Shown here: positions 1-64,000 of the stretch, piece after piece | How positions within the stretch are numbered: position 1 is the stretch's first letter | Layout: each line of letters opens with the position of its first letter | The notes under the pieces: model-generated | Databases searched by the model: none | What the model saw: only the letters and a program-made list of their open reading frames with translations | What the model was told of the DNA's origin: nothing | NCBI RefSeq assembly: GCF_003172915.1 | Contig: NZ_QGKU01000038.1 | Coordinates: forward strand, 1-64,000 | Direction: 5' to 3' | From: Meridianimarinicoccus roseus | GTDB lineage: Bacteria; Pseudomonadota; Alphaproteobacteria; Rhodobacterales; Rhodobacteraceae | Length of the DNA stretch: 64,000 nt | Translations under genes and position numbers: made by a program

Positions 1-3
1 TTT

Positions 4-2328
4 TCAGTCTGCGCCTTTGACGTTGAGTTTTGCGTCTGGGTTTGGGTGGATTGTTTTTTGTATTGTCCAGGCGGCTGCGATGGTTGCGAGGCCTATGATG
101 TCCGTGACGAGGCCGCCTTCGATCATGGTGAGTGCGGCGAGCAGGAGGCCTGCGCGGATGAACCACGCTGTGCGTCCGCCCATGAACCACCCCTGCACGC
201 CGGCCGACAGCAGGAACACGCCGACGGTTGCCGTGGCGCCTGCGCGGATCACCTCGAACCAGGTTCCCTCCATCAGCAGCGCGCCGTTGTAGAAGAACAT
301 GAAGGGCACGATGAAGGCGGCGATGCCGATCTTGAACGAGGCGACGGAGGTTTCCATCGGGTTGGCGCCGGAGATGCCGGCCGCGGCGTAGCTTGCGAGC
401 GCGACGGGCGGCGTGATGGCGGAGAGCACGGCGAAGTAGAACACGAAGAAATGCGCGGTCAGCTGCGGGATGCCAAGCTCCACGAGGCCGGGCGCGACCA
501 CGGAGGCGGCGACGGCGTAGGCGGCGGTGGTGGGCATGCCCATGCCGAGCAGGATGGAGATGCACATGGCGAAGAACAGCGCCAGGAACTGACTGACGCC
601 CGCGAGGCCGAGCAGCAGGTTGGAGAAGCGCGCGCCGACGCCGGTCAGGCTGATGACGCCGACGATGATGCCCGCGCAGGCGCACACGGCGATGATCTGG
701 ATCGACATGACGCCCGCGATCTCGAACGCCTTGAGGGTGGAGCGCGGCCCCATCCGGTAGGGGGTGAGCCAAGAGACGACGGCGGCCGAGAGCGTGGCGT
801 ATGTGCCCGCGCGGATGACGGAGTATCCCATGAACAGCGCGGCGATCAGGATGAGGATGGGCAGGAACAGGAAGACCCGGCGCATCATGGTGGAGAGTTT
901 CGGGATCTCGTCGGCGTTCATGCCGCGCATGCCGAGCTTGGCGGCCTCGAAGTCGACCATGAAGAAGACCGACACGAAGTAGAGCACGGCGGGGATGATG
1001 GCGGCGATGGCGATCTCGGTATAGGGGATGCCGGTGATCTCGGCCATGATGAAGGCGCCCGCGCCCATGATCGGGGGCATGATCTGCCCGCCGGTCGAGG
1101 CGGCGGCCTCGACGGCGCCCGCGGTCTTCTTGTGGTATCCGACCTTCTTCATGAGCGGGATGGTGAGCGAGCCGGTGGCGACGACGTTGCCCGCGGAGGT
1201 GCCGTTGATCATGCCCATCAGGCCGGAGGCGAAGATGGCGACCTTGGCGGGTCCGCCGCGGGTGCGGCCTGCGGCGGCGAAGGCGAAGTTGACGAAGTAG
1301 TCGCCGACCTTGCTGGCCTGCAGGAAGGCGGCGAAGATGATGAACAGGATGATGTAGGTCGAGGACACGGCGGTTGTCGGCCCGAGGATGCCGGCATCGG
1401 TGTAGACCTGGCTGAAGAAGCGCTGCCAGCTGATCGCGGGGGAGTTCAGGAAGCCCGGCAGGTACTGGCCCGCGAACACGTAGGCCAGGAACACGCCCGC
1501 GATGATGACGAGCGCGAGGCCCGCGACGCGGCGTGTCAGTTCCATGATCAGCGCGGTGCCCGCGACGGCGGCGATGGAGATGCCGATCGGCGCGAAGGGG
1601 GTGCCGGTGGAGTTGCGCATCAGCGTGCCGTAGATGGTGATCAGGTAGGCGGCGACGGCGACGGCGCAGATGCCGAGCACGATGTCGGGCGCGGCGAGGC
1701 GCGCGCGCGGGGCGCTGTGGGCCCAGGACAGGCCGATGGCCCCTGCGGTGGCGAGCAGCAGCGGCACGCCGAAGAGCCATGTCTCGCGGAACTTGATGGT
1801 GGCGTCCATGCCGTTCCACATGGCGCCGCCTTCGATCAGCAGGGCGAACCAGATCGCCGTGCCGAGCGCGAGCAGCGCCGGGACGGCGAGCGCGATGGCG
1901 GCGGTGTGCAGCGCGGGCCGGGCCGGTGTGCCGGGCGCGTCCGCGTCGCCGGGGAAGTCGGCGGCGGCGTACATCAGGAAGCCCAGCACCAGCGCGCCGG
2001 CGACATGGACGATGCGGAAGTTCCAGGTTTCCATCGGGAATTGCGGCAGGAAGGGCAGCTCGATCCCGGTCAGGGCCGAGATCGACAGCCCGTTCAGCGC
2101 GGCCATGTGGAACATCGCGTAGAGCGTGGCGAGGGCGGCCATGGCCCAGAAGGTCGATCCCTCGAAGATGCGGCGGTTGGCCTCGACGGCTTCGTCGTCG
2201 ACGCCGTCGGCGATCATGTGCTCGTCGGTCTGCGCGGCGGCGTCGCCGCGGCCGCTATCGGCGGGGGCGCGGCAGGGCCGGGTGCGGGCTCCGGGGGAAA
2301 ACGGGTCGTGACGGGCGGGGGGGTGCAT
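4..2328 (-). CDS. TAXI-type TRAP transporter, fused permease
   Basis: Inner-membrane permease of a TRAP transporter of the TAXI class, in which the small and large membrane subunits are fused in one chain. The protein of about 774 residues is almost entirely hydrophobic helices after a short polar N-terminus. The C-terminal half carries DctM-like signatures such as GTSAGNVVATGS and MGAGAFIMAEITG. I chose the ATG at 2328 because a GGAGGA ribosome-binding site lies 9 bases upstream; an internal ATG at 2217 would give 737 residues. The open frame continues upstream to 2982 but overlaps the binding-protein gene and is not believable there. The partner binding protein lies just upstream on the same strand. 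Substrate unknown. Confidence 0.88.
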   Translation of the reverse strand: MHPPARHDPFSPGARTRPCRAPADSGRGDAAAQTDEHMIADGVDDEAVEANRRIFEGSTFWAMAALATLYAMFHMAALNGLSISALTGIELPFLPQFPMETWNFRIVHVAGALVLGFLMYAAADFPGDADAPGTPARPALHTAAIALAVPALLALGTAIWFALLIEGGAMWNGMDATIKFRETWLFGVPLLLATAGAIGLSWAHSAPRARLAAPDIVLGICAVAVAAYLITIYGTLMRNSTGTPFAPIGISIAAVAGTALIMELTRRVAGLALVIIAGVFLAYVFAGQYLPGFLNSPAISWQRFFSQVYTDAGILGPTTAVSSTYIILFIIFAAFLQASKVGDYFVNFAFAAAGRTRGGPAKVAIFASGLMGMINGTSAGNVVATGSLTIPLMKKVGYHKKTAGAVEAAASTGGQIMPPIMGAGAFIMAEITGIPYTEIAIAAIIPAVLYFVSVFFMVDFEAAKLGMRGMNADEIPKLSTMMRRVFLFLPILILIAALFMGYSVIRAGTYATLSAAVVSWLTPYRMGPRSTLKAFEIAGVMSIQIIAVCACAGIIVGVISLTGVGARFSNLLLGLAGVSQFLALFFAMCISILLGMGMPTTAAYAVAASVVAPGLVELGIPQLTAHFFVFYFAVLSAITPPVALASYAAAGISGANPMETSVASFKIGIAAFIVPFMFFYNGALLMEGTWFEVIRAGATATVGVFLLSAGVQGWFMGGRTAWFIRAGLLLAALTMIEGGLVTDIIGLATIAAAWTIQKTIHPNPDAKLNVKGAD

Positions 2329-2750
2329 CGGCGGTGGTCCTCCGGTGGGGTCCGGGTCCGCGCGGGCCGGACGGGCCGGGCGCATGGCGGGTTCGGGCGG
2401 AAATGGGGGAAGTGACGGGGTGAAGGCGGGTTGGCGTGGCGGGGAGGGCCGGGCCGGTGTGCCGGTCTGGCCGGGGGCGGGTCGGCCCCCATGCGTCCGC
2501 CGCGGCCTGCCCCCCTGTCTTCGCGGGGGGCTGCGCGGGTCTGTGCCGGGGCCATCGATGGCCGATCGGGGCCCGGTTGGCGCCCGGTCGGGCAGGGGGC
2601 GCCGCGATCCTGTTCGCGCCCCGTGCGAGAGGTCCGTCCTAAGAAGACCGTGCAGGGAGCCCGTGCGGAGCCGGTGCGGGATCCCGTCCGGGGCCGGGCC
2701 CGCCCCGCAAGCGCCCGGCACGGGGCCGGACGCGCGGGGCGGGGGCTGGC
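2329..2750 (-). other. GC-rich intergenic spacer between TRAP binding protein and permease
   Basis: This 422-base stretch is extremely GC rich and holds no credible gene. Near the binding-protein stop an inverted repeat (CGTCCGG at 2685-2691 and CCGGACG at 2726-2732) could form a hairpin in the transcript. I infer it may lower permease expression relative to the abundant binding protein. Nothing else recognisable was seen. Confidence 0.4.
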
Positions 2751-3731
2751 TTACTGGCCGTAGATCATGTCGGCCGGGATATCGGCCCCCGCGTTCTCGG
2801 CGAACCATTCGGCGGCGCCGGGATGCCAGGGCATGACCTTGTTCTTGTCCCAGTTCGAGGGCACGGTGGACCGCGCGGCGCGGTGGATGCCCACCATCCG
2901 CTCGTTGTCCGACATCACCACGTCCACGACCGCCTTCACGAAGCTGGCGGGCAGGTCGCAGTTGGCGATGGCGAAGTTCCACATCGACACCGACCGCGCC
3001 GGCGCCTCGAGCGTGGTGTAGGTGTTCGCCGCGATCTCGAACTCGGACACCGGGAAGGCCTCCATGATCGTGGCCTGCTCGGCCTCGGTGAACTCGATGA
3101 TATTCACGTCGGTCTGCACTTCAAGCTGGCTGACGGCCGGCACGGGCACGCCCGCGGCGAAGGCGATCACGTCCAGCAGACCGTCCTGCAACTGGCCGCC
3201 AAGGTCCGACCAGCCGCCGTTGCGCCGCTCGAAATTGACGCCCAGCGTTTCCATCATGCGCGGGAAATACGTGTCCGAGGTCGACCCCGCGGGCCCGAAG
3301 CCGATCCGCGCGCCGTCCGGGATCTCGGAGATCGAGGTGATCCCGCTGCTCGACAGCGCGGTCACGCTGAACGGGGTCTGGTACATCGGGAACATCGCGC
3401 AGGCCTTGTCCATCGCCAGGCCCGGCGCGATCGGGTTGGTGCCCGCGAGGCTCTCGGCGGCCGGGCCCATCGTGGTCATCCCGAAGGCCGCGTCGCCGGT
3501 GTGCACCAGCGCCATGTTCTGCATCGGGCCGCCCGTCACCTCGCCGCCGCCCGAAAGGCCAAGCTCGTCCGCGACAAGGTTCGCCCAGCCCGAGCCATAG
3601 GCGAAATACGTCCCGCCCTGCGACGCCGTGCCAACCGTGAACGACGCAGGCCAACCAGACCGATCCTCCTGAGCACCGCAAACACCAGCAGCAAGCGCCG
3701 CTATACCAAATGTCAGAACCGTGGTTTTCAT
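2751..3731 (-). CDS. TAXI family TRAP transporter solute-binding protein
   Basis: Periplasmic substrate-binding protein of the TAXI TRAP family, 326 residues, normal length. A signal peptide ends near residue 20 (VCGAQ). The mature start reads FTVGTASQGGTYFAYGSGWA, matching the family's N-terminal GTASxGGxY signature. The start is supported by GGGAGGA ahead of the ATG. It is the first gene of the transport pair, followed on the same strand by the fused permease. The DctD/DctB-type regulators lie upstream in the same orientation and probably control it. The ligand cannot be told; characterised TAXI proteins bind glutamate or other carboxylates. Confidence 0.92.
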   Translation of the reverse strand: MKTTVLTFGIAALAAGVCGAQEDRSGWPASFTVGTASQGGTYFAYGSGWANLVADELGLSGGGEVTGGPMQNMALVHTGDAAFGMTTMGPAAESLAGTNPIAPGLAMDKACAMFPMYQTPFSVTALSSSGITSISEIPDGARIGFGPAGSTSDTYFPRMMETLGVNFERRNGGWSDLGGQLQDGLLDVIAFAAGVPVPAVSQLEVQTDVNIIEFTEAEQATIMEAFPVSEFEIAANTYTTLEAPARSVSMWNFAIANCDLPASFVKAVVDVVMSDNERMVGIHRAARSTVPSNWDKNKVMPWHPGAAEWFAENAGADIPADMIYGQ

Positions 3732-3978
3732 GTCTTCCTCCCTGCGGGCCTAGCTTGCGGGCCCGGTATCGAGTTTGTCCCGGAAAGTGCTCCGGACCGG
3801 CCACGACCACCATCACGGGGCCGTAAGCTTGCGTCTGTGTGCAGTCAGGGTTGCGTGCTGTGCAAGGCTTGCGGAGAGGCGTTCGCGCTATCAGTTTCGG
3901 CGGCCCGCGCCGAATGGGCACGGTGGGACACAAACCGTCCGTCGGCTTGCCCGGAAACCGACACATCGCCGGGCTGCA

Positions 3979-5319
3979 TCACTCCTCGTCCACGAAATCC
4001 TGCCGCGACAGCCCATGCTTCTGCATCTTCTCGTAGAGTCCCTTGCGCGATATCCCGAGCGATTCGTAGGTATCCTTGAGCCGCCCGCCATGGGCTGCGA
4101 TGCTGCCCGCGATGAGCGATTTCTCGAAGGCGGCGACCTGGTCGGCAAGACCGGCCACGCCGTCGCCCGGCGTCTCGCCGATGTCGAGATCGAGCCCGAG
4201 AACGAAGCGTTCGGCCACGTTGCGCAACTCGCGTACGTTTCCGGGCCAGTCCCGCACCGGTAGCGTGCGGAGGATGGTGCCCGGCACGTCTGGTGCGGGC
4301 CGTTTGCAGCGCGCGGCTGCCTCCTGCACCAGATGGAGGAACAGGCGCGGAATGTCCTCGCGGCGTGCGGCGAGATCGGGCATCCGCAGCGTCACCACGT
4401 TGAGCCGGTAAAGCAGATCGCTGCGAAACTCGCCCCGCGCGGCCGCGTCCGCAAGGTCGCGCTTGCTGGCGGCTATGAAGCGCACGTCCAGCGGGATCGT
4501 GTCATTTGAGCCCAGCCGCGTGATCGCCCGATTCTGGATCGCGTGCAGCAGCTTGGCCTGCAACGGGCCCGGCAGGCTGTCGATCTCGTCCAGGAACACG
4601 GTCCCGCCGCGTGCGTGTTCGAACTTGCCATAGCGCGGTCGTGTGGCCCCTGCGAAGGCGCCCGCTTCGTGGCCGAACAGTTCGCTCTCGATCAGGTCCG
4701 CAGGCAGGGCGGCGCAGTTGATCTGCACGAAAGGCGCATCGCTGCGTGGTCCGGCCCGGTGCAGCGCGCGCGCGGCGACCTCCTTGCCGGTTCCTGTCGC
4801 CCCGACAATCAGCACATCCGCGCTGGTCACGGCCACCGCGCGGATTTGCTGGCGCAGCGCCACCATCACCGCGCTGCGCCCCGAGAGCCGCGCCTCGATC
4901 GCGTCGCGCCCGCCCACCTGCGACCGAAGTTGTCGGTTCTCCAGCGTCAGCCGCCGCTTGTCGAGCGCGCGGCGCACCGTGTCCACCAGACGCGCCGGGG
5001 CATAGGGCTTTTCGAGGAAATCGTAGGCGCCGTCGCGCATCGTCTGCACCGCCAGTTCCACATCGCCGTGGCCGGTGATCAGGATCACGGGAAACTCCGG
5101 GTCGATCTCGAGGCAGCGGTGCATCAGCGTCAGCCCGTCCATGCCCCGCATCCGGATGTCGGTGACGAGAACGCCGGGAAAGTTGCGGCTGACCCGACCA
5201 AGCGCAGCCTCCGCCTCGGGCAGGCTGACGACCTCCAGATCAGCCAAGGCAAGGGTCTGCTCGGCCGCGAGGCGCAGATGTTCCTCGTCATCGACGAACA
5301 GGACAGGTTCGGTGGTCAT
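3979..5319 (-). CDS. DctD-type sigma-54-dependent response regulator
   Basis: NtrC-family transcription activator of 446 residues. An N-terminal receiver domain carries the phosphoacceptor Asp at about residue 54 (LVTDIRMRG). The AAA+ domain has Walker A GATGTGKE at about 173 and Walker B VFLDEID at about 241. A Fis-type helix-turn-helix lies in the last 45 residues. The sigma-54 contact loop reads GAFAGA (220-225) instead of GAFTGA, so the usual threonine is missing. The start codon overlaps the stop of the kinase gene by four bases (ATGA), so the pair is translationally coupled. It is likely to control the adjacent TAXI transporter, but I found no clear -24/-12 promoter in 3732-3978. Confidence 0.92.
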   Translation of the reverse strand: MTTEPVLFVDDEEHLRLAAEQTLALADLEVVSLPEAEAALGRVSRNFPGVLVTDIRMRGMDGLTLMHRCLEIDPEFPVILITGHGDVELAVQTMRDGAYDFLEKPYAPARLVDTVRRALDKRRLTLENRQLRSQVGGRDAIEARLSGRSAVMVALRQQIRAVAVTSADVLIVGATGTGKEVAARALHRAGPRSDAPFVQINCAALPADLIESELFGHEAGAFAGATRPRYGKFEHARGGTVFLDEIDSLPGPLQAKLLHAIQNRAITRLGSNDTIPLDVRFIAASKRDLADAAARGEFRSDLLYRLNVVTLRMPDLAARREDIPRLFLHLVQEAAARCKRPAPDVPGTILRTLPVRDWPGNVRELRNVAERFVLGLDLDIGETPGDGVAGLADQVAAFEKSLIAGSIAAHGGRLKDTYESLGISRKGLYEKMQKHGLSRQDFVDEE

Positions 5320-7181
5320 TGGGCGGCAACCGCTTGCGGGGGCGGCGCGGCGGGCAACTCGACCGAGAACTCGGCGCCCCCGGCGTCGATATTGCGCGCG
5401 CGCAGGTGGCCGCCGAAATCCTCCACGATATTGAACGAGATCGACAGCCCAAGCCCCAGCCCCTTGCCGGGGCTCTTGGTTGTGAAGAACGGGTCGAACA
5501 CCTGCGCCAGCGCGGCCTCGCTCAGTCCCGGCCCGCTGTCTTGCACCGCAAGTCGGACCTCGCCGTCCTCGGGCGGGGACAGCACCACGCGGATTCGCGG
5601 CGCGGCAAGGTGTTCTGTCGCGTCCAGCGCGTTGCTGAGCAGATTCACCACCACCTGCTGCAACCGCAGTTGCCCGCCCATTGCCATCACCGGCTTGGAC
5701 GGCCGGTCGAAACCGACGCGCACCCCGCCCGATGCAAGCCGGGCGCGCATCAGGTCCAGCGCGTCGTCGACCACTGCGACCATGTCGACCGGCGCGATGC
5801 CCTCCTGCGGGCGCCGCGCGAAATTGCGCAGATGGCCCGAGATCGTGGCGATCCGGTCGGCCATGTCCGAAATGCGGGTCATGTTTTCGCGCGCCTCGCT
5901 CTGCCTGTCCCTGTCCAGCAGCATGGCAGCGTTGTCGGCATAGGACTTGACCGCGGCCAGCGGCTGGTTGATCTCGTGCGAGATGGCGGCCGACATCTGG
6001 CCAAGCGCGGCCAGCTTGCCGGCCTGCACCAGTTCCTTCTGGGTCTGGCGTAACCGGTGCTCGGCGCTGCGGCGCTCCTCGACCTCGGTGCGCAGGCTGG
6101 CATTGGCTACGTTCAGGTCGGCCGTGCGTTCGCGCACGCGCTGTTCCAGAAGGTCCTGCGTGGCCCGCTGCGCCTCCAACCGGTCCAGGATCCGGGCGCG
6201 GCGCGACAGCACCAGCGCGGCGGCAAGGCCGACCAGCAGGGCGATCATGCCGAGAAACAGCAGTACCCCCAACGCTTGCGCGCGTACCGGTCCGGCCGGG
6301 CTGAGGATGCGCACACGCCAGCCGACATCGGGCAGTATCGTGGAGGCGCTTACGAAAGCCTCGGTTCCGCCGCCGCTGCCGCCATCGATTGTGACCCGGT
6401 CGAGCCGGTCGGTGATCGGCGTTAGCGTCACATCAAGTGGGTGCAGGCGCGCGGGCGGGTATTGACGGGTCGCGCGGATCTCGTCCAGCGCGGCGGGGGA
6501 CAGTGGCCCGAGCGTGCGGAAATGCCAGTCGGTGCGGCTCGACATGAACACGACCCCGTTGGCGTCTGTCACGATCAGTTCGGATGGCCCGGCCCGCCAT
6601 GCGTCCTCGAACGCGTCCACAGTGAATTTCAGGGCCAGCACGCCGATCACCTGTGCGCCGTCCCAGACCGGAGCCGCGAAGAAATAGCCGCGCTCCCCAG
6701 ACGTGGTGCCAAGCGCGAAGTAGCGTGCGGGCACGCCGCGAAGCGCATCCGTGAAATACGGACGGTAGGTGAAGTTCTGGCCCACGAAGGACAGCTCCTT
6801 GAGATAGGAACTGGCGGCGAGGGTCAGCCCGTCCGCATCCATCAGATAGACATCCGAGGCGCGCAGCGATTCCGCCGTCTGCTTGAGTTCGGCGTTGACC
6901 CGCGCCAGCAGCGCCGGGTTCGTGGGATCGCTCAGAAGCTCCGCCAGCACCGGCCGTTCGGCGATCAGCGGCGGCAGCGGTTCGAACCGGTCCAGCGCGC
7001 CGCGCAGGCCCGCCACAGACAGGTTCAGCGTGTCGATCCCCTGAAGCCCGGCGCGGATCTGGAAATGCCTGTCCATCCACGGCAGCGCGGCAGCCCCGAG
7101 CGCGATCGCACACAGCACGGCTGCCGCCACACGGGCGGTTTCGGAGCGCAACAGGAAGGATCGGCGCAGAGCGGTTGTCAT
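5316..7181 (-). CDS. DctB-type sensor histidine kinase
   Basis: Membrane sensor kinase of 621 residues. The order is: membrane helix at about 17-36, a periplasmic dCache/PAS-like sensor to about 300, a second helix at about 304-326, a coiled linker, a HisKA domain with His402 in ISHEINQPLA, and a HATPase domain with VVNLLSNALDA and GLGLGLSISFNI boxes. This is the DctB architecture, which in rhizobia senses dicarboxylates outside the cytoplasmic membrane. The frame is open further upstream to 7364 but would overlap pyrG, so the ATG at 7181 was chosen although its ribosome-binding site is weak. It ends inside the start of the response-regulator gene. The real ligand is unknown. Confidence 0.92.
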   Translation of the reverse strand: MTTALRRSFLLRSETARVAAAVLCAIALGAAALPWMDRHFQIRAGLQGIDTLNLSVAGLRGALDRFEPLPPLIAERPVLAELLSDPTNPALLARVNAELKQTAESLRASDVYLMDADGLTLAASSYLKELSFVGQNFTYRPYFTDALRGVPARYFALGTTSGERGYFFAAPVWDGAQVIGVLALKFTVDAFEDAWRAGPSELIVTDANGVVFMSSRTDWHFRTLGPLSPAALDEIRATRQYPPARLHPLDVTLTPITDRLDRVTIDGGSGGGTEAFVSASTILPDVGWRVRILSPAGPVRAQALGVLLFLGMIALLVGLAAALVLSRRARILDRLEAQRATQDLLEQRVRERTADLNVANASLRTEVEERRSAEHRLRQTQKELVQAGKLAALGQMSAAISHEINQPLAAVKSYADNAAMLLDRDRQSEARENMTRISDMADRIATISGHLRNFARRPQEGIAPVDMVAVVDDALDLMRARLASGGVRVGFDRPSKPVMAMGGQLRLQQVVVNLLSNALDATEHLAAPRIRVVLSPPEDGEVRLAVQDSGPGLSEAALAQVFDPFFTTKSPGKGLGLGLSISFNIVEDFGGHLRARNIDAGGAEFSVELPAAPPPQAVAAQ

Positions 7182-7252
7182 GGAAGGACTATGCCCGCCG
7201 CGGTCGCGTTTGCCCAGTGCCGGGCGCGTGCGGCGCGCGCGGGGCTGCGCCG

Positions 7253-8890
7253 TCAGACCAGCCGCGAGACATCCCTTGCCGCGCGCACGAAGTCGGCGAA
7301 CAGCGGGTGGGGCGCGAAGGGCTTGCTTTTCAGTTCGGGGTGGAACTGCACGCCAATATACCACGGGTGATCGGCCACCTCGACGATTTCGGGCAGCTTG
7401 CCGTCCGGCGACATGCCCGAGAAGATCAGGCCTTTTTCCTCAAGGGCGGTGCGAAAGCGCATGTCCACCTCATAGCGGTGGCGGTGTCGTTCCTCGATCA
7501 CGGTGGACCCGTAGATCCCCGCCACGCGCGAGCCTTCGCGCAGATGCGCGCTGTAACTGCCCAGCCGCATCGTGCCGCCCTTGTCGTCATTCTTCGATCG
7601 CGCGACCGTGTGGTTGCCCTGCACCCATTCCTTCAGGTGATAGACGACCGGGGTCAGGCTGCGCCCCTCGCGGTCGAATTCCTCCGATCCCGCATCGGCG
7701 AGACCGGCAAGGTTGCGCGCGGCTTCCACCACCGCCATCTGCATCCCGAGACAGATCCCGAAATAGGGGATCTGCCGGGTGCGGGCGAACTCCGCCGCGC
7801 GGATCTTCCCCTCTGTGCCGCGTTCGCCGAAGCCGCCGGGCACAAGGATCGCATGGAATCCTTCAAGATGCGGCGCCGGGTCCGAGGCTTCGAAGATCTC
7901 GGCGTCGATCCATTCGGCGCGGACCCGGACGCGGTTGGCCATTCCGGCATGCGTCAGCGCCTCGGCGATGGATTTATAGGCGTCGCCAAGCTGGGTGTAC
8001 TTGCCCACGATGGCGATGCGCACGTCGCCCTCGGCGTTCACGATGCGGTCGTGCACGTCTTCCCAGCGGGTCAGGTTCGGGCGCGGAGCCGGCGAGATCT
8101 GGAACGCGTCCAGAACCGCCTGGTCCAGCCCCTCGCGGTGATAGGCCAGCGGCGCGTCGTAGATGGTGTCCAGGTCCAGTGCGGCGATCACGGCCTCGGG
8201 ACGCACGTTGCAGAACAGGGCCAGCTTCTCGCGTTCCTTCTGGGGGATCGGGTTCTCGGCGCGGCAGACCAGAATGTCAGGCGCGATGCCGATGGCGCGC
8301 AGTTCCTTGACGCTGTGCTGCGTGGGCTTGGTCTTCAGTTCTCCTGCCGCCGCGATCCAAGGCAGCAGCGTCAGATGCATGAAAATGCAGTTGCCGCGTG
8401 GGCGTTCCTGGCCGAACTGGCGGATCGCCTCGAAGAATGGAAGGCCTTCGATGTCGCCCACGGTGCCGCCGATCTCGCACAGCATGAAATCGACCTCTCC
8501 ATCGCCGGTGGCGATGAAATCCTTGATTTCGTTTGTGACGTGCGGGATCACCTGGATCGTCTTGCCGAGATAGTCGCCCCGGCGTTCCTTTTCGAGAACG
8601 TTGGAATAGATCCGGCCGGAGGAAACGCTGTCGGTGGCGCGCGCCGACACGCCGGTGAACCGTTCGTAGTGGCCGAGGTCGAGGTCGGTTTCAGCACCGT
8701 CGTCAGTGACGAAGACCTCGCCATGTTCGAAGGGCGACATCGTTCCGGGATCGACGTTCAGATAAGGATCGAGCTTGCGCAGCCGCACCGTGAAGCCGCG
8801 GGCCTGAAGCAGCGCCCCGAGCGCCGCCGAGGCCAAGCCCTTTCCAAGCGACGACACGACGCCGCCGGTGATGAAGATATAACGTGTCAT
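7253..8890 (-). CDS. pyrG: CTP synthase
   Basis: Converts UTP, ATP and glutamine to CTP. The 545 residues match the family length. The N-terminal synthetase domain starts [18 protein letters not shown], with the P-loop-like SSLGKG. The C-terminal class I glutamine amidotransferase domain has the catalytic Cys in [10 protein letters not shown] and the His-Glu pair in [10 protein letters not shown]. The start was placed at the MTRYIF methionine, which has GAGGGGG upstream; the open frame extends 19 codons further without support. secG lies upstream on the same strand, a neighbourhood common in alphaproteobacteria. Confidence 0.98.
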
Positions 8891-9038
8891 GCGCGGGATC
8901 CCCCTCGTGATGTGCTGAACAGGGCCGCGAAAATCCGGCCCGGACACGCAGCATCACGGGATTTCTACTTACAGGATTCGGGGTCGCGCCGCAACATGCT
9001 GGGCATGGTGCGGCGCGTTTTTCAACGGGTAGTGTGTG

Positions 9039-9416
9039 TCACTCGGCGCGGGGGGGAAGCGCTGGTGCATCGCCGGTGGACGGCGGCAGCAGCGCGTCGC
9101 CCGACGGTAGCACCGGCAGCGCCGGGCTTTGCGGATCAGCAGCGGGTGCCGAGGACGGGCCGACGCGGTCCAGCACCGAACTGTCGGCCGAGTTGCGCGC
9201 CGCCACGATCGTGAGCGTGATCGAGGTGGCGATGAAGGCGATGGCGAAGGCCCAGGTCAGCTTCCCAAGGGCGGTCGCCGCGCTGCGCCCGCTCATGACG
9301 CCGCCGCCGCCACCGCCGCCCATGCCAAGTCCGCCCCCTTCGGAGCGTTGCAGCAGCACGACGCCGATGAGGCAGAGCGCAAGGATCAGGTGGACGATGA
9401 GAACGACGTTTTCCAT
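9039..9416 (-). CDS. secG: Preprotein translocase subunit SecG
   Basis: Small inner-membrane subunit of the SecYEG translocon, 125 residues. Two hydrophobic helices (about 3-21 and 51-72) flank the conserved loop LLQRSEGGGLGMGGGGGG. The C-terminal tail is proline- and alanine-rich, as often seen in alphaproteobacteria. It sits upstream of pyrG, about 150 bases away, and is probably transcribed with it. Confidence 0.96.
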   Translation of the reverse strand: MENVVLIVHLILALCLIGVVLLQRSEGGGLGMGGGGGGGVMSGRSAATALGKLTWAFAIAFIATSITLTIVAARNSADSSVLDRVGPSSAPAADPQSPALPVLPSGDALLPPSTGDAPALPPRAE

Positions 9417-9443
9417 GGGCGGCGGCCTTTGTACGGTTTGGGG

Positions 9444-10574
9444 CTACGTAAGGGATGTGGGTCCGGGCCGCAAGGGTATGCTGGGCGTGTCCGGGCCGCC
9501 TGCGATCCCGTCCCGCGCTGCGGCCCGGCTGCCGCGCACGTCCATCATCCAGCCGGTTGCAAGCGCGCCCAGCCACATGCAGCCAACCGCCACCCATGCA
9601 GTCAGCGCCAATACCGCACCGCCGGACACTCCGGCGCCCACAGCGCAGCCGCCGGCAAGCATCGCACCGAACCCCATCAGTACGGCGCCGATGAGGTAGC
9701 GTTCCATGCCGCTGCCCGCATCGAAGCGTTGCAGGCGGAATTCGCGGCGCGCCAGCGCCATCGCGGCCGAGCCCACGAAGACCCCCGGTACAAGCCCGAC
9801 GCTGAAGGACAGTGTCAGCGTGCGTTCGTTGATCAGGCCCATCAGCGTGTCTGTCGCGGGTCCAGTGAACGTCACCGAAGATACCGCCACAGGGTCGAAG
9901 GACAGTTGCGCGATGGCATGGGTGCCGGTCCATGCGGCGGCCACGGCGGCGCCAACCAGCGCTGCGGCCAGCAGGCGGGACCGCTCCAGTCCGCCGCGCA
10001 GCGCCGCCGCAATCCCTGCCAGCAGCATCGCAGCCGCCGCCCCAAGCACAGCCGGTCGGCTGATCCCGGTGATCGCCATAAGGTCCCGTGCAGCGCCGCC
10101 CGGCACGGTCCACAAGCCGAAAAGCGTCTCGCGTGCTGGGGCCAGTACACCGCGATAGGATGCCTGCGCGACGATGGTCAGCACCAGACCGGTGATCAGC
10201 GCGCGCATGTTGCCGGTGCCGGACAGAACCAGCAGGCGACTCGCGCAACCGCGCGCAAGGATCATGCCTGCGCCGAACATCAGCCCCCCGATGATCGCGC
10301 CCGACATGCTGCCGACCCCGGCGATCTGCCGGCTTTGCGCCGGATCGAACCACCCCATCAGCACCGCGCCCTGCGTCAGCAACAAAGCGGAGGCGAAAAC
10401 GATAAGCCAGATCCCGAGACGCGGTCCGACATGGCCCCTGCCCAACTCCACAGTCGCGGCCCGCAGGCAGAACCGCGAATGCTGCGCCGCCGCGCCGAAC
10501 AGGAGGCCGACCGCCAGACCCAGCGCGAACAGCGTTTCTGCATCGCCGAAACGGTCAAGGATGAACTCCAGCAC
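9444..10574 (-). CDS. YeeE/YedE family sulfur-compound transporter (SoxT-like)
   Basis: Polytopic inner-membrane protein of 376 residues in the YeeE/YedE (TsuA) family, which imports thiosulfate or related sulfur species. The family's conserved cysteines are visible in SRFCLRAA (about residue 36), ARGCASRLLVLSG (about 111) and AGGCAVGAGVSGG (about 307). They lie in short re-entrant motifs that pass the sulfur compound by hydrogen bonding. Members inside sox clusters are called SoxT. Here it lies at the downstream end of soxXYZABCDEF, after a DUF302 gene, in the same orientation. Moving sulfur intermediates into the cytoplasm is inferred from family and position. Confidence 0.85.
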   Translation of the reverse strand: MLEFILDRFGDAETLFALGLAVGLLFGAAAQHSRFCLRAATVELGRGHVGPRLGIWLIVFASALLLTQGAVLMGWFDPAQSRQIAGVGSMSGAIIGGLMFGAGMILARGCASRLLVLSGTGNMRALITGLVLTIVAQASYRGVLAPARETLFGLWTVPGGAARDLMAITGISRPAVLGAAAAMLLAGIAAALRGGLERSRLLAAALVGAAVAAAWTGTHAIAQLSFDPVAVSSVTFTGPATDTLMGLINERTLTLSFSVGLVPGVFVGSAAMALARREFRLQRFDAGSGMERYLIGAVLMGFGAMLAGGCAVGAGVSGGAVLALTAWVAVGCMWLGALATGWMMDVRGSRAAARDGIAGGPDTPSIPLRPGPTSLT

Positions 10575-10672
10575 GGCAACCCCCCGGCATCCGATTTGCG
10601 GTATCCTGCGCGCGGCGCAGCCGGGCAGGTATGATCTGCGTCAAGCCGAGCACCTGTACGGCGCGGGTGGGC

Positions 10673-11146
10673 CTAAAAGGCGGCGGCCTCGGCAACGATG
10701 GCGGAAAGCAGGTCCTGCACTTGTTGCATCGGGCCCTCTGGATAGGTCTTGTGCCCGATCAGCACCTCGCCGCCCGGCAGCTCGGCGACGAAGACGCCGT
10801 AGGGGCAGTGCGCAATGTTCATCGGGTCCGCTTCCATCACCGCGCGCGATGTGACGGCCGAGCAGAACAGGAACACGTCCGCTTCGGTGAACAGGTCCAC
10901 GTCGCTTCCGACGGCCTGCTTGGTGCGGGCCAGCATCTCGCCGACATGGCTGACATGGTCGATCACGAGGCCCTGGCCCACGATGGCGGTTTCCACGGCG
11001 AAGGCGGCATCGTCGAAGCTGCCGTCGAAGGGGGTCGTCACCACGCCGTCCTGAGCGGCGGCAGGCAGGGCAACGGCGGCGGCCAGAAGCCCGGCGGCGG
11101 GCAGGCGCAGGTGGCGGGGCATGTGGGAACGGGCAGGGCAGGTCAT
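10673..11146 (-). CDS. DUF302 domain protein, exported, in the sox cluster
   Basis: Exported protein of 157 residues with a signal peptide ending near PAAAQ (about residue 32). The rest is one DUF302 domain: VVTTPFDGSFDDAAFAVETAIVGQG near the start, followed by SHVGEMLARTK and a Cys-containing segment IAHCPYGVFV. Biochemical function is unknown; the fold belongs to small domains often seen next to sulfur-oxidation genes. The start at 11146 has AAGGAC upstream; a second ATG seven codons in is possible. It lies between soxF and the soxT-like gene, so a role in periplasmic sulfur handling is plausible but inferred. Confidence 0.75.
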   Translation of the reverse strand: MTCPARSHMPRHLRLPAAGLLAAAVALPAAAQDGVVTTPFDGSFDDAAFAVETAIVGQGLVIDHVSHVGEMLARTKQAVGSDVDLFTEADVFLFCSAVTSRAVMEADPMNIAHCPYGVFVAELPGGEVLIGHKTYPEGPMQQVQDLLSAIVAEAAAF

Positions 11147-11212
11147 GGTGTCCTTCGCTCGGTTGCGGGCCGCCCCCGTGTCGAGGGGCGGCCGGTCGGG
11201 TCGGTGGCAGGA

Positions 11213-12475
11213 TCAGCCGAACATGTCGGCTGCGATGGCGTCATACCAGCCAAGGCTTTCGCGGTAGGTTGCGGCGCGCAGGTCGGCGGTTTCTCCGGTC
11301 TGGCTGATGAAGCTGTCCACCGAGGCGATCTTCTCGTCTGTGGCGGTGTAGCTTGCGCCGACCTTCACGCCATTGTCGGTGTCGATCAGCGACCAGCACG
11401 TGTTGGAGAACTTGGCGGGGAACACCCGGCTGCCGGTCAGCGCGCCGCGCACCGCCATCGCCGCAACCTTGGCCTGGCTGTTGGCGGCGAAGCCGGATTT
11501 TGGCATGTCACCTTGCGCGGCCGCATCGCCGAGGATGTGGATGTTCTCGTCCATGCGGCTTTGCATCGTCGCCGGCACCACCGGTGCCCAGTTCCCTTCG
11601 GTCAGCGCGGCGGCATGAACGATGTGCCCGGCCTTCATCGCCGGGATGACGTTGCAGGCATCGGCCTTCACCACTTCGCCGTCGATCACGACCTCCATCG
11701 TCTCGGGGCGCACCTCCACGTCTGCGCCGCCGAAATCGGGGCCGATCCTGTCCACCATGCCGGGATAGTTGTCGTTCCAGCCTTCCTGGAACAGCGCCAT
11801 CTTCGAGAACTTCTCCTTCGGATCGGCGATCAGGATCTTGGCGGTCGGATTGTGCTCGCGCAGGTAGTGGGCGATCATCGACACCCTTTCATAGGGGCCG
11901 GGCGGGCAGCGGTAGGGGTTCGGGGGGGCCACCATCACGAAGGTGCCGCCTTCCGGCATTGCGGCGACACGCGCCTTCAGCAGTTCGGTCTGCGAGCCGC
12001 CCTTGTAGGCGTGCGGCATCGCGTTCTGCGCGGCCAGCGACCAGCCCGGCACAGCGCCATCGACGAAATCGATGCCGGGCGCGACGATCAGCCGATCGTA
12101 AGGCACCGCGCCGCCACCGGCGAGCGCGACGGTGCGCGCGTCTCGGTCGATGCCGGTCGCCCAGTCATGCACCACGTTGATGCCGTGATCCGATGCAAGC
12201 CGCCCGTAGGAATGCGCCAGCGAGTCGATTTCCCGGAACCCGCCAAGATAGAGGTTCGAGAAGAAACAGGTGTAGTAGCTGCGCGTTGGTTCTATCAGTG
12301 TGACGTCGATCGCGCCATCGCTGTCCTTTGCGATGTAGCGCGCGGCGGTTGCGCCGCCCGCGCCGCCGCCGATCACGACGACGCGGGGTCGGCCCTGCGC
12401 GCGCAGCATCGGGGCCGCCATTGCGGCCGCCACGGCGGCGCCGCTGGCAAGGATCTTGCGTCTGGTCAATGGCAT
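11213..12475 (-). CDS. soxF: SoxF, FAD-containing sulfide dehydrogenase flavoprotein
   Basis: Flavoprotein of 420 residues homologous to the flavin subunit of flavocytochrome c sulfide dehydrogenase. A Tat-type leader (LTRRKILASGAAV) is followed by the FAD-binding dinucleotide fold VVVIGGGAGGATAARYI. Redox-active Cys candidates occur in SYYTCFFSN and PNPYRCPPGP; the C-terminal domain carries NTCWSLID. It exports as a folded protein and oxidises sulfide together with a cytochrome partner, here probably SoxE. The ATG at 12475 follows GGGAGGA. It is the last of the sox structural genes before the DUF302 and soxT-like genes. Confidence 0.93.
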   Translation of the reverse strand: MPLTRRKILASGAAVAAAMAAPMLRAQGRPRVVVIGGGAGGATAARYIAKDSDGAIDVTLIEPTRSYYTCFFSNLYLGGFREIDSLAHSYGRLASDHGINVVHDWATGIDRDARTVALAGGGAVPYDRLIVAPGIDFVDGAVPGWSLAAQNAMPHAYKGGSQTELLKARVAAMPEGGTFVMVAPPNPYRCPPGPYERVSMIAHYLREHNPTAKILIADPKEKFSKMALFQEGWNDNYPGMVDRIGPDFGGADVEVRPETMEVVIDGEVVKADACNVIPAMKAGHIVHAAALTEGNWAPVVPATMQSRMDENIHILGDAAAQGDMPKSGFAANSQAKVAAMAVRGALTGSRVFPAKFSNTCWSLIDTDNGVKVGASYTATDEKIASVDSFISQTGETADLRAATYRESLGWYDAIAADMFG

Positions 12476-12507
12476 GGTGTTTCCTCCCAAAAACACCTGC
12501 GCCCGGG

Positions 12508-13257
12508 TCAGTCCGGGGTCAGGGATCCGAAATAGGCGGCCAGTGCGGCGATCTCTTCGTCGCTGAGCCGGGCCGCGATCATCTGCATCGCCGGGTGCGG
12601 ACGCAGCCGTTCCTTGTAGGCGTGCAGGGCGATGACGAAGTCTTCTTCGGGCCAGCGCGTAATGGACGGGATGCCGGTGTCTGCCCCTTGCGCGCTGTGG
12701 CAGGTGATGCATTCACCCGACAGGTATTCACCGTAGTCCGGATCGCCCTGGATGGCGAGGATCGCCGGGTCGAGGTCGTGGCCTGCATCCGACGCGGTCG
12801 GTGGACTTTCCGGAATGTCCGAGGGGCGTGCCGAATAGGTGCGCAGGAAGGCCAAGACGTCGGCCCGGTCGCCGGGATCGGCCATGCCGCGATAGCTCAT
12901 TCGCGTGCGTGAAACCAGAGCGCGCGGGTTCTCCAGGTAGGCGTCGAGCGTCCGGTAGCCCCAGATCAGACCGTCCGCGCCCATCCGGTCCATCGCGTCG
13001 GAATAGGCGAAACCCGGCACGCTGCCCGCGCGGCGGTCGAACACGCCGTTCAGGTGCGGGCCGACCCGGTTCACCGCGCCGACGCCGACCTGATGACAGC
13101 CGCTGCACTGGCCGAACAGCTCGGCGCCGCGCGCGGCGTCGCCGCCCGCAAGCGCGGCCTCGGTACCGGTGTCGGCGGCCGCGCCGGAGGCTTGCGTCGC
13201 CGCAAGCCCGCCGAGCCACGCTGCGAGAAGCGCCGCGCGCAGAGGCCGACGGGACAT
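12508..13257 (-). CDS. soxE: SoxE, diheme c-type cytochrome
   Basis: Periplasmic diheme cytochrome c of about 249 residues with two haem-binding motifs, CSGCH in the N-terminal half and CITCH in the C-terminal half, after a signal peptide (AAWLGGLAATQASG). Distal methionine candidates follow each motif. In Paracoccus, SoxE pairs with SoxF. The start is ambiguous. The annotated ATG at 13257 has no good ribosome-binding site. An in-frame TTG at 13293 sits 8 bases after AAGGAG and would add 12 residues ahead of the signal peptide. I kept the ATG but consider the TTG equally likely. Confidence 0.9.
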   Translation of the reverse strand: MSRRPLRAALLAAWLGGLAATQASGAAADTGTEAALAGGDAARGAELFGQCSGCHQVGVGAVNRVGPHLNGVFDRRAGSVPGFAYSDAMDRMGADGLIWGYRTLDAYLENPRALVSRTRMSYRGMADPGDRADVLAFLRTYSARPSDIPESPPTASDAGHDLDPAILAIQGDPDYGEYLSGECITCHSAQGADTGIPSITRWPEEDFVIALHAYKERLRPHPAMQMIAARLSDEEIAALAAYFGSLTPD

Positions 13258-13412
13258 TTCCGGACGGGGCGTGGCGGTGCGCGAAACGGGCAAGCGCGAG
13301 GCTCCTTCGTAATGTCGGGACCGGCGGGGGCCGGGCCGATGTCGGGCCGGACAAGGGGAGGTATTGTCCGGCCCTGCCTGGCCCGCGTCAAAGAATACGG
13401 GCCAGATCGTCG

Positions 13413-14093
13413 TCAGTCGATACCGCCGCCAGCTTCGCCGTCTTCGGGGGTAACGTCCAGCACCACGGCGCGCGCGGTGATCTCGACGCTGTCCTTGCAG
13501 TCGCTCATGCAGGGTTCTGCGCTGAACTGCGGCACTTCGGTCTCGGCTCGGTCGTCCATGAAGAAATTTGGCGCGTTGGGCATCTCGATCTCGGCGAAGT
13601 TCTCGTGCGTGAGCACGAAATCGTCTTCCACGAGGTAGTTGGAATAGAGCAGGTATGCGGTGATCGCGTAGATATCGTCGGGGCTGAGCGATTGGGAATA
13701 GCCGAAGGGCATAGCGCGATTGACGTAGTCGTAGACCGTCGACAGGTACGGCCAGTAGGAGCCGATGGTCTTGACCGGCCGGTCGTTGGCCAGCGTGCCC
13801 TCGCCGCCCGCCAGCACCGGCCAGCGGTCTATGCCTTCGGCGAAATCGCCGTGGCAATGGGCGCAGTTGTAGCTCCAGACTTCCTCGCCGTCCTCGACGC
13901 TGCCCGATCCTTCGGGAAGGCCCTTGCCGTCGGGGCGGACGTCTATGTCCCACAGCGCGACTTCCTCGGGGCTGGCCTCGCGGCCTAGCCCGAAGCCGCC
14001 GTCGCGGCCTTGCGCCGGTTCGTCTGCGAACGCGGCGGGCGCGATCAGGGCCGCGGCCAGAAGCGCCGCCGCAGCGTCAGGAAATCTCGACAT
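13413..14093 (-). CDS. soxD: SoxD, cytochrome subunit of sulfane dehydrogenase, single-haem form
   Basis: Cytochrome partner of SoxC in the sulfane dehydrogenase that removes six electrons from sulfur bound to SoxY. A signal peptide (LLAAALIAPAAFA) is followed by a region resembling the N-terminal part of SoxD and one haem motif, CAHCH. The protein is only 226 residues. Paracoccus-type SoxD is much longer (about 380 residues from memory) and has a second C-terminal cytochrome domain. Here that domain is absent: the only other cysteine cluster, CMSDC, is not a haem motif, and a stop follows. The gene overlaps the end of soxC by 17 bases, so the two are co-translated. Confidence 0.9.
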   Translation of the reverse strand: MSRFPDAAAALLAAALIAPAAFADEPAQGRDGGFGLGREASPEEVALWDIDVRPDGKGLPEGSGSVEDGEEVWSYNCAHCHGDFAEGIDRWPVLAGGEGTLANDRPVKTIGSYWPYLSTVYDYVNRAMPFGYSQSLSPDDIYAITAYLLYSNYLVEDDFVLTHENFAEIEMPNAPNFFMDDRAETEVPQFSAEPCMSDCKDSVEITARAVVLDVTPEDGEAGGGID

Positions 14094-15348
14094 TTTCGGC
14101 CTCTCCGGTCTTGCTGACATGCCAGGTCTGGATGCCGTTGTTGTGGTAGATCGAATTGGTGCCGCGCACCGCGCGCAGCTGGTCCTTGGTCGGCTGCACG
14201 TAACCGGTGCTGTCATGCGCACGGCTTTGCAGCAGCAGGGGCTGCCCGTTCCAGTCGAATTCGAAATAGAAGCGGTGCAGCGACTTTGTCAGCGACGGGC
14301 CGGACATGCGCGCCTTGTGCCAGTTCTTTCCGCCATCGAGGGTGACATCCACCCGCGGGATCGTACCGCGGCCGGACCATGCCAGCCCGGTCAGCACGGT
14401 CGGCCCCGGCCCGTGGGTCAGCGGCGCCTGAGGGCTGGGATTGGTGATGACCGACTTCGCGTCCATTTCCCAGGTGAAACGGCGCGCGCTGCCGTCGGCC
14501 AGAAGGTCGGTGTACTTGCTGGTTTCCTCCCGGTGGTGCCAGGGCTGGTCGCCGACCTCCAGCCGCCGCAGCCATTTCACCCACATGTTGCCTTCCCAAC
14601 CCGGCACGACCAGCCGCAGCGGATAGCCCTGTTCGACGCGCAGCGCCTCGCCGTTCATCTTGAAGGCGACAAGGCAGTCGTCCAGCGCCTTTTCCATCGG
14701 GATCGACCGCGTCATGCCGGACGCGTCCGCGCCTTCGGCCAGCAGCCATTTTCCTGCGGTCTGCACGCCCGCCTCGGCCAGCAGCAGCCGCAGTGGGATG
14801 CCGGTATACATGACGTTGTGGATCATGCCGTGCGTGAACTGGCAGCCGTTCAACTGCGCGCCGCGCCACTCCATGCCGGAATTGGCGGCGCATTCCAGGA
14901 AATAGACATGGTTCTCGCGCGGGAAGCGCAGCAGGTCCTCCATGGTGAAGACAAGTTCTCGGTCCACCAGCCCGTTGATCATCAGACGGTGCAAGGCCGG
15001 GTCCACATGCGCGGCGCCCGCGTGGTGGCGTTCGAAGCACAGCCCGTTCGGCGTGATGATCCCGTCGAGTTCATGCAGCGGCGTGAAGTTGATCGAACTG
15101 ATCGGATCGGCGGTCAGCCAGTAGACCGTCTTGCGCTGCACATGCGCCTCGAATTCCGAGGGCATACCATAGGGCGCGGCATCAACCGGATCGCCCAGTT
15201 CCTGCATCCACGGCTGTAACTCGGCGAAGGCCGGATCTCCCGACGCCCGTGCGGCCCCGCCGCCCGCAGCCGCGCCGACCCCCGCCGCTGCAGCGCCGCG
15301 CAGGAACGACCTGCGTGTCGGCTTCATGCCCTTGAAAATGTCTGTCAT
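14077..15348 (-). CDS. soxC: SoxC, molybdenum subunit of sulfane dehydrogenase
   Basis: Molybdopterin-containing subunit of the SoxCD sulfane dehydrogenase, 423 residues, in the sulfite oxidase family. A Tat leader is visible (MKPTRRSFLRGAAAAG). The molybdenum-ligand Cys lies in YFLECAANSG, followed by the GVPL-like GIPLRLLL and by VPGWEGNMWVKWL. A C-terminal Mo-co dimerisation domain covers about 290-410. The start at 15348 has AAAGGAGG upstream; a second in-frame ATG seven codons later is less well placed. It acts in the periplasm on SoxYZ-bound sulfur. The 3' end overlaps soxD. Confidence 0.97.
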   Translation of the reverse strand: MTDIFKGMKPTRRSFLRGAAAAGVGAAAGGGAARASGDPAFAELQPWMQELGDPVDAAPYGMPSEFEAHVQRKTVYWLTADPISSINFTPLHELDGIITPNGLCFERHHAGAAHVDPALHRLMINGLVDRELVFTMEDLLRFPRENHVYFLECAANSGMEWRGAQLNGCQFTHGMIHNVMYTGIPLRLLLAEAGVQTAGKWLLAEGADASGMTRSIPMEKALDDCLVAFKMNGEALRVEQGYPLRLVVPGWEGNMWVKWLRRLEVGDQPWHHREETSKYTDLLADGSARRFTWEMDAKSVITNPSPQAPLTHGPGPTVLTGLAWSGRGTIPRVDVTLDGGKNWHKARMSGPSLTKSLHRFYFEFDWNGQPLLLQSRAHDSTGYVQPTKDQLRAVRGTNSIYHNNGIQTWHVSKTGEAENVEIS

Positions 15349-15378
15349 GGAATTTGCCTCCTTTGCCGGTGGGCGCGC

Positions 15379-17076
15379 TCAGGCGCCGGTCACCTTGACG
15401 CTGGTGTTCGGGGTCAGGCGGATGGTGCCCTGGTTGCGGACGTGATCCTCGACCACGTCCCAGATCTGCGGCCCTTCCGTGCCTTCGTTCACGCTGGCCC
15501 AGCCCGCGACGACATAGGTCTTCTCCGGCTCGATCGGCGCGCCGGTGCTGAGCAGGGTCATGTCGGTGATGCGCGAGCCCATCGGCTTGCTCACATCGAT
15601 CCGGTAGCCCATGCCGCCGACACGCACCATGTCGCCGCCCTGCTGGTAATAGGGGTCCGGGTTGAACAGGTTGTCGCCCACGTCTTCCATGATCGTATGG
15701 ATGAACTCCCCGGTCATCTCGGTGCGGTAGGCCTTGCCATAAGTCATCGAGGTTACGTTGAAGATGTCCTCGCGGGTGATATCCTGGCCGGGCAGGACCG
15801 ACGGTCCCCACCGCACGCCGGGCGACATGGCGATGTCCGCCTCGCGCTGGGTGATGAGCGCATCGCAGATCAGGTCGTCCCATGTCCCGTTGAAGTTGCC
15901 GCGCCGGTAAAGCAGGCTTTCGGTGCGGCCGATGACTTCCGACAACTGGTCCTCGAACGGGGCGCGCCCGGCATCGATGGCGGCCGCGACCTGCGGGTCT
16001 GGCGCTATCACGTCCGAGAAGATCGGGATCAGCTTGTGCCGGAATCCCATCATCCGCCCGTCGCGCACGTCGAGATCCACCCGGCTGATGAACTTGCCGT
16101 TCGACCCGGAGGCGACAACGATCGTCTCGCCCACCAGCACCGGTTCGGGCAACGCGTCGTGGGTGTGGCCGGACAGTATCACGTCGATGCCGGAAACCCG
16201 GCTCGCCATCTTGCGATCCACGTCGAAGCCGTTATGCGACAGGCAAACGACAAGGTCGGCCCCGGCGGCGCGCACTTCGTCCACCATTTCCTGCATCCGC
16301 TCGTCACGGATGCCGAAGCTGTATTCGGGGAACATCCAGCCCGGGTTCGCGATGGGCATATAGGGGAAGGCCTGCCCGATCACGGCGATCAGCGCGCCGC
16401 CGCGTTCGAACATCTGGTAGGGCTGGAAATCCTCGGCCGGCTCGTCCCATTCGGCGTCGAAGATGTTCTGGCCGAGCGCGGGGAAGGGCAGCCCGCCGAC
16501 GATGTCGCGCACTCGGTCCGACCCCAGTGTGAATTCCCAGTGGAAGGTCATGGCGTCGGGCTTGAGCAGATTCATGGCGTCCACAACATCCTGCCCCTGG
16601 GTGTGATAGCAGGTGTAGGAGCCGTGCCATGTATCGCCGCCATCCAGCAAAAGCGCGTCGGGGCGCGCGGCCCGGATCGCGTTGATGACGGTCGCGCAGC
16701 GGTCCAGTCCGCCGACCCGCCCATAGGCTTGCGCAAGCGCCGTGAAATCGTTGTATGTCAGCGCATAGTGGCTCGGGCTTCCATCCGCGATGCCGTACAG
16801 CTTGCGAAAATCTGCGCCGGTGATGTGCGGCACCTTGCCGGCGGCCGCGCCCACGCCGAGATTGATCTCGGGTTCGCGGAAATAGATCGGCTTCAGTTGC
16901 GCGTGCAGGTCGGTGATGTGGATCAGCGTCACATTGCCGAACGTGTCGAAGTCCAGAAGCTGGTCCTGTGTCAGCGCCTGCTGCGCGGCAAGCCGCGCCC
17001 AGTTGCCGAAACCGGATGCCCCGACAAGGGCGGAGGCCGCCATGGTGGTCTGAAGAAAGTCGCGGCGGGAAATCAT
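15379..17076 (-). CDS. soxB: SoxB, thiosulfohydrolase
   Basis: Periplasmic dimanganese hydrolase of 565 residues that releases sulfate from the SoxYZ-bound thiosulfonate. It belongs to the 5'-nucleotidase/metallophosphoesterase family. Metal-binding blocks are visible in order: DLHAQ, LLDGGDTWHGS, CLSHNGFDVD and LSGHTHDALPEP. A Tat leader (MISRRDFLQTTMAASAL) begins the protein. I placed the start at the ATG of MISRRDF (17076). An in-frame TTG at 17106 has its own GGGAGG and would add ten residues. It lies between soxA and soxC in the conserved order. Confidence 0.97.
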   Translation of the reverse strand: MISRRDFLQTTMAASALVGASGFGNWARLAAQQALTQDQLLDFDTFGNVTLIHITDLHAQLKPIYFREPEINLGVGAAAGKVPHITGADFRKLYGIADGSPSHYALTYNDFTALAQAYGRVGGLDRCATVINAIRAARPDALLLDGGDTWHGSYTCYHTQGQDVVDAMNLLKPDAMTFHWEFTLGSDRVRDIVGGLPFPALGQNIFDAEWDEPAEDFQPYQMFERGGALIAVIGQAFPYMPIANPGWMFPEYSFGIRDERMQEMVDEVRAAGADLVVCLSHNGFDVDRKMASRVSGIDVILSGHTHDALPEPVLVGETIVVASGSNGKFISRVDLDVRDGRMMGFRHKLIPIFSDVIAPDPQVAAAIDAGRAPFEDQLSEVIGRTESLLYRRGNFNGTWDDLICDALITQREADIAMSPGVRWGPSVLPGQDITREDIFNVTSMTYGKAYRTEMTGEFIHTIMEDVGDNLFNPDPYYQQGGDMVRVGGMGYRIDVSKPMGSRITDMTLLSTGAPIEPEKTYVVAGWASVNEGTEGPQIWDVVEDHVRNQGTIRLTPNTSVKVTGA

Positions 17077-17162
17077 GCGCGGGTCACTCCGAAGGGTAGG
17101 GGTCAACGGTCCCCTCCCGCCGGAGCGGAAGGGGGTAAGCCGGGTCGGCTAGATCGGTGCGG

Positions 17163-18014
17163 TCAGTTGCGGACCGACGGGCCCTCGACCGAAAGGCCGT
17201 TTCCACGCGATGCGACGTAGAGTTCCAGCGCCACGAACTCCGGGCTGCCGGGGCTGAACGTCTCGGCACGCGTGTCTCGCACGCAGCCCTTGAAGCGGCC
17301 GTGCACTGTATTCAGCTTGGCGTTCTTCAGCCGGTAGGTCGGAAACCCGTTGATCTGGCCCTGACTCAGATGGTCTGCCCGGATCATGTTGTCGTAGTTG
17401 TCCTCGTGGCAATTCGCGCAGGACAACTCGAGCTGGCCGTACCGGGTATAGTAGATCTCCTTGCCCTTTTCCCAGGTCTCGGAGACAGGGCCGTCGATCG
17501 CCACATTCACCGGCATCCCGCGCGATTGGACGGAGATCAGCGCCTCCATCGCGGCCATCGGGTTGCTGTCGTACTTGTAGGGATTCGCCCCCATCTGGTT
17601 CTCGCGGCAGTCGTTGATCTGCATCGCTAGCGTGCGGACCTCGCCCGCAGTCTCGTTCCATTTCGGATAGACGGCGCGCACCCCCTGCATGGAGCTTTCC
17701 ACATCCTCGTGGCAGCTTGCGCAGGATTTGCCCTCGCTGCCCTCGGCGGTGTTCCAGGTGTCGATCGCCTGGTCCACGAAGATCATGCCCGGATTGTCGA
17801 AGTCATCCATCTGCAGGACCTGCGTCTCTTCGGTGCGGAACGTCCAGCCCGACCGGATTTCGTCGAACGGGACATGATCGGGCGCCGCGGTGCGGGTGAC
17901 CATCTCGATCTCGCCGTTCACGATCAGCGTGGCGTTCTCGTCGGACCAAGCGCCGCTCGCGGTGCCCAGAAGGGCCGCCGTCGCCAGCGCGGTGGTCAGG
18001 TTCAGCTTTGCCAT
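17163..18014 (-). CDS. soxA: SoxA, diheme subunit of SoxAX L-cysteine S-thiosulfotransferase
   Basis: Periplasmic c-type cytochrome, 283 residues, which with SoxX couples thiosulfate to the SoxY cysteine. A signal peptide ends near ASGAWS. Two haem motifs are present, CASCH (about residue 98) and CANCH (about 200), so this is the diheme SoxA type. The active-site cysteine that becomes the persulfide ligand lies in FKGCVRDTRAE. It sits between soxZ and soxB, in the standard Paracoccus order. Confidence 0.97.
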   Translation of the reverse strand: MAKLNLTTALATAALLGTASGAWSDENATLIVNGEIEMVTRTAAPDHVPFDEIRSGWTFRTEETQVLQMDDFDNPGMIFVDQAIDTWNTAEGSEGKSCASCHEDVESSMQGVRAVYPKWNETAGEVRTLAMQINDCRENQMGANPYKYDSNPMAAMEALISVQSRGMPVNVAIDGPVSETWEKGKEIYYTRYGQLELSCANCHEDNYDNMIRADHLSQGQINGFPTYRLKNAKLNTVHGRFKGCVRDTRAETFSPGSPEFVALELYVASRGNGLSVEGPSVRN

Positions 18015-18040
18015 AGAATTCCTCCCTAGATTCTGATCGC

Positions 18041-18370
18041 TCAGCCGATCTCGATCGCCTTGGTCTCGGTGTAGACGGACCCGTCGTCGTCGTACCAGGT
18101 GAACACGAACTCGCCCGCCTCGGGCACCACGGCCTCGAACTCGATGAACGGGTTGGTCGAGATCGCGGGTTCCAGCGTGACGTCGATCACGTTCTCTCCG
18201 TTGAACGCGCAGGTGAAGCGGTTGATGATCGACCGCGGGATCGGGTTGCCGTCGCTGTCCTTGCGCTGGCCGCTTTCCATCGGGTGGCTGATGAGCGTCT
18301 TGAGCAGGACACTTTCGCCCGCCGAAGCGGAGCGCGGGACCTTGACGCGGGGTTTGACGTTGTCTGCCAT
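18041..18370 (-). CDS. soxZ: SoxZ, sulfur-carrier complex subunit
   Basis: SoxZ, 109 residues, forms the SoxYZ heterodimer that carries sulfur intermediates through the cycle. It has an immunoglobulin-like fold with conserved VKVPRSASAGE near the N-terminus, LISHPMESGQRKD in the middle and FTWYDDDGSVY near the end. It has no signal peptide of its own and is expected to be carried across the membrane with SoxY, which has a Tat leader. It lies directly downstream of soxY. Confidence 0.97.
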   Translation of the reverse strand: MADNVKPRVKVPRSASAGESVLLKTLISHPMESGQRKDSDGNPIPRSIINRFTCAFNGENVIDVTLEPAISTNPFIEFEAVVPEAGEFVFTWYDDDGSVYTETKAIEIG

Positions 18371-18388
18371 TTGTCTGTTCTCCTCGTC

Positions 18389-18805
18389 TCAGCCGCCGCA
18401 GCCGCCGATGGTGACTTTCACGTTCGCCGAGGCGCGCTTGAAGCTGCCGTCGGCCATCTGGGCGATGGCGACCACGTCCTGCGTGCCGGCAAGGCGGATG
18501 CGGGTCGCGGCCACATGCGCGCCTGCCAGCTTGCCGAAATGGAACGTCGCGACGCCCGGGGTCGGGTTGCCCGTTGCGATCAGCATGATCGCGGTCGCGC
18601 CGTCCGCGCCGACTTCGATCGGCACGGTGTTGCCGTTCTCGGCGATCTCCGGGGCGTTCAGGTCCACCCCGCCGTCTGCGACTTCGGCGCCGCCCGTGAA
18701 GGCGGCAATGACGTCATCGGCGGCGGCGTTGACCTGCATCGGCAGGAAGGCCGACGCTGCGGCGCCCGCCCCGATTGCGAGGGTCTCGCGTCGTGTGAAG
18801 ATCAT
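18389..18805 (-). CDS. soxY: SoxY, sulfur-carrier protein with GGCGG tail
   Basis: SoxY, 138 residues, holds the growing sulfur substrate on the cysteine of its flexible C-terminal tail, here VTIGGCGG at the very end, the diagnostic motif. A Tat leader is present at the start (FTRRETLAIGAGAAASAF). Thiosulfate is attached by SoxAX, cleaved by SoxB and oxidised by SoxCD on this tail. The gene lies between soxX and soxZ with short spacers. Confidence 0.98.
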   Translation of the reverse strand: MIFTRRETLAIGAGAAASAFLPMQVNAAADDVIAAFTGGAEVADGGVDLNAPEIAENGNTVPIEVGADGATAIMLIATGNPTPGVATFHFGKLAGAHVAATRIRLAGTQDVVAIAQMADGSFKRASANVKVTIGGCGG

Positions 18806-18828
18806 GGGAAACTCCTTCTGCTTCCGGG

Positions 18829-19314
18829 TCAGTCCTGCAGCGTGAGCAGGAAGGCGACGACGTCCTCGACCTGCTGGGCTGAAAGGATGGTGGGCATCTC
18901 GGCCGGGCCCGCCTTGCCGGTGTAAAGGTCACCGGGGCGCACATAGCCGCTGTTCTTGTAGTAGGCGGGCATGATGGTGCCGTCGAAGACCATCTTCGAG
19001 TTCACGACGATGCCGCGCAGGTCTGCTTCGGTCCAGCGCGACCCCGCACCATCGAGCACCGGCCCGACTTCGCCGTGCCAGGGCGCGTCCTTCAACGCGG
19101 TGACCTCGTGGCAGGCGATGCAGTTGCCGAGCCCTCGGTCGGTCATGACCGCCGCGCCTCTTGCAGGATCGCCTGCAACGCCGGTCAGCGAGGCGGCGAC
19201 CGAACCGTAATCGTCATGGGTCACATTCGACGGGGCGGTTTCTGCGGCTTGAACCGCGTTCGTGGCGGCGCAGGCAAGGCCCACACCCACCAGAACTGTT
19301 CTGAATAGCTTCAT
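18829..19314 (-). CDS. soxX: SoxX, monoheme subunit of SoxAX
   Basis: Monoheme c-type cytochrome of 161 residues with a signal peptide ending near NAVQA and one haem motif, CIACH (about residue 65). The distal Met candidate is in GTIMPAYY. It forms SoxAX with the gene product two steps downstream. It is the first gene of the soxXYZABCDEF run. The ATG follows GGGAGGAG, and the upstream intergenic space carries a candidate regulator site. Confidence 0.96.
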   Translation of the reverse strand: MKLFRTVLVGVGLACAATNAVQAAETAPSNVTHDDYGSVAASLTGVAGDPARGAAVMTDRGLGNCIACHEVTALKDAPWHGEVGPVLDGAGSRWTEADLRGIVVNSKMVFDGTIMPAYYKNSGYVRPGDLYTGKAGPAEMPTILSAQQVEDVVAFLLTLQD

Positions 19315-19348
19315 ATCTCCTCCCGTAGTTGAAGCTCACAAGTTCTGT

Positions 19349-19364
19349 TATTTGAATGTATTCG
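19349..19364. promoter_or_regulatory. Candidate SoxR-type operator between soxW and soxX
   Basis: The AT-rich gap between soxW and soxX (19315-19430) contains TATTTG AATG TATTCG. A closely similar string, TATTTG CAA TATTCG, lies in the soxV/soxS gap. In relatives the ArsR-family repressor SoxR is reported to bind the soxS-soxV and soxW-soxX intergenic regions, so sharing a motif at both places is what an operator would look like. Assignment is inferred from motif and position. Confidence 0.45.
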
Positions 19365-19430
19365 TCTGTTGCAGCGCGGCGCAAGAAAAGAAATCGCCCT
19401 GCGGCAGTTTGGACGGAACATTCATCCAGT

Positions 19431-20012
19431 TTATTGATTTCTCTCGGATCTGCGTTCTGAAATCCGGCGCGCATGGTATCGTTGGAAGTCCTCGCCATCC
19501 TCGATGGCGTAGCGTTCTTCCACAACCCAGGTCAGTAGATCGAGCGTCGTGTCCGCGCCGAAAGCGCCCGGCATCGTCGCGACGGCGGCCGCCGTTGCCG
19601 TGCTTCCCTCGTCCACGTCCTGCGGCAGGAATATTAGTGTCGGCGTGAACAGCATACCCCATTTGCGCGCCATCTGCCGTTCGCTCAGAACCTCACCGTC
19701 GAAATCGGTCACCTCCAGCGCACCATGCAGGTTCAGTTGGACAACGAAAAAATTGTCATGAAGGTAGCTGTCGATGTCAGGGCGCGGGAACACGTCGGTG
19801 TGCATCTTCTCGCAGTAGATGCAGCCGCGCTGTTCGAAGATGATGGCAAGCCGCTTGCCTTCGGCGTTTGCGTCTTCCAGGTCCTCGCGAAGGTCAAGGA
19901 AGGTCTCGCGCATCCAGGCGGCCTTGTGCAGCCCGTCGTCGCCCAGTTCTGCTGCGGGTGAGGGCAGCGCAAGGCTGACGGCCAGCCCGACTGTCGCAAT
20001 CAGGTTCTTCAT
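19431..20012 (-). CDS. soxW: SoxW, periplasmic thioredoxin-like protein
   Basis: Thioredoxin-fold protein of 193 residues with a signal peptide (MKNLIATVGLAVSLALPSPA) and a redox motif CIYC in EQRGCIYCEKMHTDVF. The cis-proline region is LFTPTLIFL. SoxW receives electrons from the membrane protein SoxV and is thought to keep periplasmic thiols, including the SoxY cysteine system, reduced. The ATG at 20012 follows GGGAGGAAAA. It directly follows soxV and precedes the soxX promoter region. Confidence 0.93.
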   Translation of the reverse strand: MKNLIATVGLAVSLALPSPAAELGDDGLHKAAWMRETFLDLREDLEDANAEGKRLAIIFEQRGCIYCEKMHTDVFPRPDIDSYLHDNFFVVQLNLHGALEVTDFDGEVLSERQMARKWGMLFTPTLIFLPQDVDEGSTATAAAVATMPGAFGADTTLDLLTWVVEERYAIEDGEDFQRYHARRISERRSERNQ

Positions 20013-20023
20013 CGTTTTCCTCC

Positions 20024-20764
20024 CTAGATCATTGACTTGAAAGCCGGGAATGTATCCAGCATCCACGCGGCGATGTAGTTCACGCTGTCGGTGGCGATGA
20101 GCACCGCGAAGAGGATCAGAAACACGCCCATCATGCGTTCCACGGTTCCGAGATGGCGGCGGAAGCGCGCTGCGAAACGCAGGAACGGACCGATGAAACC
20201 CGCCGCGAGAACGAAGGGCGCTGTCATGCCGATCCCGAAGACCAGCATCAACAGAAGGCCGCGTTGCGCCGTCGCCTCCTGGCTGGCCTGAAAGACCACT
20301 GCGGTCAGCACCCCGCCGACACACGGTGTCCAGCCGGCGGCGAAGGCCAGCCCGACGAGGAACGCGCCCGGCACCGACATCGTGCCGGTCTGGCCGCTGT
20401 CCATGCTGAAGCTGCGGTTCAGCAGACCGACACGGATCACCCCGAGGAAATGCAGGCCCAGCACGAAGACGATCAGCGCGGCGACCAGCCGGAATTCGGT
20501 CTGGTAGCTGCGAAAGGTCTGGCTGAGGCTGAAAGCCGCTGCGCCCAGCAGCACGAACACCGTGATGATCCCCAGCGAGAACATCACCGAGGCGAGCAGC
20601 GCGCGGCGCCGCAACCCGGCGGGCAGGCTGCCATCGGACTGGATCTCGGCCATGCTGGCACCGGCCATGTAGGACAGGTAAAACGGAACGATCGGCAGGA
20701 TGCAGGGTGAAAAGAAGACGATCACCCCGCCCAGCAATGCGCTGACGACGGAAACTTCGAACAC
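20024..20764 (-). CDS. soxV: SoxV, CcdA/DsbD-like thiol-electron transporter
   Basis: Inner-membrane protein of 246 residues with six predicted helices. It has the two redox cysteines of the CcdA family in FFSPCILPIVPFYLSYM and GWTPCVGGVL. It moves reducing equivalents from cytoplasmic thioredoxin to SoxW. The start is a GTG at 20764 preceded by GGGAGGGG. It diverges from soxS across a short operator region and is followed after 11 bases by soxW. Confidence 0.95.
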   Translation of the reverse strand: MFEVSVVSALLGGVIVFFSPCILPIVPFYLSYMAGASMAEIQSDGSLPAGLRRRALLASVMFSLGIITVFVLLGAAAFSLSQTFRSYQTEFRLVAALIVFVLGLHFLGVIRVGLLNRSFSMDSGQTGTMSVPGAFLVGLAFAAGWTPCVGGVLTAVVFQASQEATAQRGLLLMLVFGIGMTAPFVLAAGFIGPFLRFAARFRRHLGTVERMMGVFLILFAVLIATDSVNYIAAWMLDTFPAFKSMI

Positions 20765-20797
20765 GTGCGCGCCCCTCCCTGCGGCTTGCGGGAATTA

Positions 20798-20828
20798 CAT
20801 TCGCATTCTATGATATTTGCAATATTCG
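20798..20828. promoter_or_regulatory. Candidate SoxR-type operator in the soxV-soxS divergent promoter
   Basis: The short AT-rich gap between divergent soxV and soxS carries CATTCGCATTC (20798-20808, a direct repeat of CATTC) and TATTTG CAA TATTCG (20814-20828). The second string closely matches the one in the soxW-soxX gap. Its placement would let one repressor control both soxVW and soxS. Functional assignment is an inference. Confidence 0.45.
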
Positions 20829-20853
20829 CGTGGCACGGGGAGGTGCGGCAAAC

Positions 20854-21273
20854 ATGCGCATTCTGCAATGGGTTCCTGTGCCGACCGGGCCTTTTGGGCT
20901 CCCGCGGCTGATGCTGTCTGCGTTTGCGGCGTTGTGGCTGGGGCATGGCGCTGGCGCGCAGACGGCTGAGCTGGTGATGGTGGAACAGCATGGTTGCCAC
21001 TGGTGCGAAGCCTGGAATGCGGAGGTGGCGGCGATCTATCCCAAGACGGCGGAAGGGCGGTTCGCGCCGCTGCGCCGGATCGATCTGCGCGCGCCCGTGC
21101 CGATGGACCTTTCTCTTGACGGGCGCGCGGTGTTCACGCCGACCTTCATCCTTGTGCAGGACGGGCGCGAGCTGGCCCGGATGGAAGGCTATGGCGGGGA
21201 CGAGCTGTTCTGGTGGGGTCTGTCGGCGCTGCTGGCGGAGCACACGGATTTCAAGGGAGGAGAAGGCGAATGA
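20854..21273 (+). CDS. soxS: SoxS, thioredoxin-like protein
   Basis: Periplasmic thioredoxin-fold protein of 139 residues from the chosen ATG, with a signal peptide (LSAFAALWLGHGAGAQ) and redox motif CHWC in EQHGCHWCEAW. The cis-proline segment is FTPTFILVQDG. In Paracoccus, SoxS reactivates the SoxYZ carrier. A GTG eight codons upstream is in frame, but the ATG at 20854 has GGGGAGG in front. Unlike the other sox genes it is on the plus strand, divergent from soxV. Its stop overlaps the next gene's start by four bases, so the two are coupled. Confidence 0.88.
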   Translation: MRILQWVPVPTGPFGLPRLMLSAFAALWLGHGAGAQTAELVMVEQHGCHWCEAWNAEVAAIYPKTAEGRFAPLRRIDLRAPVPMDLSLDGRAVFTPTFILVQDGRELARMEGYGGDELFWWGLSALLAEHTDFKGGEGE

Positions 21274-21797
21274 CAAGATGTTTGGGGGCGCTGCTGGCCG
21301 CGGGGCTGGCGATGGCGGGCCTGCCGGGCACTGGCGCGGCGCAAGACACGGCCGGGGAGGACGGGGCCTTCGTGACCTTCCGGGTGCTAAAGCCCGAGAT
21401 GGCACTGAAGGCGGCGCAGGCCGCGCTGGAGCACTGTCGCGCAGAGGGCTACCAGGTTGGCGTTACGGTCGTGGACCGGTTCGGTCTGCCGCAGGTGTTC
21501 CTGCGCGACCGCTTCGCGGGGGCGCATGTGCAGGACACCTCCTTCCGCAAGGCATGGACGGCGGTCAGTTTCCGCACCGGGACATCGGCCCTGCACGAGG
21601 AGACCGCGCCGGGGACGGAGTCCTTCGGGATCAGGTTCCTGGAGACGGCGCTGCCGCTGGGCGGCGGGCTGCCGGTCATGGGCGGTGACGGCTCGATGGT
21701 CGGTGGGATCGGCGTGTCCGGCGCGCCCGGCCCGTCGCTTGACGACGTCTGCGCGCAGGCGGGACTGGACGCGATCGAGTTCGACATAGCGTTCTGA
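21270..21797 (+). CDS. GlcG/HbpS-like heme-binding domain protein, exported
   Basis: Exported protein of 175 residues in the GlcG/HbpS (former DUF336) family, with a signal peptide ending near GTGAAQD. Family blocks are visible in ALKAAQAALEHCRAEGYQVGVTVVDRFGLPQVFLRD, in the middle (SFRKAWTAVSF), and in a C-terminal glycine-rich IGGIGVSG-like segment reading VGGIGVSGAPG. Some relatives bind haem or sense redox stress, but activity here is unknown. The ATG overlaps the soxS stop (ATGA), so it belongs to the soxS operon. A stem-loop element follows the stop. Confidence 0.8.
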   Translation: MTRCLGALLAAGLAMAGLPGTGAAQDTAGEDGAFVTFRVLKPEMALKAAQAALEHCRAEGYQVGVTVVDRFGLPQVFLRDRFAGAHVQDTSFRKAWTAVSFRTGTSALHEETAPGTESFGIRFLETALPLGGGLPVMGGDGSMVGGIGVSGAPGPSLDDVCAQAGLDAIEFDIAF

Positions 21798-21855
21798 TCA
21801 GAAAGGCCGCGCGCGAGGCGGCGGGCACGATACCTGTCCCTGCGGGGCGGGGCGG

Positions 21856-21931
21856 CTCCCGCCCGTCGCCCCCCGCGCGTGCCGCGCGGGCGGCTCCCGT
21901 TGGGCCGGGCCCGGGCGCTGCCGCGCCCGGG
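21856..21931 (+). repeat. Two-stem-loop intergenic element, copy A
   Basis: Copy A of a dispersed element also found at 41915 and 54263. It begins CTCCCGCCCGTC, followed by stem 1 (CCCGCGCG at 21872-21879 pairing with 21883-21890, loop TGC), the box CCCGTTGGGCCGGG, and stem 2 (CCCGGGCGC at 21910-21918 pairing with 21923-21931, loop TGCC). The stem sequences differ from the other copies but pair perfectly. It lies between the convergent 3' ends of the GlcG-like gene and the M42 peptidase gene, so it may act as a terminator or RNA 3'-end structure. Confidence 0.8.
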
Positions 21932-21957
21932 CGGTCACCCCCGACCCGCGGCGCGGC

Positions 21958-23007
21958 CTACATCGTGCGCAGGTAGGCGCCGAGGATGTCGCGCGCGGCG
22001 GCGAGGTCGGTCTTGTGGATCATCTCGGTCACGGTGTGGATGTATCGCGTGCCCACCACGATCCCGATCGCGCGCGCGCCCGCCGCGGCCTGCTGCGCCG
22101 CCGCGCCGTCCTGTCCGCCCGCGCGCAGCATGGTGCGCTGGAACGGGATCTCTTCGGCCTCGGCGAGGTTGGCAAACGTATCGACCAGCCCGCGATCGGC
22201 GATGAACGAGCCATCCCGGATATGCAGTCCGAAGCCCTTGCCCTGTTGAGTCGTGCGGTCCTGTTCCGGCACGCCGGGCGTGTCGCAGGCCAGCGTGGTA
22301 TCCACGCCGATGCCGATATCCGGGCGCACTGCGAAGGCTGCGGTTCGCGCCCCGCGCAGGCCGACCTCTTCCTGACAGGTGAAGGCAACGTGGATTTCGG
22401 CATCTGTCCGGGTCTCGCCCAACATCCGGATCGCCTCGATCCCAAGCCAGCAGGCGATCCGGTTGTCGAGGGCCTTCGAGACGACCTTGTCACCGATCTC
22501 GAGGAACGGTTCCTCCATCACCACCATGTCGCCGACGCGCACCTTGTCGGCCGTCGCCTCGCCCAGCCCCAGGTCGATGAAGAATTCGCTGATCTCGGGC
22601 ACTTTCTTGCGATCCTCGGGGCTGGCGATGTGCACCGGGCGCCCGCCGGGATTCATTACCCCAAGCAGGTCGCCGCCTTCGGTGCATACCCGAACCCGGC
22701 GCGAGAACAGGTTGCGCGGATCGAACCCCCCGACCGGCTGGACATAGACATAGCCCTGTTCGGTGATGTGGCTGACGAGGAAGCCGATCTCGTCCATGTG
22801 GCACAGCAGCATGACCTTCAGGGGTTCGGTGCCGGTGCCGTCGCGGCGGCAAAGCAACGAGCCCATCGCGTCCTCTTCTACCGCGTCGAACAGTCCATCT
22901 ATCTCGCTTCGGATCAGGTCGCGCACGCGGTCTTCCTGTCCGGGCACGCCGGGGGTTTCGCACAGTCGCTTGAGCAGGTCGATGTTGAGGGGCGCACTGT
23001 CGGTCAT
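21958..23007 (-). CDS. M42 family metallopeptidase
   Basis: Cytoplasmic aminopeptidase-like enzyme of 349 residues in the M42 family (glutamyl aminopeptidase/FrvX type), usually a dodecameric dimetal hydrolase. Metal-ligand blocks are visible: LLCHMDEIGFLVS, SKALDNRIACW, CQEEVGLRGA, IGVDTTLACDTPG and RYIHTVTEM. The start at 23007 was chosen because GAAAGG lies 6 bases upstream; an in-frame ATG two codons earlier touches the same site. It stands alone, flanked by element A downstream and a terminator of the next gene upstream. It probably trims peptides. No link to the sox genes is evident. Confidence 0.92.
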   Translation of the reverse strand: MTDSAPLNIDLLKRLCETPGVPGQEDRVRDLIRSEIDGLFDAVEEDAMGSLLCRRDGTGTEPLKVMLLCHMDEIGFLVSHITEQGYVYVQPVGGFDPRNLFSRRVRVCTEGGDLLGVMNPGGRPVHIASPEDRKKVPEISEFFIDLGLGEATADKVRVGDMVVMEEPFLEIGDKVVSKALDNRIACWLGIEAIRMLGETRTDAEIHVAFTCQEEVGLRGARTAAFAVRPDIGIGVDTTLACDTPGVPEQDRTTQQGKGFGLHIRDGSFIADRGLVDTFANLAEAEEIPFQRTMLRAGGQDGAAAQQAAAGARAIGIVVGTRYIHTVTEMIHKTDLAAARDILGAYLRTM

Positions 23008-23133
23008 GGGCATCCTTTCAGGTGAACGGCAGATCGGTCTGCAGTGTCGATCCGCCTTGGTATCGCGCATCGCCGCAGGAAGGACCAGAGCCAGCGCGCT
23101 GCCCGTGCTTCGGCCCGGCGCGGTGCGAAACAG

Positions 23134-23163
23134 AAAAAACGCCGTCTCCCGAAGGAGACGGCG
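23134..23163 (-). terminator. Rho-independent terminator of the VPLPA-CTERM gene
   Basis: On the minus strand the stem GCCGTCTCC / GGAGACGGC (9 perfect pairs, 23141-23149 with 23154-23162) closes a TTCG tetraloop and is followed by TTTTTT (23139-23134). It lies about 70 bases after the stop at 23232 and separates that gene from the M42 gene. Confidence 0.92.
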
Positions 23164-23231
23164 TGCCGGGAAATGAACTGGTGAAGGAAGCGACTTGGAA
23201 ATGAACTGATCAACAACTGGGCGAGAACCGG

Positions 23232-23864
23232 TCAGGACGCCCGGCTGCGGGTGCGCAGCGCTGCCAGCGCCCCGATACCGGCCAGCGCCAGCGGCAACCC
23301 GGCGGGCAGGGGCACCGGGGCCGGGCTTGGTGCCGGTGCGGGCATCACGGCCCCGACCCGTTCGGCTGTATAGATCACGCCGAGCGGGCGCTTGTCGCGG
23401 CCATAGAACGCATCGCTGTCATAAAAGCGCAGCGCGACGTGGATCGGGCCTGTATACCCGTCGAGCACATAGGACACCTTGTGGGCGCTGTCCCCGTCGA
23501 GCCCGCTGATGGATTCGGTGTAGTGGCCCGGATTGTGATAGTGGTCGGGCCAGGAGTGCTTGTTCTTGAAGGCCTCGCGCTGCAGCAGGAAATCCAGCTT
23601 GCCGTTTTTCCCGCCGGGATGCGTGAACACGAAATCAAGGCTGAGCGTGCCTTCGGCGAAGCCGTCGAAGGTCAGGAAGTCGATGTCGTTCTGCTTGTTC
23701 TGCGCGCCGGTGACCAGACGCACGTCACTGCTGAAGACAGGCGCGCTTGCCGGGTTGCCCGCGAAGTCGCCATTCGGGTCGGATGCCTCACTGGCCGGAA
23801 GGGTGGCCGCACTGACGCCGGTCGAGAAAAGTGCTGCAATAAGTGTGATGACGATGTGCTTCAT
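23232..23864 (-). CDS. VPLPA-CTERM sorting domain protein
   Basis: Exported protein of 210 residues of unknown function. A signal peptide (MKHIVITLIAALFSTGVSAA) is followed by a soluble domain of roughly 150 residues with no recognised motif. The C-terminal tail reads VPLPAGLPLALAGIGALAALRTR: the VPLPA motif, a membrane helix and basic residues. This is the Rhodobacterales version of PEP-CTERM sorting, where an exosortase-like system processes the tail for surface display. It is monocistronic with its own terminator. Two further members of this class, one broken, occur near 49-51 kb. Confidence 0.85.
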   Translation of the reverse strand: MKHIVITLIAALFSTGVSAATLPASEASDPNGDFAGNPASAPVFSSDVRLVTGAQNKQNDIDFLTFDGFAEGTLSLDFVFTHPGGKNGKLDFLLQREAFKNKHSWPDHYHNPGHYTESISGLDGDSAHKVSYVLDGYTGPIHVALRFYDSDAFYGRDKRPLGVIYTAERVGAVMPAPAPSPAPVPLPAGLPLALAGIGALAALRTRSRAS

Positions 23865-24028
23865 GCCGTGTCCTCCGTGACTGAGGTTTACATAGACGGC
23901 ACAATGATTTCGGAGAAGTGACCGAAGGTATAGGACGGCGATGCATCCGAGACATGGCTGAGCAAAAGAAGAGGGGGCGCCGCCGCAGCGACGCCCCCCG
24001 ATCCTCGGTCCTGCCGTGTCGTCCGGCT

Positions 24029-25084
24029 TCAGTTCAGGTCGCGCGCGTTGGCCGCTTCCATGTCCGCCTCGGCCTTGGCGACGGCGTCCTGCAGCGCGGC
24101 GAAGATCCGCTCGCCGCCATCGACATTGGCCTGGAACCAGTCATAGACCGGCGCCGCCGCGTCGCGGAACTGCGCCATCTCGTCCGGCGAGGGTACGTAG
24201 ATCTCCCCGCCACCTTCCACGAACGCCTCGTAGGCGGCAATGGACTTGCGCTTGGGGCTGGCGAAGGTCGCCTGCTGAAGCTGATAGAACCCGTCATTCA
24301 CCACGCGGCGCAGATCCTCGGGCATGGACAGGAAGCGGTCGTTGTTCATCCACCACAGCGCGCCCATGTAGGCGTGCCCGTCCAGCGTGATGTATTGCAG
24401 TCCGGCATCGGGAAACTTCATGCCCATGATGTCGGTGATGCCGTTCTTGGTGCCTTCCACGACGCCGGTCTGCAGCGAGGTGAACAACTCGGGCCACGGG
24501 ATCGGCGTCGGCGCGGCGCCGAGCGCGCGGGTCAGTTCCTGCGGCAGGTCGGCGACGACCGTTCGGATCTTCAGCCCCTCAAGGTCCGACGGCTGGCGCA
24601 CGGTGCGCTGGGTGTTGGCGAAGTTGCGCCATCCGCCGGTGTTGCCGATGGTCATCAGCCGGATCGTGCCGCCGCTGTCCTCAAGCGCCATATCCCGCAT
24701 GGTGCGCACAAAATCGCCCTGCAGCACGGTCTCTGCCACACGGTCTCCTGTCATCAGGTAGGGCAGGTCCAGCACCTGCACGTAGGGGAAGATCCCCGCC
24801 GCACCGCCCGAGGTGGAGATGAAGATGTCGATTGATCCGTCGGAGACGCCCTGAAGGCACTCTGCGCCATTGCTGCACAGCTGCGTGCCGATGAACAGCT
24901 CCACTGCGATCGCGCCGTTCGACGCGGCCTCCACGTAGTTCTTGAACACGACCAGCCCGTCGTAATCTTCGTCGTTCTCGTTGGAATTGGCGGTGGCGCG
25001 CAAAGTATAGTCCTGCGCGAGAGCTGCGAGTGGCGCGGCGGCTAGCGCTGCGGCCAGAAGCGGTGTGGTGAGGTGTCTGAGCAT
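24029..25084 (-). CDS. TRAP transporter solute-binding protein, DctP family
   Basis: Periplasmic binding protein of 351 residues, signal peptide ending near AALAQ. DctP-family landmarks are FIGTQLCSNGAECLQGVSDGSIDI, the region TGGWRNFANTQRTVRQPSDLEGLKIRT split around residue 170, and PIPWPELFTSLQTGVVEG. The family arginine that binds a carboxylate or sulfonate is probably in LKIRTVV. Two cysteines in QLCSNGAECLQ could form a disulfide. It is the last gene of a six-gene minus-strand operon that begins with the SsuD-like monooxygenase. I infer the ligand to be a sulfoquinovose glycoside or related sulfonate. Confidence 0.92.
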   Translation of the reverse strand: MLRHLTTPLLAAALAAAPLAALAQDYTLRATANSNENDEDYDGLVVFKNYVEAASNGAIAVELFIGTQLCSNGAECLQGVSDGSIDIFISTSGGAAGIFPYVQVLDLPYLMTGDRVAETVLQGDFVRTMRDMALEDSGGTIRLMTIGNTGGWRNFANTQRTVRQPSDLEGLKIRTVVADLPQELTRALGAAPTPIPWPELFTSLQTGVVEGTKNGITDIMGMKFPDAGLQYITLDGHAYMGALWWMNNDRFLSMPEDLRRVVNDGFYQLQQATFASPKRKSIAAYEAFVEGGGEIYVPSPDEMAQFRDAAAPVYDWFQANVDGGERIFAALQDAVAKAEADMEAANARDLN

Positions 25085-25107
25085 GTCTTTTCTCCCTGTC
25101 AGATGCT

Positions 25108-26397
25108 CTAGTTCACGAAGCCCGCAAGGCGGGGCACGGTCATGGAAAAGGCGGGCACGAAGGTGATCAGGAAGATCACCGCGATCTCGACCGCGAGGAA
25201 CGGCAGGATGGCGCGAGCGATGGTTTCGACCCGTTCGCCAGACACGCTGGAGGCGACGAACAGCACCAGCCCCATTGGCGGCGTCGCCAGCCCGACGGTC
25301 AGGTTGACCGACATGATGATAGCGAAATGCACGCTGTCCACGCCGAGATCGGTGAAGATCGGCCCCAGGATCGGCCCGAGGATGATGATCGCGGGTCCGG
25401 CATCGAGGAACATGCCGACGATGAACAGCAGAAGGTTGATCAGGAACAGGAGTATCAGCGGGTTTTCCGACAGCCCGAGGATGATCGCGGCCAGCGTTTC
25501 GGGCGCGTGGCTGAGCGAGACGACTGTCTTGAAAGCCATCGCGGAGCCGACCAGAAGCAGCACCACCGCCGATGTCATACCGGCGCGGGCCAGCACGTCC
25601 GGGATCTCGGCTAGACGCAGCGATCTGAGAACGAACAGCCCGATCACCAGCGCGTAGGCGACGGCGACTGCGGCGGCCTCGGTCGGGGTGAACACTCCGC
25701 CAAGGATGCCGCCAAGGATGATGACGGGCGTCAGCAGCGGGAAGAACGCCTTCAGGCTGGCGCGGCCTGTTTCGCCCCAGGTGGTGCGCGGCGAGGCGAT
25801 CGGAAAGTCATATCGGTCGGCCATGACCTTGATCATCAGCATCAGCCCGAGCCCGACGAGGATGCCAGGCACGATCCCCGCAAGGAAAAGCGCCGCGACC
25901 GACTCGCCCATCACGTAGGCGTATATGATCATGATGCCCGACGGTGGGATGATCGGCCCGATCACCGAACTCGCCGCGGTGATCGCGGCGGCGAAACGGC
26001 GGGTGTAACCCTGTCTTTCCATCGCCGGGATCAGCATCGATCCAAGCGCCGAGGTGTCCGCCACGGCCGATCCTGACAGTCCCGCGAACAGCATCGAGGA
26101 CAGCACATTCACATGCGCCAGCCCGCCGCGCAGGTGCCCCATCAGCGCCTGGCTGAATTCCACCAGCCGCGCGGTGATGCCACCGCGGTTCATCAACTCT
26201 CCCGCGAGCATGAAGAACGGGATCGCCATCAGCGGAAAGCTGTCCATACCGTTATAGACGTTGCGATAAAGCAGGGCGATGTCGCGTTCCTGACCGTTCA
26301 GGAACAAAAGCAGCCCCGGCGCGGCCAGCATCGCGAAGAACACCGGCAGGCCGATGAGCAGAAAAACGAGGAAAAGTGGCAGGAACCAGATCAGCAT
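25108..26397 (-). CDS. TRAP transporter large permease, DctM family
   Basis: Inner-membrane large subunit of the TRAP transporter, 429 residues, about 12 hydrophobic helices. DctM landmarks are MAIPFFMLAGELMNRGGI, MLFAGLSGSAVADTSALGSMLIP, IGPIIPPSGIMI and VNLTVGLATPPMGLVLFV. It uses a sodium or proton gradient to import the ligand delivered by the binding protein. It starts immediately after the DctQ stop codon, with no spacer, so the two membrane subunits are co-translated. Confidence 0.95.
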   Translation of the reverse strand: MLIWFLPLFLVFLLIGLPVFFAMLAAPGLLLFLNGQERDIALLYRNVYNGMDSFPLMAIPFFMLAGELMNRGGITARLVEFSQALMGHLRGGLAHVNVLSSMLFAGLSGSAVADTSALGSMLIPAMERQGYTRRFAAAITAASSVIGPIIPPSGIMIIYAYVMGESVAALFLAGIVPGILVGLGLMLMIKVMADRYDFPIASPRTTWGETGRASLKAFFPLLTPVIILGGILGGVFTPTEAAAVAVAYALVIGLFVLRSLRLAEIPDVLARAGMTSAVVLLLVGSAMAFKTVVSLSHAPETLAAIILGLSENPLILLFLINLLLFIVGMFLDAGPAIIILGPILGPIFTDLGVDSVHFAIIMSVNLTVGLATPPMGLVLFVASSVSGERVETIARAILPFLAVEIAVIFLITFVPAFSMTVPRLAGFVN

Positions 26398-27054
26398 CTA
26401 TTCCGCCTCCACCACGTCCTGCGGGATCGCCTGCAGCGCCGCCGCGCCGCCACCCAAGGTCACCAGAGCGCGCAGCATCAGTTCGATATTGACGAGCGTG
26501 AGAAGCACAAGTCCGACGAACAGCGACCCATACATCATTGCCAGCGGCATCTTCACCCAGCCGAAGGACAGACCAAGCGCGGCGTCGGCGCGGGTGCATA
26601 ACGTCAGCGACAGCCCGCTTCCCGGCAACGGCAGCGCGAATTCGAATGTGAACGGTACCCAGAGCGACGCCGACTTGAACAGGCATCCGGACATTGTGTG
26701 CGAATGGCCCAGCTGCACGCCCTTCAGCAGCACCAGCAGGGCGACGGACAGCAGCGCCAGCCCCAGCAGCGCCGCGACGCGGCTGGGCAGGGCGCGGGAC
26801 ACAAGGTCGATCGCCACGAAGCCGCCGCGCCGGTAGGCGACGGGCGCGATCAGCCCGGTCATCCACAGCATCAGGAAACGCGCAGCTTCGTCGGGCCAGG
26901 GCAGCGCGTTGTTCAGAACATACCTGAAGAACACCTGGAGCAGTATCACCGCCACCATCAGCGCCATCGCGGCGACCGTCACCCATCGACCGAACGCCCC
27001 GGCGGCCGTGTTCAGCGCCTGAAGCGGCCCCAGAAGCCCCAGCAATACCGCCAT
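26398..27054 (-). CDS. TRAP transporter small permease, DctQ family
   Basis: Small membrane subunit of the TRAP transporter, 218 residues, four helices. DctQ landmarks are VILLQVFFRYVLNNALPWPDEAARFLMLWM (split at residue 70) and a conserved Ala-Arg motif. The start was set at the ATG at 27054, which has GGGAGGAGG nine bases upstream; the frame is open for 27 further codons. Between helices 3 and 4 there is a long loop (GHSHTMSGCLFKSASLW to LPGSGLSLTLCTRADAA) with two cysteines, larger than in typical DctQ proteins, which may form a periplasmic lid. Confidence 0.88.
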   Translation of the reverse strand: MAVLLGLLGPLQALNTAAGAFGRWVTVAAMALMVAVILLQVFFRYVLNNALPWPDEAARFLMLWMTGLIAPVAYRRGGFVAIDLVSRALPSRVAALLGLALLSVALLVLLKGVQLGHSHTMSGCLFKSASLWVPFTFEFALPLPGSGLSLTLCTRADAALGLSFGWVKMPLAMMYGSLFVGLVLLTLVNIELMLRALVTLGGGAAALQAIPQDVVEAE

Positions 27055-27148
27055 CGCGGCGATCCTCCTCCCATCGGGCCGCATTGTGCGGCCGCCGCCC
27101 GCCTTGCGCGGGTCTGGCTGGCACGGGGCCGACAAGCCCCCTGCAGTG

Positions 27149-27667
27149 TCAGTCCCGGCGCGCGAACCGGCCGAAGCCGCCCTTGGCGAACAGCAGCGGT
27201 GCGCCGTCGGACCTTGTCACGCGCAGAACCTGGCTGACAAGGATACGGTGGTCGCCGCCGGGATGGTCCGCGACGGTCTCGCATTCGAACCGCGCAAGAC
27301 ATCCGCCCAGAAGCGGCACGCCCTCCTCGGAGAGGATCCAGTCGACGCCGTCGAAAGCCCGGCCGTTCTTCGCGAAATGCAGCGCAAGATCGGCCTGACC
27401 TTCGTCCAGCACATGGATCGCGCTGAAGGACGCGTCGCGGAATACGGGGCAGCGATCCGACTTCAGATCGACCGACCAGAGCACCAGCGCCGGGGTCAGC
27501 GACACAGACGAAAAGCTGTTGGCGGTGATTGCGACAGGCCCGTCCGGTCCCTGTGCCGTAACGATGGTGACGCCGGTACCGAACAGACCCAGCGCATCAC
27601 GATACTGCCGCTCCGCTCCCGGGCCGGGCAGAAAACTCGTCATCTCGAAATCCTGCGTGCCGTCCAT
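27149..27667 (-). CDS. Flavin reductase (SmoA-like)
   Basis: Flavin reductase of 172 residues in the HpaC/DIM6 family, supplying reduced FMN to a partner monooxygenase. Family blocks are ALGLFGTGVTIVTAQGPDGPVAITANSFSSVSLTPALVLW (residues about 26-65) and the C-terminal HRILVSQVLRVTRSDG. It is encoded just downstream of the aldo/keto reductase, in the same operon as the SsuD-like monooxygenase. In the sulfoquinovose monooxygenase pathway this is the role of SmoA. A generic partner for alkanesulfonate oxidation would look similar. Confidence 0.88.
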   Translation of the reverse strand: MDGTQDFEMTSFLPGPGAERQYRDALGLFGTGVTIVTAQGPDGPVAITANSFSSVSLTPALVLWSVDLKSDRCPVFRDASFSAIHVLDEGQADLALHFAKNGRAFDGVDWILSEEGVPLLGGCLARFECETVADHPGGDHRILVSQVLRVTRSDGAPLLFAKGGFGRFARRD

Positions 27668-27668
27668 G

Positions 27669-28562
27669 TCATGGCACCTCCGCGCCGGTGGCTTCGGTAT
27701 AAAGCATGTACCAGTCTTCCCGGCTCAGCGTCACCTTGCACGCATCGGCGAGCGTGGCAATGCGCGCCAGTGTGTTCGTGCCCACCACCGGCGCGATCCA
27801 CGCGGGATGGGCCATCAGCCACGCGATGGCGACTGCGGCCGCGTCCACCCCGAACGGCTCTCCCATCGCGGTAAGCAGCTTCACTAGACCCTTGTTGCGT
27901 TTCTTGAACAGCGCGCCCCCGCCAAGCGGCGACCACGCCATCGGCACGATCGCGCGTTCCTGCAGGAAGGCCAGATCGCCGTTGGTGAACGGGTCTGCGT
28001 GCAGCAGGCTCATTTCGATCTGATTTGTCACCAGCGGCGTGCGCATCGCCGATTGCAGCAGAGTGAAGTCATGCGGGCGGAAGTTCGATACTCCGACATG
28101 GCGCACCTTGCCCGACGCCACCAGACCGTCCAGCGCTGCCCCGGTGTCGATATGGTTCATCAGCGGGTCGGGCCGGTGGATCAGCAGAAGATCGATCCGG
28201 TCAATGCCCATGTCCGTGAGCGACTGGTCCACCGACGCGGTAATATGCGCCGCAGTCGTGTCATAGTGCTTCACGCCGACCGCCGCGTGGCGCCCGACGG
28301 GCGCGACGATACCGCATTTGCTCACGATCTCCATCTGGTCGCGCAGGTGTGGCGCGGCCCGCAGCGCGCCGCCCAGAACCGCCTCTGCGGTATATCCGCC
28401 ATAGATGTCGGCCTGGTCGAAACTGGTGATGCCCTGGCTCAGGCAAGTTTCGATCTTGGCCTGCACGTGGCCGGGGCTTGTGTCCTCGTCATCCGCCAGC
28501 CGCCACATTCCGTAGACGATGCGCGAAAGCGAGAAATCCGGGGCGAGTATGGCGCGATGCAT
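27669..28562 (-). CDS. Aldo/keto reductase, YdhF type (SmoB-like)
   Basis: NAD(P)H-dependent aldo/keto reductase of 297 residues. The catalytic tetrad is visible as Asp49 and Tyr54 (FDQADIYGGY), Lys82 (IVSKCGI) and His129 (LLLIHRPDP). The sequence closely resembles E. coli YdhF through its length, including the end TLSREDWYMLYTEATGAEVP. In the SMO pathway SmoB reduces 6-dehydroglucose, left after C-S bond cleavage, to glucose. The start at 28562 shares one base with the stop of the upstream monooxygenase (TGATG), so the two are coupled. Substrate assignment is from gene context. Confidence 0.88.
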   Translation of the reverse strand: MHRAILAPDFSLSRIVYGMWRLADDEDTSPGHVQAKIETCLSQGITSFDQADIYGGYTAEAVLGGALRAAPHLRDQMEIVSKCGIVAPVGRHAAVGVKHYDTTAAHITASVDQSLTDMGIDRIDLLLIHRPDPLMNHIDTGAALDGLVASGKVRHVGVSNFRPHDFTLLQSAMRTPLVTNQIEMSLLHADPFTNGDLAFLQERAIVPMAWSPLGGGALFKKRNKGLVKLLTAMGEPFGVDAAAVAIAWLMAHPAWIAPVVGTNTLARIATLADACKVTLSREDWYMLYTEATGAEVP

Positions 28563-29716
28563 CAGTGACGGTCTCCCGTGCCCAGCGGGGTGGGCGGTGT
28601 TGTTGCGGGCACGCGCCCGTACACCTCGGGCAGCGCGCAGGTTTTCAGGTGCGGCATCACGCGCGCGCCGAAGTGGCGACATTCGTCCAGATGCGGATAC
28701 CCCGAGAGAATGAAGGCACGAATGCCCATCTTCCGATAGGCTTCAAGCTCGGACATAACCTGATCGGTGGACCCGACCAGTGCCGCGCCGCAGCCCGACC
28801 GCGCCCGCCCGATGCCGGTCCACAGGTGCCGTTCGACATAGCCGAACTTGTCGGCCAGTTCCCGCGCCCGGGCCTGGTGCGACACGCCCAGCGAGATGCT
28901 GTCATGCGCCCTGTCGCGGATCAGTGTGCCGTACTCGTCGTCCAACCGGCTGACGAGATGGTCGGCATATTCGCGCGCCTCGGCCTCGGTATCGCGCACG
29001 ATGACATGCACACGCAGCCCGTAATCCAGCGTTCTCCCATGATTTTCAGCTGCCTGTGCGGCGGCCTTCATGCGTTCGGAGATCTGCTCCTTCGGTTCGG
29101 GCCACATCAGATAGACGTCGCAATGCTGCCCGCACAGGTCCAGAGCGGCGGGCGAATAGCCCCCGAAATAAAGCAGCGGCCCGCCGGTCTGGTAGGGCCT
29201 CGCAGGATCGACAGTGAGTCCTTTGAAATCATAGACTTGCCCGGCATAGTTGATCTCGTCTCGGGTCCATGCCTGTTTCAGGATCTCGACGACCTCCCGG
29301 GACCTCTGGTAGCGGAATGCGCTGTCGGCCACTTCGCCGGGAAAATCGCTTGATATGATGTTGACGGTAAGGCGGCCCTTAAGCATGTGGTCGATCGTGG
29401 CCAAGGTGCGTGCCAGCATGATCGGTTGCATCTCGCCGCAGCGCACGGCGGCAAGGAAGTTGATCCTGTCGGTGATCGGGGCGTTCCCGGCCACAAAGCT
29501 CAGCACGTCCTGCCCGACCTGGTAGGACGAAGGGCAAAGGATGTTGCGGAAGCCCTGCGCCTCGGCCTCGCGCACGATGGCCGAGCAGTGTTCCCAACTG
29601 GACCGCAGCGCGCCGTCCGGCACGCCGAGAAAGGCGTAGTCGTCGGAACACAGGGCCGCGAACCACGACACTTCCACGGCGTCGAGATCAGCGGAGGTGA
29701 CGGGGACGACAGTCAT
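28562..29716 (-). CDS. SsuD-like FMNH2-dependent sulfonate monooxygenase (SmoC-like)
   Basis: Two-component luciferase-type monooxygenase of 384 residues, the same length as alkanesulfonate monooxygenase SsuD. Residues matching the SsuD active site are present: Trp205 in VYLMWPEP, Arg235 and His237 in GLRVHVIVR, Arg304/306 in GIGRARSG, and Tyr340 and His342 in LSGYPHLDE. These bind flavin and the sulfonate. With a flavin reductase and a YdhF-like reductase downstream it matches the SmoC-SmoB-SmoA set, in which SmoC cleaves sulfoquinovose to 6-dehydroglucose and sulfite. It is the first gene of its operon, divergent from a GntR regulator 77 bases away. Confidence 0.88.
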   Translation of the reverse strand: MTVVPVTSADLDAVEVSWFAALCSDDYAFLGVPDGALRSSWEHCSAIVREAEAQGFRNILCPSSYQVGQDVLSFVAGNAPITDRINFLAAVRCGEMQPIMLARTLATIDHMLKGRLTVNIISSDFPGEVADSAFRYQRSREVVEILKQAWTRDEINYAGQVYDFKGLTVDPARPYQTGGPLLYFGGYSPAALDLCGQHCDVYLMWPEPKEQISERMKAAAQAAENHGRTLDYGLRVHVIVRDTEAEAREYADHLVSRLDDEYGTLIRDRAHDSISLGVSHQARARELADKFGYVERHLWTGIGRARSGCGAALVGSTDQVMSELEAYRKMGIRAFILSGYPHLDECRHFGARVMPHLKTCALPEVYGRVPATTPPTPLGTGDRH

Positions 29717-29793
29717 CTTCTAGCTCCTGTTTTTCGCTTGCGTAGCAGCTTCGGATTGGTGCATCAATCATAAATCAATTTTGGCCCGGACCG

Positions 29794-30495
29794 ATGAGCA
29801 CCGACCGAAGCGCCCTTCCGAAATACCTGCAACTGTCGGAACTTCTGCTGCGCGAAATCGCGGCCGGGCGCTTGCGCGTGGGGGATCGTCTTCCACCTGA
29901 AAGGGCGATGGCCGACGACATGGGCGTAGCGGTGGGCACCTTGCGCAAGGCGCTGTCCCGGTTGGCGGATCAGGGCGTGATCGCGCGTCAGCAAGGGTCT
30001 GGAAATTACATCAAGGACACGGGGCAGGGTACTGGAATATATTCGTTCTTCCGACTTGAGAGGCGGGATGGTGGCGGGCTGCCACGGGCTCGAGTGCTCG
30101 AGGTTGCGCGCTGCGCGAAGACGCCGGACCTGCCGGACTTCGGCACCGCGCCGGATGCGCACCGCATCCGGCGGCTGCGGCTGCTGGACGAGCTGGTCGT
30201 CGCGGCCGAGGAAATCTGGCTCGACGGGGCCTATGCCGCGCAATTGTCGGCGCACGATCTTTCCGAGTCGCTCTATCTGTTCTACCGGATGCGGCTCGGG
30301 CTCTGGATCGCGGGCGTGGAAGACCGGATCGGCATCGGAGACGTGCCGCGCTGGGGCGCCGACATCGGGCTGACGGGCGGTGCGCCCTGCGGATTGGTGG
30401 ACCGGGTCAGCACCGCTCCGGACGGAACCCGGGCCGAAGTTTCCCGGACATGGTTCAACCCGGCGCGCGCGGTCTATGTTGCGCGCAGCCGCTGA
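29794..30495 (+). CDS. GntR family regulator with UTRA domain
   Basis: Transcription regulator of 233 residues. The N-terminal winged helix-turn-helix (about 8-72) contains LPPERAMADDMGVAVGTLRKAL, typical of GntR. A UTRA ligand-binding domain follows (about 90-230), placing it in the HutC subfamily. It is transcribed away from the monooxygenase/TRAP operon and ahead of the Gfo/Idh/MocA gene, so it most likely represses both until an inducer, perhaps sulfoquinovose or a breakdown product, is bound. The 77-base divergent gap must hold its operator; I could not define a clear palindrome. Confidence 0.9.
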   Translation: MSTDRSALPKYLQLSELLLREIAAGRLRVGDRLPPERAMADDMGVAVGTLRKALSRLADQGVIARQQGSGNYIKDTGQGTGIYSFFRLERRDGGGLPRARVLEVARCAKTPDLPDFGTAPDAHRIRRLRLLDELVVAAEEIWLDGAYAAQLSAHDLSESLYLFYRMRLGLWIAGVEDRIGIGDVPRWGADIGLTGGAPCGLVDRVSTAPDGTRAEVSRTWFNPARAVYVARSR

Positions 30496-30514
30496 AGGAA
30501 GAAGGGCGGCGCGC

Positions 30515-31636
30515 ATGGCACGCTTGCGATACGGCATCATCGGATGCGGAATGATGGGGCAAGAGCATATCCGGAACATCGCCCTGCTGGAGGCGGCTGA
30601 GGTCGCGGCGCTGTTCGAACCCGATCCCGCGATGCTGGCGCAGGCACGGGCGCTGGTTCCGGGCGCGACTGTCCATGACGGGCTCCATGCGCTTCTTGCC
30701 GATCCGAACCTCGACGCACTGGTCATCGCCAGCCCCAACGACTGCCATCTGGACCAGCTCGAACAGGTGGCGGCGACGCGCCCGCTGCCGGTGCTGGTGG
30801 AAAAGCCGCTGTTTACCAACCCGGCGGACCTGCCGCGCCTGGAGGCGTTCCGGGCGCATTACCCCGCGCCGGTCTGGGTGGCGATGGAGTATCGCTACAT
30901 GCCACCGGTTGCCGCGCTGGCCGAACAGGCTGCCGGTGTGACCGGAGGCATCCGGATGCTTACACTGCGCGAACACAGGTTCCCGTTTCTAGACAAGGTC
31001 GGCGGCTGGAACCTGCACACTGCCCGCACCGGTGGAACACTGGTCGAAAAGTGCTGCCATTTCTTCGACCTGATGCGCTTCCTGCTGGCTGACGAGCCGG
31101 TCCGCGTGATGGCGAGCGGTGGGCAGGCGGTGAACCGGCTGACCGAGGCGGATGTCTGGGACCATGCTTATGTGATCGTCGATTTCTCCGGCGGCGCGCG
31201 TGCGATGCTGGACCTTTGCATGTTCGCCGAAGGCTCCGAATACCAGGAGGAGATTACGGCCGTGGGCGCGCAAGGCAAGATCCAGGCGCTTGTGCCGGGG
31301 CCGGGGCGGTTTTGGCCGCCCGCGCTCGGGCCGGCACCGCAGCCCCGCCTTATCGTCAGTCCGCGAATGCCGAAAGGGCCGGTCGCGCGCGACATCCCGG
31401 TCCCGGACACGCTTCTGGAAGCGGGGGACCACAACGGCGCCACCTATTTCCAGCACCAGCGTTTTGTCGACGTGGTGCGCGGTGCGGCCACGCCCGAGGT
31501 CGGCTTCGAGGATGGCATGCGCGCGGTCAAGATGGGCCTTGCCGCCCAGCTTTCGGCCACCGAGGGGCGTGCTGTCACGCTGGATCTGCCGATACGCCGG
31601 GACGCCGCGCCGCTGGCGGCGATGGGCGCGCGATAG
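30515..31636 (+). CDS. Gfo/Idh/MocA family protein, candidate NAD+-dependent sulfoquinovosidase
   Basis: Cytoplasmic protein of 373 residues with an N-terminal Rossmann fold (LRYGIIGCGMMGQEHIRN), the family motif VEKPLFTN and the C-terminal catalytic segment GTLVEKCCHFFDLMRFL. Members of this fold act as sugar dehydrogenases or as NAD+-dependent glycosidases; one branch (CAZy GH188) consists of sulfoquinovosidases found in sulfoquinovose clusters lacking a classical GH31 enzyme, including in Roseobacters. No GH31 gene is present here, and this gene follows the GntR regulator beside the SmoCBA-like operon. I therefore favour the glycosidase role. A plain dehydrogenase remains possible. Start ATG 30515 was chosen from context. 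Confidence 0.8.
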   Translation: MARLRYGIIGCGMMGQEHIRNIALLEAAEVAALFEPDPAMLAQARALVPGATVHDGLHALLADPNLDALVIASPNDCHLDQLEQVAATRPLPVLVEKPLFTNPADLPRLEAFRAHYPAPVWVAMEYRYMPPVAALAEQAAGVTGGIRMLTLREHRFPFLDKVGGWNLHTARTGGTLVEKCCHFFDLMRFLLADEPVRVMASGGQAVNRLTEADVWDHAYVIVDFSGGARAMLDLCMFAEGSEYQEEITAVGAQGKIQALVPGPGRFWPPALGPAPQPRLIVSPRMPKGPVARDIPVPDTLLEAGDHNGATYFQHQRFVDVVRGAATPEVGFEDGMRAVKMGLAAQLSATEGRAVTLDLPIRRDAAPLAAMGAR

Positions 31637-31805
31637 GGACCGGTGGTCGGCGAACAGGAAACGGTGGTCTGCCCTGCGCCCCGCGCCTTTCATGCGTGGG
31701 GTCGAGACGGTTCCTGACTGTCAGGGGCGATTGATTTGACCGTGCGTTCCAGACAGGCCGTGAAGGCAGGACAGGGCAGACCGGACCGGTCTGCCCCGAT
31801 CTTTC

Positions 31806-32624
31806 TCAGTTCGACGGTGCGTTGGGGAAGAACAACTGCTGATCCGCGACGGTGTAGCCTGCGATGGCCGTTTGACCCTCCGCCGAAACCAGCCAGTCGG
31901 CAAAGGTCTGTGCGGCTTCGGTGTTGACACTGGGGCAATGGTCCGGGCTGACCGGTATCACGCCATACTGGTTGAACATGTCCTCGTCGCCCTGCACGGC
32001 GATCTGGTAGTCCTGCTTGTTCCCGAAGCTGATCCAGGTCGCGCGGTCGGTCATCACATAGGCGCCCATGCCGATGGCCGCGTTGAGCGTCGCCCCCATG
32101 CCGGAACCGGTCTCGCGGTACCAGTCACCCGAGGCGGCGGTCGGGTCGACACCGGCATCGGACCACAGCGCCATCTCCTTTTTGTGGGTGCCGCTGTCAT
32201 CCCCGCGCGAGGCAAACAGCGCGCCTTGCTCGGCGATCTTTGCCAGAGCGCCCTGCACGTCGTCGGAGCCGCCGACGCCGGCCGGATCGGCCTCGGGGCC
32301 GACGATGATGAAGTCGTTGTACATCAAGTCCGTTCGCGACGTGCCGTACCCCGCTTCGACAAACTTCTCTTCGGACGGCTTCGCATGGACCAGAAGCACA
32401 TCACCATCACAATTCTCGGCGTTCCTGATCGCCTGACCCGTGCCCACGGCCACCACGTTGACCTCGATGCCGGTCTTCTCCTGAAAGATCGGCAGCAGGT
32501 AGTCATAAAGCCCAGAATTCGCCGTCGATGTCGTCGACTGCACGATGATGGACTGGTCCTGAGCGCAGGCCTGGCCCGCAAGCAGAATGGCCAGCGTTGC
32601 TGCGCCAAGTGCACGTTTTCGCAT
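31806..32624 (-). CDS. tupA: Tungstate ABC transporter substrate-binding protein
   Basis: Periplasmic oxyanion-binding protein of 272 residues with a signal peptide (LAILLAGQACAQ). Its N-terminal motif TTSTANSGLYDYLLP and the following VGTGQA are characteristic of TupA, which binds tungstate much more tightly than molybdate. Further conserved blocks are SRGDDSGTHKKE and TDRATW. It is followed in the operon sense by the Tup ATPase and permease genes upstream on the minus strand, so order of transcription is tupB-tupC-tupA. Confidence 0.93.
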   Translation of the reverse strand: MRKRALGAATLAILLAGQACAQDQSIIVQSTTSTANSGLYDYLLPIFQEKTGIEVNVVAVGTGQAIRNAENCDGDVLLVHAKPSEEKFVEAGYGTSRTDLMYNDFIIVGPEADPAGVGGSDDVQGALAKIAEQGALFASRGDDSGTHKKEMALWSDAGVDPTAASGDWYRETGSGMGATLNAAIGMGAYVMTDRATWISFGNKQDYQIAVQGDEDMFNQYGVIPVSPDHCPSVNTEAAQTFADWLVSAEGQTAIAGYTVADQQLFFPNAPSN

Positions 32625-32647
32625 GTAACTCTCCCTGGATTGGTCCG

Positions 32648-33403
32648 TTAGACGACAAGCCTGCCGTCCATGTAATTCTGCGCCGACGCGCTTTGCGGCT
32701 CGCAGAAGAAGTCGCGCGCGGCCGTGTGTTCGGCGATGCGCCCGCCATGCAGGAACAGCACGTCGTCGGCCATGCGCCGGGCTTGCCCCATGTCATGCGT
32801 GACAAAGCAGATGCGCATACCGCGATTGCGCGCATCGCGCACGATGGTCTCGATCGCAAGAACCGACGCAGGGTCAAGGCTTGCGGTCGGCTCGTCGAGG
32901 AAAAGCACCTCCGGATCGGTGGCCAGTGCCCGTGCGAGGGCGAGCCGCTGCGCCTCGCCACCCGACAACAGGCGCGCGGGCTGATCCGCCTTGTGCGCGA
33001 GACCGACATGGTCCAGCAGTGCGTCGCGGCGGCCCCGGTCCTTGCCGCGGGTCTTGAGAACGAAGTCGATATTCGCGGCGACCGACCGGCGCAGCAGCAC
33101 CGGCTTCTGGAACACCAGTGCCTGCCGTTTCGTGACGGCCTGGGGGTCTTGCCCGCCCCAGTCGATGTGGCCGGATGTCGGGGCCATCAGTCCGTGCAAA
33201 AGCTTGAGAAGCAGGCTCTTGCCCGATCCGTTCGGGCCCATGATCATGGTGCAGCCCGCAGACCCGAGATCGAAGTTCAGGCCGTCCAGAACCGTGGTCT
33301 CCCCGAAGCGCAGGGTCAGGTCGCGCACGCTCAGCGGCATCAGCGGCGCAGCAGGCACCGCGTCCTTCAGCTTTGTGGCGAGGGGCAGCGCCGTGTCAGA
33401 CAT
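32648..33403 (-). CDS. tupC: Tungstate ABC transporter ATP-binding protein
   Basis: ABC ATPase of 251 residues with Walker A GPNGSGKSLLLK, signature LSGGEAQRLALARAL and Walker B EVLFLDEPTASLD. The first part of the gene overlaps the permease stop by eight bases (33396-33403), showing translational coupling. Its place between TupB and TupA identifies it as the energising subunit of tungstate uptake. Confidence 0.93.
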   Translation of the reverse strand: MSDTALPLATKLKDAVPAAPLMPLSVRDLTLRFGETTVLDGLNFDLGSAGCTMIMGPNGSGKSLLLKLLHGLMAPTSGHIDWGGQDPQAVTKRQALVFQKPVLLRRSVAANIDFVLKTRGKDRGRRDALLDHVGLAHKADQPARLLSGGEAQRLALARALATDPEVLFLDEPTASLDPASVLAIETIVRDARNRGMRICFVTHDMGQARRMADDVLFLHGGRIAEHTAARDFFCEPQSASAQNYMDGRLVV

Positions 33404-34103
33404 GGGCGTGCCGCGCCGCCGTCATGCGCACCGATTGCACTGCCGCGTTCACGCCTAGCGCAATGACCAGCAGGATGAGCCCCAGCGCCAGCGCCAGCGC
33501 CAGATCGCCCTTCGAGGTTTCTAGAGCGATGGCCGTGGTCATCACCCGTGTCAGGTGGTCGATATTCCCGCCCACGATGATGACTGCGCCGACCTCCGCG
33601 ACGGCCCGCCCGAACCCGGCAAGCCCGACCGTCAGAAGCGAATAGCGCGCGTCCCAGATCAGCGCCTGAACCGTCTGCAGCCGTGTCAGGCACAACGACC
33701 GGAACTGCTCGGCATATTCGGCATGAAGATCCTCGAGCACCTGCCGCGACAGGGCCGCGACGATCGGTGCGATCAGGATGGTTTGTGCGATGATCATCGC
33801 CGTCGGGGTATAGAGCAGACCCAGAAACCCCAGCGGCCCAGAGCGTGACAGGTGCAGGTACACGACAAGCCCGACGACCACCGGCGGCAGGCCCATGAGG
33901 GCGTTCATCACGATCAGCACGGCGCCGCGCCCTGAAAAGCGCCCGATGGCGACCAGCGCGCCGATGGGCAGTCCAATCAGACAAGCCACCGCTGTCGCAG
34001 TCAGGCTTACGCGCAGCGACAGAAGGACGATCTCCAACAGGTCGCCGTCGCCCGAGGCGACAAGTTGCAGCGCTAGTCCGAAGGCTTCTCCTATTGACTG
34101 CAA
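33396..34103 (-). CDS. tupB: Tungstate ABC transporter permease
   Basis: Inner-membrane permease of 235 residues, about five or six helices, with the ABC permease EAA-type loop around YAEQFRSLCLTRLQTVQAL. The start appears to be TTG at 34103, with GGTGG about 8 bases upstream; no ATG or GTG occurs in the first 25 codons. First gene of the tupB-tupC-tupA operon. Upstream (minus strand) is a 530-base gap shared with the divergent iron-complex-type importer. Confidence 0.88.
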   Translation of the reverse strand: MQSIGEAFGLALQLVASGDGDLLEIVLLSLRVSLTATAVACLIGLPIGALVAIGRFSGRGAVLIVMNALMGLPPVVVGLVVYLHLSRSGPLGFLGLLYTPTAMIIAQTILIAPIVAALSRQVLEDLHAEYAEQFRSLCLTRLQTVQALIWDARYSLLTVGLAGFGRAVAEVGAVIIVGGNIDHLTRVMTTAIALETSKGDLALALALGLILLVIALGVNAAVQSVRMTAARHAHV

Positions 34104-34525
34104 AATTTACCACCACTGATGGATGTCGGATTTTTTGCAGTCTATGCTGCATCAAACGAGAAGTTCAAGTCTGGTCAGGGTGAAAAAGCCGTTACAATGT
34201 GAGCCTATCGGTTCAGGGCGCCACATTCCTGCGTGAAAGAAGTGCAAAATTTCCGGAGGCACATGTTTTCAGCGACCAAAATTACGCGGACAGGTCACCG
34301 CGCCTCTATGATGCTTGGGCGCCGCAGCCCGACCTGCAGCCCGACCTGCAGCCCGCGCAGCGCGACGCCGCCTGATGCGCGCGTTGCGTGGCCCCGTGCG
34401 CCGGGCAGGTTGTTCTGGTTCCTTCGCACGGTATGAAGGCCGTACGGGCGCGTACCAGGGTGCCCCACCCGCAGTCTCACCGGAGCCTTGGCCCGCTTTC
34501 GGTCAGGACCAATGGCGGAGTAATC
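34104..34525 (+). other. Long divergent intergenic region ahead of the iron-complex-type importer
   Basis: About 420 bases without a convincing gene between tupB and the plus-strand importer. It includes a 12-base tandem repeat (CAGCCCGACCTG at 34325-34336 and 34337-34348, then a partial third unit). At about 34418-34500 lies a structured-looking stretch with GGTTCC, the hairpin GTACG-GGCG-CGTAC and GGTGCCCCACCCGCAGTC, which loosely resembles conserved boxes of a cobalamin riboswitch. The match is degenerate and I do not claim it as one. Confidence 0.3.
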
Positions 34526-34636
34526 TTGCCTGACACTCCCGAAGCCGAGGTATTGAAACAGGCGCCGCAGATCTTGTCGTCTGCGGTGCTGGCGGATGAC
34601 GGGTTCTACGCAGCCTTGATCCCGAAAGGAGACTGA
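34526..34636 (+). CDS. Possible 36-residue small protein upstream of the importer
   Basis: A short frame starting at TTG (34526) has GGAG five bases upstream and encodes a plausible soluble peptide ending VLADDGFYAALIPKGD. Its stop is one base before the ATG of the substrate-binding protein, so translation could be coupled. It could equally be leader RNA or the remnant of a larger gene. No family recognised. Confidence 0.3.
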   Translation: MPDTPEAEVLKQAPQILSSAVLADDGFYAALIPKGD

Positions 34637-34637
34637 G

Positions 34638-35666
34638 ATGCGAGTTTTTCTGCTGGTCCTTGCCCTTCTGGCACCGTCCGCGCAGGCGCGCGACATCACG
34701 GATAGCGCAGGCCGAACGGTCACGCTGCCCGATGCGGTGACCACGGTCTTCGCCGCCGGACCGCCCGCCGCGATCCTGCTTTATGTCATGAAGCCCGAGG
34801 CGATGACCGGTTGGCCGCGCGCCCTGCGGCCGGAAGAGCGCGCCTATATCGCGCCACCCTTTCGTGATCTGCCCGAAACAGGGCGGCTTACCGGGCGCGG
34901 CGGCGAAGCGAACCTTGAACGCGTGCTGGAAATCCGGCCCGATCTGATCCTTGATTTCGGGTCGGTTCGCGACACCTACGTCGATCTTGCGAACCGTGTG
35001 CAGCGCCAGACCGGCATCCCTTACATCCTTATCGATGGGCGCTTCGAAAACACGCCGCAGGCACTGCGCTTGCTAGGCGAGGCGCTTGGCGTGCCCGAGC
35101 GGGGCGAGGCATTGGCCGCAGAGGTCGAAGCGACCTTCGCGCGCATCGAGGCCATGCTGCTGGATGTGCCGGTTGACCAGCGACCCCGCGTCTACCTAGC
35201 GCGCGGGCCCGAGGGGCTGGAAACCGGCATGAAAGGCTCGATCAACACCGAAATCATCGAACGTGCGGGCGGGCGAAATGTGGCCGATGATGGCGGCGCG
35301 ACGCGCGGGCTGGTGAACGCTTCGATGGAACAGCTGATCGTGGCGAACCCCGACACCATCGTGACGTGGGACCGCAACTTCTACGCCAGGGTTTTTGATG
35401 ATCCGTTGTGGCAGGGCATCGACGCCGTGCAGGCAGGCCGCGTCTACCTGTCGCCCACGGCACCGTTCGGCTGGATCGACAGGCCGCCTTCGCTCAACCG
35501 GATGATGGGGCTGCTCTGGATGGCGGGACTGCTTTATCCCGACCGGTGGGATGGCGATCTGCGCGAAGAGGCACGTGCATTCTATCGGCGCTTCTATCAT
35601 GTGGAACTGGCCGATGAGGAACTGGAAAGGCTGCTCGAATGGGCCGAGGGACGACCGCCGATGTAG
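34638..35666 (+). CDS. Iron-complex-type ABC transporter substrate-binding protein (MolA/FecB fold)
   Basis: Cluster III (FecB/BtuF/MolA fold) binding protein, 342 residues, signal peptide ending at PSAQA. Visible features are ITDSAGRTVTLPDAVTTVFA at the start, PDLILDFGSV in the middle, the long backbone helix, and a C-terminal YPDRWDGDLREEARAFYRRFY. That last segment resembles the molybdate/tungstate-binding MolA as well as siderophore and corrinoid binders. Ligand is therefore uncertain: an iron chelate, cobamide or an oxyanion. The adjacent tungstate transporter makes an oxyanion worth testing. ATG follows AAGGAG. The permease gene begins 28 bases before its stop. Confidence 0.85.
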   Translation: MRVFLLVLALLAPSAQARDITDSAGRTVTLPDAVTTVFAAGPPAAILLYVMKPEAMTGWPRALRPEERAYIAPPFRDLPETGRLTGRGGEANLERVLEIRPDLILDFGSVRDTYVDLANRVQRQTGIPYILIDGRFENTPQALRLLGEALGVPERGEALAAEVEATFARIEAMLLDVPVDQRPRVYLARGPEGLETGMKGSINTEIIERAGGRNVADDGGATRGLVNASMEQLIVANPDTIVTWDRNFYARVFDDPLWQGIDAVQAGRVYLSPTAPFGWIDRPPSLNRMMGLLWMAGLLYPDRWDGDLREEARAFYRRFYHVELADEELERLLEWAEGRPPM

Positions 35667-36661
35667 ACCCGCCGCGCCCGGCCCCGACTCTGTCCGGCGC
35701 GCTGGTGCTTTGCCTTGTGGCGCTGGCCTTCGGGGCGGTGATGGTCGGACCCTACGGCCTGACGCCAGGGCAGACCCTGGCGGCGCTGTTCGGACAAGGC
35801 GACCGGCAGGCGCAGATCGTGGTGTGGAGCATTCGCTTGCCGCGCGTCGGCGCGGCGCTGCTGGTAGGCGCGGCTCTTGCGGCGGCCGGGGCGAGTTATC
35901 AGGCGCTGTTCCGTAACCCGCTTGTCTCGCCCGACATTCTCGGCGTGTCGGCCGGCGCGGGGCTGGGCGCGGTGGCGGGCATCTTCTTGTCGCTGCCCGT
36001 GGCTGCGATCCAGGCGTCGGCCTTCGTGGGCGGCATGGCGGCGGTTGGCTTCGTGACACTGGTTGCATCCGTGGTCCGAAATACAGACCGGACGCTGACG
36101 CTGGTGCTGATCGGCGTGGTGATCGGCGCGCTTGCCGGTGCGGCCACATCGCTGCTCAAGGTCATGGCTGATCCCTATGACCAGTTGCCCGCAATCACCT
36201 TCTGGCTGCTCGGCTCGCTTGCCGCGACCACCACGGAAGACATCCTGCCCGCCCTGCCGATGGTGCTGATCGGGCTTGTACCGTTGGCGCTGCTGCGCTG
36301 GCGCATCAACGTGCTGAGCCTTGGCGACGAGGAAGCGCGCGCGCTCGGCGTCGAGGCGGGCAGAACGCGTTTCTTCGTGATCGCCGCAGCGACGCTGATC
36401 ACGGCGAGCGTGACAGCCCTTGCTGGCGTCGTGGGCTGGGTCGGTCTGGTGATCCCGCATGTCGCGCGGATGCTTGTCGGTCCGGGTTTCGGGCGGCTGC
36501 TGCCGACCTCGGCGCTGATCGGGGCGGGATATCTGCTGATCGTGGACACTGCAGCCCGTACCATCGCGCAGGTCGAAGTGCCGCTGGGCATCCTGACCGC
36601 CGTGATCGGGGCGCCGTTCTTTGTCTGGCTGCTGGCGCGCGGCCGCCGCGGGTGGTCCTGA
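35639..36661 (+). CDS. FecCD family ABC transporter permease
   Basis: Inner-membrane permease of 340 residues in the FecCD/BtuC family, about ten helices. Family blocks are IRLPRVGAALLVGAALAAAGASYQALFRNPLVSPDILGVSAGA (residues about 62-105) and GWVGLVIPHVARMLVGP. It forms a homodimer as the membrane channel for the upstream binding protein. It overlaps the binding-protein gene by 28 bases and ends inside the ATPase start codon, so the three genes are one operon. Confidence 0.93.
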   Translation: MGRGTTADVDPPRPAPTLSGALVLCLVALAFGAVMVGPYGLTPGQTLAALFGQGDRQAQIVVWSIRLPRVGAALLVGAALAAAGASYQALFRNPLVSPDILGVSAGAGLGAVAGIFLSLPVAAIQASAFVGGMAAVGFVTLVASVVRNTDRTLTLVLIGVVIGALAGAATSLLKVMADPYDQLPAITFWLLGSLAATTTEDILPALPMVLIGLVPLALLRWRINVLSLGDEEARALGVEAGRTRFFVIAAATLITASVTALAGVVGWVGLVIPHVARMLVGPGFGRLLPTSALIGAGYLLIVDTAARTIAQVEVPLGILTAVIGAPFFVWLLARGRRGWS

Positions 36662-37485
36662 TGCTGGAAGCGCAAGAACTGTCCATCGGCTATGGCCAGG
36701 TGGCGATTGGCACGGGGCTGACGCTCAAGGTCGCGCAAGGTGAAATTCTGTGCCTGCTGGGTCCAAACGGCTGCGGCAAGACCACTCTGTTCCGGACGCT
36801 TCTGGGGCTGCTGCCCGCCCTGTCGGGCGATGTGCTGCTGGGCGGCACACCCATCGCGTCGCAGCGCCGGGCCGAGATCGCCCGGCGCATCGCCTATGTC
36901 CCGCAAGCCCACGCGCCGCCGTTTCCGTTCGAGGCGTCCGAGGTCGTTCTGATGGGCCGCACCGCAAGGCTTGGTGCCTTTGCGCAGCCGGGCCGTGCGG
37001 ATCGCGTCGCGGCGCTGGCTGCGATGGCGCGTCTTGGGATCGGCGACCTGGCCTGCCGCGACTATTCCCGTCTGTCCGGCGGGCAAAGGCAACTGGTCCT
37101 GATCGCGCGCGCATTGGCGCAGGACACGCCACTCATCGTCATGGACGAGCCCACCGCCAGTCTGGATTTCGGCAACCAGGCGCAGGTTCTGGCGCAGATC
37201 GGGGCGCTGGTCCGGGATGAGTCCCCTCAGGGGCGCGGTGTCATCCTGTCCACGCATGACCCCGATCAGGCATTCGCGCTGGGGGCAAGGGTGCTGCTGA
37301 TGCACCGGGGCGGGGTAATGGCCGACGGACCGGCAGCGGCGGTGTTGACCGCTGCGAACCTGAGCACGGTCTACGGCATTCCCGTTACCGTCGAAACGAC
37401 CGGCTCGGGCCGCAAGGTCTGCCTGCCGACGCTGGATCGGCAGGTCACGCCTTCTGAAACGCCGCGCGCCATCCCCGTCGCGTAG
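36661..37485 (+). CDS. Iron-complex-type ABC transporter ATP-binding protein
   Basis: ABC ATPase of 274 residues, FecE/BtuD type. Walker A is GPNGCGKTT, the signature LSGGQRQLVLIARAL and Walker B LIVMDEPTASLD. The ATG at 36661 shares one base with the permease stop (TGATG). An upstream in-frame GTG at 36652 is possible but less likely. Completes the importer with the two preceding genes. Confidence 0.94.
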   Translation: MLEAQELSIGYGQVAIGTGLTLKVAQGEILCLLGPNGCGKTTLFRTLLGLLPALSGDVLLGGTPIASQRRAEIARRIAYVPQAHAPPFPFEASEVVLMGRTARLGAFAQPGRADRVAALAAMARLGIGDLACRDYSRLSGGQRQLVLIARALAQDTPLIVMDEPTASLDFGNQAQVLAQIGALVRDESPQGRGVILSTHDPDQAFALGARVLLMHRGGVMADGPAAAVLTAANLSTVYGIPVTVETTGSGRKVCLPTLDRQVTPSETPRAIPVA

Positions 37486-37663
37486 GGCGTCCCGCGCGCC
37501 GATGGGCGCCGCCCGCCCGAATCTCCGCGATGCCACCGCGCCGCCTCCGGCCCAAGCGATGCAAACCGTGCCGATGCGCGCTGCGATCAGTTGTCCCGCC
37601 TGCGACGCTTGTTGCAGCCCCCCCGCTGGGTTAAATCAGCGGGACCCGAAGAGAAGGCGGACC

Positions 37664-39460
37664 ATGGCGCGTAAACCGATTACCGACACCGAAGACCGCG
37701 CGGGTTCGCGCAAGATCGGCGCGCTGCGCGGCCTGATGCCGTTCGTGATGCGCTATCGCGGGCTGCTGGCGCTGTCGGTTGTCGCGCTCGTGTTCACCGC
37801 ACTCGTTTCGCTTGTGCTGCCGCTGGCGGTGCGCCGCGTGGTGGACGGCTTCCAGAGCGGATCCACCCAACTGCTCGACCAGTATTTCCTTGCGGCCATC
37901 ATGATCGCCGGGCTGCTCGCGCTTGGCACCGGCACGCGCTATTACCTTGTCACCCGGCTGGGCGAACGGGTCGTGGCGGATATCCGCAAGGCGGTGTTCA
38001 ACAACATGATCGGCATGTCGCCCGCGTTCTACGAGAAGATCATGACGGGCGAGGTGCTGTCGCGCATCACCACCGACACCACGCTGATCCAATCCGTGAT
38101 CGGCAGTTCCGTGTCGTGGTTCCTGCGCAACGTTCTGCTTTTCTTCGGCGGGCTGGCGATGATGCTGGCGACGTCGGCCAAGCTCACCGGTCTGGTTCTG
38201 CTCCTCGTGCCCGTGGTGATCGTGCCGATCATCGCGCTGGGGCGGCGCGTGCGCAAGCTGTCGAAGGCCAACCAGGACTGGATCGCGCAGTCCTCGGGCA
38301 AGGCGTCAGAAACGCTGCTCTCGGTGCAGGCGGTCCAGGCCTTCAGCCACGAAACGCTGTCTGCGCTGCGTTTTTCGGACGTGACCGAACAGGCCTTCTT
38401 GTCGGCCAAGGCGCGCATCGCTGTTCGCGCGGCGCTGACCGTGATCGTGATCTTCCTGGTCTTTGCCGGCATCGTGGGCGTGTTGTGGATCGGCGCGCGC
38501 GATGTGCGCGAGGGGGCCATGACCATCGGCGCGTTGGTGCAGTTCGTGATCTATGCCGGGATCATGGCCGCCTCCACCGCTGCGCTGTCCGAGATCTGGG
38601 GCGAATTGCAGCGCGCGGCCGGGGCGACAGAGCGGCTGGTCGAGTTGCTGACCGCATCGGACAGCGTAACCGACCCGGCGCGCCCCGCGCCGGTGCCGCA
38701 GCCCTGTCGGGGCGAGATTACCTTCGACGCGGTGCGCTTCACCTATCCTTCCCGGCCCGATGCAGCGGCGCTCGATGGTGTCAGCATGACCATCGCGCCG
38801 GGCGAGACCGTGGCGCTGGTCGGCCCGTCCGGAGCGGGCAAGACAACGATCCTGCAGCTTCTGCTGCGCTTCTACGACCCGGCGGCGGGCCGCATCCTGC
38901 TGGACGGGACCGACCTGCGCGACATGGCGCGGCAGGACTTCCGCCAGCAGCTCGCGCTGGTCCCGCAGGAGCCGGTGATCTTCGCCGACACTGCGATGGA
39001 AAACATTCGCTTCGGGCGCCCCGACGCGACCGACGACGAGGTGATCGCCGCCGCGAAGGCCGCTGCCGCGCATGGCTTCGTCAGCGACCTGCCGGAGGGC
39101 TATGGTAGCCAGCTGGGCGAGCGCGGGGTCATGCTGTCGGGCGGTCAGAAGCAGCGCATCGCCATTGCCCGAGCGATCCTGCGCGAGGCCCCGGTGCTTC
39201 TGCTGGACGAGGCGACATCGGCGCTCGATGCCGAAAGCGAACTGGCGGTGCAGCGCGCGGTCGAGGCGCTGGCGCGCGACCGAACCACGCTGATTGTCGC
39301 GCACCGGCTTGCGACCGTGAAAAAGGCCGACCGCATCCTCGTGTTCGACGCGGGCCGGATAGTGGCCAGCGGAACCCATGACAGCCTTGTCGCGCAGGGT
39401 GGGCTTTATGCCCGTCTGGCGGAGTTGCAATTCACCGGCGGTGCGGTCGCGGCGGAGTAA
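37664..39460 (+). CDS. ABC exporter half-transporter (MsbA-related)
   Basis: Fused membrane and ATPase half-transporter of 598 residues. Six helices occupy about residues 25-320. The nucleotide-binding domain has Walker A GPSGAGKTT, signature LSGGQKQRIAIARAI and Walker B VLLLDEATSALD. Such proteins homodimerise and export lipids or drugs; this alphaproteobacterial branch is MsbA-related but its cargo is not known. The ATG at 37664 follows AGAAGG. Upstream lies a small inverted repeat (CCCGCTG and CAGCGGG around 37622-37643). It may be separately transcribed from the importer operon. Confidence 0.9.
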   Translation: MARKPITDTEDRAGSRKIGALRGLMPFVMRYRGLLALSVVALVFTALVSLVLPLAVRRVVDGFQSGSTQLLDQYFLAAIMIAGLLALGTGTRYYLVTRLGERVVADIRKAVFNNMIGMSPAFYEKIMTGEVLSRITTDTTLIQSVIGSSVSWFLRNVLLFFGGLAMMLATSAKLTGLVLLLVPVVIVPIIALGRRVRKLSKANQDWIAQSSGKASETLLSVQAVQAFSHETLSALRFSDVTEQAFLSAKARIAVRAALTVIVIFLVFAGIVGVLWIGARDVREGAMTIGALVQFVIYAGIMAASTAALSEIWGELQRAAGATERLVELLTASDSVTDPARPAPVPQPCRGEITFDAVRFTYPSRPDAAALDGVSMTIAPGETVALVGPSGAGKTTILQLLLRFYDPAAGRILLDGTDLRDMARQDFRQQLALVPQEPVIFADTAMENIRFGRPDATDDEVIAAAKAAAAHGFVSDLPEGYGSQLGERGVMLSGGQKQRIAIARAILREAPVLLLDEATSALDAESELAVQRAVEALARDRTTLIVAHRLATVKKADRILVFDAGRIVASGTHDSLVAQGGLYARLAELQFTGGAVAAE

Positions 39461-39507
39461 CGCGAGGAGGGCGCACTCATGTCGCGGCCTTGGCCTTGGG
39501 GATCTGG

Positions 39508-39840
39508 TCAGGACTTCAGGAACCGCCGCCGGGCTTCTGCGGCAATGGAGGCTCGCATCTCCACCTGCGCGAGATCCGCCATGACGCGCCGTCGCGCGCC
39601 GGGGTCGGTCAGTGCAGCAAGCTCCGCTCGCAGGGCGTCCGCCTGCTTTTTCAGGGAGATTTCCTCGGGCAGGACCCCGGCCTGTGCCATGATCCGGAAG
39701 CCGACAGCATCGGCTGCGGTGACGAAGGCATCACCCGGCCGGTGCGGCAAGGGCGCGCCAGCGCCTTCGAGGTCGTCAAGCTCGCCCTTCCCGAGGGCCT
39801 TCAACATTTGACGTTCGGCCAGTCGGTCGCGCCAGGACAT
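39508..39840 (-). CDS. DUF1992 (DnaJ homologue subfamily C28-like) protein
   Basis: Small cytoplasmic protein of 110 residues. The DUF1992 signature, a basic-acidic pattern ending in a GxGxPL-like turn, is visible as RLAERQMLKALGKGELDD followed by LEGAGAPLPH. The remainder is helical with many Arg and Ala. Function unknown; the domain also occurs in the eukaryotic DnaJ homologue C28. It is convergent with the ABC exporter gene and divergent from the acyl-CoA synthetase gene. Confidence 0.8.
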   Translation of the reverse strand: MSWRDRLAERQMLKALGKGELDDLEGAGAPLPHRPGDAFVTAADAVGFRIMAQAGVLPEEISLKKQADALRAELAALTDPGARRRVMADLAQVEMRASIAAEARRRFLKS

Positions 39841-39995
39841 CGGGCACTCCTCTCGCAGCTATGGAGGAGAATATGGGAAGCGGCTGCAATGCGTGCAATG
39901 CGCGCCACGGGCCGCAACGCTGCGTCAGACTTGTGCGCAACCGGCAAACTCCCCAAATTCACGCGAACACGACCACGTTCGGCTGGGAGGACACA

Positions 39996-41897
39996 GTGGC
40001 CACGAGATTCAGCACCATCGAGGATTGTCGCGCGATCGAGGCGCAGGGCCCCTATGCCGAAAAGGACGTGCCGCGCACGGTGTATCACGCGCTGAGCCGG
40101 TGCGCCGACCGCTTCCCGTCGCGCAACGCGGTGTCGTTCCAACTGCTGTCGGACCCGCGCAGCAAGGCCGAGACGCTGACCTGGACGGCTCTGCACGGGC
40201 AGGTCACGCAGGCGGCGAACCTGTTCCGCAGCCTCGGCGTGGGCGATGGCGATGTGGTCGCCTTCCTGCTGCCGAACGCGAACGAAACGGTGGTCACGCT
40301 GCTGGGGGGCATGACGGCGGGGATCGTGAACCCGATCAACCCGCTGCTCGACGTGGAACAGATCGCCGGCATCCTGAACGAGACGCAGGCGAAGGTTCTG
40401 GTGACGCTCAAACCGTTCCCCAAGACCGACGTGGCGCAGAAGGCGGCCGAGGCGGTGGCCTTCGCACCCTCGGTCAAGACGGTGCTGGAAGTGGATCTGC
40501 TGCATTACCTGTCGCCGCCGAAAAGCTGGATCGTGCCGCTGGTCCGGCCGAAGGTGACCGCGCGCCACCATGCCCGCGTGCTGGATTTCACGTCCGAACT
40601 TGCGCGCCAGCCCGCCGACCGGCTTGGCTTCGCCGAAAGCGCGGACGACCGCGTGGCGGCGCATTTCCATACCGGCGGGACGACCGGCACGCCAAAGGTG
40701 GCGCAGCACCGCATGTCCGGGATGATCTACAACGGCTGGCTAGGGCAAGAACTGATCTTCGACGAAACCGACGTGCTGATCTGTCCGCTGCCGCTGTTCC
40801 ATGTGTTCGCCTGCTACCCGATCATGATGTCGGTGCTGCAATCGGGCAGCCACGTGGTGTTTCCGACGCCCGCCGGCTATCGCGGTGACGGCGTGTTCGA
40901 CAATTTCTGGAAGCTGATCGAACGTTGGGGCGTGACCTTCCTGATCACGGTGCCGACCGCGCTGTCGGCGCTGATGCAGCGCCCGGTGAACGGCGACGTG
41001 TCCAGCCTGAAGACGGCGATCTCGGGCTCGGCGCCGCTGCCGCTTGAGCTTTACCGCCGCTTCGAGGAGAAGACCGGGGTGCAGATCTCGGAAGGCTACG
41101 GGCTGACCGAGGTGACGTGCCTCGTGTCCTGCAACCCGATGGAAGGGATGAAGAAGGTCGGGTCGGTCGGCATCCCGCTGCCCTATACCGACGTGCGCAT
41201 CCTGCACTGTACCGAGGACGGCGCGATCGACCGGGAATGCGGCACCGACGAGGTGGGCGAGATCTGTGTCGCCAACCCCGGCGTGATCGAGGGGTCGACC
41301 TATACCGAGGAGGGCAAGAACCTCGGGCTTTATGCCGACCGTGTCTACCTGCGCACGGGCGACCTGGGGCGGATCGACTCCGATGGCTATCTGTGGATCA
41401 CCGGCCGCAAGAAGGACCTGATCATCCGGGGCGGGCACAACATCGACCCCGCCGAGATCGAGGAGGCGCTGATGGGCCATGACGCGGTCGCCTTCGTGGG
41501 CGCGATCGGGCAGCCGGACGCGCGCGCAGGCGAGTTGCCCTGCGCCTATGTGGAACTCGTCGCCGGGGCGAAGGTCACGCCTGCGGAGCTTCTGGACTTC
41601 TGTAGCACCCGCATCCACGAACGCGCCGCGATCCCCAAACATATCGAGGTGATGGGCGAATTGCCCAAGACGGCGGTCGGCAAGGTGTTCAAGCCCGCGC
41701 TGCGCAAGCTGGCGATCACGCGGGTCTACGACGCCGCGCTGGCCGAGGCGGGCCTTGCCGCGCGCGTCGCCGAGGTGGTGGACGACAAGAAACTGGGGCT
41801 GACCGCGGTTCTGGAGCGCACCGGCGAGGCGGACGAGGACGCACCCGGAAAGGTGCTGGGCGCCTTCACCCGCCCATGGCGCTGGTCGCAGGGCTGA
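39996..41897 (+). CDS. Acyl-CoA synthetase (AMP-forming)
   Basis: AMP-binding enzyme of 633 residues from a GTG start at 39996 that follows GGGAGGA. The adenylation P-loop reads HTGGTTGTPKVAQH. The A5 motif is EGYGLTEVTC, the A7/A8 hinge YLRTGDLGRIDSDGYLWITGRKKDLIIRGG (about residues 450-480) and the catalytic Lys is near LPKTAVGKVFKPALRK. It activates a carboxylic acid to its CoA thioester; chain length cannot be read. At over 600 residues it is longer than most acyl-CoA ligases, with a tail after the catalytic lysine. It ends just before element copy B. Confidence 0.9.
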   Translation: MATRFSTIEDCRAIEAQGPYAEKDVPRTVYHALSRCADRFPSRNAVSFQLLSDPRSKAETLTWTALHGQVTQAANLFRSLGVGDGDVVAFLLPNANETVVTLLGGMTAGIVNPINPLLDVEQIAGILNETQAKVLVTLKPFPKTDVAQKAAEAVAFAPSVKTVLEVDLLHYLSPPKSWIVPLVRPKVTARHHARVLDFTSELARQPADRLGFAESADDRVAAHFHTGGTTGTPKVAQHRMSGMIYNGWLGQELIFDETDVLICPLPLFHVFACYPIMMSVLQSGSHVVFPTPAGYRGDGVFDNFWKLIERWGVTFLITVPTALSALMQRPVNGDVSSLKTAISGSAPLPLELYRRFEEKTGVQISEGYGLTEVTCLVSCNPMEGMKKVGSVGIPLPYTDVRILHCTEDGAIDRECGTDEVGEICVANPGVIEGSTYTEEGKNLGLYADRVYLRTGDLGRIDSDGYLWITGRKKDLIIRGGHNIDPAEIEEALMGHDAVAFVGAIGQPDARAGELPCAYVELVAGAKVTPAELLDFCSTRIHERAAIPKHIEVMGELPKTAVGKVFKPALRKLAITRVYDAALAEAGLAARVAEVVDDKKLGLTAVLERTGEADEDAPGKVLGAFTRPWRWSQG

Positions 41898-41914
41898 AGC
41901 GGCGGGGGGGGGTG

Positions 41915-41987
41915 CTCCCGCCCGTCTTCATCGCGCGTGCCGCGCAATTCATTCCGTTGGGCCCGGCAGCGCGGCTGCGCCGCGCTG
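41915..41987 (+). repeat. Two-stem-loop intergenic element, copy B
   Basis: Copy B of the dispersed element. It starts CTCCCGCCCGTCTTC, has a short stem 1 (GCGCG 41933-41937 with 41941-41945, loop TGC), the box CCGTTGGGCCCGG (41954-41966), and a perfect 9-pair stem 2 (CAGCGCGGC 41967-41975 with 41979-41987, loop TGC). Located between convergent gene ends, as is copy A. Confidence 0.8.
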
Positions 41988-42078
41988 CTGTCGCGCGTGG
42001 GCTGAGCCGCGCGGCGCCGACCCACACCTGAGCGGAGCGCGGCATGGCGGGTTGGAGGGGCGGTGCGCGTCCAGCGCG

Positions 42079-43017
42079 TCAGTAACCCCGCGCCCGGTCC
42101 ACCAGCCCGTCGACCGGCGCGCCCGTCTCGAGCCGCGCGATGCTGTCCGCGAGGCACGGGGCGGCCGTGGTCGGCCGGGTGGTGGACGCCACATGCGGTG
42201 TCACCGTCACGTGCGGATGGGACCAGAACGGGTGATCGGCGGGCAGCGGTTCGGTGCGGAAAACGTCCAGTGTCGCGTGTCCGATTTGCCCGCTGTCGAG
42301 CGCCGCCAGAAGCGCCGCGTCGTCGATCAGCGGGCCGCGTCCGGGGTTCAGGATCACCGCCCCGCGCGGCAGCGCCGCCAGCCGCGCCGTGTTCATCAGC
42401 CCGTCGGTCTGCGGGGTCTGCGGCAGCAGCAGCACGACCATCTCGGCCCCGTCCAGCGCCGCGGCCAGCCCGTCCGGCCCGCTATGGCAGGTCACTCCCG
42501 GCACCGTGCGCTGCCCGCGGCTCCAGCCCGACACGCGGAAGTTCAGACTTGCCAGCGCCTTCGCGCAGGCCGCGCCCAGCACGCCCAGCCCCAGCACGCA
42601 GACCCGCCGGTCGCGCGCCAGCGGCGGGCAGGTCTGGTCCCAGCTGCCCGGGGCGGCGAGGATATGTGCGTCCATCCCGAGGTGGTGGCGCAGCACGTGG
42701 CCGGTCACCCACTCCACCATCCCCTCGGTCAGACCCACCGGGTCCACCATACGCATCAGCGGCTGGGTCAAGGTCGGGTTGCCGACGATCTTCTCGACCC
42801 CGGCCCACAGGCTCAGCACCGCCTTCGCGCCTGTGAAGGGCGCGAAATCCGACATCCCGCCGCTGGGCGCATAGACGATGTAATCCACCGTCGCCGGATC
42901 TTCTGCCTGCCTCGTCACCCGCGCCTCGAGCCCGGCGCGCGCCAGCGCGTCGGGCAGCAGGTCGCGGTATTCGTGCCAGTCGTCGTCGCGGGCGGAGAAC
43001 AGGATCGTCAGTGGCAT
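42079..43017 (-). CDS. D-2-hydroxyacid dehydrogenase, GhrA type
   Basis: NAD(P)-dependent D-2-hydroxyacid dehydrogenase of 312 residues, closest in layout to glyoxylate/hydroxypyruvate reductase A. The nucleotide-binding fold VCVLGLGVLGAACAKAL is followed by WSRGQRTVPGV. Catalytic Arg is in LNPGRGPLIDD, Glu near FRTEPLP, and His in VTVTPHVAST. It reduces small 2-oxoacids such as glyoxylate. The gene begins a few bases after rodA and may be read through from the elongation operon, but no functional link is implied. Confidence 0.9.
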   Translation of the reverse strand: MPLTILFSARDDDWHEYRDLLPDALARAGLEARVTRQAEDPATVDYIVYAPSGGMSDFAPFTGAKAVLSLWAGVEKIVGNPTLTQPLMRMVDPVGLTEGMVEWVTGHVLRHHLGMDAHILAAPGSWDQTCPPLARDRRVCVLGLGVLGAACAKALASLNFRVSGWSRGQRTVPGVTCHSGPDGLAAALDGAEMVVLLLPQTPQTDGLMNTARLAALPRGAVILNPGRGPLIDDAALLAALDSGQIGHATLDVFRTEPLPADHPFWSHPHVTVTPHVASTTRPTTAAPCLADSIARLETGAPVDGLVDRARGY

Positions 43018-43021
43018 CGGG

Positions 43022-44164
43022 TCAGGACCTCGGCTTGTGGACATGTGCGCTTTGTACCAGTCCGAAGGCGGCCAGCAGCACCAGCATCGCCGAACCGCCA
43101 TAGGACACCAGCGGCAGGGGTACACCGACCACTGGCGCCAGCCCCATCACCATCGACATGTTCACCGCGAAGAACAGGAAGAACGTGCCCGCCACCCCCA
43201 GCGTCAGAAGCTGGCTGAAGCGGTCGCGGTTGGTCATCGCGGCGGCGATGCAGAAGACGATCACCGCAGCATACAGCGCCAGCAGCGACATGCCGCCGAA
43301 GAAACCGAATTCCTCGGCCAGGGTGGTGAAGATGAAATCGGTATGCTTTTCCGGCAGGAAGTTCAGCCGACTCTGCGTCCCCTGCATGAAACCGCGCCCG
43401 GTCAGACCACCGGATCCCAGCGCGATCTTGCTTTGCGTGATGTGATAGCCCGCGCCCAGCGGGTCCGACGACGGGTCGAGGAACGTGTCGATCCTGCGGA
43501 ACTGGTAGTCCTCCAGCAACTGCCAGTCTGTCCCGCGCGAGCGCAGCACCGCCGACACCAACCCCGCGCCTGCCGCGATCACGGCGGCGAAATAGGCCCA
43601 ATGCACACCTGCGAGGAACATCACGAAGCCGCCCCCCGCCAGCAGCAGGATCGAGGTGCCCAGATCTGGCTGTTTGAGCACCAACGCCACCGGCAAGAGG
43701 ATCAGCATGACCGGCACGATCACCCAGAGCGGGCGCGACGTCTTGGACAGGTCCAGCCAGTCGTAATAGGCCGCCAGCATCATCACGAGCGAGATCTTCA
43801 TCAACTCGGACGGCTGCAGCCGCATGAAGCCGATATCGATCCAGCGCTGCGCGCCCATGCCAACGATGCCGAAGAACTCCACCCAGACCAGCAGAACCAG
43901 CGCCACCAGATAGGCCAGCGCCGACAGGTTGCGCCAGATCCGGATCGGCACCATAGCCACGATGAACATCACGGCCAGCCCGACGGCGAACCGCTTGGCC
44001 TGCGGTTCCACCCAGGGGCGGAACGATCCGCCCGCAACGGAATAGAGCATCAGGAACCCGACGCAGGCGATGGCGGTCAGCAGCAGAACCAACGGCCAGT
44101 TCAGGTACAGCACCTTGCGCGGGCCGGCGGGAATCGTCTTGACGTTGTATTCAAGGTAACTCAT
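43022..44164 (-). CDS. rodA: RodA (MrdB), SEDS peptidoglycan glycosyltransferase
   Basis: Membrane glycosyltransferase of the SEDS family, 380 residues, ten helices, which polymerises peptidoglycan during side-wall growth together with PBP2. SEDS landmarks are AQRWIDIGFMRLQPSELMKI, KQPDLGTSILLLA, the loop around FLPEKHTDFIFTTLAEEFGF and GVPLPLVSYGGSAM. The start ATG overlaps the stop of mrdA by four bases (ATGA). Last gene of mreB-mreC-mreD-mrdA-rodA. Confidence 0.97.
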   Translation of the reverse strand: MSYLEYNVKTIPAGPRKVLYLNWPLVLLLTAIACVGFLMLYSVAGGSFRPWVEPQAKRFAVGLAVMFIVAMVPIRIWRNLSALAYLVALVLLVWVEFFGIVGMGAQRWIDIGFMRLQPSELMKISLVMMLAAYYDWLDLSKTSRPLWVIVPVMLILLPVALVLKQPDLGTSILLLAGGGFVMFLAGVHWAYFAAVIAAGAGLVSAVLRSRGTDWQLLEDYQFRRIDTFLDPSSDPLGAGYHITQSKIALGSGGLTGRGFMQGTQSRLNFLPEKHTDFIFTTLAEEFGFFGGMSLLALYAAVIVFCIAAAMTNRDRFSQLLTLGVAGTFFLFFAVNMSMVMGLAPVVGVPLPLVSYGGSAMLVLLAAFGLVQSAHVHKPRS

Positions 44165-46092
44165 GCGCGGCTGCTGCCGGTCTGGCCGGGGGCACGCTGG
44201 CGCAGGGGCAGGCTGCGCTGCTGTTGCTCGATATTCTCGCGCTGCGAGGCGGGATAGGCCTCCAGCGGGGGCAGATCGCCATTCAGCACACGCAACAGTA
44301 CGTCGCGCGCGATCGGCGCGGCCGCCGCCGACCCGCCGCCGCCATGTTCCACCACCACCGCGACGGCAAAGCGCGGGCGGTCCGCCGGGGCATAGCTGAC
44401 GAACAGCGCGTGGTCGCGCCGTTCCCATGGCAGATCCTCGTTTCGGAACACGCCGCGCGCGCGTTCGGCGGCGGTGATGTTGCGAACCTGGCTGGTGCCG
44501 GACTTGCCGGCCATCAGCATCGTCTCGTCCACGATGCGCGAGCGGTAGCCGGTGCCGCGGCGCGAATTGCTGACCGCGCTCATGGCGCGGCGGATCGCGC
44601 GCAGGTTGGCCGGGTCGAGGTCCAGTGCGCCGGTGCGCCGCACCTCCTGCGGCACGCCGTCGATCGCCCGCACCAGCCGGGGCGCGATGTCGGTGCCCGC
44701 CGCCAGTCGCGCTGTCATCACCGCCAGTTGCAGCGGCGAGGCCAGCACGAAGCCCTGGCCGATGCTGGCGTTGATCGTGTCGCCGATCACCCAGCTTTCG
44801 CCGCGCCGCTGCTGTTTCCAGTCAAGTGTCGGGGTCAGACCCTCGGCCACGGCGGACATCGGGATGTCGTGGCGCACGCCCAGCCCCAGCTTGTTCGCCA
44901 TGGCCGAGATCCGGTCGATGCCGACCCGCTGCGCGACCTCGTAGTAATAGACGTCGCAGGACTGCACGAGGCTGTCATGCATGTTCATGTGGCCGTGCCC
45001 GCCGCGCTTCCAGCAATGGAAGCGGCGGCCCGCGGTCTGCAGGTAGCCGGGGCACCAGAACGTGTCCTCGGGTCCGACGATCCCGGCCTCCAGCGCCGCA
45101 AGGGCGGTCACCATCTTGAAGGTCGATCCGGGCGGATAGACGCCCTGCACCGACTTGTTCGCCAGCGGGCGATACTTGTTCTCGGTCAGCGCTCGATAAT
45201 CGGCGACCGAGATGCCGCGCACGAACAGGTTCGGATCGAAGGTCGGCGCCGAGGCGATGGCCTTCAGATCGCCGGTCTCCACGTCCATCACGACGGTCGC
45301 CGCGCTTTCCCCCGCCAGCCGTGCCTGGACATAGTTCTGCAAGCTCTCGTCGATGGTCAGCTGCACGTTGCGCCCGGCGACGCCTTCGTCGCGGGACAAC
45401 TCGCGCATGACGCGGCCCGCCGCGTTCACCTCGATCTGGCTGGTGCCCGCGCGGCCGCGCAGCACGTCCTCCATCCGCGCTTCTACGCCGCTCTTGCCGA
45501 TCTGGAAGCCGGGGATCTGGAGCAGCGGGTCGGGATCGTCCAGCTTGGACAGGTCGTAATCGCTGACCGGGCCGACATAGCCGACGATATGTGCAAAATC
45601 GGACCCCAGCGGATAGGTGCGCGACAGACCGACCTCGACCCGGACGCCGGGCAGGGCTGGCGTGTTGACCGCGACGCGGGACAGGTCCTCCCAGCTCAGC
45701 CGGTCGGCGACCGTGACCGGCACGAAGCGCACGCGGCGCTGCGTCTCGGCCAGGGTGCGGGCGATGTCCTCGTCGCTCAGGGGAATGATGCGCCGCAGCC
45801 GGTCCAGAACCGCAGCAACGTCGCCTGCGTCCTCGCGCACGATCACCACGCGGTAGTTCTGGTCGTTCTCGGCGATCGGCACGCCGTTGCGGTCGAAGAT
45901 CAGGCCGCGTGCCGGGGGCAGCAGGCGCAGGTTGATCCGGTTTTCCTCGGCCAGCAGGCGGAACTTGTCGGCTTCCTCGATCTGCATCTTGCGCATCTGC
46001 CAGGCCAACAGCCCGGCGAAGGCCATTTGTGCCCCGCCCAGCACCAGCGCGCGGCGGCCGATGCGGCGGGCGCTGTCGTCGGTATCCTTCAC
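44161..46092 (-). CDS. mrdA: Penicillin-binding protein 2
   Basis: Class B PBP of 643 residues, the elongation transpeptidase. A membrane helix near residues 15-33 is followed by the dimerisation domain (PPARGLIFDRNG) and the transpeptidase domain with the catalytic serine in YPPGSTFKMV, the SCD motif in VQSCDVYYY and the KSGTSQ box. The start is a GTG; I chose 46092 (GAGG six bases ahead), but the GTG at 46104 overlaps the mreD stop as GTGA and is also possible. Coupled downstream to rodA. Confidence 0.96.
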   Translation of the reverse strand: MKDTDDSARRIGRRALVLGGAQMAFAGLLAWQMRKMQIEEADKFRLLAEENRINLRLLPPARGLIFDRNGVPIAENDQNYRVVIVREDAGDVAAVLDRLRRIIPLSDEDIARTLAETQRRVRFVPVTVADRLSWEDLSRVAVNTPALPGVRVEVGLSRTYPLGSDFAHIVGYVGPVSDYDLSKLDDPDPLLQIPGFQIGKSGVEARMEDVLRGRAGTSQIEVNAAGRVMRELSRDEGVAGRNVQLTIDESLQNYVQARLAGESAATVVMDVETGDLKAIASAPTFDPNLFVRGISVADYRALTENKYRPLANKSVQGVYPPGSTFKMVTALAALEAGIVGPEDTFWCPGYLQTAGRRFHCWKRGGHGHMNMHDSLVQSCDVYYYEVAQRVGIDRISAMANKLGLGVRHDIPMSAVAEGLTPTLDWKQQRRGESWVIGDTINASIGQGFVLASPLQLAVMTARLAAGTDIAPRLVRAIDGVPQEVRRTGALDLDPANLRAIRRAMSAVSNSRRGTGYRSRIVDETMLMAGKSGTSQVRNITAAERARGVFRNEDLPWERRDHALFVSYAPADRPRFAVAVVVEHGGGGSAAAAPIARDVLLRVLNGDLPPLEAYPASQRENIEQQQRSLPLRQRAPGQTGSSRA

Positions 46093-46100
46093 AGGGCGCC

Positions 46101-46643
46101 TCACGACCGGGCCACCCCGGCGCCGAAGCCTTCGATGGCGGGACGCTTGCGCACGCCAAGCCCATAGTGCAGCAGCCCCACTACCGGCGGGTAGGCGGCC
46201 AGCGTTACCGGCACGCGCAGAAGTTGCTGGCCCAGCGTCGGCTGCTGCACGAAGAACAGCGACTGCGCGCCCCAGTGTGCCAGCACAAGTCCGGTCATAA
46301 CGCCGCCGACCATGGCACATTCCACCGGGAAGGGCATGGCGCGCAGCGGGCGCTGGCGGCGGCGCAGCCATTCGGTCGCAAGCACCACCAGCCCCGCCCA
46401 CAGGCCCGGCGGGCGCATCAGCATCATGTCCGCCAAAAAGAACAGCGCGGCGATCAGCAGCACGGGCAGCAGGTCGGGGCGCCGTACCACCCATGCCAGC
46501 ACGAGGCACAGCAGCAGGTCCGGCGTCGGGATCCCGCCCGCCGCCTGTTCCAGCGGCAACAGCTTGATCAGCACGACGAGCGCGGCAAGCCCGGCAAACA
46601 GCGCCCAGTGCGCCAGCCGCGTGGACAGGCGCAGGTCAGTCAT
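46101..46643 (-). CDS. mreD: Rod-shape determining protein MreD
   Basis: Small integral membrane protein of 180 residues with about five helices, a component of the elongasome. Sequence conservation in MreD is weak; the call rests on size, helices and position between mreC and mrdA. The start ATG lies eight bases inside the end of mreC, indicating coupling. Confidence 0.9.
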   Translation of the reverse strand: MTDLRLSTRLAHWALFAGLAALVVLIKLLPLEQAAGGIPTPDLLLCLVLAWVVRRPDLLPVLLIAALFFLADMMLMRPPGLWAGLVVLATEWLRRRQRPLRAMPFPVECAMVGGVMTGLVLAHWGAQSLFFVQQPTLGQQLLRVPVTLAAYPPVVGLLHYGLGVRKRPAIEGFGAGVARS

Positions 46644-47583
46644 TGCCGCTGCTCCCGGCGCTAGCATCGCCCGTGCCCTGCGCGTCGGTTTGCGCCTGCG
46701 GTGCGGGGGGCAGCAGCGCGGCCGCGCTCTCACCCACCAGCCCGCCGGTGTCGGCGATCGGCTCCGGCCCGTCGTAGCGCAGCACGCGCAGGAACTCGAG
46801 CCGCCCGTAATCGGCCGCCAGCCGGACCCGAAGGCGTCCTTCGGGGCTCTTGGCGACCTGACCCACAAGGATGCCCGCGGGGAAGATTCCGCCATCGCCG
46901 GAAGACACGACCCGGTCGCCGGGCCGCACGAGGTCGGGCGTTTCCAGGAATTCGATCCGGGGCAGGGCGCTGTTGTCGCCGCTCAGCAGCACCTGCTGGC
47001 CCGAGGGCTGGATCGTCACCGGGATGGCCGAGGCCGGGTCGGTCAGCAGCATTACCCGAGCCGTGCTGTCGCCCACGCCCGAAATCCGGCCCACCAGCCC
47101 GATCCCGTCCATCGCGGCCCAGCCGTCGCGAATGCCGTCGCGCGCGCCGACATTCAGCAACACCGATTGCCGGAAGGGCGAGCCGCTGTCGGCCAGAACG
47201 CTGCCGGTCACGAAGGTCAGCTTTGGGTCGAGCTTCACGTTGTTCAGGTCCAACAGTCGGGCGTTCTTCTGTTCCAGTTGCAGCGCCGCTTCCTTCCAAG
47301 CCTGCATTTGCTGCAATTCGCGGCGCAACTCCTGGTTCTGTTCGAACAGTCGCGCGTAGGAATGAAAATCCTCGGCCATCTTCGCAAGCCCGGTGACCGG
47401 CGCCATCGCCCAGGTGACGTGCGGGATCACCGCGTCCATCACGTCGCTGCGCAGCCGTTCCACGCGCGGGCTGTCGATGCGCCAGACAAGGAACACGCCG
47501 AACAGGCATGCAAGGCACAGCAGGACCAGCAGCCGCCGCACCGGGCGGAAATGTTCCGTGCCTTTCTCCATGCTGTACGCCAT
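46636..47583 (-). CDS. mreC: Rod-shape determining protein MreC
   Basis: Elongasome scaffold of 315 residues: short cytoplasmic N-terminus, one membrane helix (about 17-35), a coiled coil (about 75-110, FEQNQELRRELQQMQAWKEAA), then two beta barrels in the periplasm. A proline/alanine-rich tail ends the protein. The ATG follows AGGGA; a second ATG four codons in is possible. Lies between mreB and mreD. Confidence 0.95.
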   Translation of the reverse strand: MAYSMEKGTEHFRPVRRLLVLLCLACLFGVFLVWRIDSPRVERLRSDVMDAVIPHVTWAMAPVTGLAKMAEDFHSYARLFEQNQELRRELQQMQAWKEAALQLEQKNARLLDLNNVKLDPKLTFVTGSVLADSGSPFRQSVLLNVGARDGIRDGWAAMDGIGLVGRISGVGDSTARVMLLTDPASAIPVTIQPSGQQVLLSGDNSALPRIEFLETPDLVRPGDRVVSSGDGGIFPAGILVGQVAKSPEGRLRVRLAADYGRLEFLRVLRYDGPEPIADTGGLVGESAAALLPPAPQAQTDAQGTGDASAGSSGND

Positions 47584-47626
47584 CTCGATCCCTGGCCTGC
47601 CTGCGGGGCCGCGCGACGGTCCCGGT

Positions 47627-48769
<1,143 letters not shown>

Positions 48770-48905
48770 TCAATCGGACGACGGCGACGCAATGATCGGC
48801 GGTGCGCCGCCGCACCGGAAAACTCATTAAAGTCTCGTAGGATCCGTTGGCGCTGGCATCTTGTTAATTCGTCAGTCTGCAGGAAAAGTGAACGGAATCA
48901 TGGTA

Positions 48906-49530
48906 ATGAAACGACTGGCACTGTTTGCGGCGGCGCTGATGCTGCTCGCTTCGCTCAATGCAGCCTCGATCACCGCCGATCTCACGCTGGATTTTTTCGA
49001 CTCCGGTCCCGGGCCGACCGCGGGTCCCTATGGCGCCACGAACAGTCCGGCCACCTAGCCCGTGCCCCTGCCGCTGTCCTGTGCGCCCGATGGCGACACG
49101 AACGCCTTCGTGTCCTTGCCCTCGGGCTCCTTCCTGACGCTCGGTTTATCAGCCGGTTTCATCTTTGACGCACCCTGCCAAGACGACCCGTTCATCGACG
49201 AACCCGGCGCGGGCGCCGAGAACGCAGAGTCTTCGTGTCGACCGATCTCGGCGCGACGTCCACCGATATGGGCGCAGCTGCCGGTGCCTCGAAGACCAGC
49301 TTCGATTTCGCCGCCTGCGCGGGCACCGGGAATGTCAACGCAGTGCGGATCGTCGGCCTGACAAAGGGGGCAGTTCGCCCGGGTTTGACTTGCCCTTCGT
49401 GCGCGGAGAGTAAGGCAGCGTCGTGATCGAGCCGCAGGTATCCCAGGATACCGATGCCCGCGGCCGGTCTGCTGCTGCTGCCTGCGCTCGGTGCGTTGCC
49501 GGTGTTGGCGCGCCGCCGCAAGGGCTTGCA
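48906..49530 (+). pseudogene. Broken VPLPA-CTERM protein gene
   Basis: Remnant of an exported VPLPA-CTERM protein. An intact start (ribosome site AGGAAAAG, then MKRLALFAAALMLLASLNAAS signal peptide in two overlapping pieces) is stopped by TAG at 49056. The same frame continues after the stop (DGDTNAFVSLPSGSFLTLGL), then coding sense shifts frame to VFVSTDLGATSTDMGAAAG and VNAVRIVGL, shifts again to GGSSPGFDLPFVRGE, and a third time to the sorting tail PMPAAGLLLLPALGALPVLA followed by RRRKG. One stop and at least three frameshifts make it nonfunctional. Right boundary is approximate. Confidence 0.8.
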
Positions 49531-49619
49531 CAGTGGGACTGACACGGTCCCGCGCGATACATCACGACACAAGGCAAGGCGCGGCGGACCGACGTCGTGC
49601 CTTTTCGTGTCGGCGGCGT

Positions 49620-49908
49620 TCAACCCGCATCCTTGTAGCTGACTTCCTTGCGGTCTGTGCCGGTCTTGTCGCGACGCAACACCAGCCGGTTCAGTGCCGC
49701 CACATGGGCCTTGACGTTGGCGACCACACTGTCGGTATTGGCCGACTGTTCTGTGACGATGCGCCCATCCTCCTCCATGCGCACGCTGACAGTGGCCTGA
49801 GAGTGGGTGCCTTCGGTCACCGCGTGCACCTGACAGAGCTGGAGCCGCGCGCCGTGCGGGAAGATCTGCTTGACCGCGTTGAACGTGGCATCGACCGGGC
49901 CGTCACCG
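49620..49908 (-). pseudogene. Duplicated 3' fragment of leuA
   Basis: A 289-base copy of the last part of leuA, aligned without gaps to 51105-51393. I counted 19 mismatches by eye, about 93% identity. It encodes only the end of the LeuA regulatory domain (VRMEEDGRIVTEQSANTDSV and a final KEVSYKDAG) and lacks the catalytic part and a start. The reading frame is still open, so the changes may reflect a diverged donor rather than decay. Direct-repeat partner of true leuA, on either side of a VPLPA-CTERM gene. Confidence 0.92.
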
Positions 49909-49918
49909 TGCCCACGTG

Positions 49919-49946
49919 AAAAGGCCCGGCGCTATGGCCGGGCCTT
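49919..49946 (-). terminator. Terminator of the second VPLPA-CTERM gene
   Basis: AAGGCCCGGC (49921-49930) pairs perfectly with GCCGGGCCTT (49937-49946) around a six-base loop. On the minus strand it is followed by a short T run (49922-49919). It lies 25 bases after the stop of the gene at 49972. Confidence 0.8.
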
Positions 49947-49971
49947 GCTAAGTCATGTCAACCGGCGCGGA

Positions 49972-50766
49972 TCAGTCGTTGCGGCGGCGCAGGCGCAGGG
50001 CACCCATGGCACCGAGACCGGACAGGATCAGCGGCAGTGCCGCGGGCACTGGGATCGACGGTGCCTGCTGCTGGGTGATGCCGGCATAGGTCACCCGCTC
50101 CTGCGAGAAATTATAGAAGCCGAACGCACCATTGCTGAACGTCCCGCCGTTCATCGCTGCGGTGTAGCTCAGTTCAACGATGCCATCGACCTTGACCTCG
50201 ATCAGGTTCTGCGTGAATTCCAGATCGAAGGCATAAAGCCTGTTCTGCGCATAGCCTGTCGTGCCCAGGTTGACCGCGCGCTGCACCTCGGTGACCGGGG
50301 CATCATGCTGCCACCAGGGTCCGTTCACGCCGGTATCGGTCGAGGTCAGGTTGCCGGACACGTGGCTCAGGGCAAGGCCCGCGGTCTGGCCGGACTGCTG
50401 ACCGCGTTTCCAGTCGATCAGCCAGAAATCGGCCGTCGCGCTGTTGATCTCGTTCGGTTGGTAGCCCAGCACGAAGCCGATGAAATCGTCGTCGGTGCTG
50501 CTGCCGACGCTGATCGTTCCCGACAGTTGCGTGCCTTGGGCATTGGTCCCGGTTCCGGTGGGACCATCGTCGAAGAAGACGGTCGGCGTGCCGTTGCGGC
50601 TCTGGAGGACAGAATCGCTGTTGACGCCTTGCACGGTCCACGTTCCCGCGTTGTTGTTGGGGTTTCCGTTCTCGACCCAGCCCGACAGGTCGACTCCGGC
50701 GGCGCTTGCCATGCCCCCGGCCAGGCAAAGGGCGGTGGCCGCGCCCAGAGTTGCGATGATTTTCAT
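49972..50766 (-). CDS. VPLPA-CTERM sorting domain protein
   Basis: Exported protein of 264 residues, signal peptide MKIIATLGAATALCLAGGMASA, then a beta-rich domain with Trp-, Gly- and Asn-rich segments (WVENGNPNNNAGTW, VFFDDGPTGTGTNAQGT, NGPWWQHDAPV). The tail IPVPAALPLILSGLGAMGAL ending in RLRRRND is the sorting signal. No enzymatic motif is visible; the fold may be a carbohydrate-binding-like jelly roll. It is flanked by the two leuA 3' copies and so may have arrived or been duplicated with that rearrangement. Confidence 0.85.
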   Translation of the reverse strand: MKIIATLGAATALCLAGGMASAAGVDLSGWVENGNPNNNAGTWTVQGVNSDSVLQSRNGTPTVFFDDGPTGTGTNAQGTQLSGTISVGSSTDDDFIGFVLGYQPNEINSATADFWLIDWKRGQQSGQTAGLALSHVSGNLTSTDTGVNGPWWQHDAPVTEVQRAVNLGTTGYAQNRLYAFDLEFTQNLIEVKVDGIVELSYTAAMNGGTFSNGAFGFYNFSQERVTYAGITQQQAPSIPVPAALPLILSGLGAMGALRLRRRND

Positions 50767-51104
50767 AGCACTTTGTCCCTCATTTTAGCAAGTCACTGAC
50801 AGAAAGTTATCGATCTACATACTTTCGACGCAAGTGCGGTGTTGCGGGCTTGCGCGTCGGCGCGGGGCCGCGCGCGAAACCCCCTCCGTCGCGGCGCAGC
50901 TACGGCGGGGGCAAGTCATTGATTGGTCGGGGGTTATTGACCCGGCGTCACCACTGGCGACCGGCCGACCCGCCGGGCTGCCCGGTTAACCAGGATCGAT
51001 TTTTCCGGAAACCTTCAACCTGAGTTTGCGACGGGCCCCGAACGGCACGACCGCCGACCGTTTCCGCCGCACGCTCAGATTGATCCGGCTGCCCGTCGCG
51101 CGAC
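50767..51104. other. Intergenic region between leuA and the VPLPA-CTERM gene
   Basis: 338 bases with no convincing gene. The part next to 50767 is relatively AT-rich and should carry the promoter of the minus-strand VPLPA-CTERM gene. No strong terminator for leuA was seen. Confidence 0.4.
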
Positions 51105-52685
51105 TCAGCCCGCGTCCTTGTAACTGACTTCCTTGCGGTCTGTGCCGGTCTTGCCGCGACGCACCACCAGCCGGTTCAGTGCCGCCACATAGGCCTTGGC
51201 GCTGGCGACCACCGTGTCGGTATCCGCCGACTGGCCCGTGACGATGCGCCCATCCTCCTCCATGCGCACGCTGACAGTGGCCTGAGCGTCGGTGCCTTCG
51301 GTCACCGCGTGCACCTGATAGAGCTGCAGCCGCGCGCCGTGCGGGAAGATCTGCTTGACCGCGTTGAACGTGGCATCGACCGGGCCGTCACCGGTGGCGG
51401 TGACCTGGTGATCCACGCCGTTGACCGTCAGTGTCAGGTCGGCCGATTGCGGTGCCTCGGTGCCGCAGATCACCCGCAGGAACTTGACCTTGAGGTGCTC
51501 GTTGCCCGCTTCCATCGCGGCATCGGTCATCAACGCGATCAGGTCTTCGTCGTAGACCTCTTTCTTGCGGTCGGCCAGCGCCTTGAACCGCACGAACACG
51601 TCCTTGAGCTGGTTGTCGCCCAGCTCATAGCCCAGATCCTTCAGCTTCGCGCGCAGGGCCGCTCGGCCCGAATGCTTGCCCATCACGAGGCTGGTCTCGG
51701 CCAGCCCGATATCGGCCGGGCGCATGATCTCGAACGTCTCGGCGTTCTTCAGCATCCCGTCCTGGTGGATGCCGCTCTCGTGGGCGAAGGCGTTCTTTCC
51801 GACGATCGCCTTGTTCGGCTGCACCTGGAAGCCAGACACCGTCGCCACCCGGCGCGAGATGTTCATGATCTTGGTGGTGTCGATCCCGGTTGTGAAGGGC
51901 ATGATGTCGCCGCGCACCCGCATCGCCATCACCACCTCTTCCAGCGCCGTGTTGCCCGCGCGTTCGCCCAGCCCGTTGATCGTGCATTCGATCTGCCGCG
52001 CGCCGCCTGCGACGGCGGCCAGTGCGTTGGCCGTGGCGAGCCCGAGATCGTTGTGGCAGTGCGTGGCAAAGATCACGTCCTCGCCGCCCTCGACCTCGGC
52101 GATCAGGCGGCGGATCAGATCGGCGCTTTCGACGGGCGCGGTGTAACCCACCGTGTCGGGGATGTTGATCGTCGTGGCCCCCGCCTTGATGGCGATCTCG
52201 ACCACCCGCTTGAGATAATCCCACTCGGTCCGGGTCGCGTCCATCGGCGACCATTGCACGTTGTCGCAGAGGTTGCGCGCATGGGTGACTGTCTGGTGGA
52301 TGCGCTCCGCCATCTCGTCCATCGTCAGGTTCGGGATCGCACGGTGCAGCGGCGAGGTGCCGATGAACGTGTGGATGCGCGGGCTGCGCGCTTCCTTCAC
52401 AGCCTCCCAGCAGCGGTCGATATCTGTCAGGTTGGCCCGCGCCAGCCCGCAGATCGTGGCGTCCCGTGACAGCTTGGCGATGTCGCGCACCGCCTCGAAA
52501 TCGCCCTCGCTGGCGATCGGGAATCCCGCCTCGATGATGTCCACGCCCATCTCGTCCAGAAGCTGGGCGATCTCCAGCTTCTCGGCATGGGTCATGGTGG
52601 CGCCGGGGCTTTGTTCGCCATCGCGCAGCGTGGTGTCGAAAATCCTCACGCGGTCCTTGGGTGCGGAATTGGCTTCAACGGTCAT
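51105..52685 (-). CDS. leuA: 2-isopropylmalate synthase
   Basis: First committed enzyme of leucine biosynthesis, condensing acetyl-CoA with 2-oxoisovalerate. The 526 residues have the TIM-barrel domain beginning RVRIFDTTLRDGEQSPGATM, metal-binding HCHNDLGLATAN and the GxGERAGN motif as NGLGERAGNTALEE, followed by the linker and the C-terminal LeuA regulatory domain that senses leucine. The start MTVEANS at 52685 has AGGA nine bases upstream. Preceded by a leader peptide gene rich in leucine codons. A partial copy of its 3' end lies at 49620. Confidence 0.97.
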   Translation of the reverse strand: MTVEANSAPKDRVRIFDTTLRDGEQSPGATMTHAEKLEIAQLLDEMGVDIIEAGFPIASEGDFEAVRDIAKLSRDATICGLARANLTDIDRCWEAVKEARSPRIHTFIGTSPLHRAIPNLTMDEMAERIHQTVTHARNLCDNVQWSPMDATRTEWDYLKRVVEIAIKAGATTINIPDTVGYTAPVESADLIRRLIAEVEGGEDVIFATHCHNDLGLATANALAAVAGGARQIECTINGLGERAGNTALEEVVMAMRVRGDIMPFTTGIDTTKIMNISRRVATVSGFQVQPNKAIVGKNAFAHESGIHQDGMLKNAETFEIMRPADIGLAETSLVMGKHSGRAALRAKLKDLGYELGDNQLKDVFVRFKALADRKKEVYDEDLIALMTDAAMEAGNEHLKVKFLRVICGTEAPQSADLTLTVNGVDHQVTATGDGPVDATFNAVKQIFPHGARLQLYQVHAVTEGTDAQATVSVRMEEDGRIVTGQSADTDTVVASAKAYVAALNRLVVRRGKTGTDRKEVSYKDAG

Positions 52686-52712
52686 GGTCTGTGGTCCTGT
52701 CAAGTGTCGGTC

Positions 52713-52791
52713 GGTCTTAGCGGGTGAAACGGCGCGGCACAAACCCCTGAGCGCTCGCGCCGATACGGCACGCTCAGAGGCGGCTAAGACC
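52713..52791 (-). promoter_or_regulatory. Alternative stem-loops of the leuA leader (attenuator candidate)
   Basis: Two inverted repeats overlap the end of the leader peptide gene. GGTCTTAGC (52713-52721) pairs perfectly with GCTAAGACC (52783-52791), which covers leader leucine codons. CTGAGCG (52747-52753) pairs with CGCTCAG (52771-52777), which holds the leader stop codon. The layout suits ribosome-position sensing. Neither stem is followed by a long T run, so the switch may act through Rho or translation rather than a classic terminator. Confidence 0.6.
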
Positions 52792-52872
52792 TAGAAGACG
52801 CAGACGGGTGCGCGCGGCGGCCGGTGCGGCGGCGCGCGGGGCAGGGCAGTGATATGCGGACCCGTATGTCAT
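52774..52872 (-). CDS. Leucine-rich leader peptide of leuA
   Basis: A 32-codon frame upstream of leuA, with AAGG five bases before its ATG, ends in TRLRLLGLSRL then TGA. Five of the last nine sense codons are leucine, including a rare CTA. A ribosome starved for charged tRNA-Leu would stall exactly over the sequence that pairs with the downstream stem. This is the classical arrangement of a leucine attenuation leader. It was too short for ordinary gene calling. Confidence 0.75.
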   Translation of the reverse strand: MTYGSAYHCPAPRAAAPAAARTRLRLLGLSRL

Positions 52873-52917
52873 GGATGCCTTATAGACCGCCCCGCGGCAC
52901 GTGAAAAGCCGTGAATT

Positions 52918-53682
52918 TCAGCTGATCGGGCAGGGCGGGCCAAGGTCCAGCGGCTCGGGAATGCTGGGCCGCGTCGGAACCCAGTCGAAGGCCATCACCC
53001 GCTGGCTCCAGTCGTACCCGATGAACATCTGTCCGGTCTGCGGCTGGATGGCGACCGCCTCGGCATCCATCCCCCATTCCGAAAGGGGCGTGACCGACAG
53101 CAACTCGAACTGTGCCGAGAACTCGAAAAGCGCGTTCAGACCCTCGTTGTCGTCCACCACGAGGATGTTGCCACTCACCGGGTCCCGTCCGATCCCCTGC
53201 GGCTCCACCATCGGCGTAGACAGCGTTTCGCCCCGGATGCGCCGTACTTCATTGCCATCGGCATCAAGTTGAACCAGAAGCGCCGGGTCGTCGCCCACGA
53301 TCAGCATCGCGCCCTCCGGGTCGAGATGGATGCCTTCGATGTCATAGAGCCCCGGCAGGATCTCGAACACCGGTCCCTGCGCGCGCCCCTCCCGGTCGAA
53401 ATGGCGGAAATCGCCGAAGCCGTTGCCGACAAGGATCGTGTCGCCCGTCACCGTGATCGCCCGCACCCGCGGAAATCCCGTATCGAAGCGCCTGATCTCG
53501 CGCCCGCCGGGGGTGACGAGTACGATCTCGGGCCGCTCCTGCGCGATCCACAGCCCGCACAATTCGGCGTCATAGGCCAGCGAGACGGGCTGCGTGACGT
53601 CCCAGCCGATCCGGGGCCACAGGTCCAGCGCAACCGCCGGGGCGGGCAGGGCAAGGGCAAGGCACAGCGCGGCTGGTTTCAT
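52918..53682 (-). CDS. Exported propeller-like protein of unknown function
   Basis: Secreted protein of 254 residues with signal peptide KPAALCLALALPAPAVA. Repeated blade-like segments (VSLAYDAELCGLWIA, ITVTGDTILVGNGFGDF, IHLDPEGAMLIVGDD, IGRDPVSGNILVVDDN, VAIQPQTGQMFIGYD) suggest a small beta-propeller of the SdiA-regulated/NHL kind. No catalytic residues are evident. The ATG at 53682 follows GGAGGGA. It lies upstream of the leuA leader in the same orientation; no functional tie to leucine synthesis is apparent. Confidence 0.75.
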   Translation of the reverse strand: MKPAALCLALALPAPAVALDLWPRIGWDVTQPVSLAYDAELCGLWIAQERPEIVLVTPGGREIRRFDTGFPRVRAITVTGDTILVGNGFGDFRHFDREGRAQGPVFEILPGLYDIEGIHLDPEGAMLIVGDDPALLVQLDADGNEVRRIRGETLSTPMVEPQGIGRDPVSGNILVVDDNEGLNALFEFSAQFELLSVTPLSEWGMDAEAVAIQPQTGQMFIGYDWSQRVMAFDWVPTRPSIPEPLDLGPPCPIS

Positions 53683-53811
53683 CGTGGTCCCTCCGGTCAC
53701 AGAAAAGATGCGCCGCGCGCCCGCCCGGTCAAGCCCGTGCGGCTTGCAGTGCATCGCCGCAGGAGGCATCCTGACCGCTTCCCGACCGTGCCCCCACCAG
53801 CGGAGACTGCG

Positions 53812-54204
53812 ATGACCTTCGGCGACGCGATACGCAAATGCTTCTCGGACTACGCGACTTTCACGGGCCGCGCCCCGCGGCCGGAGTTCTGGTGGTTCTT
53901 CCTGTTCGGCATGCTCGGCAAAGTGGCGTTCTCGATCCTCGATACAGCGGTGTTCGCGGCCGACACGGCCGGGCGGCAGGTCGGCGTGTTCGGCGCGCTC
54001 TTTTCGCTCGCGGTGCTGCTTCCGACCATCGCGGTTGGCGTGCGGCGTCTGCACGATCTCGACAAGTCGGGCTGGTGGTACCTTCTGATCCTGATCCCGG
54101 TCCTTGGCGGGCTGGTGCTGCTGTATTTCTTTGCACAGAAGGGCAGCGTTGGCGACAACCGCTTCGGTCCGCCCGCCGCTCCACCCGAAGCCCCGCCGAT
54201 CTGA
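53812..54204 (+). CDS. DUF805 family membrane protein
   Basis: Inner-membrane protein of 130 residues, three or four helices. DUF805 landmarks are FTGRAPRPEFWWFFLF near the start, TIAVGVRRLHDLDKSGWWYL in the middle and a final GDNRFGPP. Function unknown, although the family is widespread in Gram-negatives. Followed by element copy C. Confidence 0.88.
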   Translation: MTFGDAIRKCFSDYATFTGRAPRPEFWWFFLFGMLGKVAFSILDTAVFAADTAGRQVGVFGALFSLAVLLPTIAVGVRRLHDLDKSGWWYLLILIPVLGGLVLLYFFAQKGSVGDNRFGPPAAPPEAPPI

Positions 54205-54537
54205 GCGTCCGGGCGGTGTCCCGAAAGGTCCGGCTGGAGACGGGTCCGGCTGAAAGTGGGGCCTCCCGCCCGTCTTCGACACCTGCCGGTGTCTCATCCC
54301 GTTGGGCCCGGCAGCGCGCGTGCCGCGCGCTGCGCGATCGCTTGGCGGCAGCGCCGCGCCATCGCCCCAGCGCTGCAGGCGTCCGGGTCAGCGACGGCAC
54401 GGCACAGCGCGCGTGGCGATGAGCCAAAAAGCGCCGGTCAGGCGTCGCATCGCCGGTGCCGGGTCGCGTCTGCAAAGTCTTTGACCGGACCCTCGAGCAG
54501 ATTACGTCCCAGCCGACCAGAGGCGACGGGGACACTC
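54205..54537 (+). other. Intergenic region containing element copy C
   Basis: 333 bases between the DUF805 and SDR genes with no additional gene. The recognisable content is the two-stem-loop element at 54263-54332; the remainder is GC-rich and should include the promoter of the SDR/photolyase pair. Confidence 0.5.
54263..54332 (+). repeat. Two-stem-loop intergenic element, copy C
   Basis: Copy C: CTCCCGCCCGTCTTC, stem 1 GACACC (54278-54283) with GGTGTC (54288-54293) and loop TGCC, box CCCGTTGGGCCCGG (54298-54311), stem 2 CAGCGCGCG (54312-54320) with CGCGCGCTG (54324-54332) and loop TGC. Stem 1 is unrelated in sequence to copies A and B yet pairs perfectly. Lies downstream of the DUF805 gene. 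Confidence 0.82.
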
Positions 54538-55194
54538 ATGACCACAGCACTTCTCATCGGCGACACGGGCGGCATAGGGGCCGCGCTACGGGCGGAGCTT
54601 GAAACCCGCGGCGCGTCCGTCACCGGGCTGTCGCGCGCCACGGGGCTCGACGTCACCGACGAGGATAGCGTCAAGGCTGCGCTTGCCCCGCTCGACGGCC
54701 CGTACGACCTGATCTTCGTGGCCAGCGGCGCACTCACGAACGGGCAGGGCCCGGAAAAGACCCTGCGCCACCTCGCCCCGGCCGAGTTTACCGCGCAGAT
54801 GCACCTGAACGCGCTCGGTCCCGCGCTGGTGCTGAAACATGCGCTGCGGCTGATGCCCCGCGACCGGCGCTCGGTCTTCGCCGCACTGTCCGCCCGCGTC
54901 GGCTCCATCGGCGACAACCGCCTGGGGGGATGGTATTCCTATCGCGCGTCCAAGGCCGCGCTGAATGCGCTGATCCACGGCGCGGCGGTGGAGATCGGCC
55001 GCACCCATCGCCACGCGATCCTCGCCTGCCTGCATCCCGGCACCGTCGCCACGCGCTTCACGCAGAACTACCCCGACCACGACAAGGTCACGCCCAATAC
55101 GGCGGCCTGCCGCTTGCTCGACGTGATCGACAGGCTGACGCCCGAGCAGACCGGCGGCTTCTTCGACTACGCGGGCAGGGAGATCCCGTGGTGA
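54538..55194 (+). CDS. Short-chain dehydrogenase/reductase, CsgA (C-factor)-like
   Basis: SDR of 218 residues. The N-terminal nucleotide-binding motif is LLIGDTGGIGAALRAEL (TGGIG rather than TGxxxGIG, as in the C-factor-like group). The active site is in WYSYRASKAALNAL, with Tyr and Lys spaced YxxxK, and the preceding Ser is in LSARVGSIGD. Substrate unknown. Its stop overlaps the GTG start of the photolyase (GTGA), indicating co-translation; this pairing hints at a light- or pterin/flavin-related job but that is inference. Confidence 0.85.
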   Translation: MTTALLIGDTGGIGAALRAELETRGASVTGLSRATGLDVTDEDSVKAALAPLDGPYDLIFVASGALTNGQGPEKTLRHLAPAEFTAQMHLNALGPALVLKHALRLMPRDRRSVFAALSARVGSIGDNRLGGWYSYRASKAALNALIHGAAVEIGRTHRHAILACLHPGTVATRFTQNYPDHDKVTPNTAACRLLDVIDRLTPEQTGGFFDYAGREIPW

Positions 55195-56735
55195 GCCGCG
55201 TTGTCCTCGTTCTCGGTGACCAGTTGTCGCCCGACCTGTCGGCGCTGGCGCAGGCCGACCGGGACACCGACCTCGTCGTGATGGCCGAGGTCCGGCAGGA
55301 GGCGACCTACGCCCCGCACCATCCCAAGAAGATCGCCTTCCTGTTCGCCGCGATGCGCAAGTTCGCAGCGCAGCTTCAGGAAAGGGGCTGGCAGGTCGCC
55401 TACACGCGGCTCGACGATCCGGACAACACGCACAGCATCGCAGGGGAACTTGTCCGCCGCGCCGCCGCCCATGGCGCGACCGAGGTGCTGATGACGGAAT
55501 GCGGTGAATGGCGGCTGCGCGCCGCGCTGGCGGACGCGGACTCCTACGGGAGTCATATGAAAGTCATACGATTTTCCGACACCCGTTTCATTGCCTCGCA
55601 GGCCGAATTCGACGCCTGGGCGGAGGGGCGAAAGCAACTTCGGATGGAGTATTTCTACCGCGAGATGCGCCGCAAGACCGGCCTCCTGATGGATGGCGAC
55701 AAGCCCGTGGGCGGGCAGTGGAACTTCGATCATGACAACCGCAAGCCTGCGAAAGGAAAGGATCTTTTCGCCTCGGGTCCGCTGCGGTTCGATCCTGACG
55801 AGACGGTGGAGGAGGTTCTGGCGCTGGTGGAGCGTGAATTTCCCAGCAATTTCGGGGCTTTGCGGCCGTTCTGGTTCGCCACGGACGCGGCGCAGGCGCA
55901 AGCCTCGCTCGATCACTTCATTGCGCAACGCCTTGAAACCTTTGGGGATTACCAGGATGCAATGCTGCGGGACGACGGTTTCCTGTCGCACGCGGTGTTG
56001 GGGCTGTACATCAATGCCGGGCTGCTCGATCCGCTGAAGGTCTGCCAGGCAATTGAAAATGCCTATGAAAACGGCGATGCGCCGATCAATGCGGTGGAGG
56101 GGTTCATCCGTCAGATCCTGGGCTGGCGCGAATTCGTGCGCGGCATCTATTTCCACGAAGGGCCGGACTATACGCTACGTAATGCTCTGAATCATCAACG
56201 GAAACTGCCGCAGATGTATTGGGGCGGGGAAACCCGGATGGCCTGTATGCAAGCCGCGATCGACCAGACCCGCGACGAGGCCTATGCCCATCACATTCAG
56301 CGCCTGATGGTGACGGGCAATTTCGCGCTGCTGGCCGGCGTCGCCCCAGCCGAGATCCATGAATGGTATCTGGCCGTCTATGCCGACGCCTTCGAATGGG
56401 TGGAGGCCCCCAACGTCATCGGCATGTCGCAGTTCGCCGACGGCGGTGTGGTCGGTTCGAAACCTTATGTGTCTTCAGGGGCTTACATCAACCGTATGTC
56501 GGATTACTGCAAGGGGTGCCACTATTCGGTCAGCGCAAAGACGGGCGAGAAAGCCTGTCCCTTCAACCTGCTTTACTGGCATTTCCTGATCCGGCATCGT
56601 GATCGGTTCGAAGGCAATCCCCGTATGGCGCAAATGTACCGGACCTGGGACCGTATGGACGAAACCCGCCGTGACACGGTCCTGTCCGAAGCGCAGCAGA
56701 CGCTAAAAGATCTGAGCGAAAACAAGATTATATGA
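55191..56735 (+). CDS. Cryptochrome/photolyase of the FeS-BCP (PhrB) family
   Basis: DNA photolyase-related protein of 514 residues. The N-terminal Rossmann domain starts VVLVLGDQLSPDLS. The FAD-binding C-terminal domain has GFIRQILGWREFVRG and ADGGVVGSKPYVSSGAYINR. Cysteines for a 4Fe-4S cluster are in DYCKGCHYSVSAKTGEKACP plus an earlier one (MACMQAA or KVCQAI). Members repair (6-4) photoproducts using flavin and a ribolumazine antenna. GTG start at 55191, with GGGAG eight bases upstream, overlaps the SDR stop. Confidence 0.95.
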   Translation: MSRVVLVLGDQLSPDLSALAQADRDTDLVVMAEVRQEATYAPHHPKKIAFLFAAMRKFAAQLQERGWQVAYTRLDDPDNTHSIAGELVRRAAAHGATEVLMTECGEWRLRAALADADSYGSHMKVIRFSDTRFIASQAEFDAWAEGRKQLRMEYFYREMRRKTGLLMDGDKPVGGQWNFDHDNRKPAKGKDLFASGPLRFDPDETVEEVLALVEREFPSNFGALRPFWFATDAAQAQASLDHFIAQRLETFGDYQDAMLRDDGFLSHAVLGLYINAGLLDPLKVCQAIENAYENGDAPINAVEGFIRQILGWREFVRGIYFHEGPDYTLRNALNHQRKLPQMYWGGETRMACMQAAIDQTRDEAYAHHIQRLMVTGNFALLAGVAPAEIHEWYLAVYADAFEWVEAPNVIGMSQFADGGVVGSKPYVSSGAYINRMSDYCKGCHYSVSAKTGEKACPFNLLYWHFLIRHRDRFEGNPRMAQMYRTWDRMDETRRDTVLSEAQQTLKDLSENKII

Positions 56736-56802
56736 AGTAAGGCTCACATCTCTTCGAGAGACTGCCGCAATGACGCATTTCCCTGCGGCGCGGATGATGT
56801 GA

Positions 56803-56876
56803 TGGAGGCGAGTACCGGAATCGAACCGGTGTACACGGATTTGCAATCCGCTGCGTAACCACTCCGCCAACTCGCC
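56803..56876 (-). tRNA. tRNA-Cys (GCA)
   Basis: On the minus strand the sequence folds into a complete cloverleaf: acceptor GGCGAGT/ACTCGCC, anticodon loop TTGCAAA with anticodon GCA, T loop GGTTCGATTCC. The terminal CCA is encoded (56805-56803). It stands alone between the photolyase gene and an unknown protein gene. Confidence 0.97.
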
Positions 56877-56959
56877 AGAGTGCGCCGGAGTTAGGATGTG
56901 CGCGCGGCGCCGTCAAGAGCAATCACGCCGATGGTGCCGACCCGGAAGGGTCTTCCGCA

Positions 56960-57493
56960 TCACCATGTATCAGTTTCGTAATCCGACCAGTCTTCGCGAG
57001 CGGCGAAGGTCATGCCCGTTCCGTTTCCGAACATGCTGATCGGGGCGACGCTTTCGTTCGTGTCGGTGAAGTCCGACCGCGCGAAGAAGATCATGTAGGG
57101 TCTGACAGTGCGCATGACCGTGCATTCCTGCGCGTTTGCGGCGTCTCGCATGGATGCGAAGGGCACGTCGGGACGTGCGGCACTGGCCACGATATGTGAA
57201 AGCCAGCCGTCATCCAGCCGGATCACCAGTAGGACACCCTCGTTCCGGAAACTGCTCTTGATGTAGTCGATGGCATAGTCCTTCTCTCCGGTCAGGCACT
57301 GTCCGATACCCGTGCTGTCGGCTGCGGACTTTTTCCGGCTCGTGGCGGCCGAGGCGTTGGCCGTCGCTCCTCCGAAGGAATTGCGCAACGTAACGTCAAG
57401 CCCGCCGGTCCGGATGCCCGTGGATCTGTGAATGGGCGAAGCCGACCCGGTGACGTGGAACTTTTTCACACCCTTGTAGAATGTCGTCGTCAT
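56960..57493 (-). CDS. Hypothetical protein of unknown family
   Basis: Protein of 177 residues with no signal peptide or membrane helix. It has a Ser/Thr/Asn-rich first third ([20 protein letters not shown]) and a more hydrophobic second half with [20 protein letters not shown] and [14 protein letters not shown] recognise no motif. The start at 57493 has AAGGGGGG immediately upstream. Its base composition looks less GC-rich than neighbours, and it sits next to a tRNA, a common place for acquired genes, but no integrase or att repeat is seen. Confidence 0.65.
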
Positions 57494-57561
57494 GGTCCCC
57501 CCTTCAGTTGCGGTCATACCCTGCGGCACTTGGCGTTCGGGTTCCTTGCATCCTAGAGATT

Positions 57562-57595
57562 CCGTTGGGCCAAGCTGTGCCCGCGCGCACAGTTT
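57562..57595 (+). repeat. Possible right half of the two-stem-loop element (copy D)
   Basis: CCGTTGGGCC (57562-57571) is followed by AAGCTGTGC (57572-57580) pairing with GCACAGTTT (57587-57595), nine pairs with one G-T wobble, loop CCGCGC. This matches the box plus stem 2 of copies A-C, but there is no left stem and the loop differs. It lies between divergent genes instead of at a 3' end. Confidence 0.4.
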
Positions 57596-57731
57596 TCAGC
57601 TCACAGTAACCGCGCCGCGCGCGGCGCGGGGGGCACGGGCGATTGGTCGCGCGGCCTGCTTGACAGGTTGCCGGACCCGGCGTTTCGTGGCACTTGCGCT
57701 GCAACCGCATCCAGACAAGGGGTCAACGCTC

Positions 57732-58385
57732 ATGCCCGATTTCAAGACACGCCGTTTGATGATGGTCGACACGCAAGTGCGCCCGTCGGATGTGACCAAG
57801 TTCCCGATCATCGACGCGATGCTGAAGGTCCCCCGCGAGCTTTACGTCCCGAACGAAAAGACCGAGGCCGCCTATATGGGCGAGAACCTTCCGCTTGCCC
57901 CCCGCCGCGTGCTGCTGGAACCCCGCACCTTGGCCAAGATGCTGGACGCGCTTATGCTGCGGCCGGAAGATCTCGTGCTCGATCTGGGCTGCGGCTACGG
58001 CTATTCGTCGGCAGTTATCGCAGAAATGGTCGAAGCGGTCGTGGCCATCGAGGAAGATCCGGACATGGCCCGCGAAGCGGAACGCACGCTGGCCGCCGAA
58101 GGGGTGGACAACGTGGCTGTGATCGAGGCGGCGCTGACCGAAGGCGCGCCCAAGCACGGCCCCTATGACGTTGTCGTGATCGAGGGCGCGGTTGAGCAGT
58201 TGGGTGATGCAATTCTGGCACAGCTGAAAGAAGGTGGGCGCATAGCTGCCATCTTTGCCGAAGGCGCGCTTGGCGTGGTGCGCATTGGCTATAAAAGAAA
58301 CGGGTCGGTTACCTGGCGGTTTGATTTCAATGCGGGCGCGCCGGTGTTGCCGGGATTCGAGAAGACCGCAGATTTTGCGCTTTGA
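57732..58385 (+). CDS. Protein-L-isoaspartate O-methyltransferase family protein
   Basis: SAM-dependent methyltransferase of 217 residues in the PCMT family, which repairs isoaspartyl damage. The SAM motif I reads [19 protein letters not shown] (usually DVGxGSG), preceded by [11 protein letters not shown] and followed by [16 protein letters not shown]. Some catalytic residues of classical Pcm are altered, as is usual in this Rhodobacterales version found in front of tolC, so true substrate is uncertain. It lies 33 bases upstream of tolC and is probably cotranscribed. Confidence 0.85.
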
Positions 58386-58418
58386 TCCGCTGCGGTCGGG
58401 CGCCGAGAGGATGCACGA

Positions 58419-59855
58419 GTGACGCAAATGCATAAGAAGGCCGGGCGCAAGACGATCGGACGCCGGACGGTGGGGCGCCTCGCGGCGCTTGCGATGGGAA
58501 CCTGTCTGGCCGGGATGGCACCGGCTGAGACACTGACCGACGCGCTGGTTTCGGCCTACAATAACAGTGATCTTCTGGAACAGAGCCGGGCCGTGTTGCG
58601 GGCCGCCGACGAAGACGTGGCCGGGGCCGTCGCAGCGCTGCGCCCGACGCTCGACTACCAGGTACAGGAAACCTACGGCTACACCGACAACCCGTCGCTT
58701 GGCCGCACACGTGACACGTTCAGCACAAGTCTCGATCTCGTGTCGGAACTGGCGCTGTTCACCGGCGGGCGCAACAGGCTGGCGATCGACGCTGCCAAGG
58801 AATCCGTCCTTGCCGCGCGCGAGGGTCTGGTGGTGCAGGAGCAGACCGTGCTGTTCAACGCGGTCGATGCCTACATGACGGTTTATGCGGCGGTCGAGAC
58901 GGTGGAACTGCGCCGGAATTCCGTGCGCGTTCTGAACGAGGAAGTGCGTGCCGCGCGGGACCGCTTCGACGTGGGCGAGGTGACGCGCACCGACGTCGCG
59001 CAGGCCGAGGCGCGCCTGGCCCAGGCCGAGGCGGACCTTGTCGCCGCCGAAGGAGACCTTGAAACCGCGCGCGAACTCTACAACCTCGAAGTTGGGCGCT
59101 ATCCCGGTGTGTTGGCCGCACCGCCGCCGCTGCCGGAAGCTGCGCCGACCGAAACGGCGGCGCGCGATGTGGCGCTGCGCAGCCATCCGCGTATCCTTCA
59201 GGCCCAGCGGCTTGTGACCGTGAACGAGATAAACGTGACCAGCGCCGAGGCCGCCGTGCTGCCGACGCTGAGCGCGCAGGCCTCGGTCGGGTATTCGAAC
59301 GCGGACGACACATTCGGCACTACGGATTTCGATTCTGGTGCAAGCGTCGGACTTACCTTGCGGGGACCGATCTATCAGGGCGGTGCGCTGAACTCGCTGT
59401 TCCGCCGCGCCAAGGCGCAACGCGACAACACGCGCGCGCAGCTGTTGCGCACCACCGCCGAAATCTCGGAACTCGTCGGGCGGTCCTGGGCCGTGCGTGA
59501 TGTGGCGCGGGCGCGGCTCGTGGCGACGGACCGCCAGATCGAGGCGGCCCAAATCGCCTTCGATGGTACCCGAGAGGAAGCGACGCTTGGCGCCCGCACC
59601 ACGCTGGACGTGCTGGATGCCGAACAGGACCTGCTCGATGCACAGGCCAGCCGGATCGACGCGAGCGCGCAGGAACAGCGCGCGGTCTACGGGCTGCTGG
59701 CGTCGATGGGGCGGCTGACGGTCGATTACCTTGGGCTGCCGGTGACGGCCTATGATCCGTCCGCCTACTACAATGCCGTCAGCACCGCCCCCGCAATTGG
59801 GAGCGAACAGGGCATCCAGCTGGACCGCGTCCTGAAAAGCCTCGGGCGGCAATAG
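58419..59855 (+). CDS. tolC: TolC family outer-membrane efflux/secretion channel
   Basis: Outer-membrane trimeric channel subunit of 478 residues. A signal peptide ends near GMAPAE, and the mature sequence starts TLTDALVSAYNNSDLLEQ, the TolC opening. Two similar halves with long coiled helices (RFDVGEVTRTDVAQAEARLAQAEADL and EEATLGARTTLDVLDAEQDLLDAQ regions) are visible. It links with inner-membrane exporters for type I secretion or drug efflux. The GTG start at 58419 follows GAGAGG; an ATG three codons later is less well spaced. Confidence 0.95.
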   Translation: MTQMHKKAGRKTIGRRTVGRLAALAMGTCLAGMAPAETLTDALVSAYNNSDLLEQSRAVLRAADEDVAGAVAALRPTLDYQVQETYGYTDNPSLGRTRDTFSTSLDLVSELALFTGGRNRLAIDAAKESVLAAREGLVVQEQTVLFNAVDAYMTVYAAVETVELRRNSVRVLNEEVRAARDRFDVGEVTRTDVAQAEARLAQAEADLVAAEGDLETARELYNLEVGRYPGVLAAPPPLPEAAPTETAARDVALRSHPRILQAQRLVTVNEINVTSAEAAVLPTLSAQASVGYSNADDTFGTTDFDSGASVGLTLRGPIYQGGALNSLFRRAKAQRDNTRAQLLRTTAEISELVGRSWAVRDVARARLVATDRQIEAAQIAFDGTREEATLGARTTLDVLDAEQDLLDAQASRIDASAQEQRAVYGLLASMGRLTVDYLGLPVTAYDPSAYYNAVSTAPAIGSEQGIQLDRVLKSLGRQ

Positions 59856-59906
59856 CGCCGCCCGCCGGATCCCGTCGTTCCGGGGACCGGCAACGCTCGG
59901 TTCCCG

Positions 59907-61364
<1,458 letters not shown>

Positions 61365-61402
61365 GCGGCTGCCCTTCGGGTGGTCATTGCCGGAATTGTG
61401 GC

Positions 61403-61430
61403 AAAAAAAACGCGCCTGTGCGGCGCGTTT
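61403..61430 (-). terminator. Rho-independent terminator of the 61453 gene
   Basis: Minus strand: AAACGCGCC pairs with GGCGCGTTT around GCACA and is followed by a run of eight T (61410-61403). A strong terminator that isolates cobQ from the gene upstream. Confidence 0.93.
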
Positions 61431-61452
61431 CCTTCTGCCTTGTGGGCCCGGT

Positions 61453-61767
61453 TCAGGCGGCTTCGGCCTGCTGGTTCCGGCGCTCGCTTTCCTCGCGCGA
61501 CAGCGCAACAGAGGTGCGCACACCCTTGCCCACGAATTCCATAAGCCCGGACACAACCCGTTCGTTCGGGTCGATCCCGGCACAGCTCAGCACTTCGCGG
61601 CCGTCGCGGGACCGCGCCCAACGGGCGATCTGCTCCGGCCCGTTGCCGTATTTCTTGTCATCCGCGATCGCGTCGTCCAACGCAGCCAGAACGACCGCCG
61701 CAAACAACTTGCGTGCGCGGTTGCCCTGTTCGTGGCTGTACGCGGTGCCGTCAACAAACTCGCCCAT
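61453..61767 (-). CDS. Small conserved Rhodobacterales protein (DUF6280-like)
   Basis: Protein of 104 residues, soluble and helical, beginning [20 protein letters not shown], with [20 protein letters not shown] and a C-terminal acidic-basic segment [18 protein letters not shown] recall very similar short proteins in many Rhodobacterales under DUF6280, but the function is unknown. AAGGA precedes the ATG. Monocistronic with a strong terminator; it diverges from efp, with which it shares a promoter region. Confidence 0.75.
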
Positions 61768-61912
61768 GTGGGTTCCTTTATTCTTGCTCTTGCATCTTTG
61801 GGGGTGCGGTGCACTATGCCTTTTTTGAGGCGATTCGATATTGCGTTTTAGTCATACCACAGTTGCGCAAGATGCATAGCTCAACGTCGATTTTCAGGCT
61901 TGACCGGCGGCT

Positions 61913-61941
61913 TGCCTGCGTTGCGAAGGCTGGATATAGGT
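61913..61941 (+). promoter_or_regulatory. Candidate sigma-70 promoter of efp
   Basis: TTGCCT (61913-61918), a 17-base spacer and TATAGG (61936-61941) lie about 40 bases before the efp ATG. Spacing is ideal and both hexamers are near consensus. Not experimentally supported. Confidence 0.45.
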
Positions 61942-61980
61942 GCGGGAAACAATCTTTCAACCTTTCGTAAGAGGCCTGTG

Positions 61981-62544
61981 ATGCCCAAGATCAACGGTAA
62001 CGAAATCCGCCCCGGCAACGTGCTGGAGCACAATGGCGGGCTGTGGGCTGCCGTGAAGGTCGATCACGTCAAGCCGGGGAAGGGCGGTGCGTTTGCTCAG
62101 GTTGAACTCCGCAACCTGCGTAATGGTTCCAAGCTTAACGAACGGTTCCGGTCTGCCGACAAGGTGGAACGCGTGCGCCTCGAACAGAAGGACCAGCAGT
62201 TCCTGTACGAAACCGACGGGATGCTGGTCTTCATGGATGCGGAAACATACGAGCAGATCGAACTGCCCGCCGACATCTTGGGCGACCGTCGCCCGTTTCT
62301 GCAGGACGGCATGACCATCGTGGTGGAGTTCCACGAAAGCGAGGCGCTGAACGCGACCCTGCCGCAGAAGGTGACCTGCAAGATCGTCGAGACGGAGCCG
62401 GTCGTGAAGGGCCAGACCGCCGCCAACAGCTTCAAGCCCGCGATCCTAGACAACGGCGTGAAGGTCATGGTGCCGCCCTTCGTCGGGCAGGACGAAGAGA
62501 TCATCGTCAACACCGAGACGATGGAATACGCCGAGCGCGCTTGA
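61981..62544 (+). CDS. efp: Elongation factor P
   Basis: Translation factor of 187 residues that rescues ribosomes stalled at proline runs. The N-terminal KOW-like domain begins [20 protein letters not shown] and carries the tip KPGKGGAF, in which the lysine is the modification or contact residue. Two OB domains follow, ending in the signature around [16 protein letters not shown] and [22 protein letters not shown] precedes the ATG. It diverges from the small protein at 61453. Confidence 0.98.
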
Positions 62545-62553
62545 GGATTTTTT

Positions 62554-62582
62554 CGGGCGGCTGAAACTTCCCTGGCCGCCCG
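62554..62582. other. Hairpin downstream of efp
   Basis: CGGGCGGC (62554-62561) pairs with GCCGCCCG (62575-62582) around a 13-base loop, ten bases after the efp stop. The T run (TTTTTT) lies before rather than after the stem on the plus strand, so this is not a standard terminator; it may protect the mRNA end. Confidence 0.55.
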
Positions 62583-62636
62583 TCCGTAGCTTCTGATGTT
62601 GGCACCGTACTGGTGCCCCACGCAACAGGAGTTACC

Positions 62637-63056
62637 ATGAAGACCTTCCCGACACTCACCGCCCTCGCGTTCGCCGCCACCACGACGGCCGCGCTGGCTG
62701 CCGGTCACGGCATGGCGCCGATGGTCGAGGCAAGCGACCAGAGCGTTTCGAATGGCGTTGTCAGCGCGACCCGGATCGCAGCGCAGGAAAACGGCTGGCT
62801 CGTGGTGCACCGCACCGGCGCCGACATGAAGCCCGGCCCGGTGGTCGGCCATGCGCCGATCCGTGCAGGCGTAACCACCGACGTAGCCGCCATTCTGACC
62901 GAGGACGTCCAGCCCGGCGACATGCTGATGCTGATGGTACATTCGGAAGATGGCGGCATGCAGACCGGCATCTTCGAATACACGCTGGGCGCCAAGGAAG
63001 ATGGTCCGATCCGCGTCGACGACGCGCTGGTAATGGACATCATAACCGCCCAGTGA
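62637..63056 (+). CDS. Exported DUF7282-like protein
   Basis: Secreted protein of 139 residues, signal peptide ending at AALAAG. The remainder resembles the DUF7282 fold: VEASDQSVSNGVVSATRIAAQ, GWLVVHRTGADMKPGPVVGH and LTEDVQPGDMLMLMVHSEDGG. Function unknown; perhaps a small cell-surface or periplasmic beta-sandwich. The ATG at 62637 follows AGGAG; an earlier in-frame start was rejected. Family assignment is from memory and moderate. Confidence 0.65.
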   Translation: MKTFPTLTALAFAATTTAALAAGHGMAPMVEASDQSVSNGVVSATRIAAQENGWLVVHRTGADMKPGPVVGHAPIRAGVTTDVAAILTEDVQPGDMLMLMVHSEDGGMQTGIFEYTLGAKEDGPIRVDDALVMDIITAQ

Positions 63057-63168
63057 CACGCCAAGGCCCGTGCGGGTACGGGCGGCCTGCTACCTGGCTG
63101 CTCCAACCCGTCGGCCCTGCGCCTGCGGCTTTTGTCCCTGTCGCCGCAGGCGCGCTTTCCGGCCCGCT

Positions 63169-64000
63169 CTACACGAAGCGGTTCACGATGTTTTCAAGCC
63201 GTTCCTGACGGCCCGAGCGCGGTGCCGGGTTGATGTTCTGGTCCAGTACCCGCTGCGTGATCGTGTCGAGATCGGACGTCAGAAGCGCCTTGGCGGCGGG
63301 CGCGTCCCATCCGGAATATCGTTCGGCACGCTTCGCTTCCAGTGTGCCGTCCTCCAGCATCGCGTGAGCGGCTTTCAGACCGGCGGCGCAAGTGTCCATC
63401 CCCCCCACATGCGCGGCGATTAGGTCCACCGGATCGAGGCTCTGGCGCCGCAACTTGGCATCGAAGTTCGTGCCACCCGTGGTGAAGCCGCCTGCCTTGA
63501 GGATCTCGTAGTAGGCCAACGCTGCCTCGGGCACGTTGTTGGGAAACTGGTCGGTGTCCCAGCCGGACTGGTAGTCGTTCCGGTTCATGTCGATGGACCC
63601 GAGAATGCCAAGCGACGCGGCCATCGCAAGTTCATGTTCGAAACTGTGGCCCGCAAGGATCGCGTGGCCCTGTTCGATGTTCATCTTCACCTCGGTTTCG
63701 AGCCCGAACTGCTTGAGGAAGCCGTAAACTGTGGCGACATCGTAGTCGTACTGGTGCTTAGTGGGTTCCTGCGGCTTCGGTTCGATCAGGATCGCGCCCT
63801 TGAAGCCGATCTTGTGCTTGTAGTCCACAACCATCGACAGGAACCGCCCGGCCTGTTCACGCTCACGCGCAAGGTCGGTGTTCAACAGCGTCTCGTATCC
63901 CTCGCGGCCGCCCCAGAGCACGTAGTTCTCGCCGCCAAGGCGGTGCGTCGCGTCCATGCAGCTCTTCACTGTCGCGGCCGAGAACGCGAACACATCCGGG
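63169..64000 (-). CDS. xylA: Xylose isomerase, 3' part (gene runs off the window)
   Basis: C-terminal roughly 277 residues of xylose isomerase, which interconverts D-xylose and D-xylulose. Visible family blocks are [35 protein letters not shown] and [20 protein letters not shown], which contain the metal-binding Glu, His and Asp residues, then [15 protein letters not shown]. The usual length is about 435 residues, so some 160 codons and the start lie beyond 64000. It is convergent with the DUF7282-like gene. Confidence 0.96.

Follow-up and report, generated by a model that had tools for sequence, protein, structure and literature searches.

A sulfo-SMO gene cluster of Meridianimarinicoccus roseus with a GH188-type glycosidase and a TRAP transporter as proposed sulfoquinovose importer

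Known sulfoquinovose systems

Plant and algal membrane lipids contain a sulphur-bearing sugar, sulfoquinovose (SQ). Roseobacter-type bacteria are reported marine users of SQ, and the host group of the locus described here is largely marine. The sulfo-SMO pathway of Agrobacterium was reportedly described by Sharma in 2022, and Roseobacter sulfo-SMO clusters with the GH188 protein SqgA are said to have been reported by Liu in 2023.

According to PMC10755693, about 10 billion tons of SQ are produced per year, and this source (Kaur 2023) also placed GH188 in Roseobacter SMO clusters. The criterion in use for sulfo-SMO (sulfo-ASMO) is the presence of SmoB and SmoC within one cluster (PMC13372026). 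The clusters compared in PMC11465081 carry ABC transporters, the words "TRAP" and "transporter" do not occur in the main text of Kaur 2023 (PMC10755693), and no TRAP transporter was named for SQ in the main texts searched.

Gene content and layout

In the window, the whole stretch of 64,000 nucleotides that was analysed, all eight genes of the cluster are intact (open reading frame list and Pfam searches):

24029..25084, minus strand: DctP, TRAP solute-binding protein (SBP), proposed receptor for SQ or SQ glyceride (PF03480, 178.6 bits)
25108..26397, minus strand: DctM, TRAP large permease (PF06808, 391.9 bits)
26398..27084, minus strand: DctQ, TRAP small permease (PF04290, 70.1 bits; ATG at 27084)
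27149..27667, minus strand: predicted SmoA-type flavin reductase (PF01613, 122.3 bits)
27669..28562, minus strand: SmoB-type aldo/keto reductase, predicted 6-oxoglucose reductase (438.6 bits to 7bbz)
28562..29716, minus strand: SmoC-type monooxygenase, predicted to be FMNH2-dependent and to act on SQ (725 bits to 7oh2)
29763..29779, minus strand: likely operator, ATTGAT-N5-ATTGAT direct repeat, conserved 5' of smoC
29794..30495, plus strand: GntR/HutC-type (UTRA) regulator, divergent from the operon (PF00392, PF07702)
30515..31636, plus strand: SqgA, predicted GH188-type NAD+-dependent sulfoquinovosidase (similarity to 8zn9/8qc2, active-site residues, tree)

The Pfam matches (DctP, DctM, DctQ, Flavin_Reduct, Aldo_ket_red, Bac_luciferase, GntR plus UTRA, GFO_IDH_MocA) are all above cut-off. 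The SmoB frame is open from 27669 to 28682 with a likely start at 28562, and the SqgA frame from 30380 to 31636 with a likely start at 30515; the open frame of DctQ extends to 27135 with TTG. The sequence-only reading had proposed the order SmoC-SmoB-SmoA with translational coupling, and this was borne out by the overlap of the SmoC stop with the SmoB start (TGATG) and the gap of 1 nt between the SmoB stop and the SmoA start. The DctM ATG stands immediately after the DctQ stop, and with DctP the TRAP set is complete; a complete DctP-QM system in the operon, with the GntR and Gfo/Idh/MocA genes opposite, had also been proposed correctly.

Of 81 regions upstream of smoC, 76 carry the repeat ATTGAT-N5-ATTGAT without a change, though they do not amount to 76 independent observations because relatives share descent; the other five have one mismatch. 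The best repeat in 810 base shuffles had two mismatches, and the window contains one exact site. It overlaps a -35-like TTGATG, 17 nt before TACGCA (the putative -10 element), and is the likely operator.

The flanking genes for TupA, TupB, an M42 peptidase and three further proteins had no match in the other loci compared, TupC had general ABC-ATPase matches only (near 31%), and no association between these neighbours and the cluster was seen across these loci. The adjoining ABC genes look tungstate-type, the TupA-like protein scoring 231 bits at a model cut-off of 400.

Predicted enzymes of sulfoquinovose breakdown

The monooxygenase, the sole PF00296 protein found in the genome, scores 725 bits against 7oh2 and 724 against 7olf, which we take to be SmoC structures, compared to 194 for MsuD and 190 for SsuD. 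The placement between SmoC and SsuD, suggested earlier as a check, thus favours SmoC. Likewise, the assignment of the aldo/keto reductase as SmoB is supported by 438.6 bits against 7bbz, presumably the SmoB structure, versus 223.5 for E. coli YdhF (1ur3). Overlapping genes for SmoB and SmoC, both this close to solved enzymes, lie in one cluster, and directly after SmoB the operon continues with the flavin reductase gene, whose product would be SmoA-type by domain (PF01613) and position. Counterparts of SmoC, SmoB and SmoA of Agrobacterium are present, and the same chemistry is expected. However, Agrobacterium has a GH31 enzyme and an ABC importer, whereas GH188 and TRAP are found here. The absence of GH31, as claimed from the sequence alone, holds genome-wide (PF01055, no match; the control gave matches in 6 of 14 genomes), while that of an Agrobacterium-type ABC importer holds for the cluster and the genes beside it.

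The Gfo/Idh/MocA protein (gene start at 30515) reaches 499 bits against 8zn9 and 352 against the GH188 structure 8qc2, and at most 74 against ordinary dehydrogenases. Nine published GH188 active-site positions are kept. The catalytic residues Lys107, Tyr136, Glu163, Glu189, His193 and His321 (ArSqgA numbering) correspond to K97, Y126, E153, E178, H182 and H306, and the sulfonate triad Arg166, Leu170 and Lys172 to R155, L159 and K161, with both sets identical in 114 of 114 rows; the numbering was mapped from the comparison with 8zn9 and 8qc2, in which the first Glu lands on 163 or 164. The choice between GH188 and an ordinary dehydrogenase is thereby settled for GH188, and the protein is, judged by its sequence, a sulfoquinovosidase of this type. 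It is probably cytoplasmic, because it begins directly with the Rossmann fold. A GH188 tree, built with a quick method, divides by pathway (SMO versus EMP) with a single change, all non-EMP rows except L101 and L108 being labelled SMO; with two dehydrogenases as the outgroup, it reflects the order inside GH188 and is no test of the split from dehydrogenases.

The Roseobacter GH188 sulfo-SMO clusters contain the same enzymes, and no difference in kind was found; the same gene order with TRAP occurs in a genome that is probably D. shibae (G035, locus L122). Nothing about the enzyme set is unusual for the group, and relatives are already known to have it. The earlier reading overstated the novelty of the cluster, since SMO with GH188 has been published from Roseobacters (PMC10755693) and many genomes of the family share the TRAP layout. 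What this analysis adds is the tie of the transporter clade to two SQ pathways.

The TRAP clade among relatives and its probable cargo

Among 394 same-family genomes, SmoC was found in 165, the DctP clade in 144 and both in 110 (cut-offs 1e-100 for SmoC, 1e-90 for DctP, 1e-60 for GH188), and with SmoC at this frequency a rare cluster is ruled out. SmoC places were listed for all but 15 of the 165. In 95 of the 101 genomes with both places listed, the starts of SmoC and DctP are separated by 4.4-5.1 kb; in the remaining six the two genes are on different contigs, and in none farther apart on one contig. The best 80 SmoC relatives of a longer list, chosen by SmoC, have SmoB (80/80), SqgA (80/80), the regulator (79/80), SmoA (64/80) and TRAP permeases (42/80), and therefore the grouping is not due to chance. 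The other 38 loci have no TRAP in the stretch compared; beyond this we make no claim on them, nor on a Marinovum-type ABC system as SQ transporter, because its SBP scores at most 57 bits against any solved receptor. This TRAP clade is missing from 55 of the 165 SmoC genomes and is thus not obligatory for SMO. Among 72,556 plasmid records, the clade occurs at an identity of at least 72% in ten, all of which are SmoC plasmids.

The clade is also linked to SQ genes where SmoC is lacking. In the 229 SmoC-less genomes, GH188 is present in 29 of 34 with the DctP clade versus 1 of 195 without it; over all 144 DctP-clade genomes, a GH188 match is absent in seven. In 22-23 of the 34, the same TRAP clade has a set of sulfo-EMP-like genes nearby, among them a separate GH188; they encode a PfkB kinase, a LacD-type aldolase, an SQ-isomerase-like protein and GH188, and the set, which resembles the GH188 sulfo-EMP-type clusters already described (Kaur 2023; PMC11465081), is absent from the window. 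An SQ-isomerase-like gene is in the stretch compared at 23 of the 34 loci (family match NF048012 in L104, under cut-off) and absent from it at 11, seven of which hold partial smo clusters; L090, L102, L107 and L118 have no SQ gene within the stretch compared. At four loci a NagB/YdjC-like pair adjoins DctP, which may mean another sugar.

In the DctP tree, SMO and sulfo-EMP-like rows are interleaved with 10 changes, and one clade is rejected (AU p 0.0098). Three of 12 own DctP paralogs, with no phmmer match, were left out of the tree; the AU test and the changes omitted 14 near-identical rows, nine paralogs, L102, L108, L118 and L145. L144 stayed outside the pathway groups, and the SMO labels cover the partial clusters L092, L093, L099, L110, L116 and L120.

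R153, R174, N214, W197, C70 and C76 are invariant in 93 of 93 pathway-labelled DctP rows, including the window. The first three correspond to the clamp Arg152, Arg173 and Asn213 of the TRAP SBP 4P47, and the isethionate receptor IseP, a TRAP SBP that likewise has two Arg and an Asn, indicates that such a clamp is able to take a sulfonate (PMC11668362). The clamp residues alone are no proof of a sulfonate ligand, because the clamp also serves carboxylates. DctP differs from IseP in sequence (24% identity), in its Cys70/Cys76 pair and in the sugar-sized ligand expected. An AlphaFold2 model of DctP has a pLDDT of 80, with a poor stretch at 208-221 that includes N214. Its top Foldseek match in the PDB is the isethionate SBP 8t9t (24% identity), by a negligible margin; the support from this match is weak, because the second, 4p8b, scores equal within error.

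The TRAP system might instead import another compound, for example a co-used sugar acid, while SQ enters via another carrier and the enzymes still act on SQ. Carboxylates are the usual TRAP SBP ligands and are bound by the same arginines (PMC11668362), the sugar-acid binder 7bbr is among the structural matches, and a third of the SmoC genomes (55 of 165) manage without the clade. However, two unrelated SQ pathways share this clade, which goes with GH188 even in genomes that lack SmoC. A search of the genome with a single other ABC receptor, distinct from the Agrobacterium one and run with no positive control, gave no match. We regard another cargo as unlikely. The best reading, based on genome context (linkage, two pathways), is that DctPQM serves specifically to import SQ or the glycoside that SQ forms with glycerol, in agreement with the sequence-only reading.

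SmoC is very close to solved enzymes that we take to be SQ monooxygenases, and it is quite improbable that the cluster serves an SQ-related sulfosugar, e.g. sulfofucose or a non-glyceride SQ conjugate. GH188 accepts both alpha and beta SQ glycosides (PMC10755693) and Paracoccus has a sulfofucose pathway, but that pathway has other enzymes and an ABC transporter (PMC12421959). An SsuD-type alkanesulfonate scavenging operon beside an ordinary sugar or inositol dehydrogenase, in line with the broad families PF00296 and GFO_IDH_MocA and with top NCBIfam models (alkanesulfonate monooxygenase, inositol dehydrogenase) that are both far under cut-off, can be dismissed on the bit scores and the kept sulfonate triad, as can either identity alone.

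Proposed function and meaning

What the analysis establishes is which genes are present, their orthology, the conservation of residues and of the repeat, and the genome-wide linkage; from this we infer each activity, the transport substrate and the regulator site. The cluster very probably is a complete sulfo-SMO system with TRAP import, GH188 release, desulfonation and retention of glucose, and the earlier SQ-catabolic reading with GH188 is supported at the sequence level. Periplasmic DctP would capture SQ glyceride and/or SQ, with the Arg-Arg-Asn clamp holding the sulfonate, and DctQM would bring it inward on an ion gradient. Cytoplasmic SqgA, with bound NAD+, would cut the glycoside via transient oxidation at C3, SmoC would form sulfite and 6-oxoglucose with O2 and FMNH2 from SmoA, and SmoB would reduce 6-oxoglucose to glucose. 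The GntR regulator may bind the ATTGAT repeats at the smoC promoter.

It also seems reasonably likely that DctPQM is part of a clade of ion-driven transporters devoted to sulfoquinovosides, with the invariant Cys70/Cys76 pair as its hallmark, and that this clade has been re-paired several times with SMO or sulfo-EMP-like genes while each pathway kept its own GH188 branch. If true, the clade would be the first TRAP family linked to a sulfosugar, judging by the literature searched. The uptake step settles whether Roseobacter-type bacteria use free SQ or the glyceride, and DctP is a single protein to purify for this question. Being tied to two SQ pathways, the TRAP clade may serve as a pathway-independent marker of SQ uptake in marine metagenomes.

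Gene content and enzymes of the cluster

The sequence-only reading had proposed an SMO-type sulfoquinovose (SQ) cluster with a TRAP importer and a GH188-type sulfoquinovosidase, and this identification was right. ORF calling in the window found all eight genes, each intact, and domain matches bore out all eight family names:

24029-25084, minus strand: DctP, TRAP binding protein
25108-26397, minus strand: DctM, TRAP transporter
26398-27084, minus strand: DctQ, TRAP transporter
27149-27667, minus strand: SmoA, flavin reductase
27669-28562, minus strand: SmoB, aldo/keto reductase
28562-29716, minus strand: SmoC, monooxygenase
29794-30495, plus strand: GntR regulator
30515-31636, plus strand: SqgA, Gfo/Idh/MocA protein

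The source genome (4.29 Mb, 69 contigs) has a completeness rating of 100%. In the window sequence the minus-strand run is SmoC-SmoB-SmoA-DctQ-DctM-DctP. SmoC and SmoB overlap, the SmoB start being best set at 28562, within its longest frame, where its ATG and the SmoC stop codon overlap in TGATG; SmoB and SmoA are 1 nt apart, and DctQ and DctM abut. The SqgA start is better set at 30515, also within the longest open frame.

SmoC scored 725 and 724 bits against PDB entries 7oh2 and 7olf, compared to 194 bits against MsuD (7jv3) and 190 bits against SsuD (1nqk, 1m41), and is thus SMO-type rather than SsuD-type, as had been proposed. We take 7oh2 and 7olf to be the Agrobacterium and Rhizobium SQ monooxygenases; their molecule names in the PDB are generic. 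No PF00296 protein other than SmoC was found in the genome. SmoB scored 439 bits against 7bbz, presumably Agrobacterium SmoB (again with a generic molecule name), versus 223 against E. coli YdhF. The flavin reductase was assigned as SmoA by domain and gene position.

The GH188 assignment of SqgA was supported by scores of 499 bits for 8zn9 and 352 for 8qc2, versus at most 74 for inositol-type dehydrogenases. In the available text of PMC10755693, 8qc2 is FlSqgA with NAD and SQ, and the ArSqgA residues touching SQ are reported; the window protein and all 114 aligned rows retain these residues, sulfonate triad included. A genome-wide search found no GH31 protein, in agreement with the proposed absence of a GH31 sulfoquinovosidase. 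The same text describes GH188 as near-universal in Roseobacter sulfo-SMO clusters (Kaur et al., 2023), and therefore the sulfoquinovosidase part is already known. SqgA opens directly with its Rossmann fold and is thus probably cytoplasmic, so that the SQ glyceride itself is a likely cargo of the importer.

Positions 29763-29779 hold the direct repeat ATTGAT-N5-ATTGAT, upstream of both smoC (by 46 nt) and gntR (by 14 nt). It overlaps a -35-like TTGATG, with TACGCA 17 nt on. Of 81 upstream regions, 76 carry the repeat without mismatch and five with a single one; the best among 810 shuffles had two mismatches. The repeat is likely the GntR operator.

Distribution and neighbourhood in relatives

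The cluster is of a known type that is widespread in Rhodobacteraceae. In public genomes at least 566 stretches encode a SmoC relative; in the best 80 of them, at 80-86% identity, SmoB and SqgA accompany SmoC in 80, GntR in 79, SmoA in 64, DctQ and DctM in 42, and DctP in 41. SmoC was also found in 16 plasmid records. Of the ten whose annotations were examined, eight (three from Ruegeria and one each from Roseivivax, Salipiger, Roseicitreum, Paracoccus and Rhizobium) have the TRAP layout, SmoA, SmoB and the Gfo gene included. On a Marinovum plasmid an ABC transporter is annotated in place of TRAP, and the minimal cluster on a Qingshengfaniella alkalisoli plasmid (L152, 8209-13310) consists of GntR, SmoC and TRAP, with SmoB, SmoA and GH188 absent. 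The full layout is present in genome G035 (locus L122). D. shibae reportedly grows on SQ.

At three relatives' loci, L092 (8746-9036), L120 (9031-9302) and L101 (5516-5698), only 182-290 bp occupy the expected place of SmoC, by gene loss or draft-assembly error; SqgA and TRAP are retained in all three, SmoB and SmoA in two.

Downstream of dctP, many relatives from both SQ contexts carry a di-haem cytochrome c peroxidase/MauG-like gene (PF03150; L104:9128-10945; L083:15843-17072; L122:4831-6666; L127-L136), in some with a TPR gene or a putative PhyH-like gene in between; the window has no match to it. Here dctP is followed by a short protein gene (23232-23864), whose product has a presumably VPLPA/PEP-CTERM-like tail and matches, at 42-44%, only in L003 and L040 among the fetched loci, likewise after dctP. 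The tupABC-like genes at 31806-34103 adjoin sqgA; TupA and TupB had no match among the other fetched loci.

A transporter clade common to two pathways

Among 394 same-family genomes the window's DctP clade occurs in 144, SmoC in 165, GH188 in 192, and the DctP clade together with SmoC in 110. Of the 101 with SmoC places listed, 95 have DctP and SmoC on one contig at a distance of 4.4-5.1 kb, and six have them on separate contigs. GH188 is present in 137 of the 144 DctP-clade genomes.

The DctP surroundings were fetched for all 34 genomes with the clade and without a SmoC match. An SQ-isomerase-like gene is present at 23, all with a PfkB kinase, 21 with a LacD-type aldolase (a sulfo-EMP-like set) and 22 with a second kind of GH188. 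The L104 isomerase scored 260 bits against NF048012 (sulfoquinovose isomerase), below the cut-off of 700. Seven loci hold partial smo clusters (L092, L093, L099, L101, L110, L116, L120), L101 retaining SqgA, GntR and TRAP only and L116 a SmoC fragment at a contig end; at four, no SQ genes were in view in the fetched stretches. A sample across the class gave DctP matches in 13 of 385 Alphaproteobacteria, five from the window's family. Of the eight others (six at 75-81% identity, two at 46-52%), two lie beside SMO genes, two beside the sulfo-EMP-like set, and one, a distant copy, has an SQ-isomerase-like gene and an aldolase nearby; at three, one on a contig of only 3.2 kb, none of these genes was in view.

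In four genomes (L119, 5023-6833; L090; L098; L106) this DctPQM has a pair of NagB-like and YdjC-like genes as neighbours; another sugar may be handled there.

The residues that surround the isethionate sulfonate in the IseP clamp, as described in the available text of PMC11668362, are identical in 93 of 93 labelled DctP rows, and Cys70 and Cys76 are likewise invariant. None of nine own-genome DctP paralogs has a cysteine at either position; eight have the second clamp arginine and one the first, and therefore the full clamp is not general among them. The best match of the DctP structure model (pLDDT 80) was IseP, by a negligible margin. Clamp and model match fit a sulfonate ligand, without proving it.

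In the DctP tree, SMO and sulfo-EMP-like loci are intermixed, with 10 label changes versus 20.6-20.8 in shuffles; well-supported branches force five of the 10, the bootstrap being not settled. Grouping the 24 sulfo-EMP rows together was rejected (AU p 0.0098). The GH188 tree (quick method; 93 versus 19 rows) splits by pathway with a single change. Therefore, the glycosidase stays with its pathway, and the transporter is common to both.

PMC10507020, on a taurine-respiring gut bacterium, was the one paper listed as mentioning both sulfoquinovose and a TRAP transporter. In a literature search with Liu 2023 and supplements outside its scope, none of the papers listed was seen to deal with an SQ-importing TRAP transporter, and the word 'TRAP' is absent from the main texts of Kaur et al. 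(2023; PMC10755693), PMC13372026 and the reviews PMC12890257 and PMC9594981. Because of that scope, the claim that such an importer is so far unreported is a weak one. On the simplest reading, DctPQM imports the common starting point of both pathways, SQ or its glycosides. The transporter clade is the part of the cluster that deserves work.
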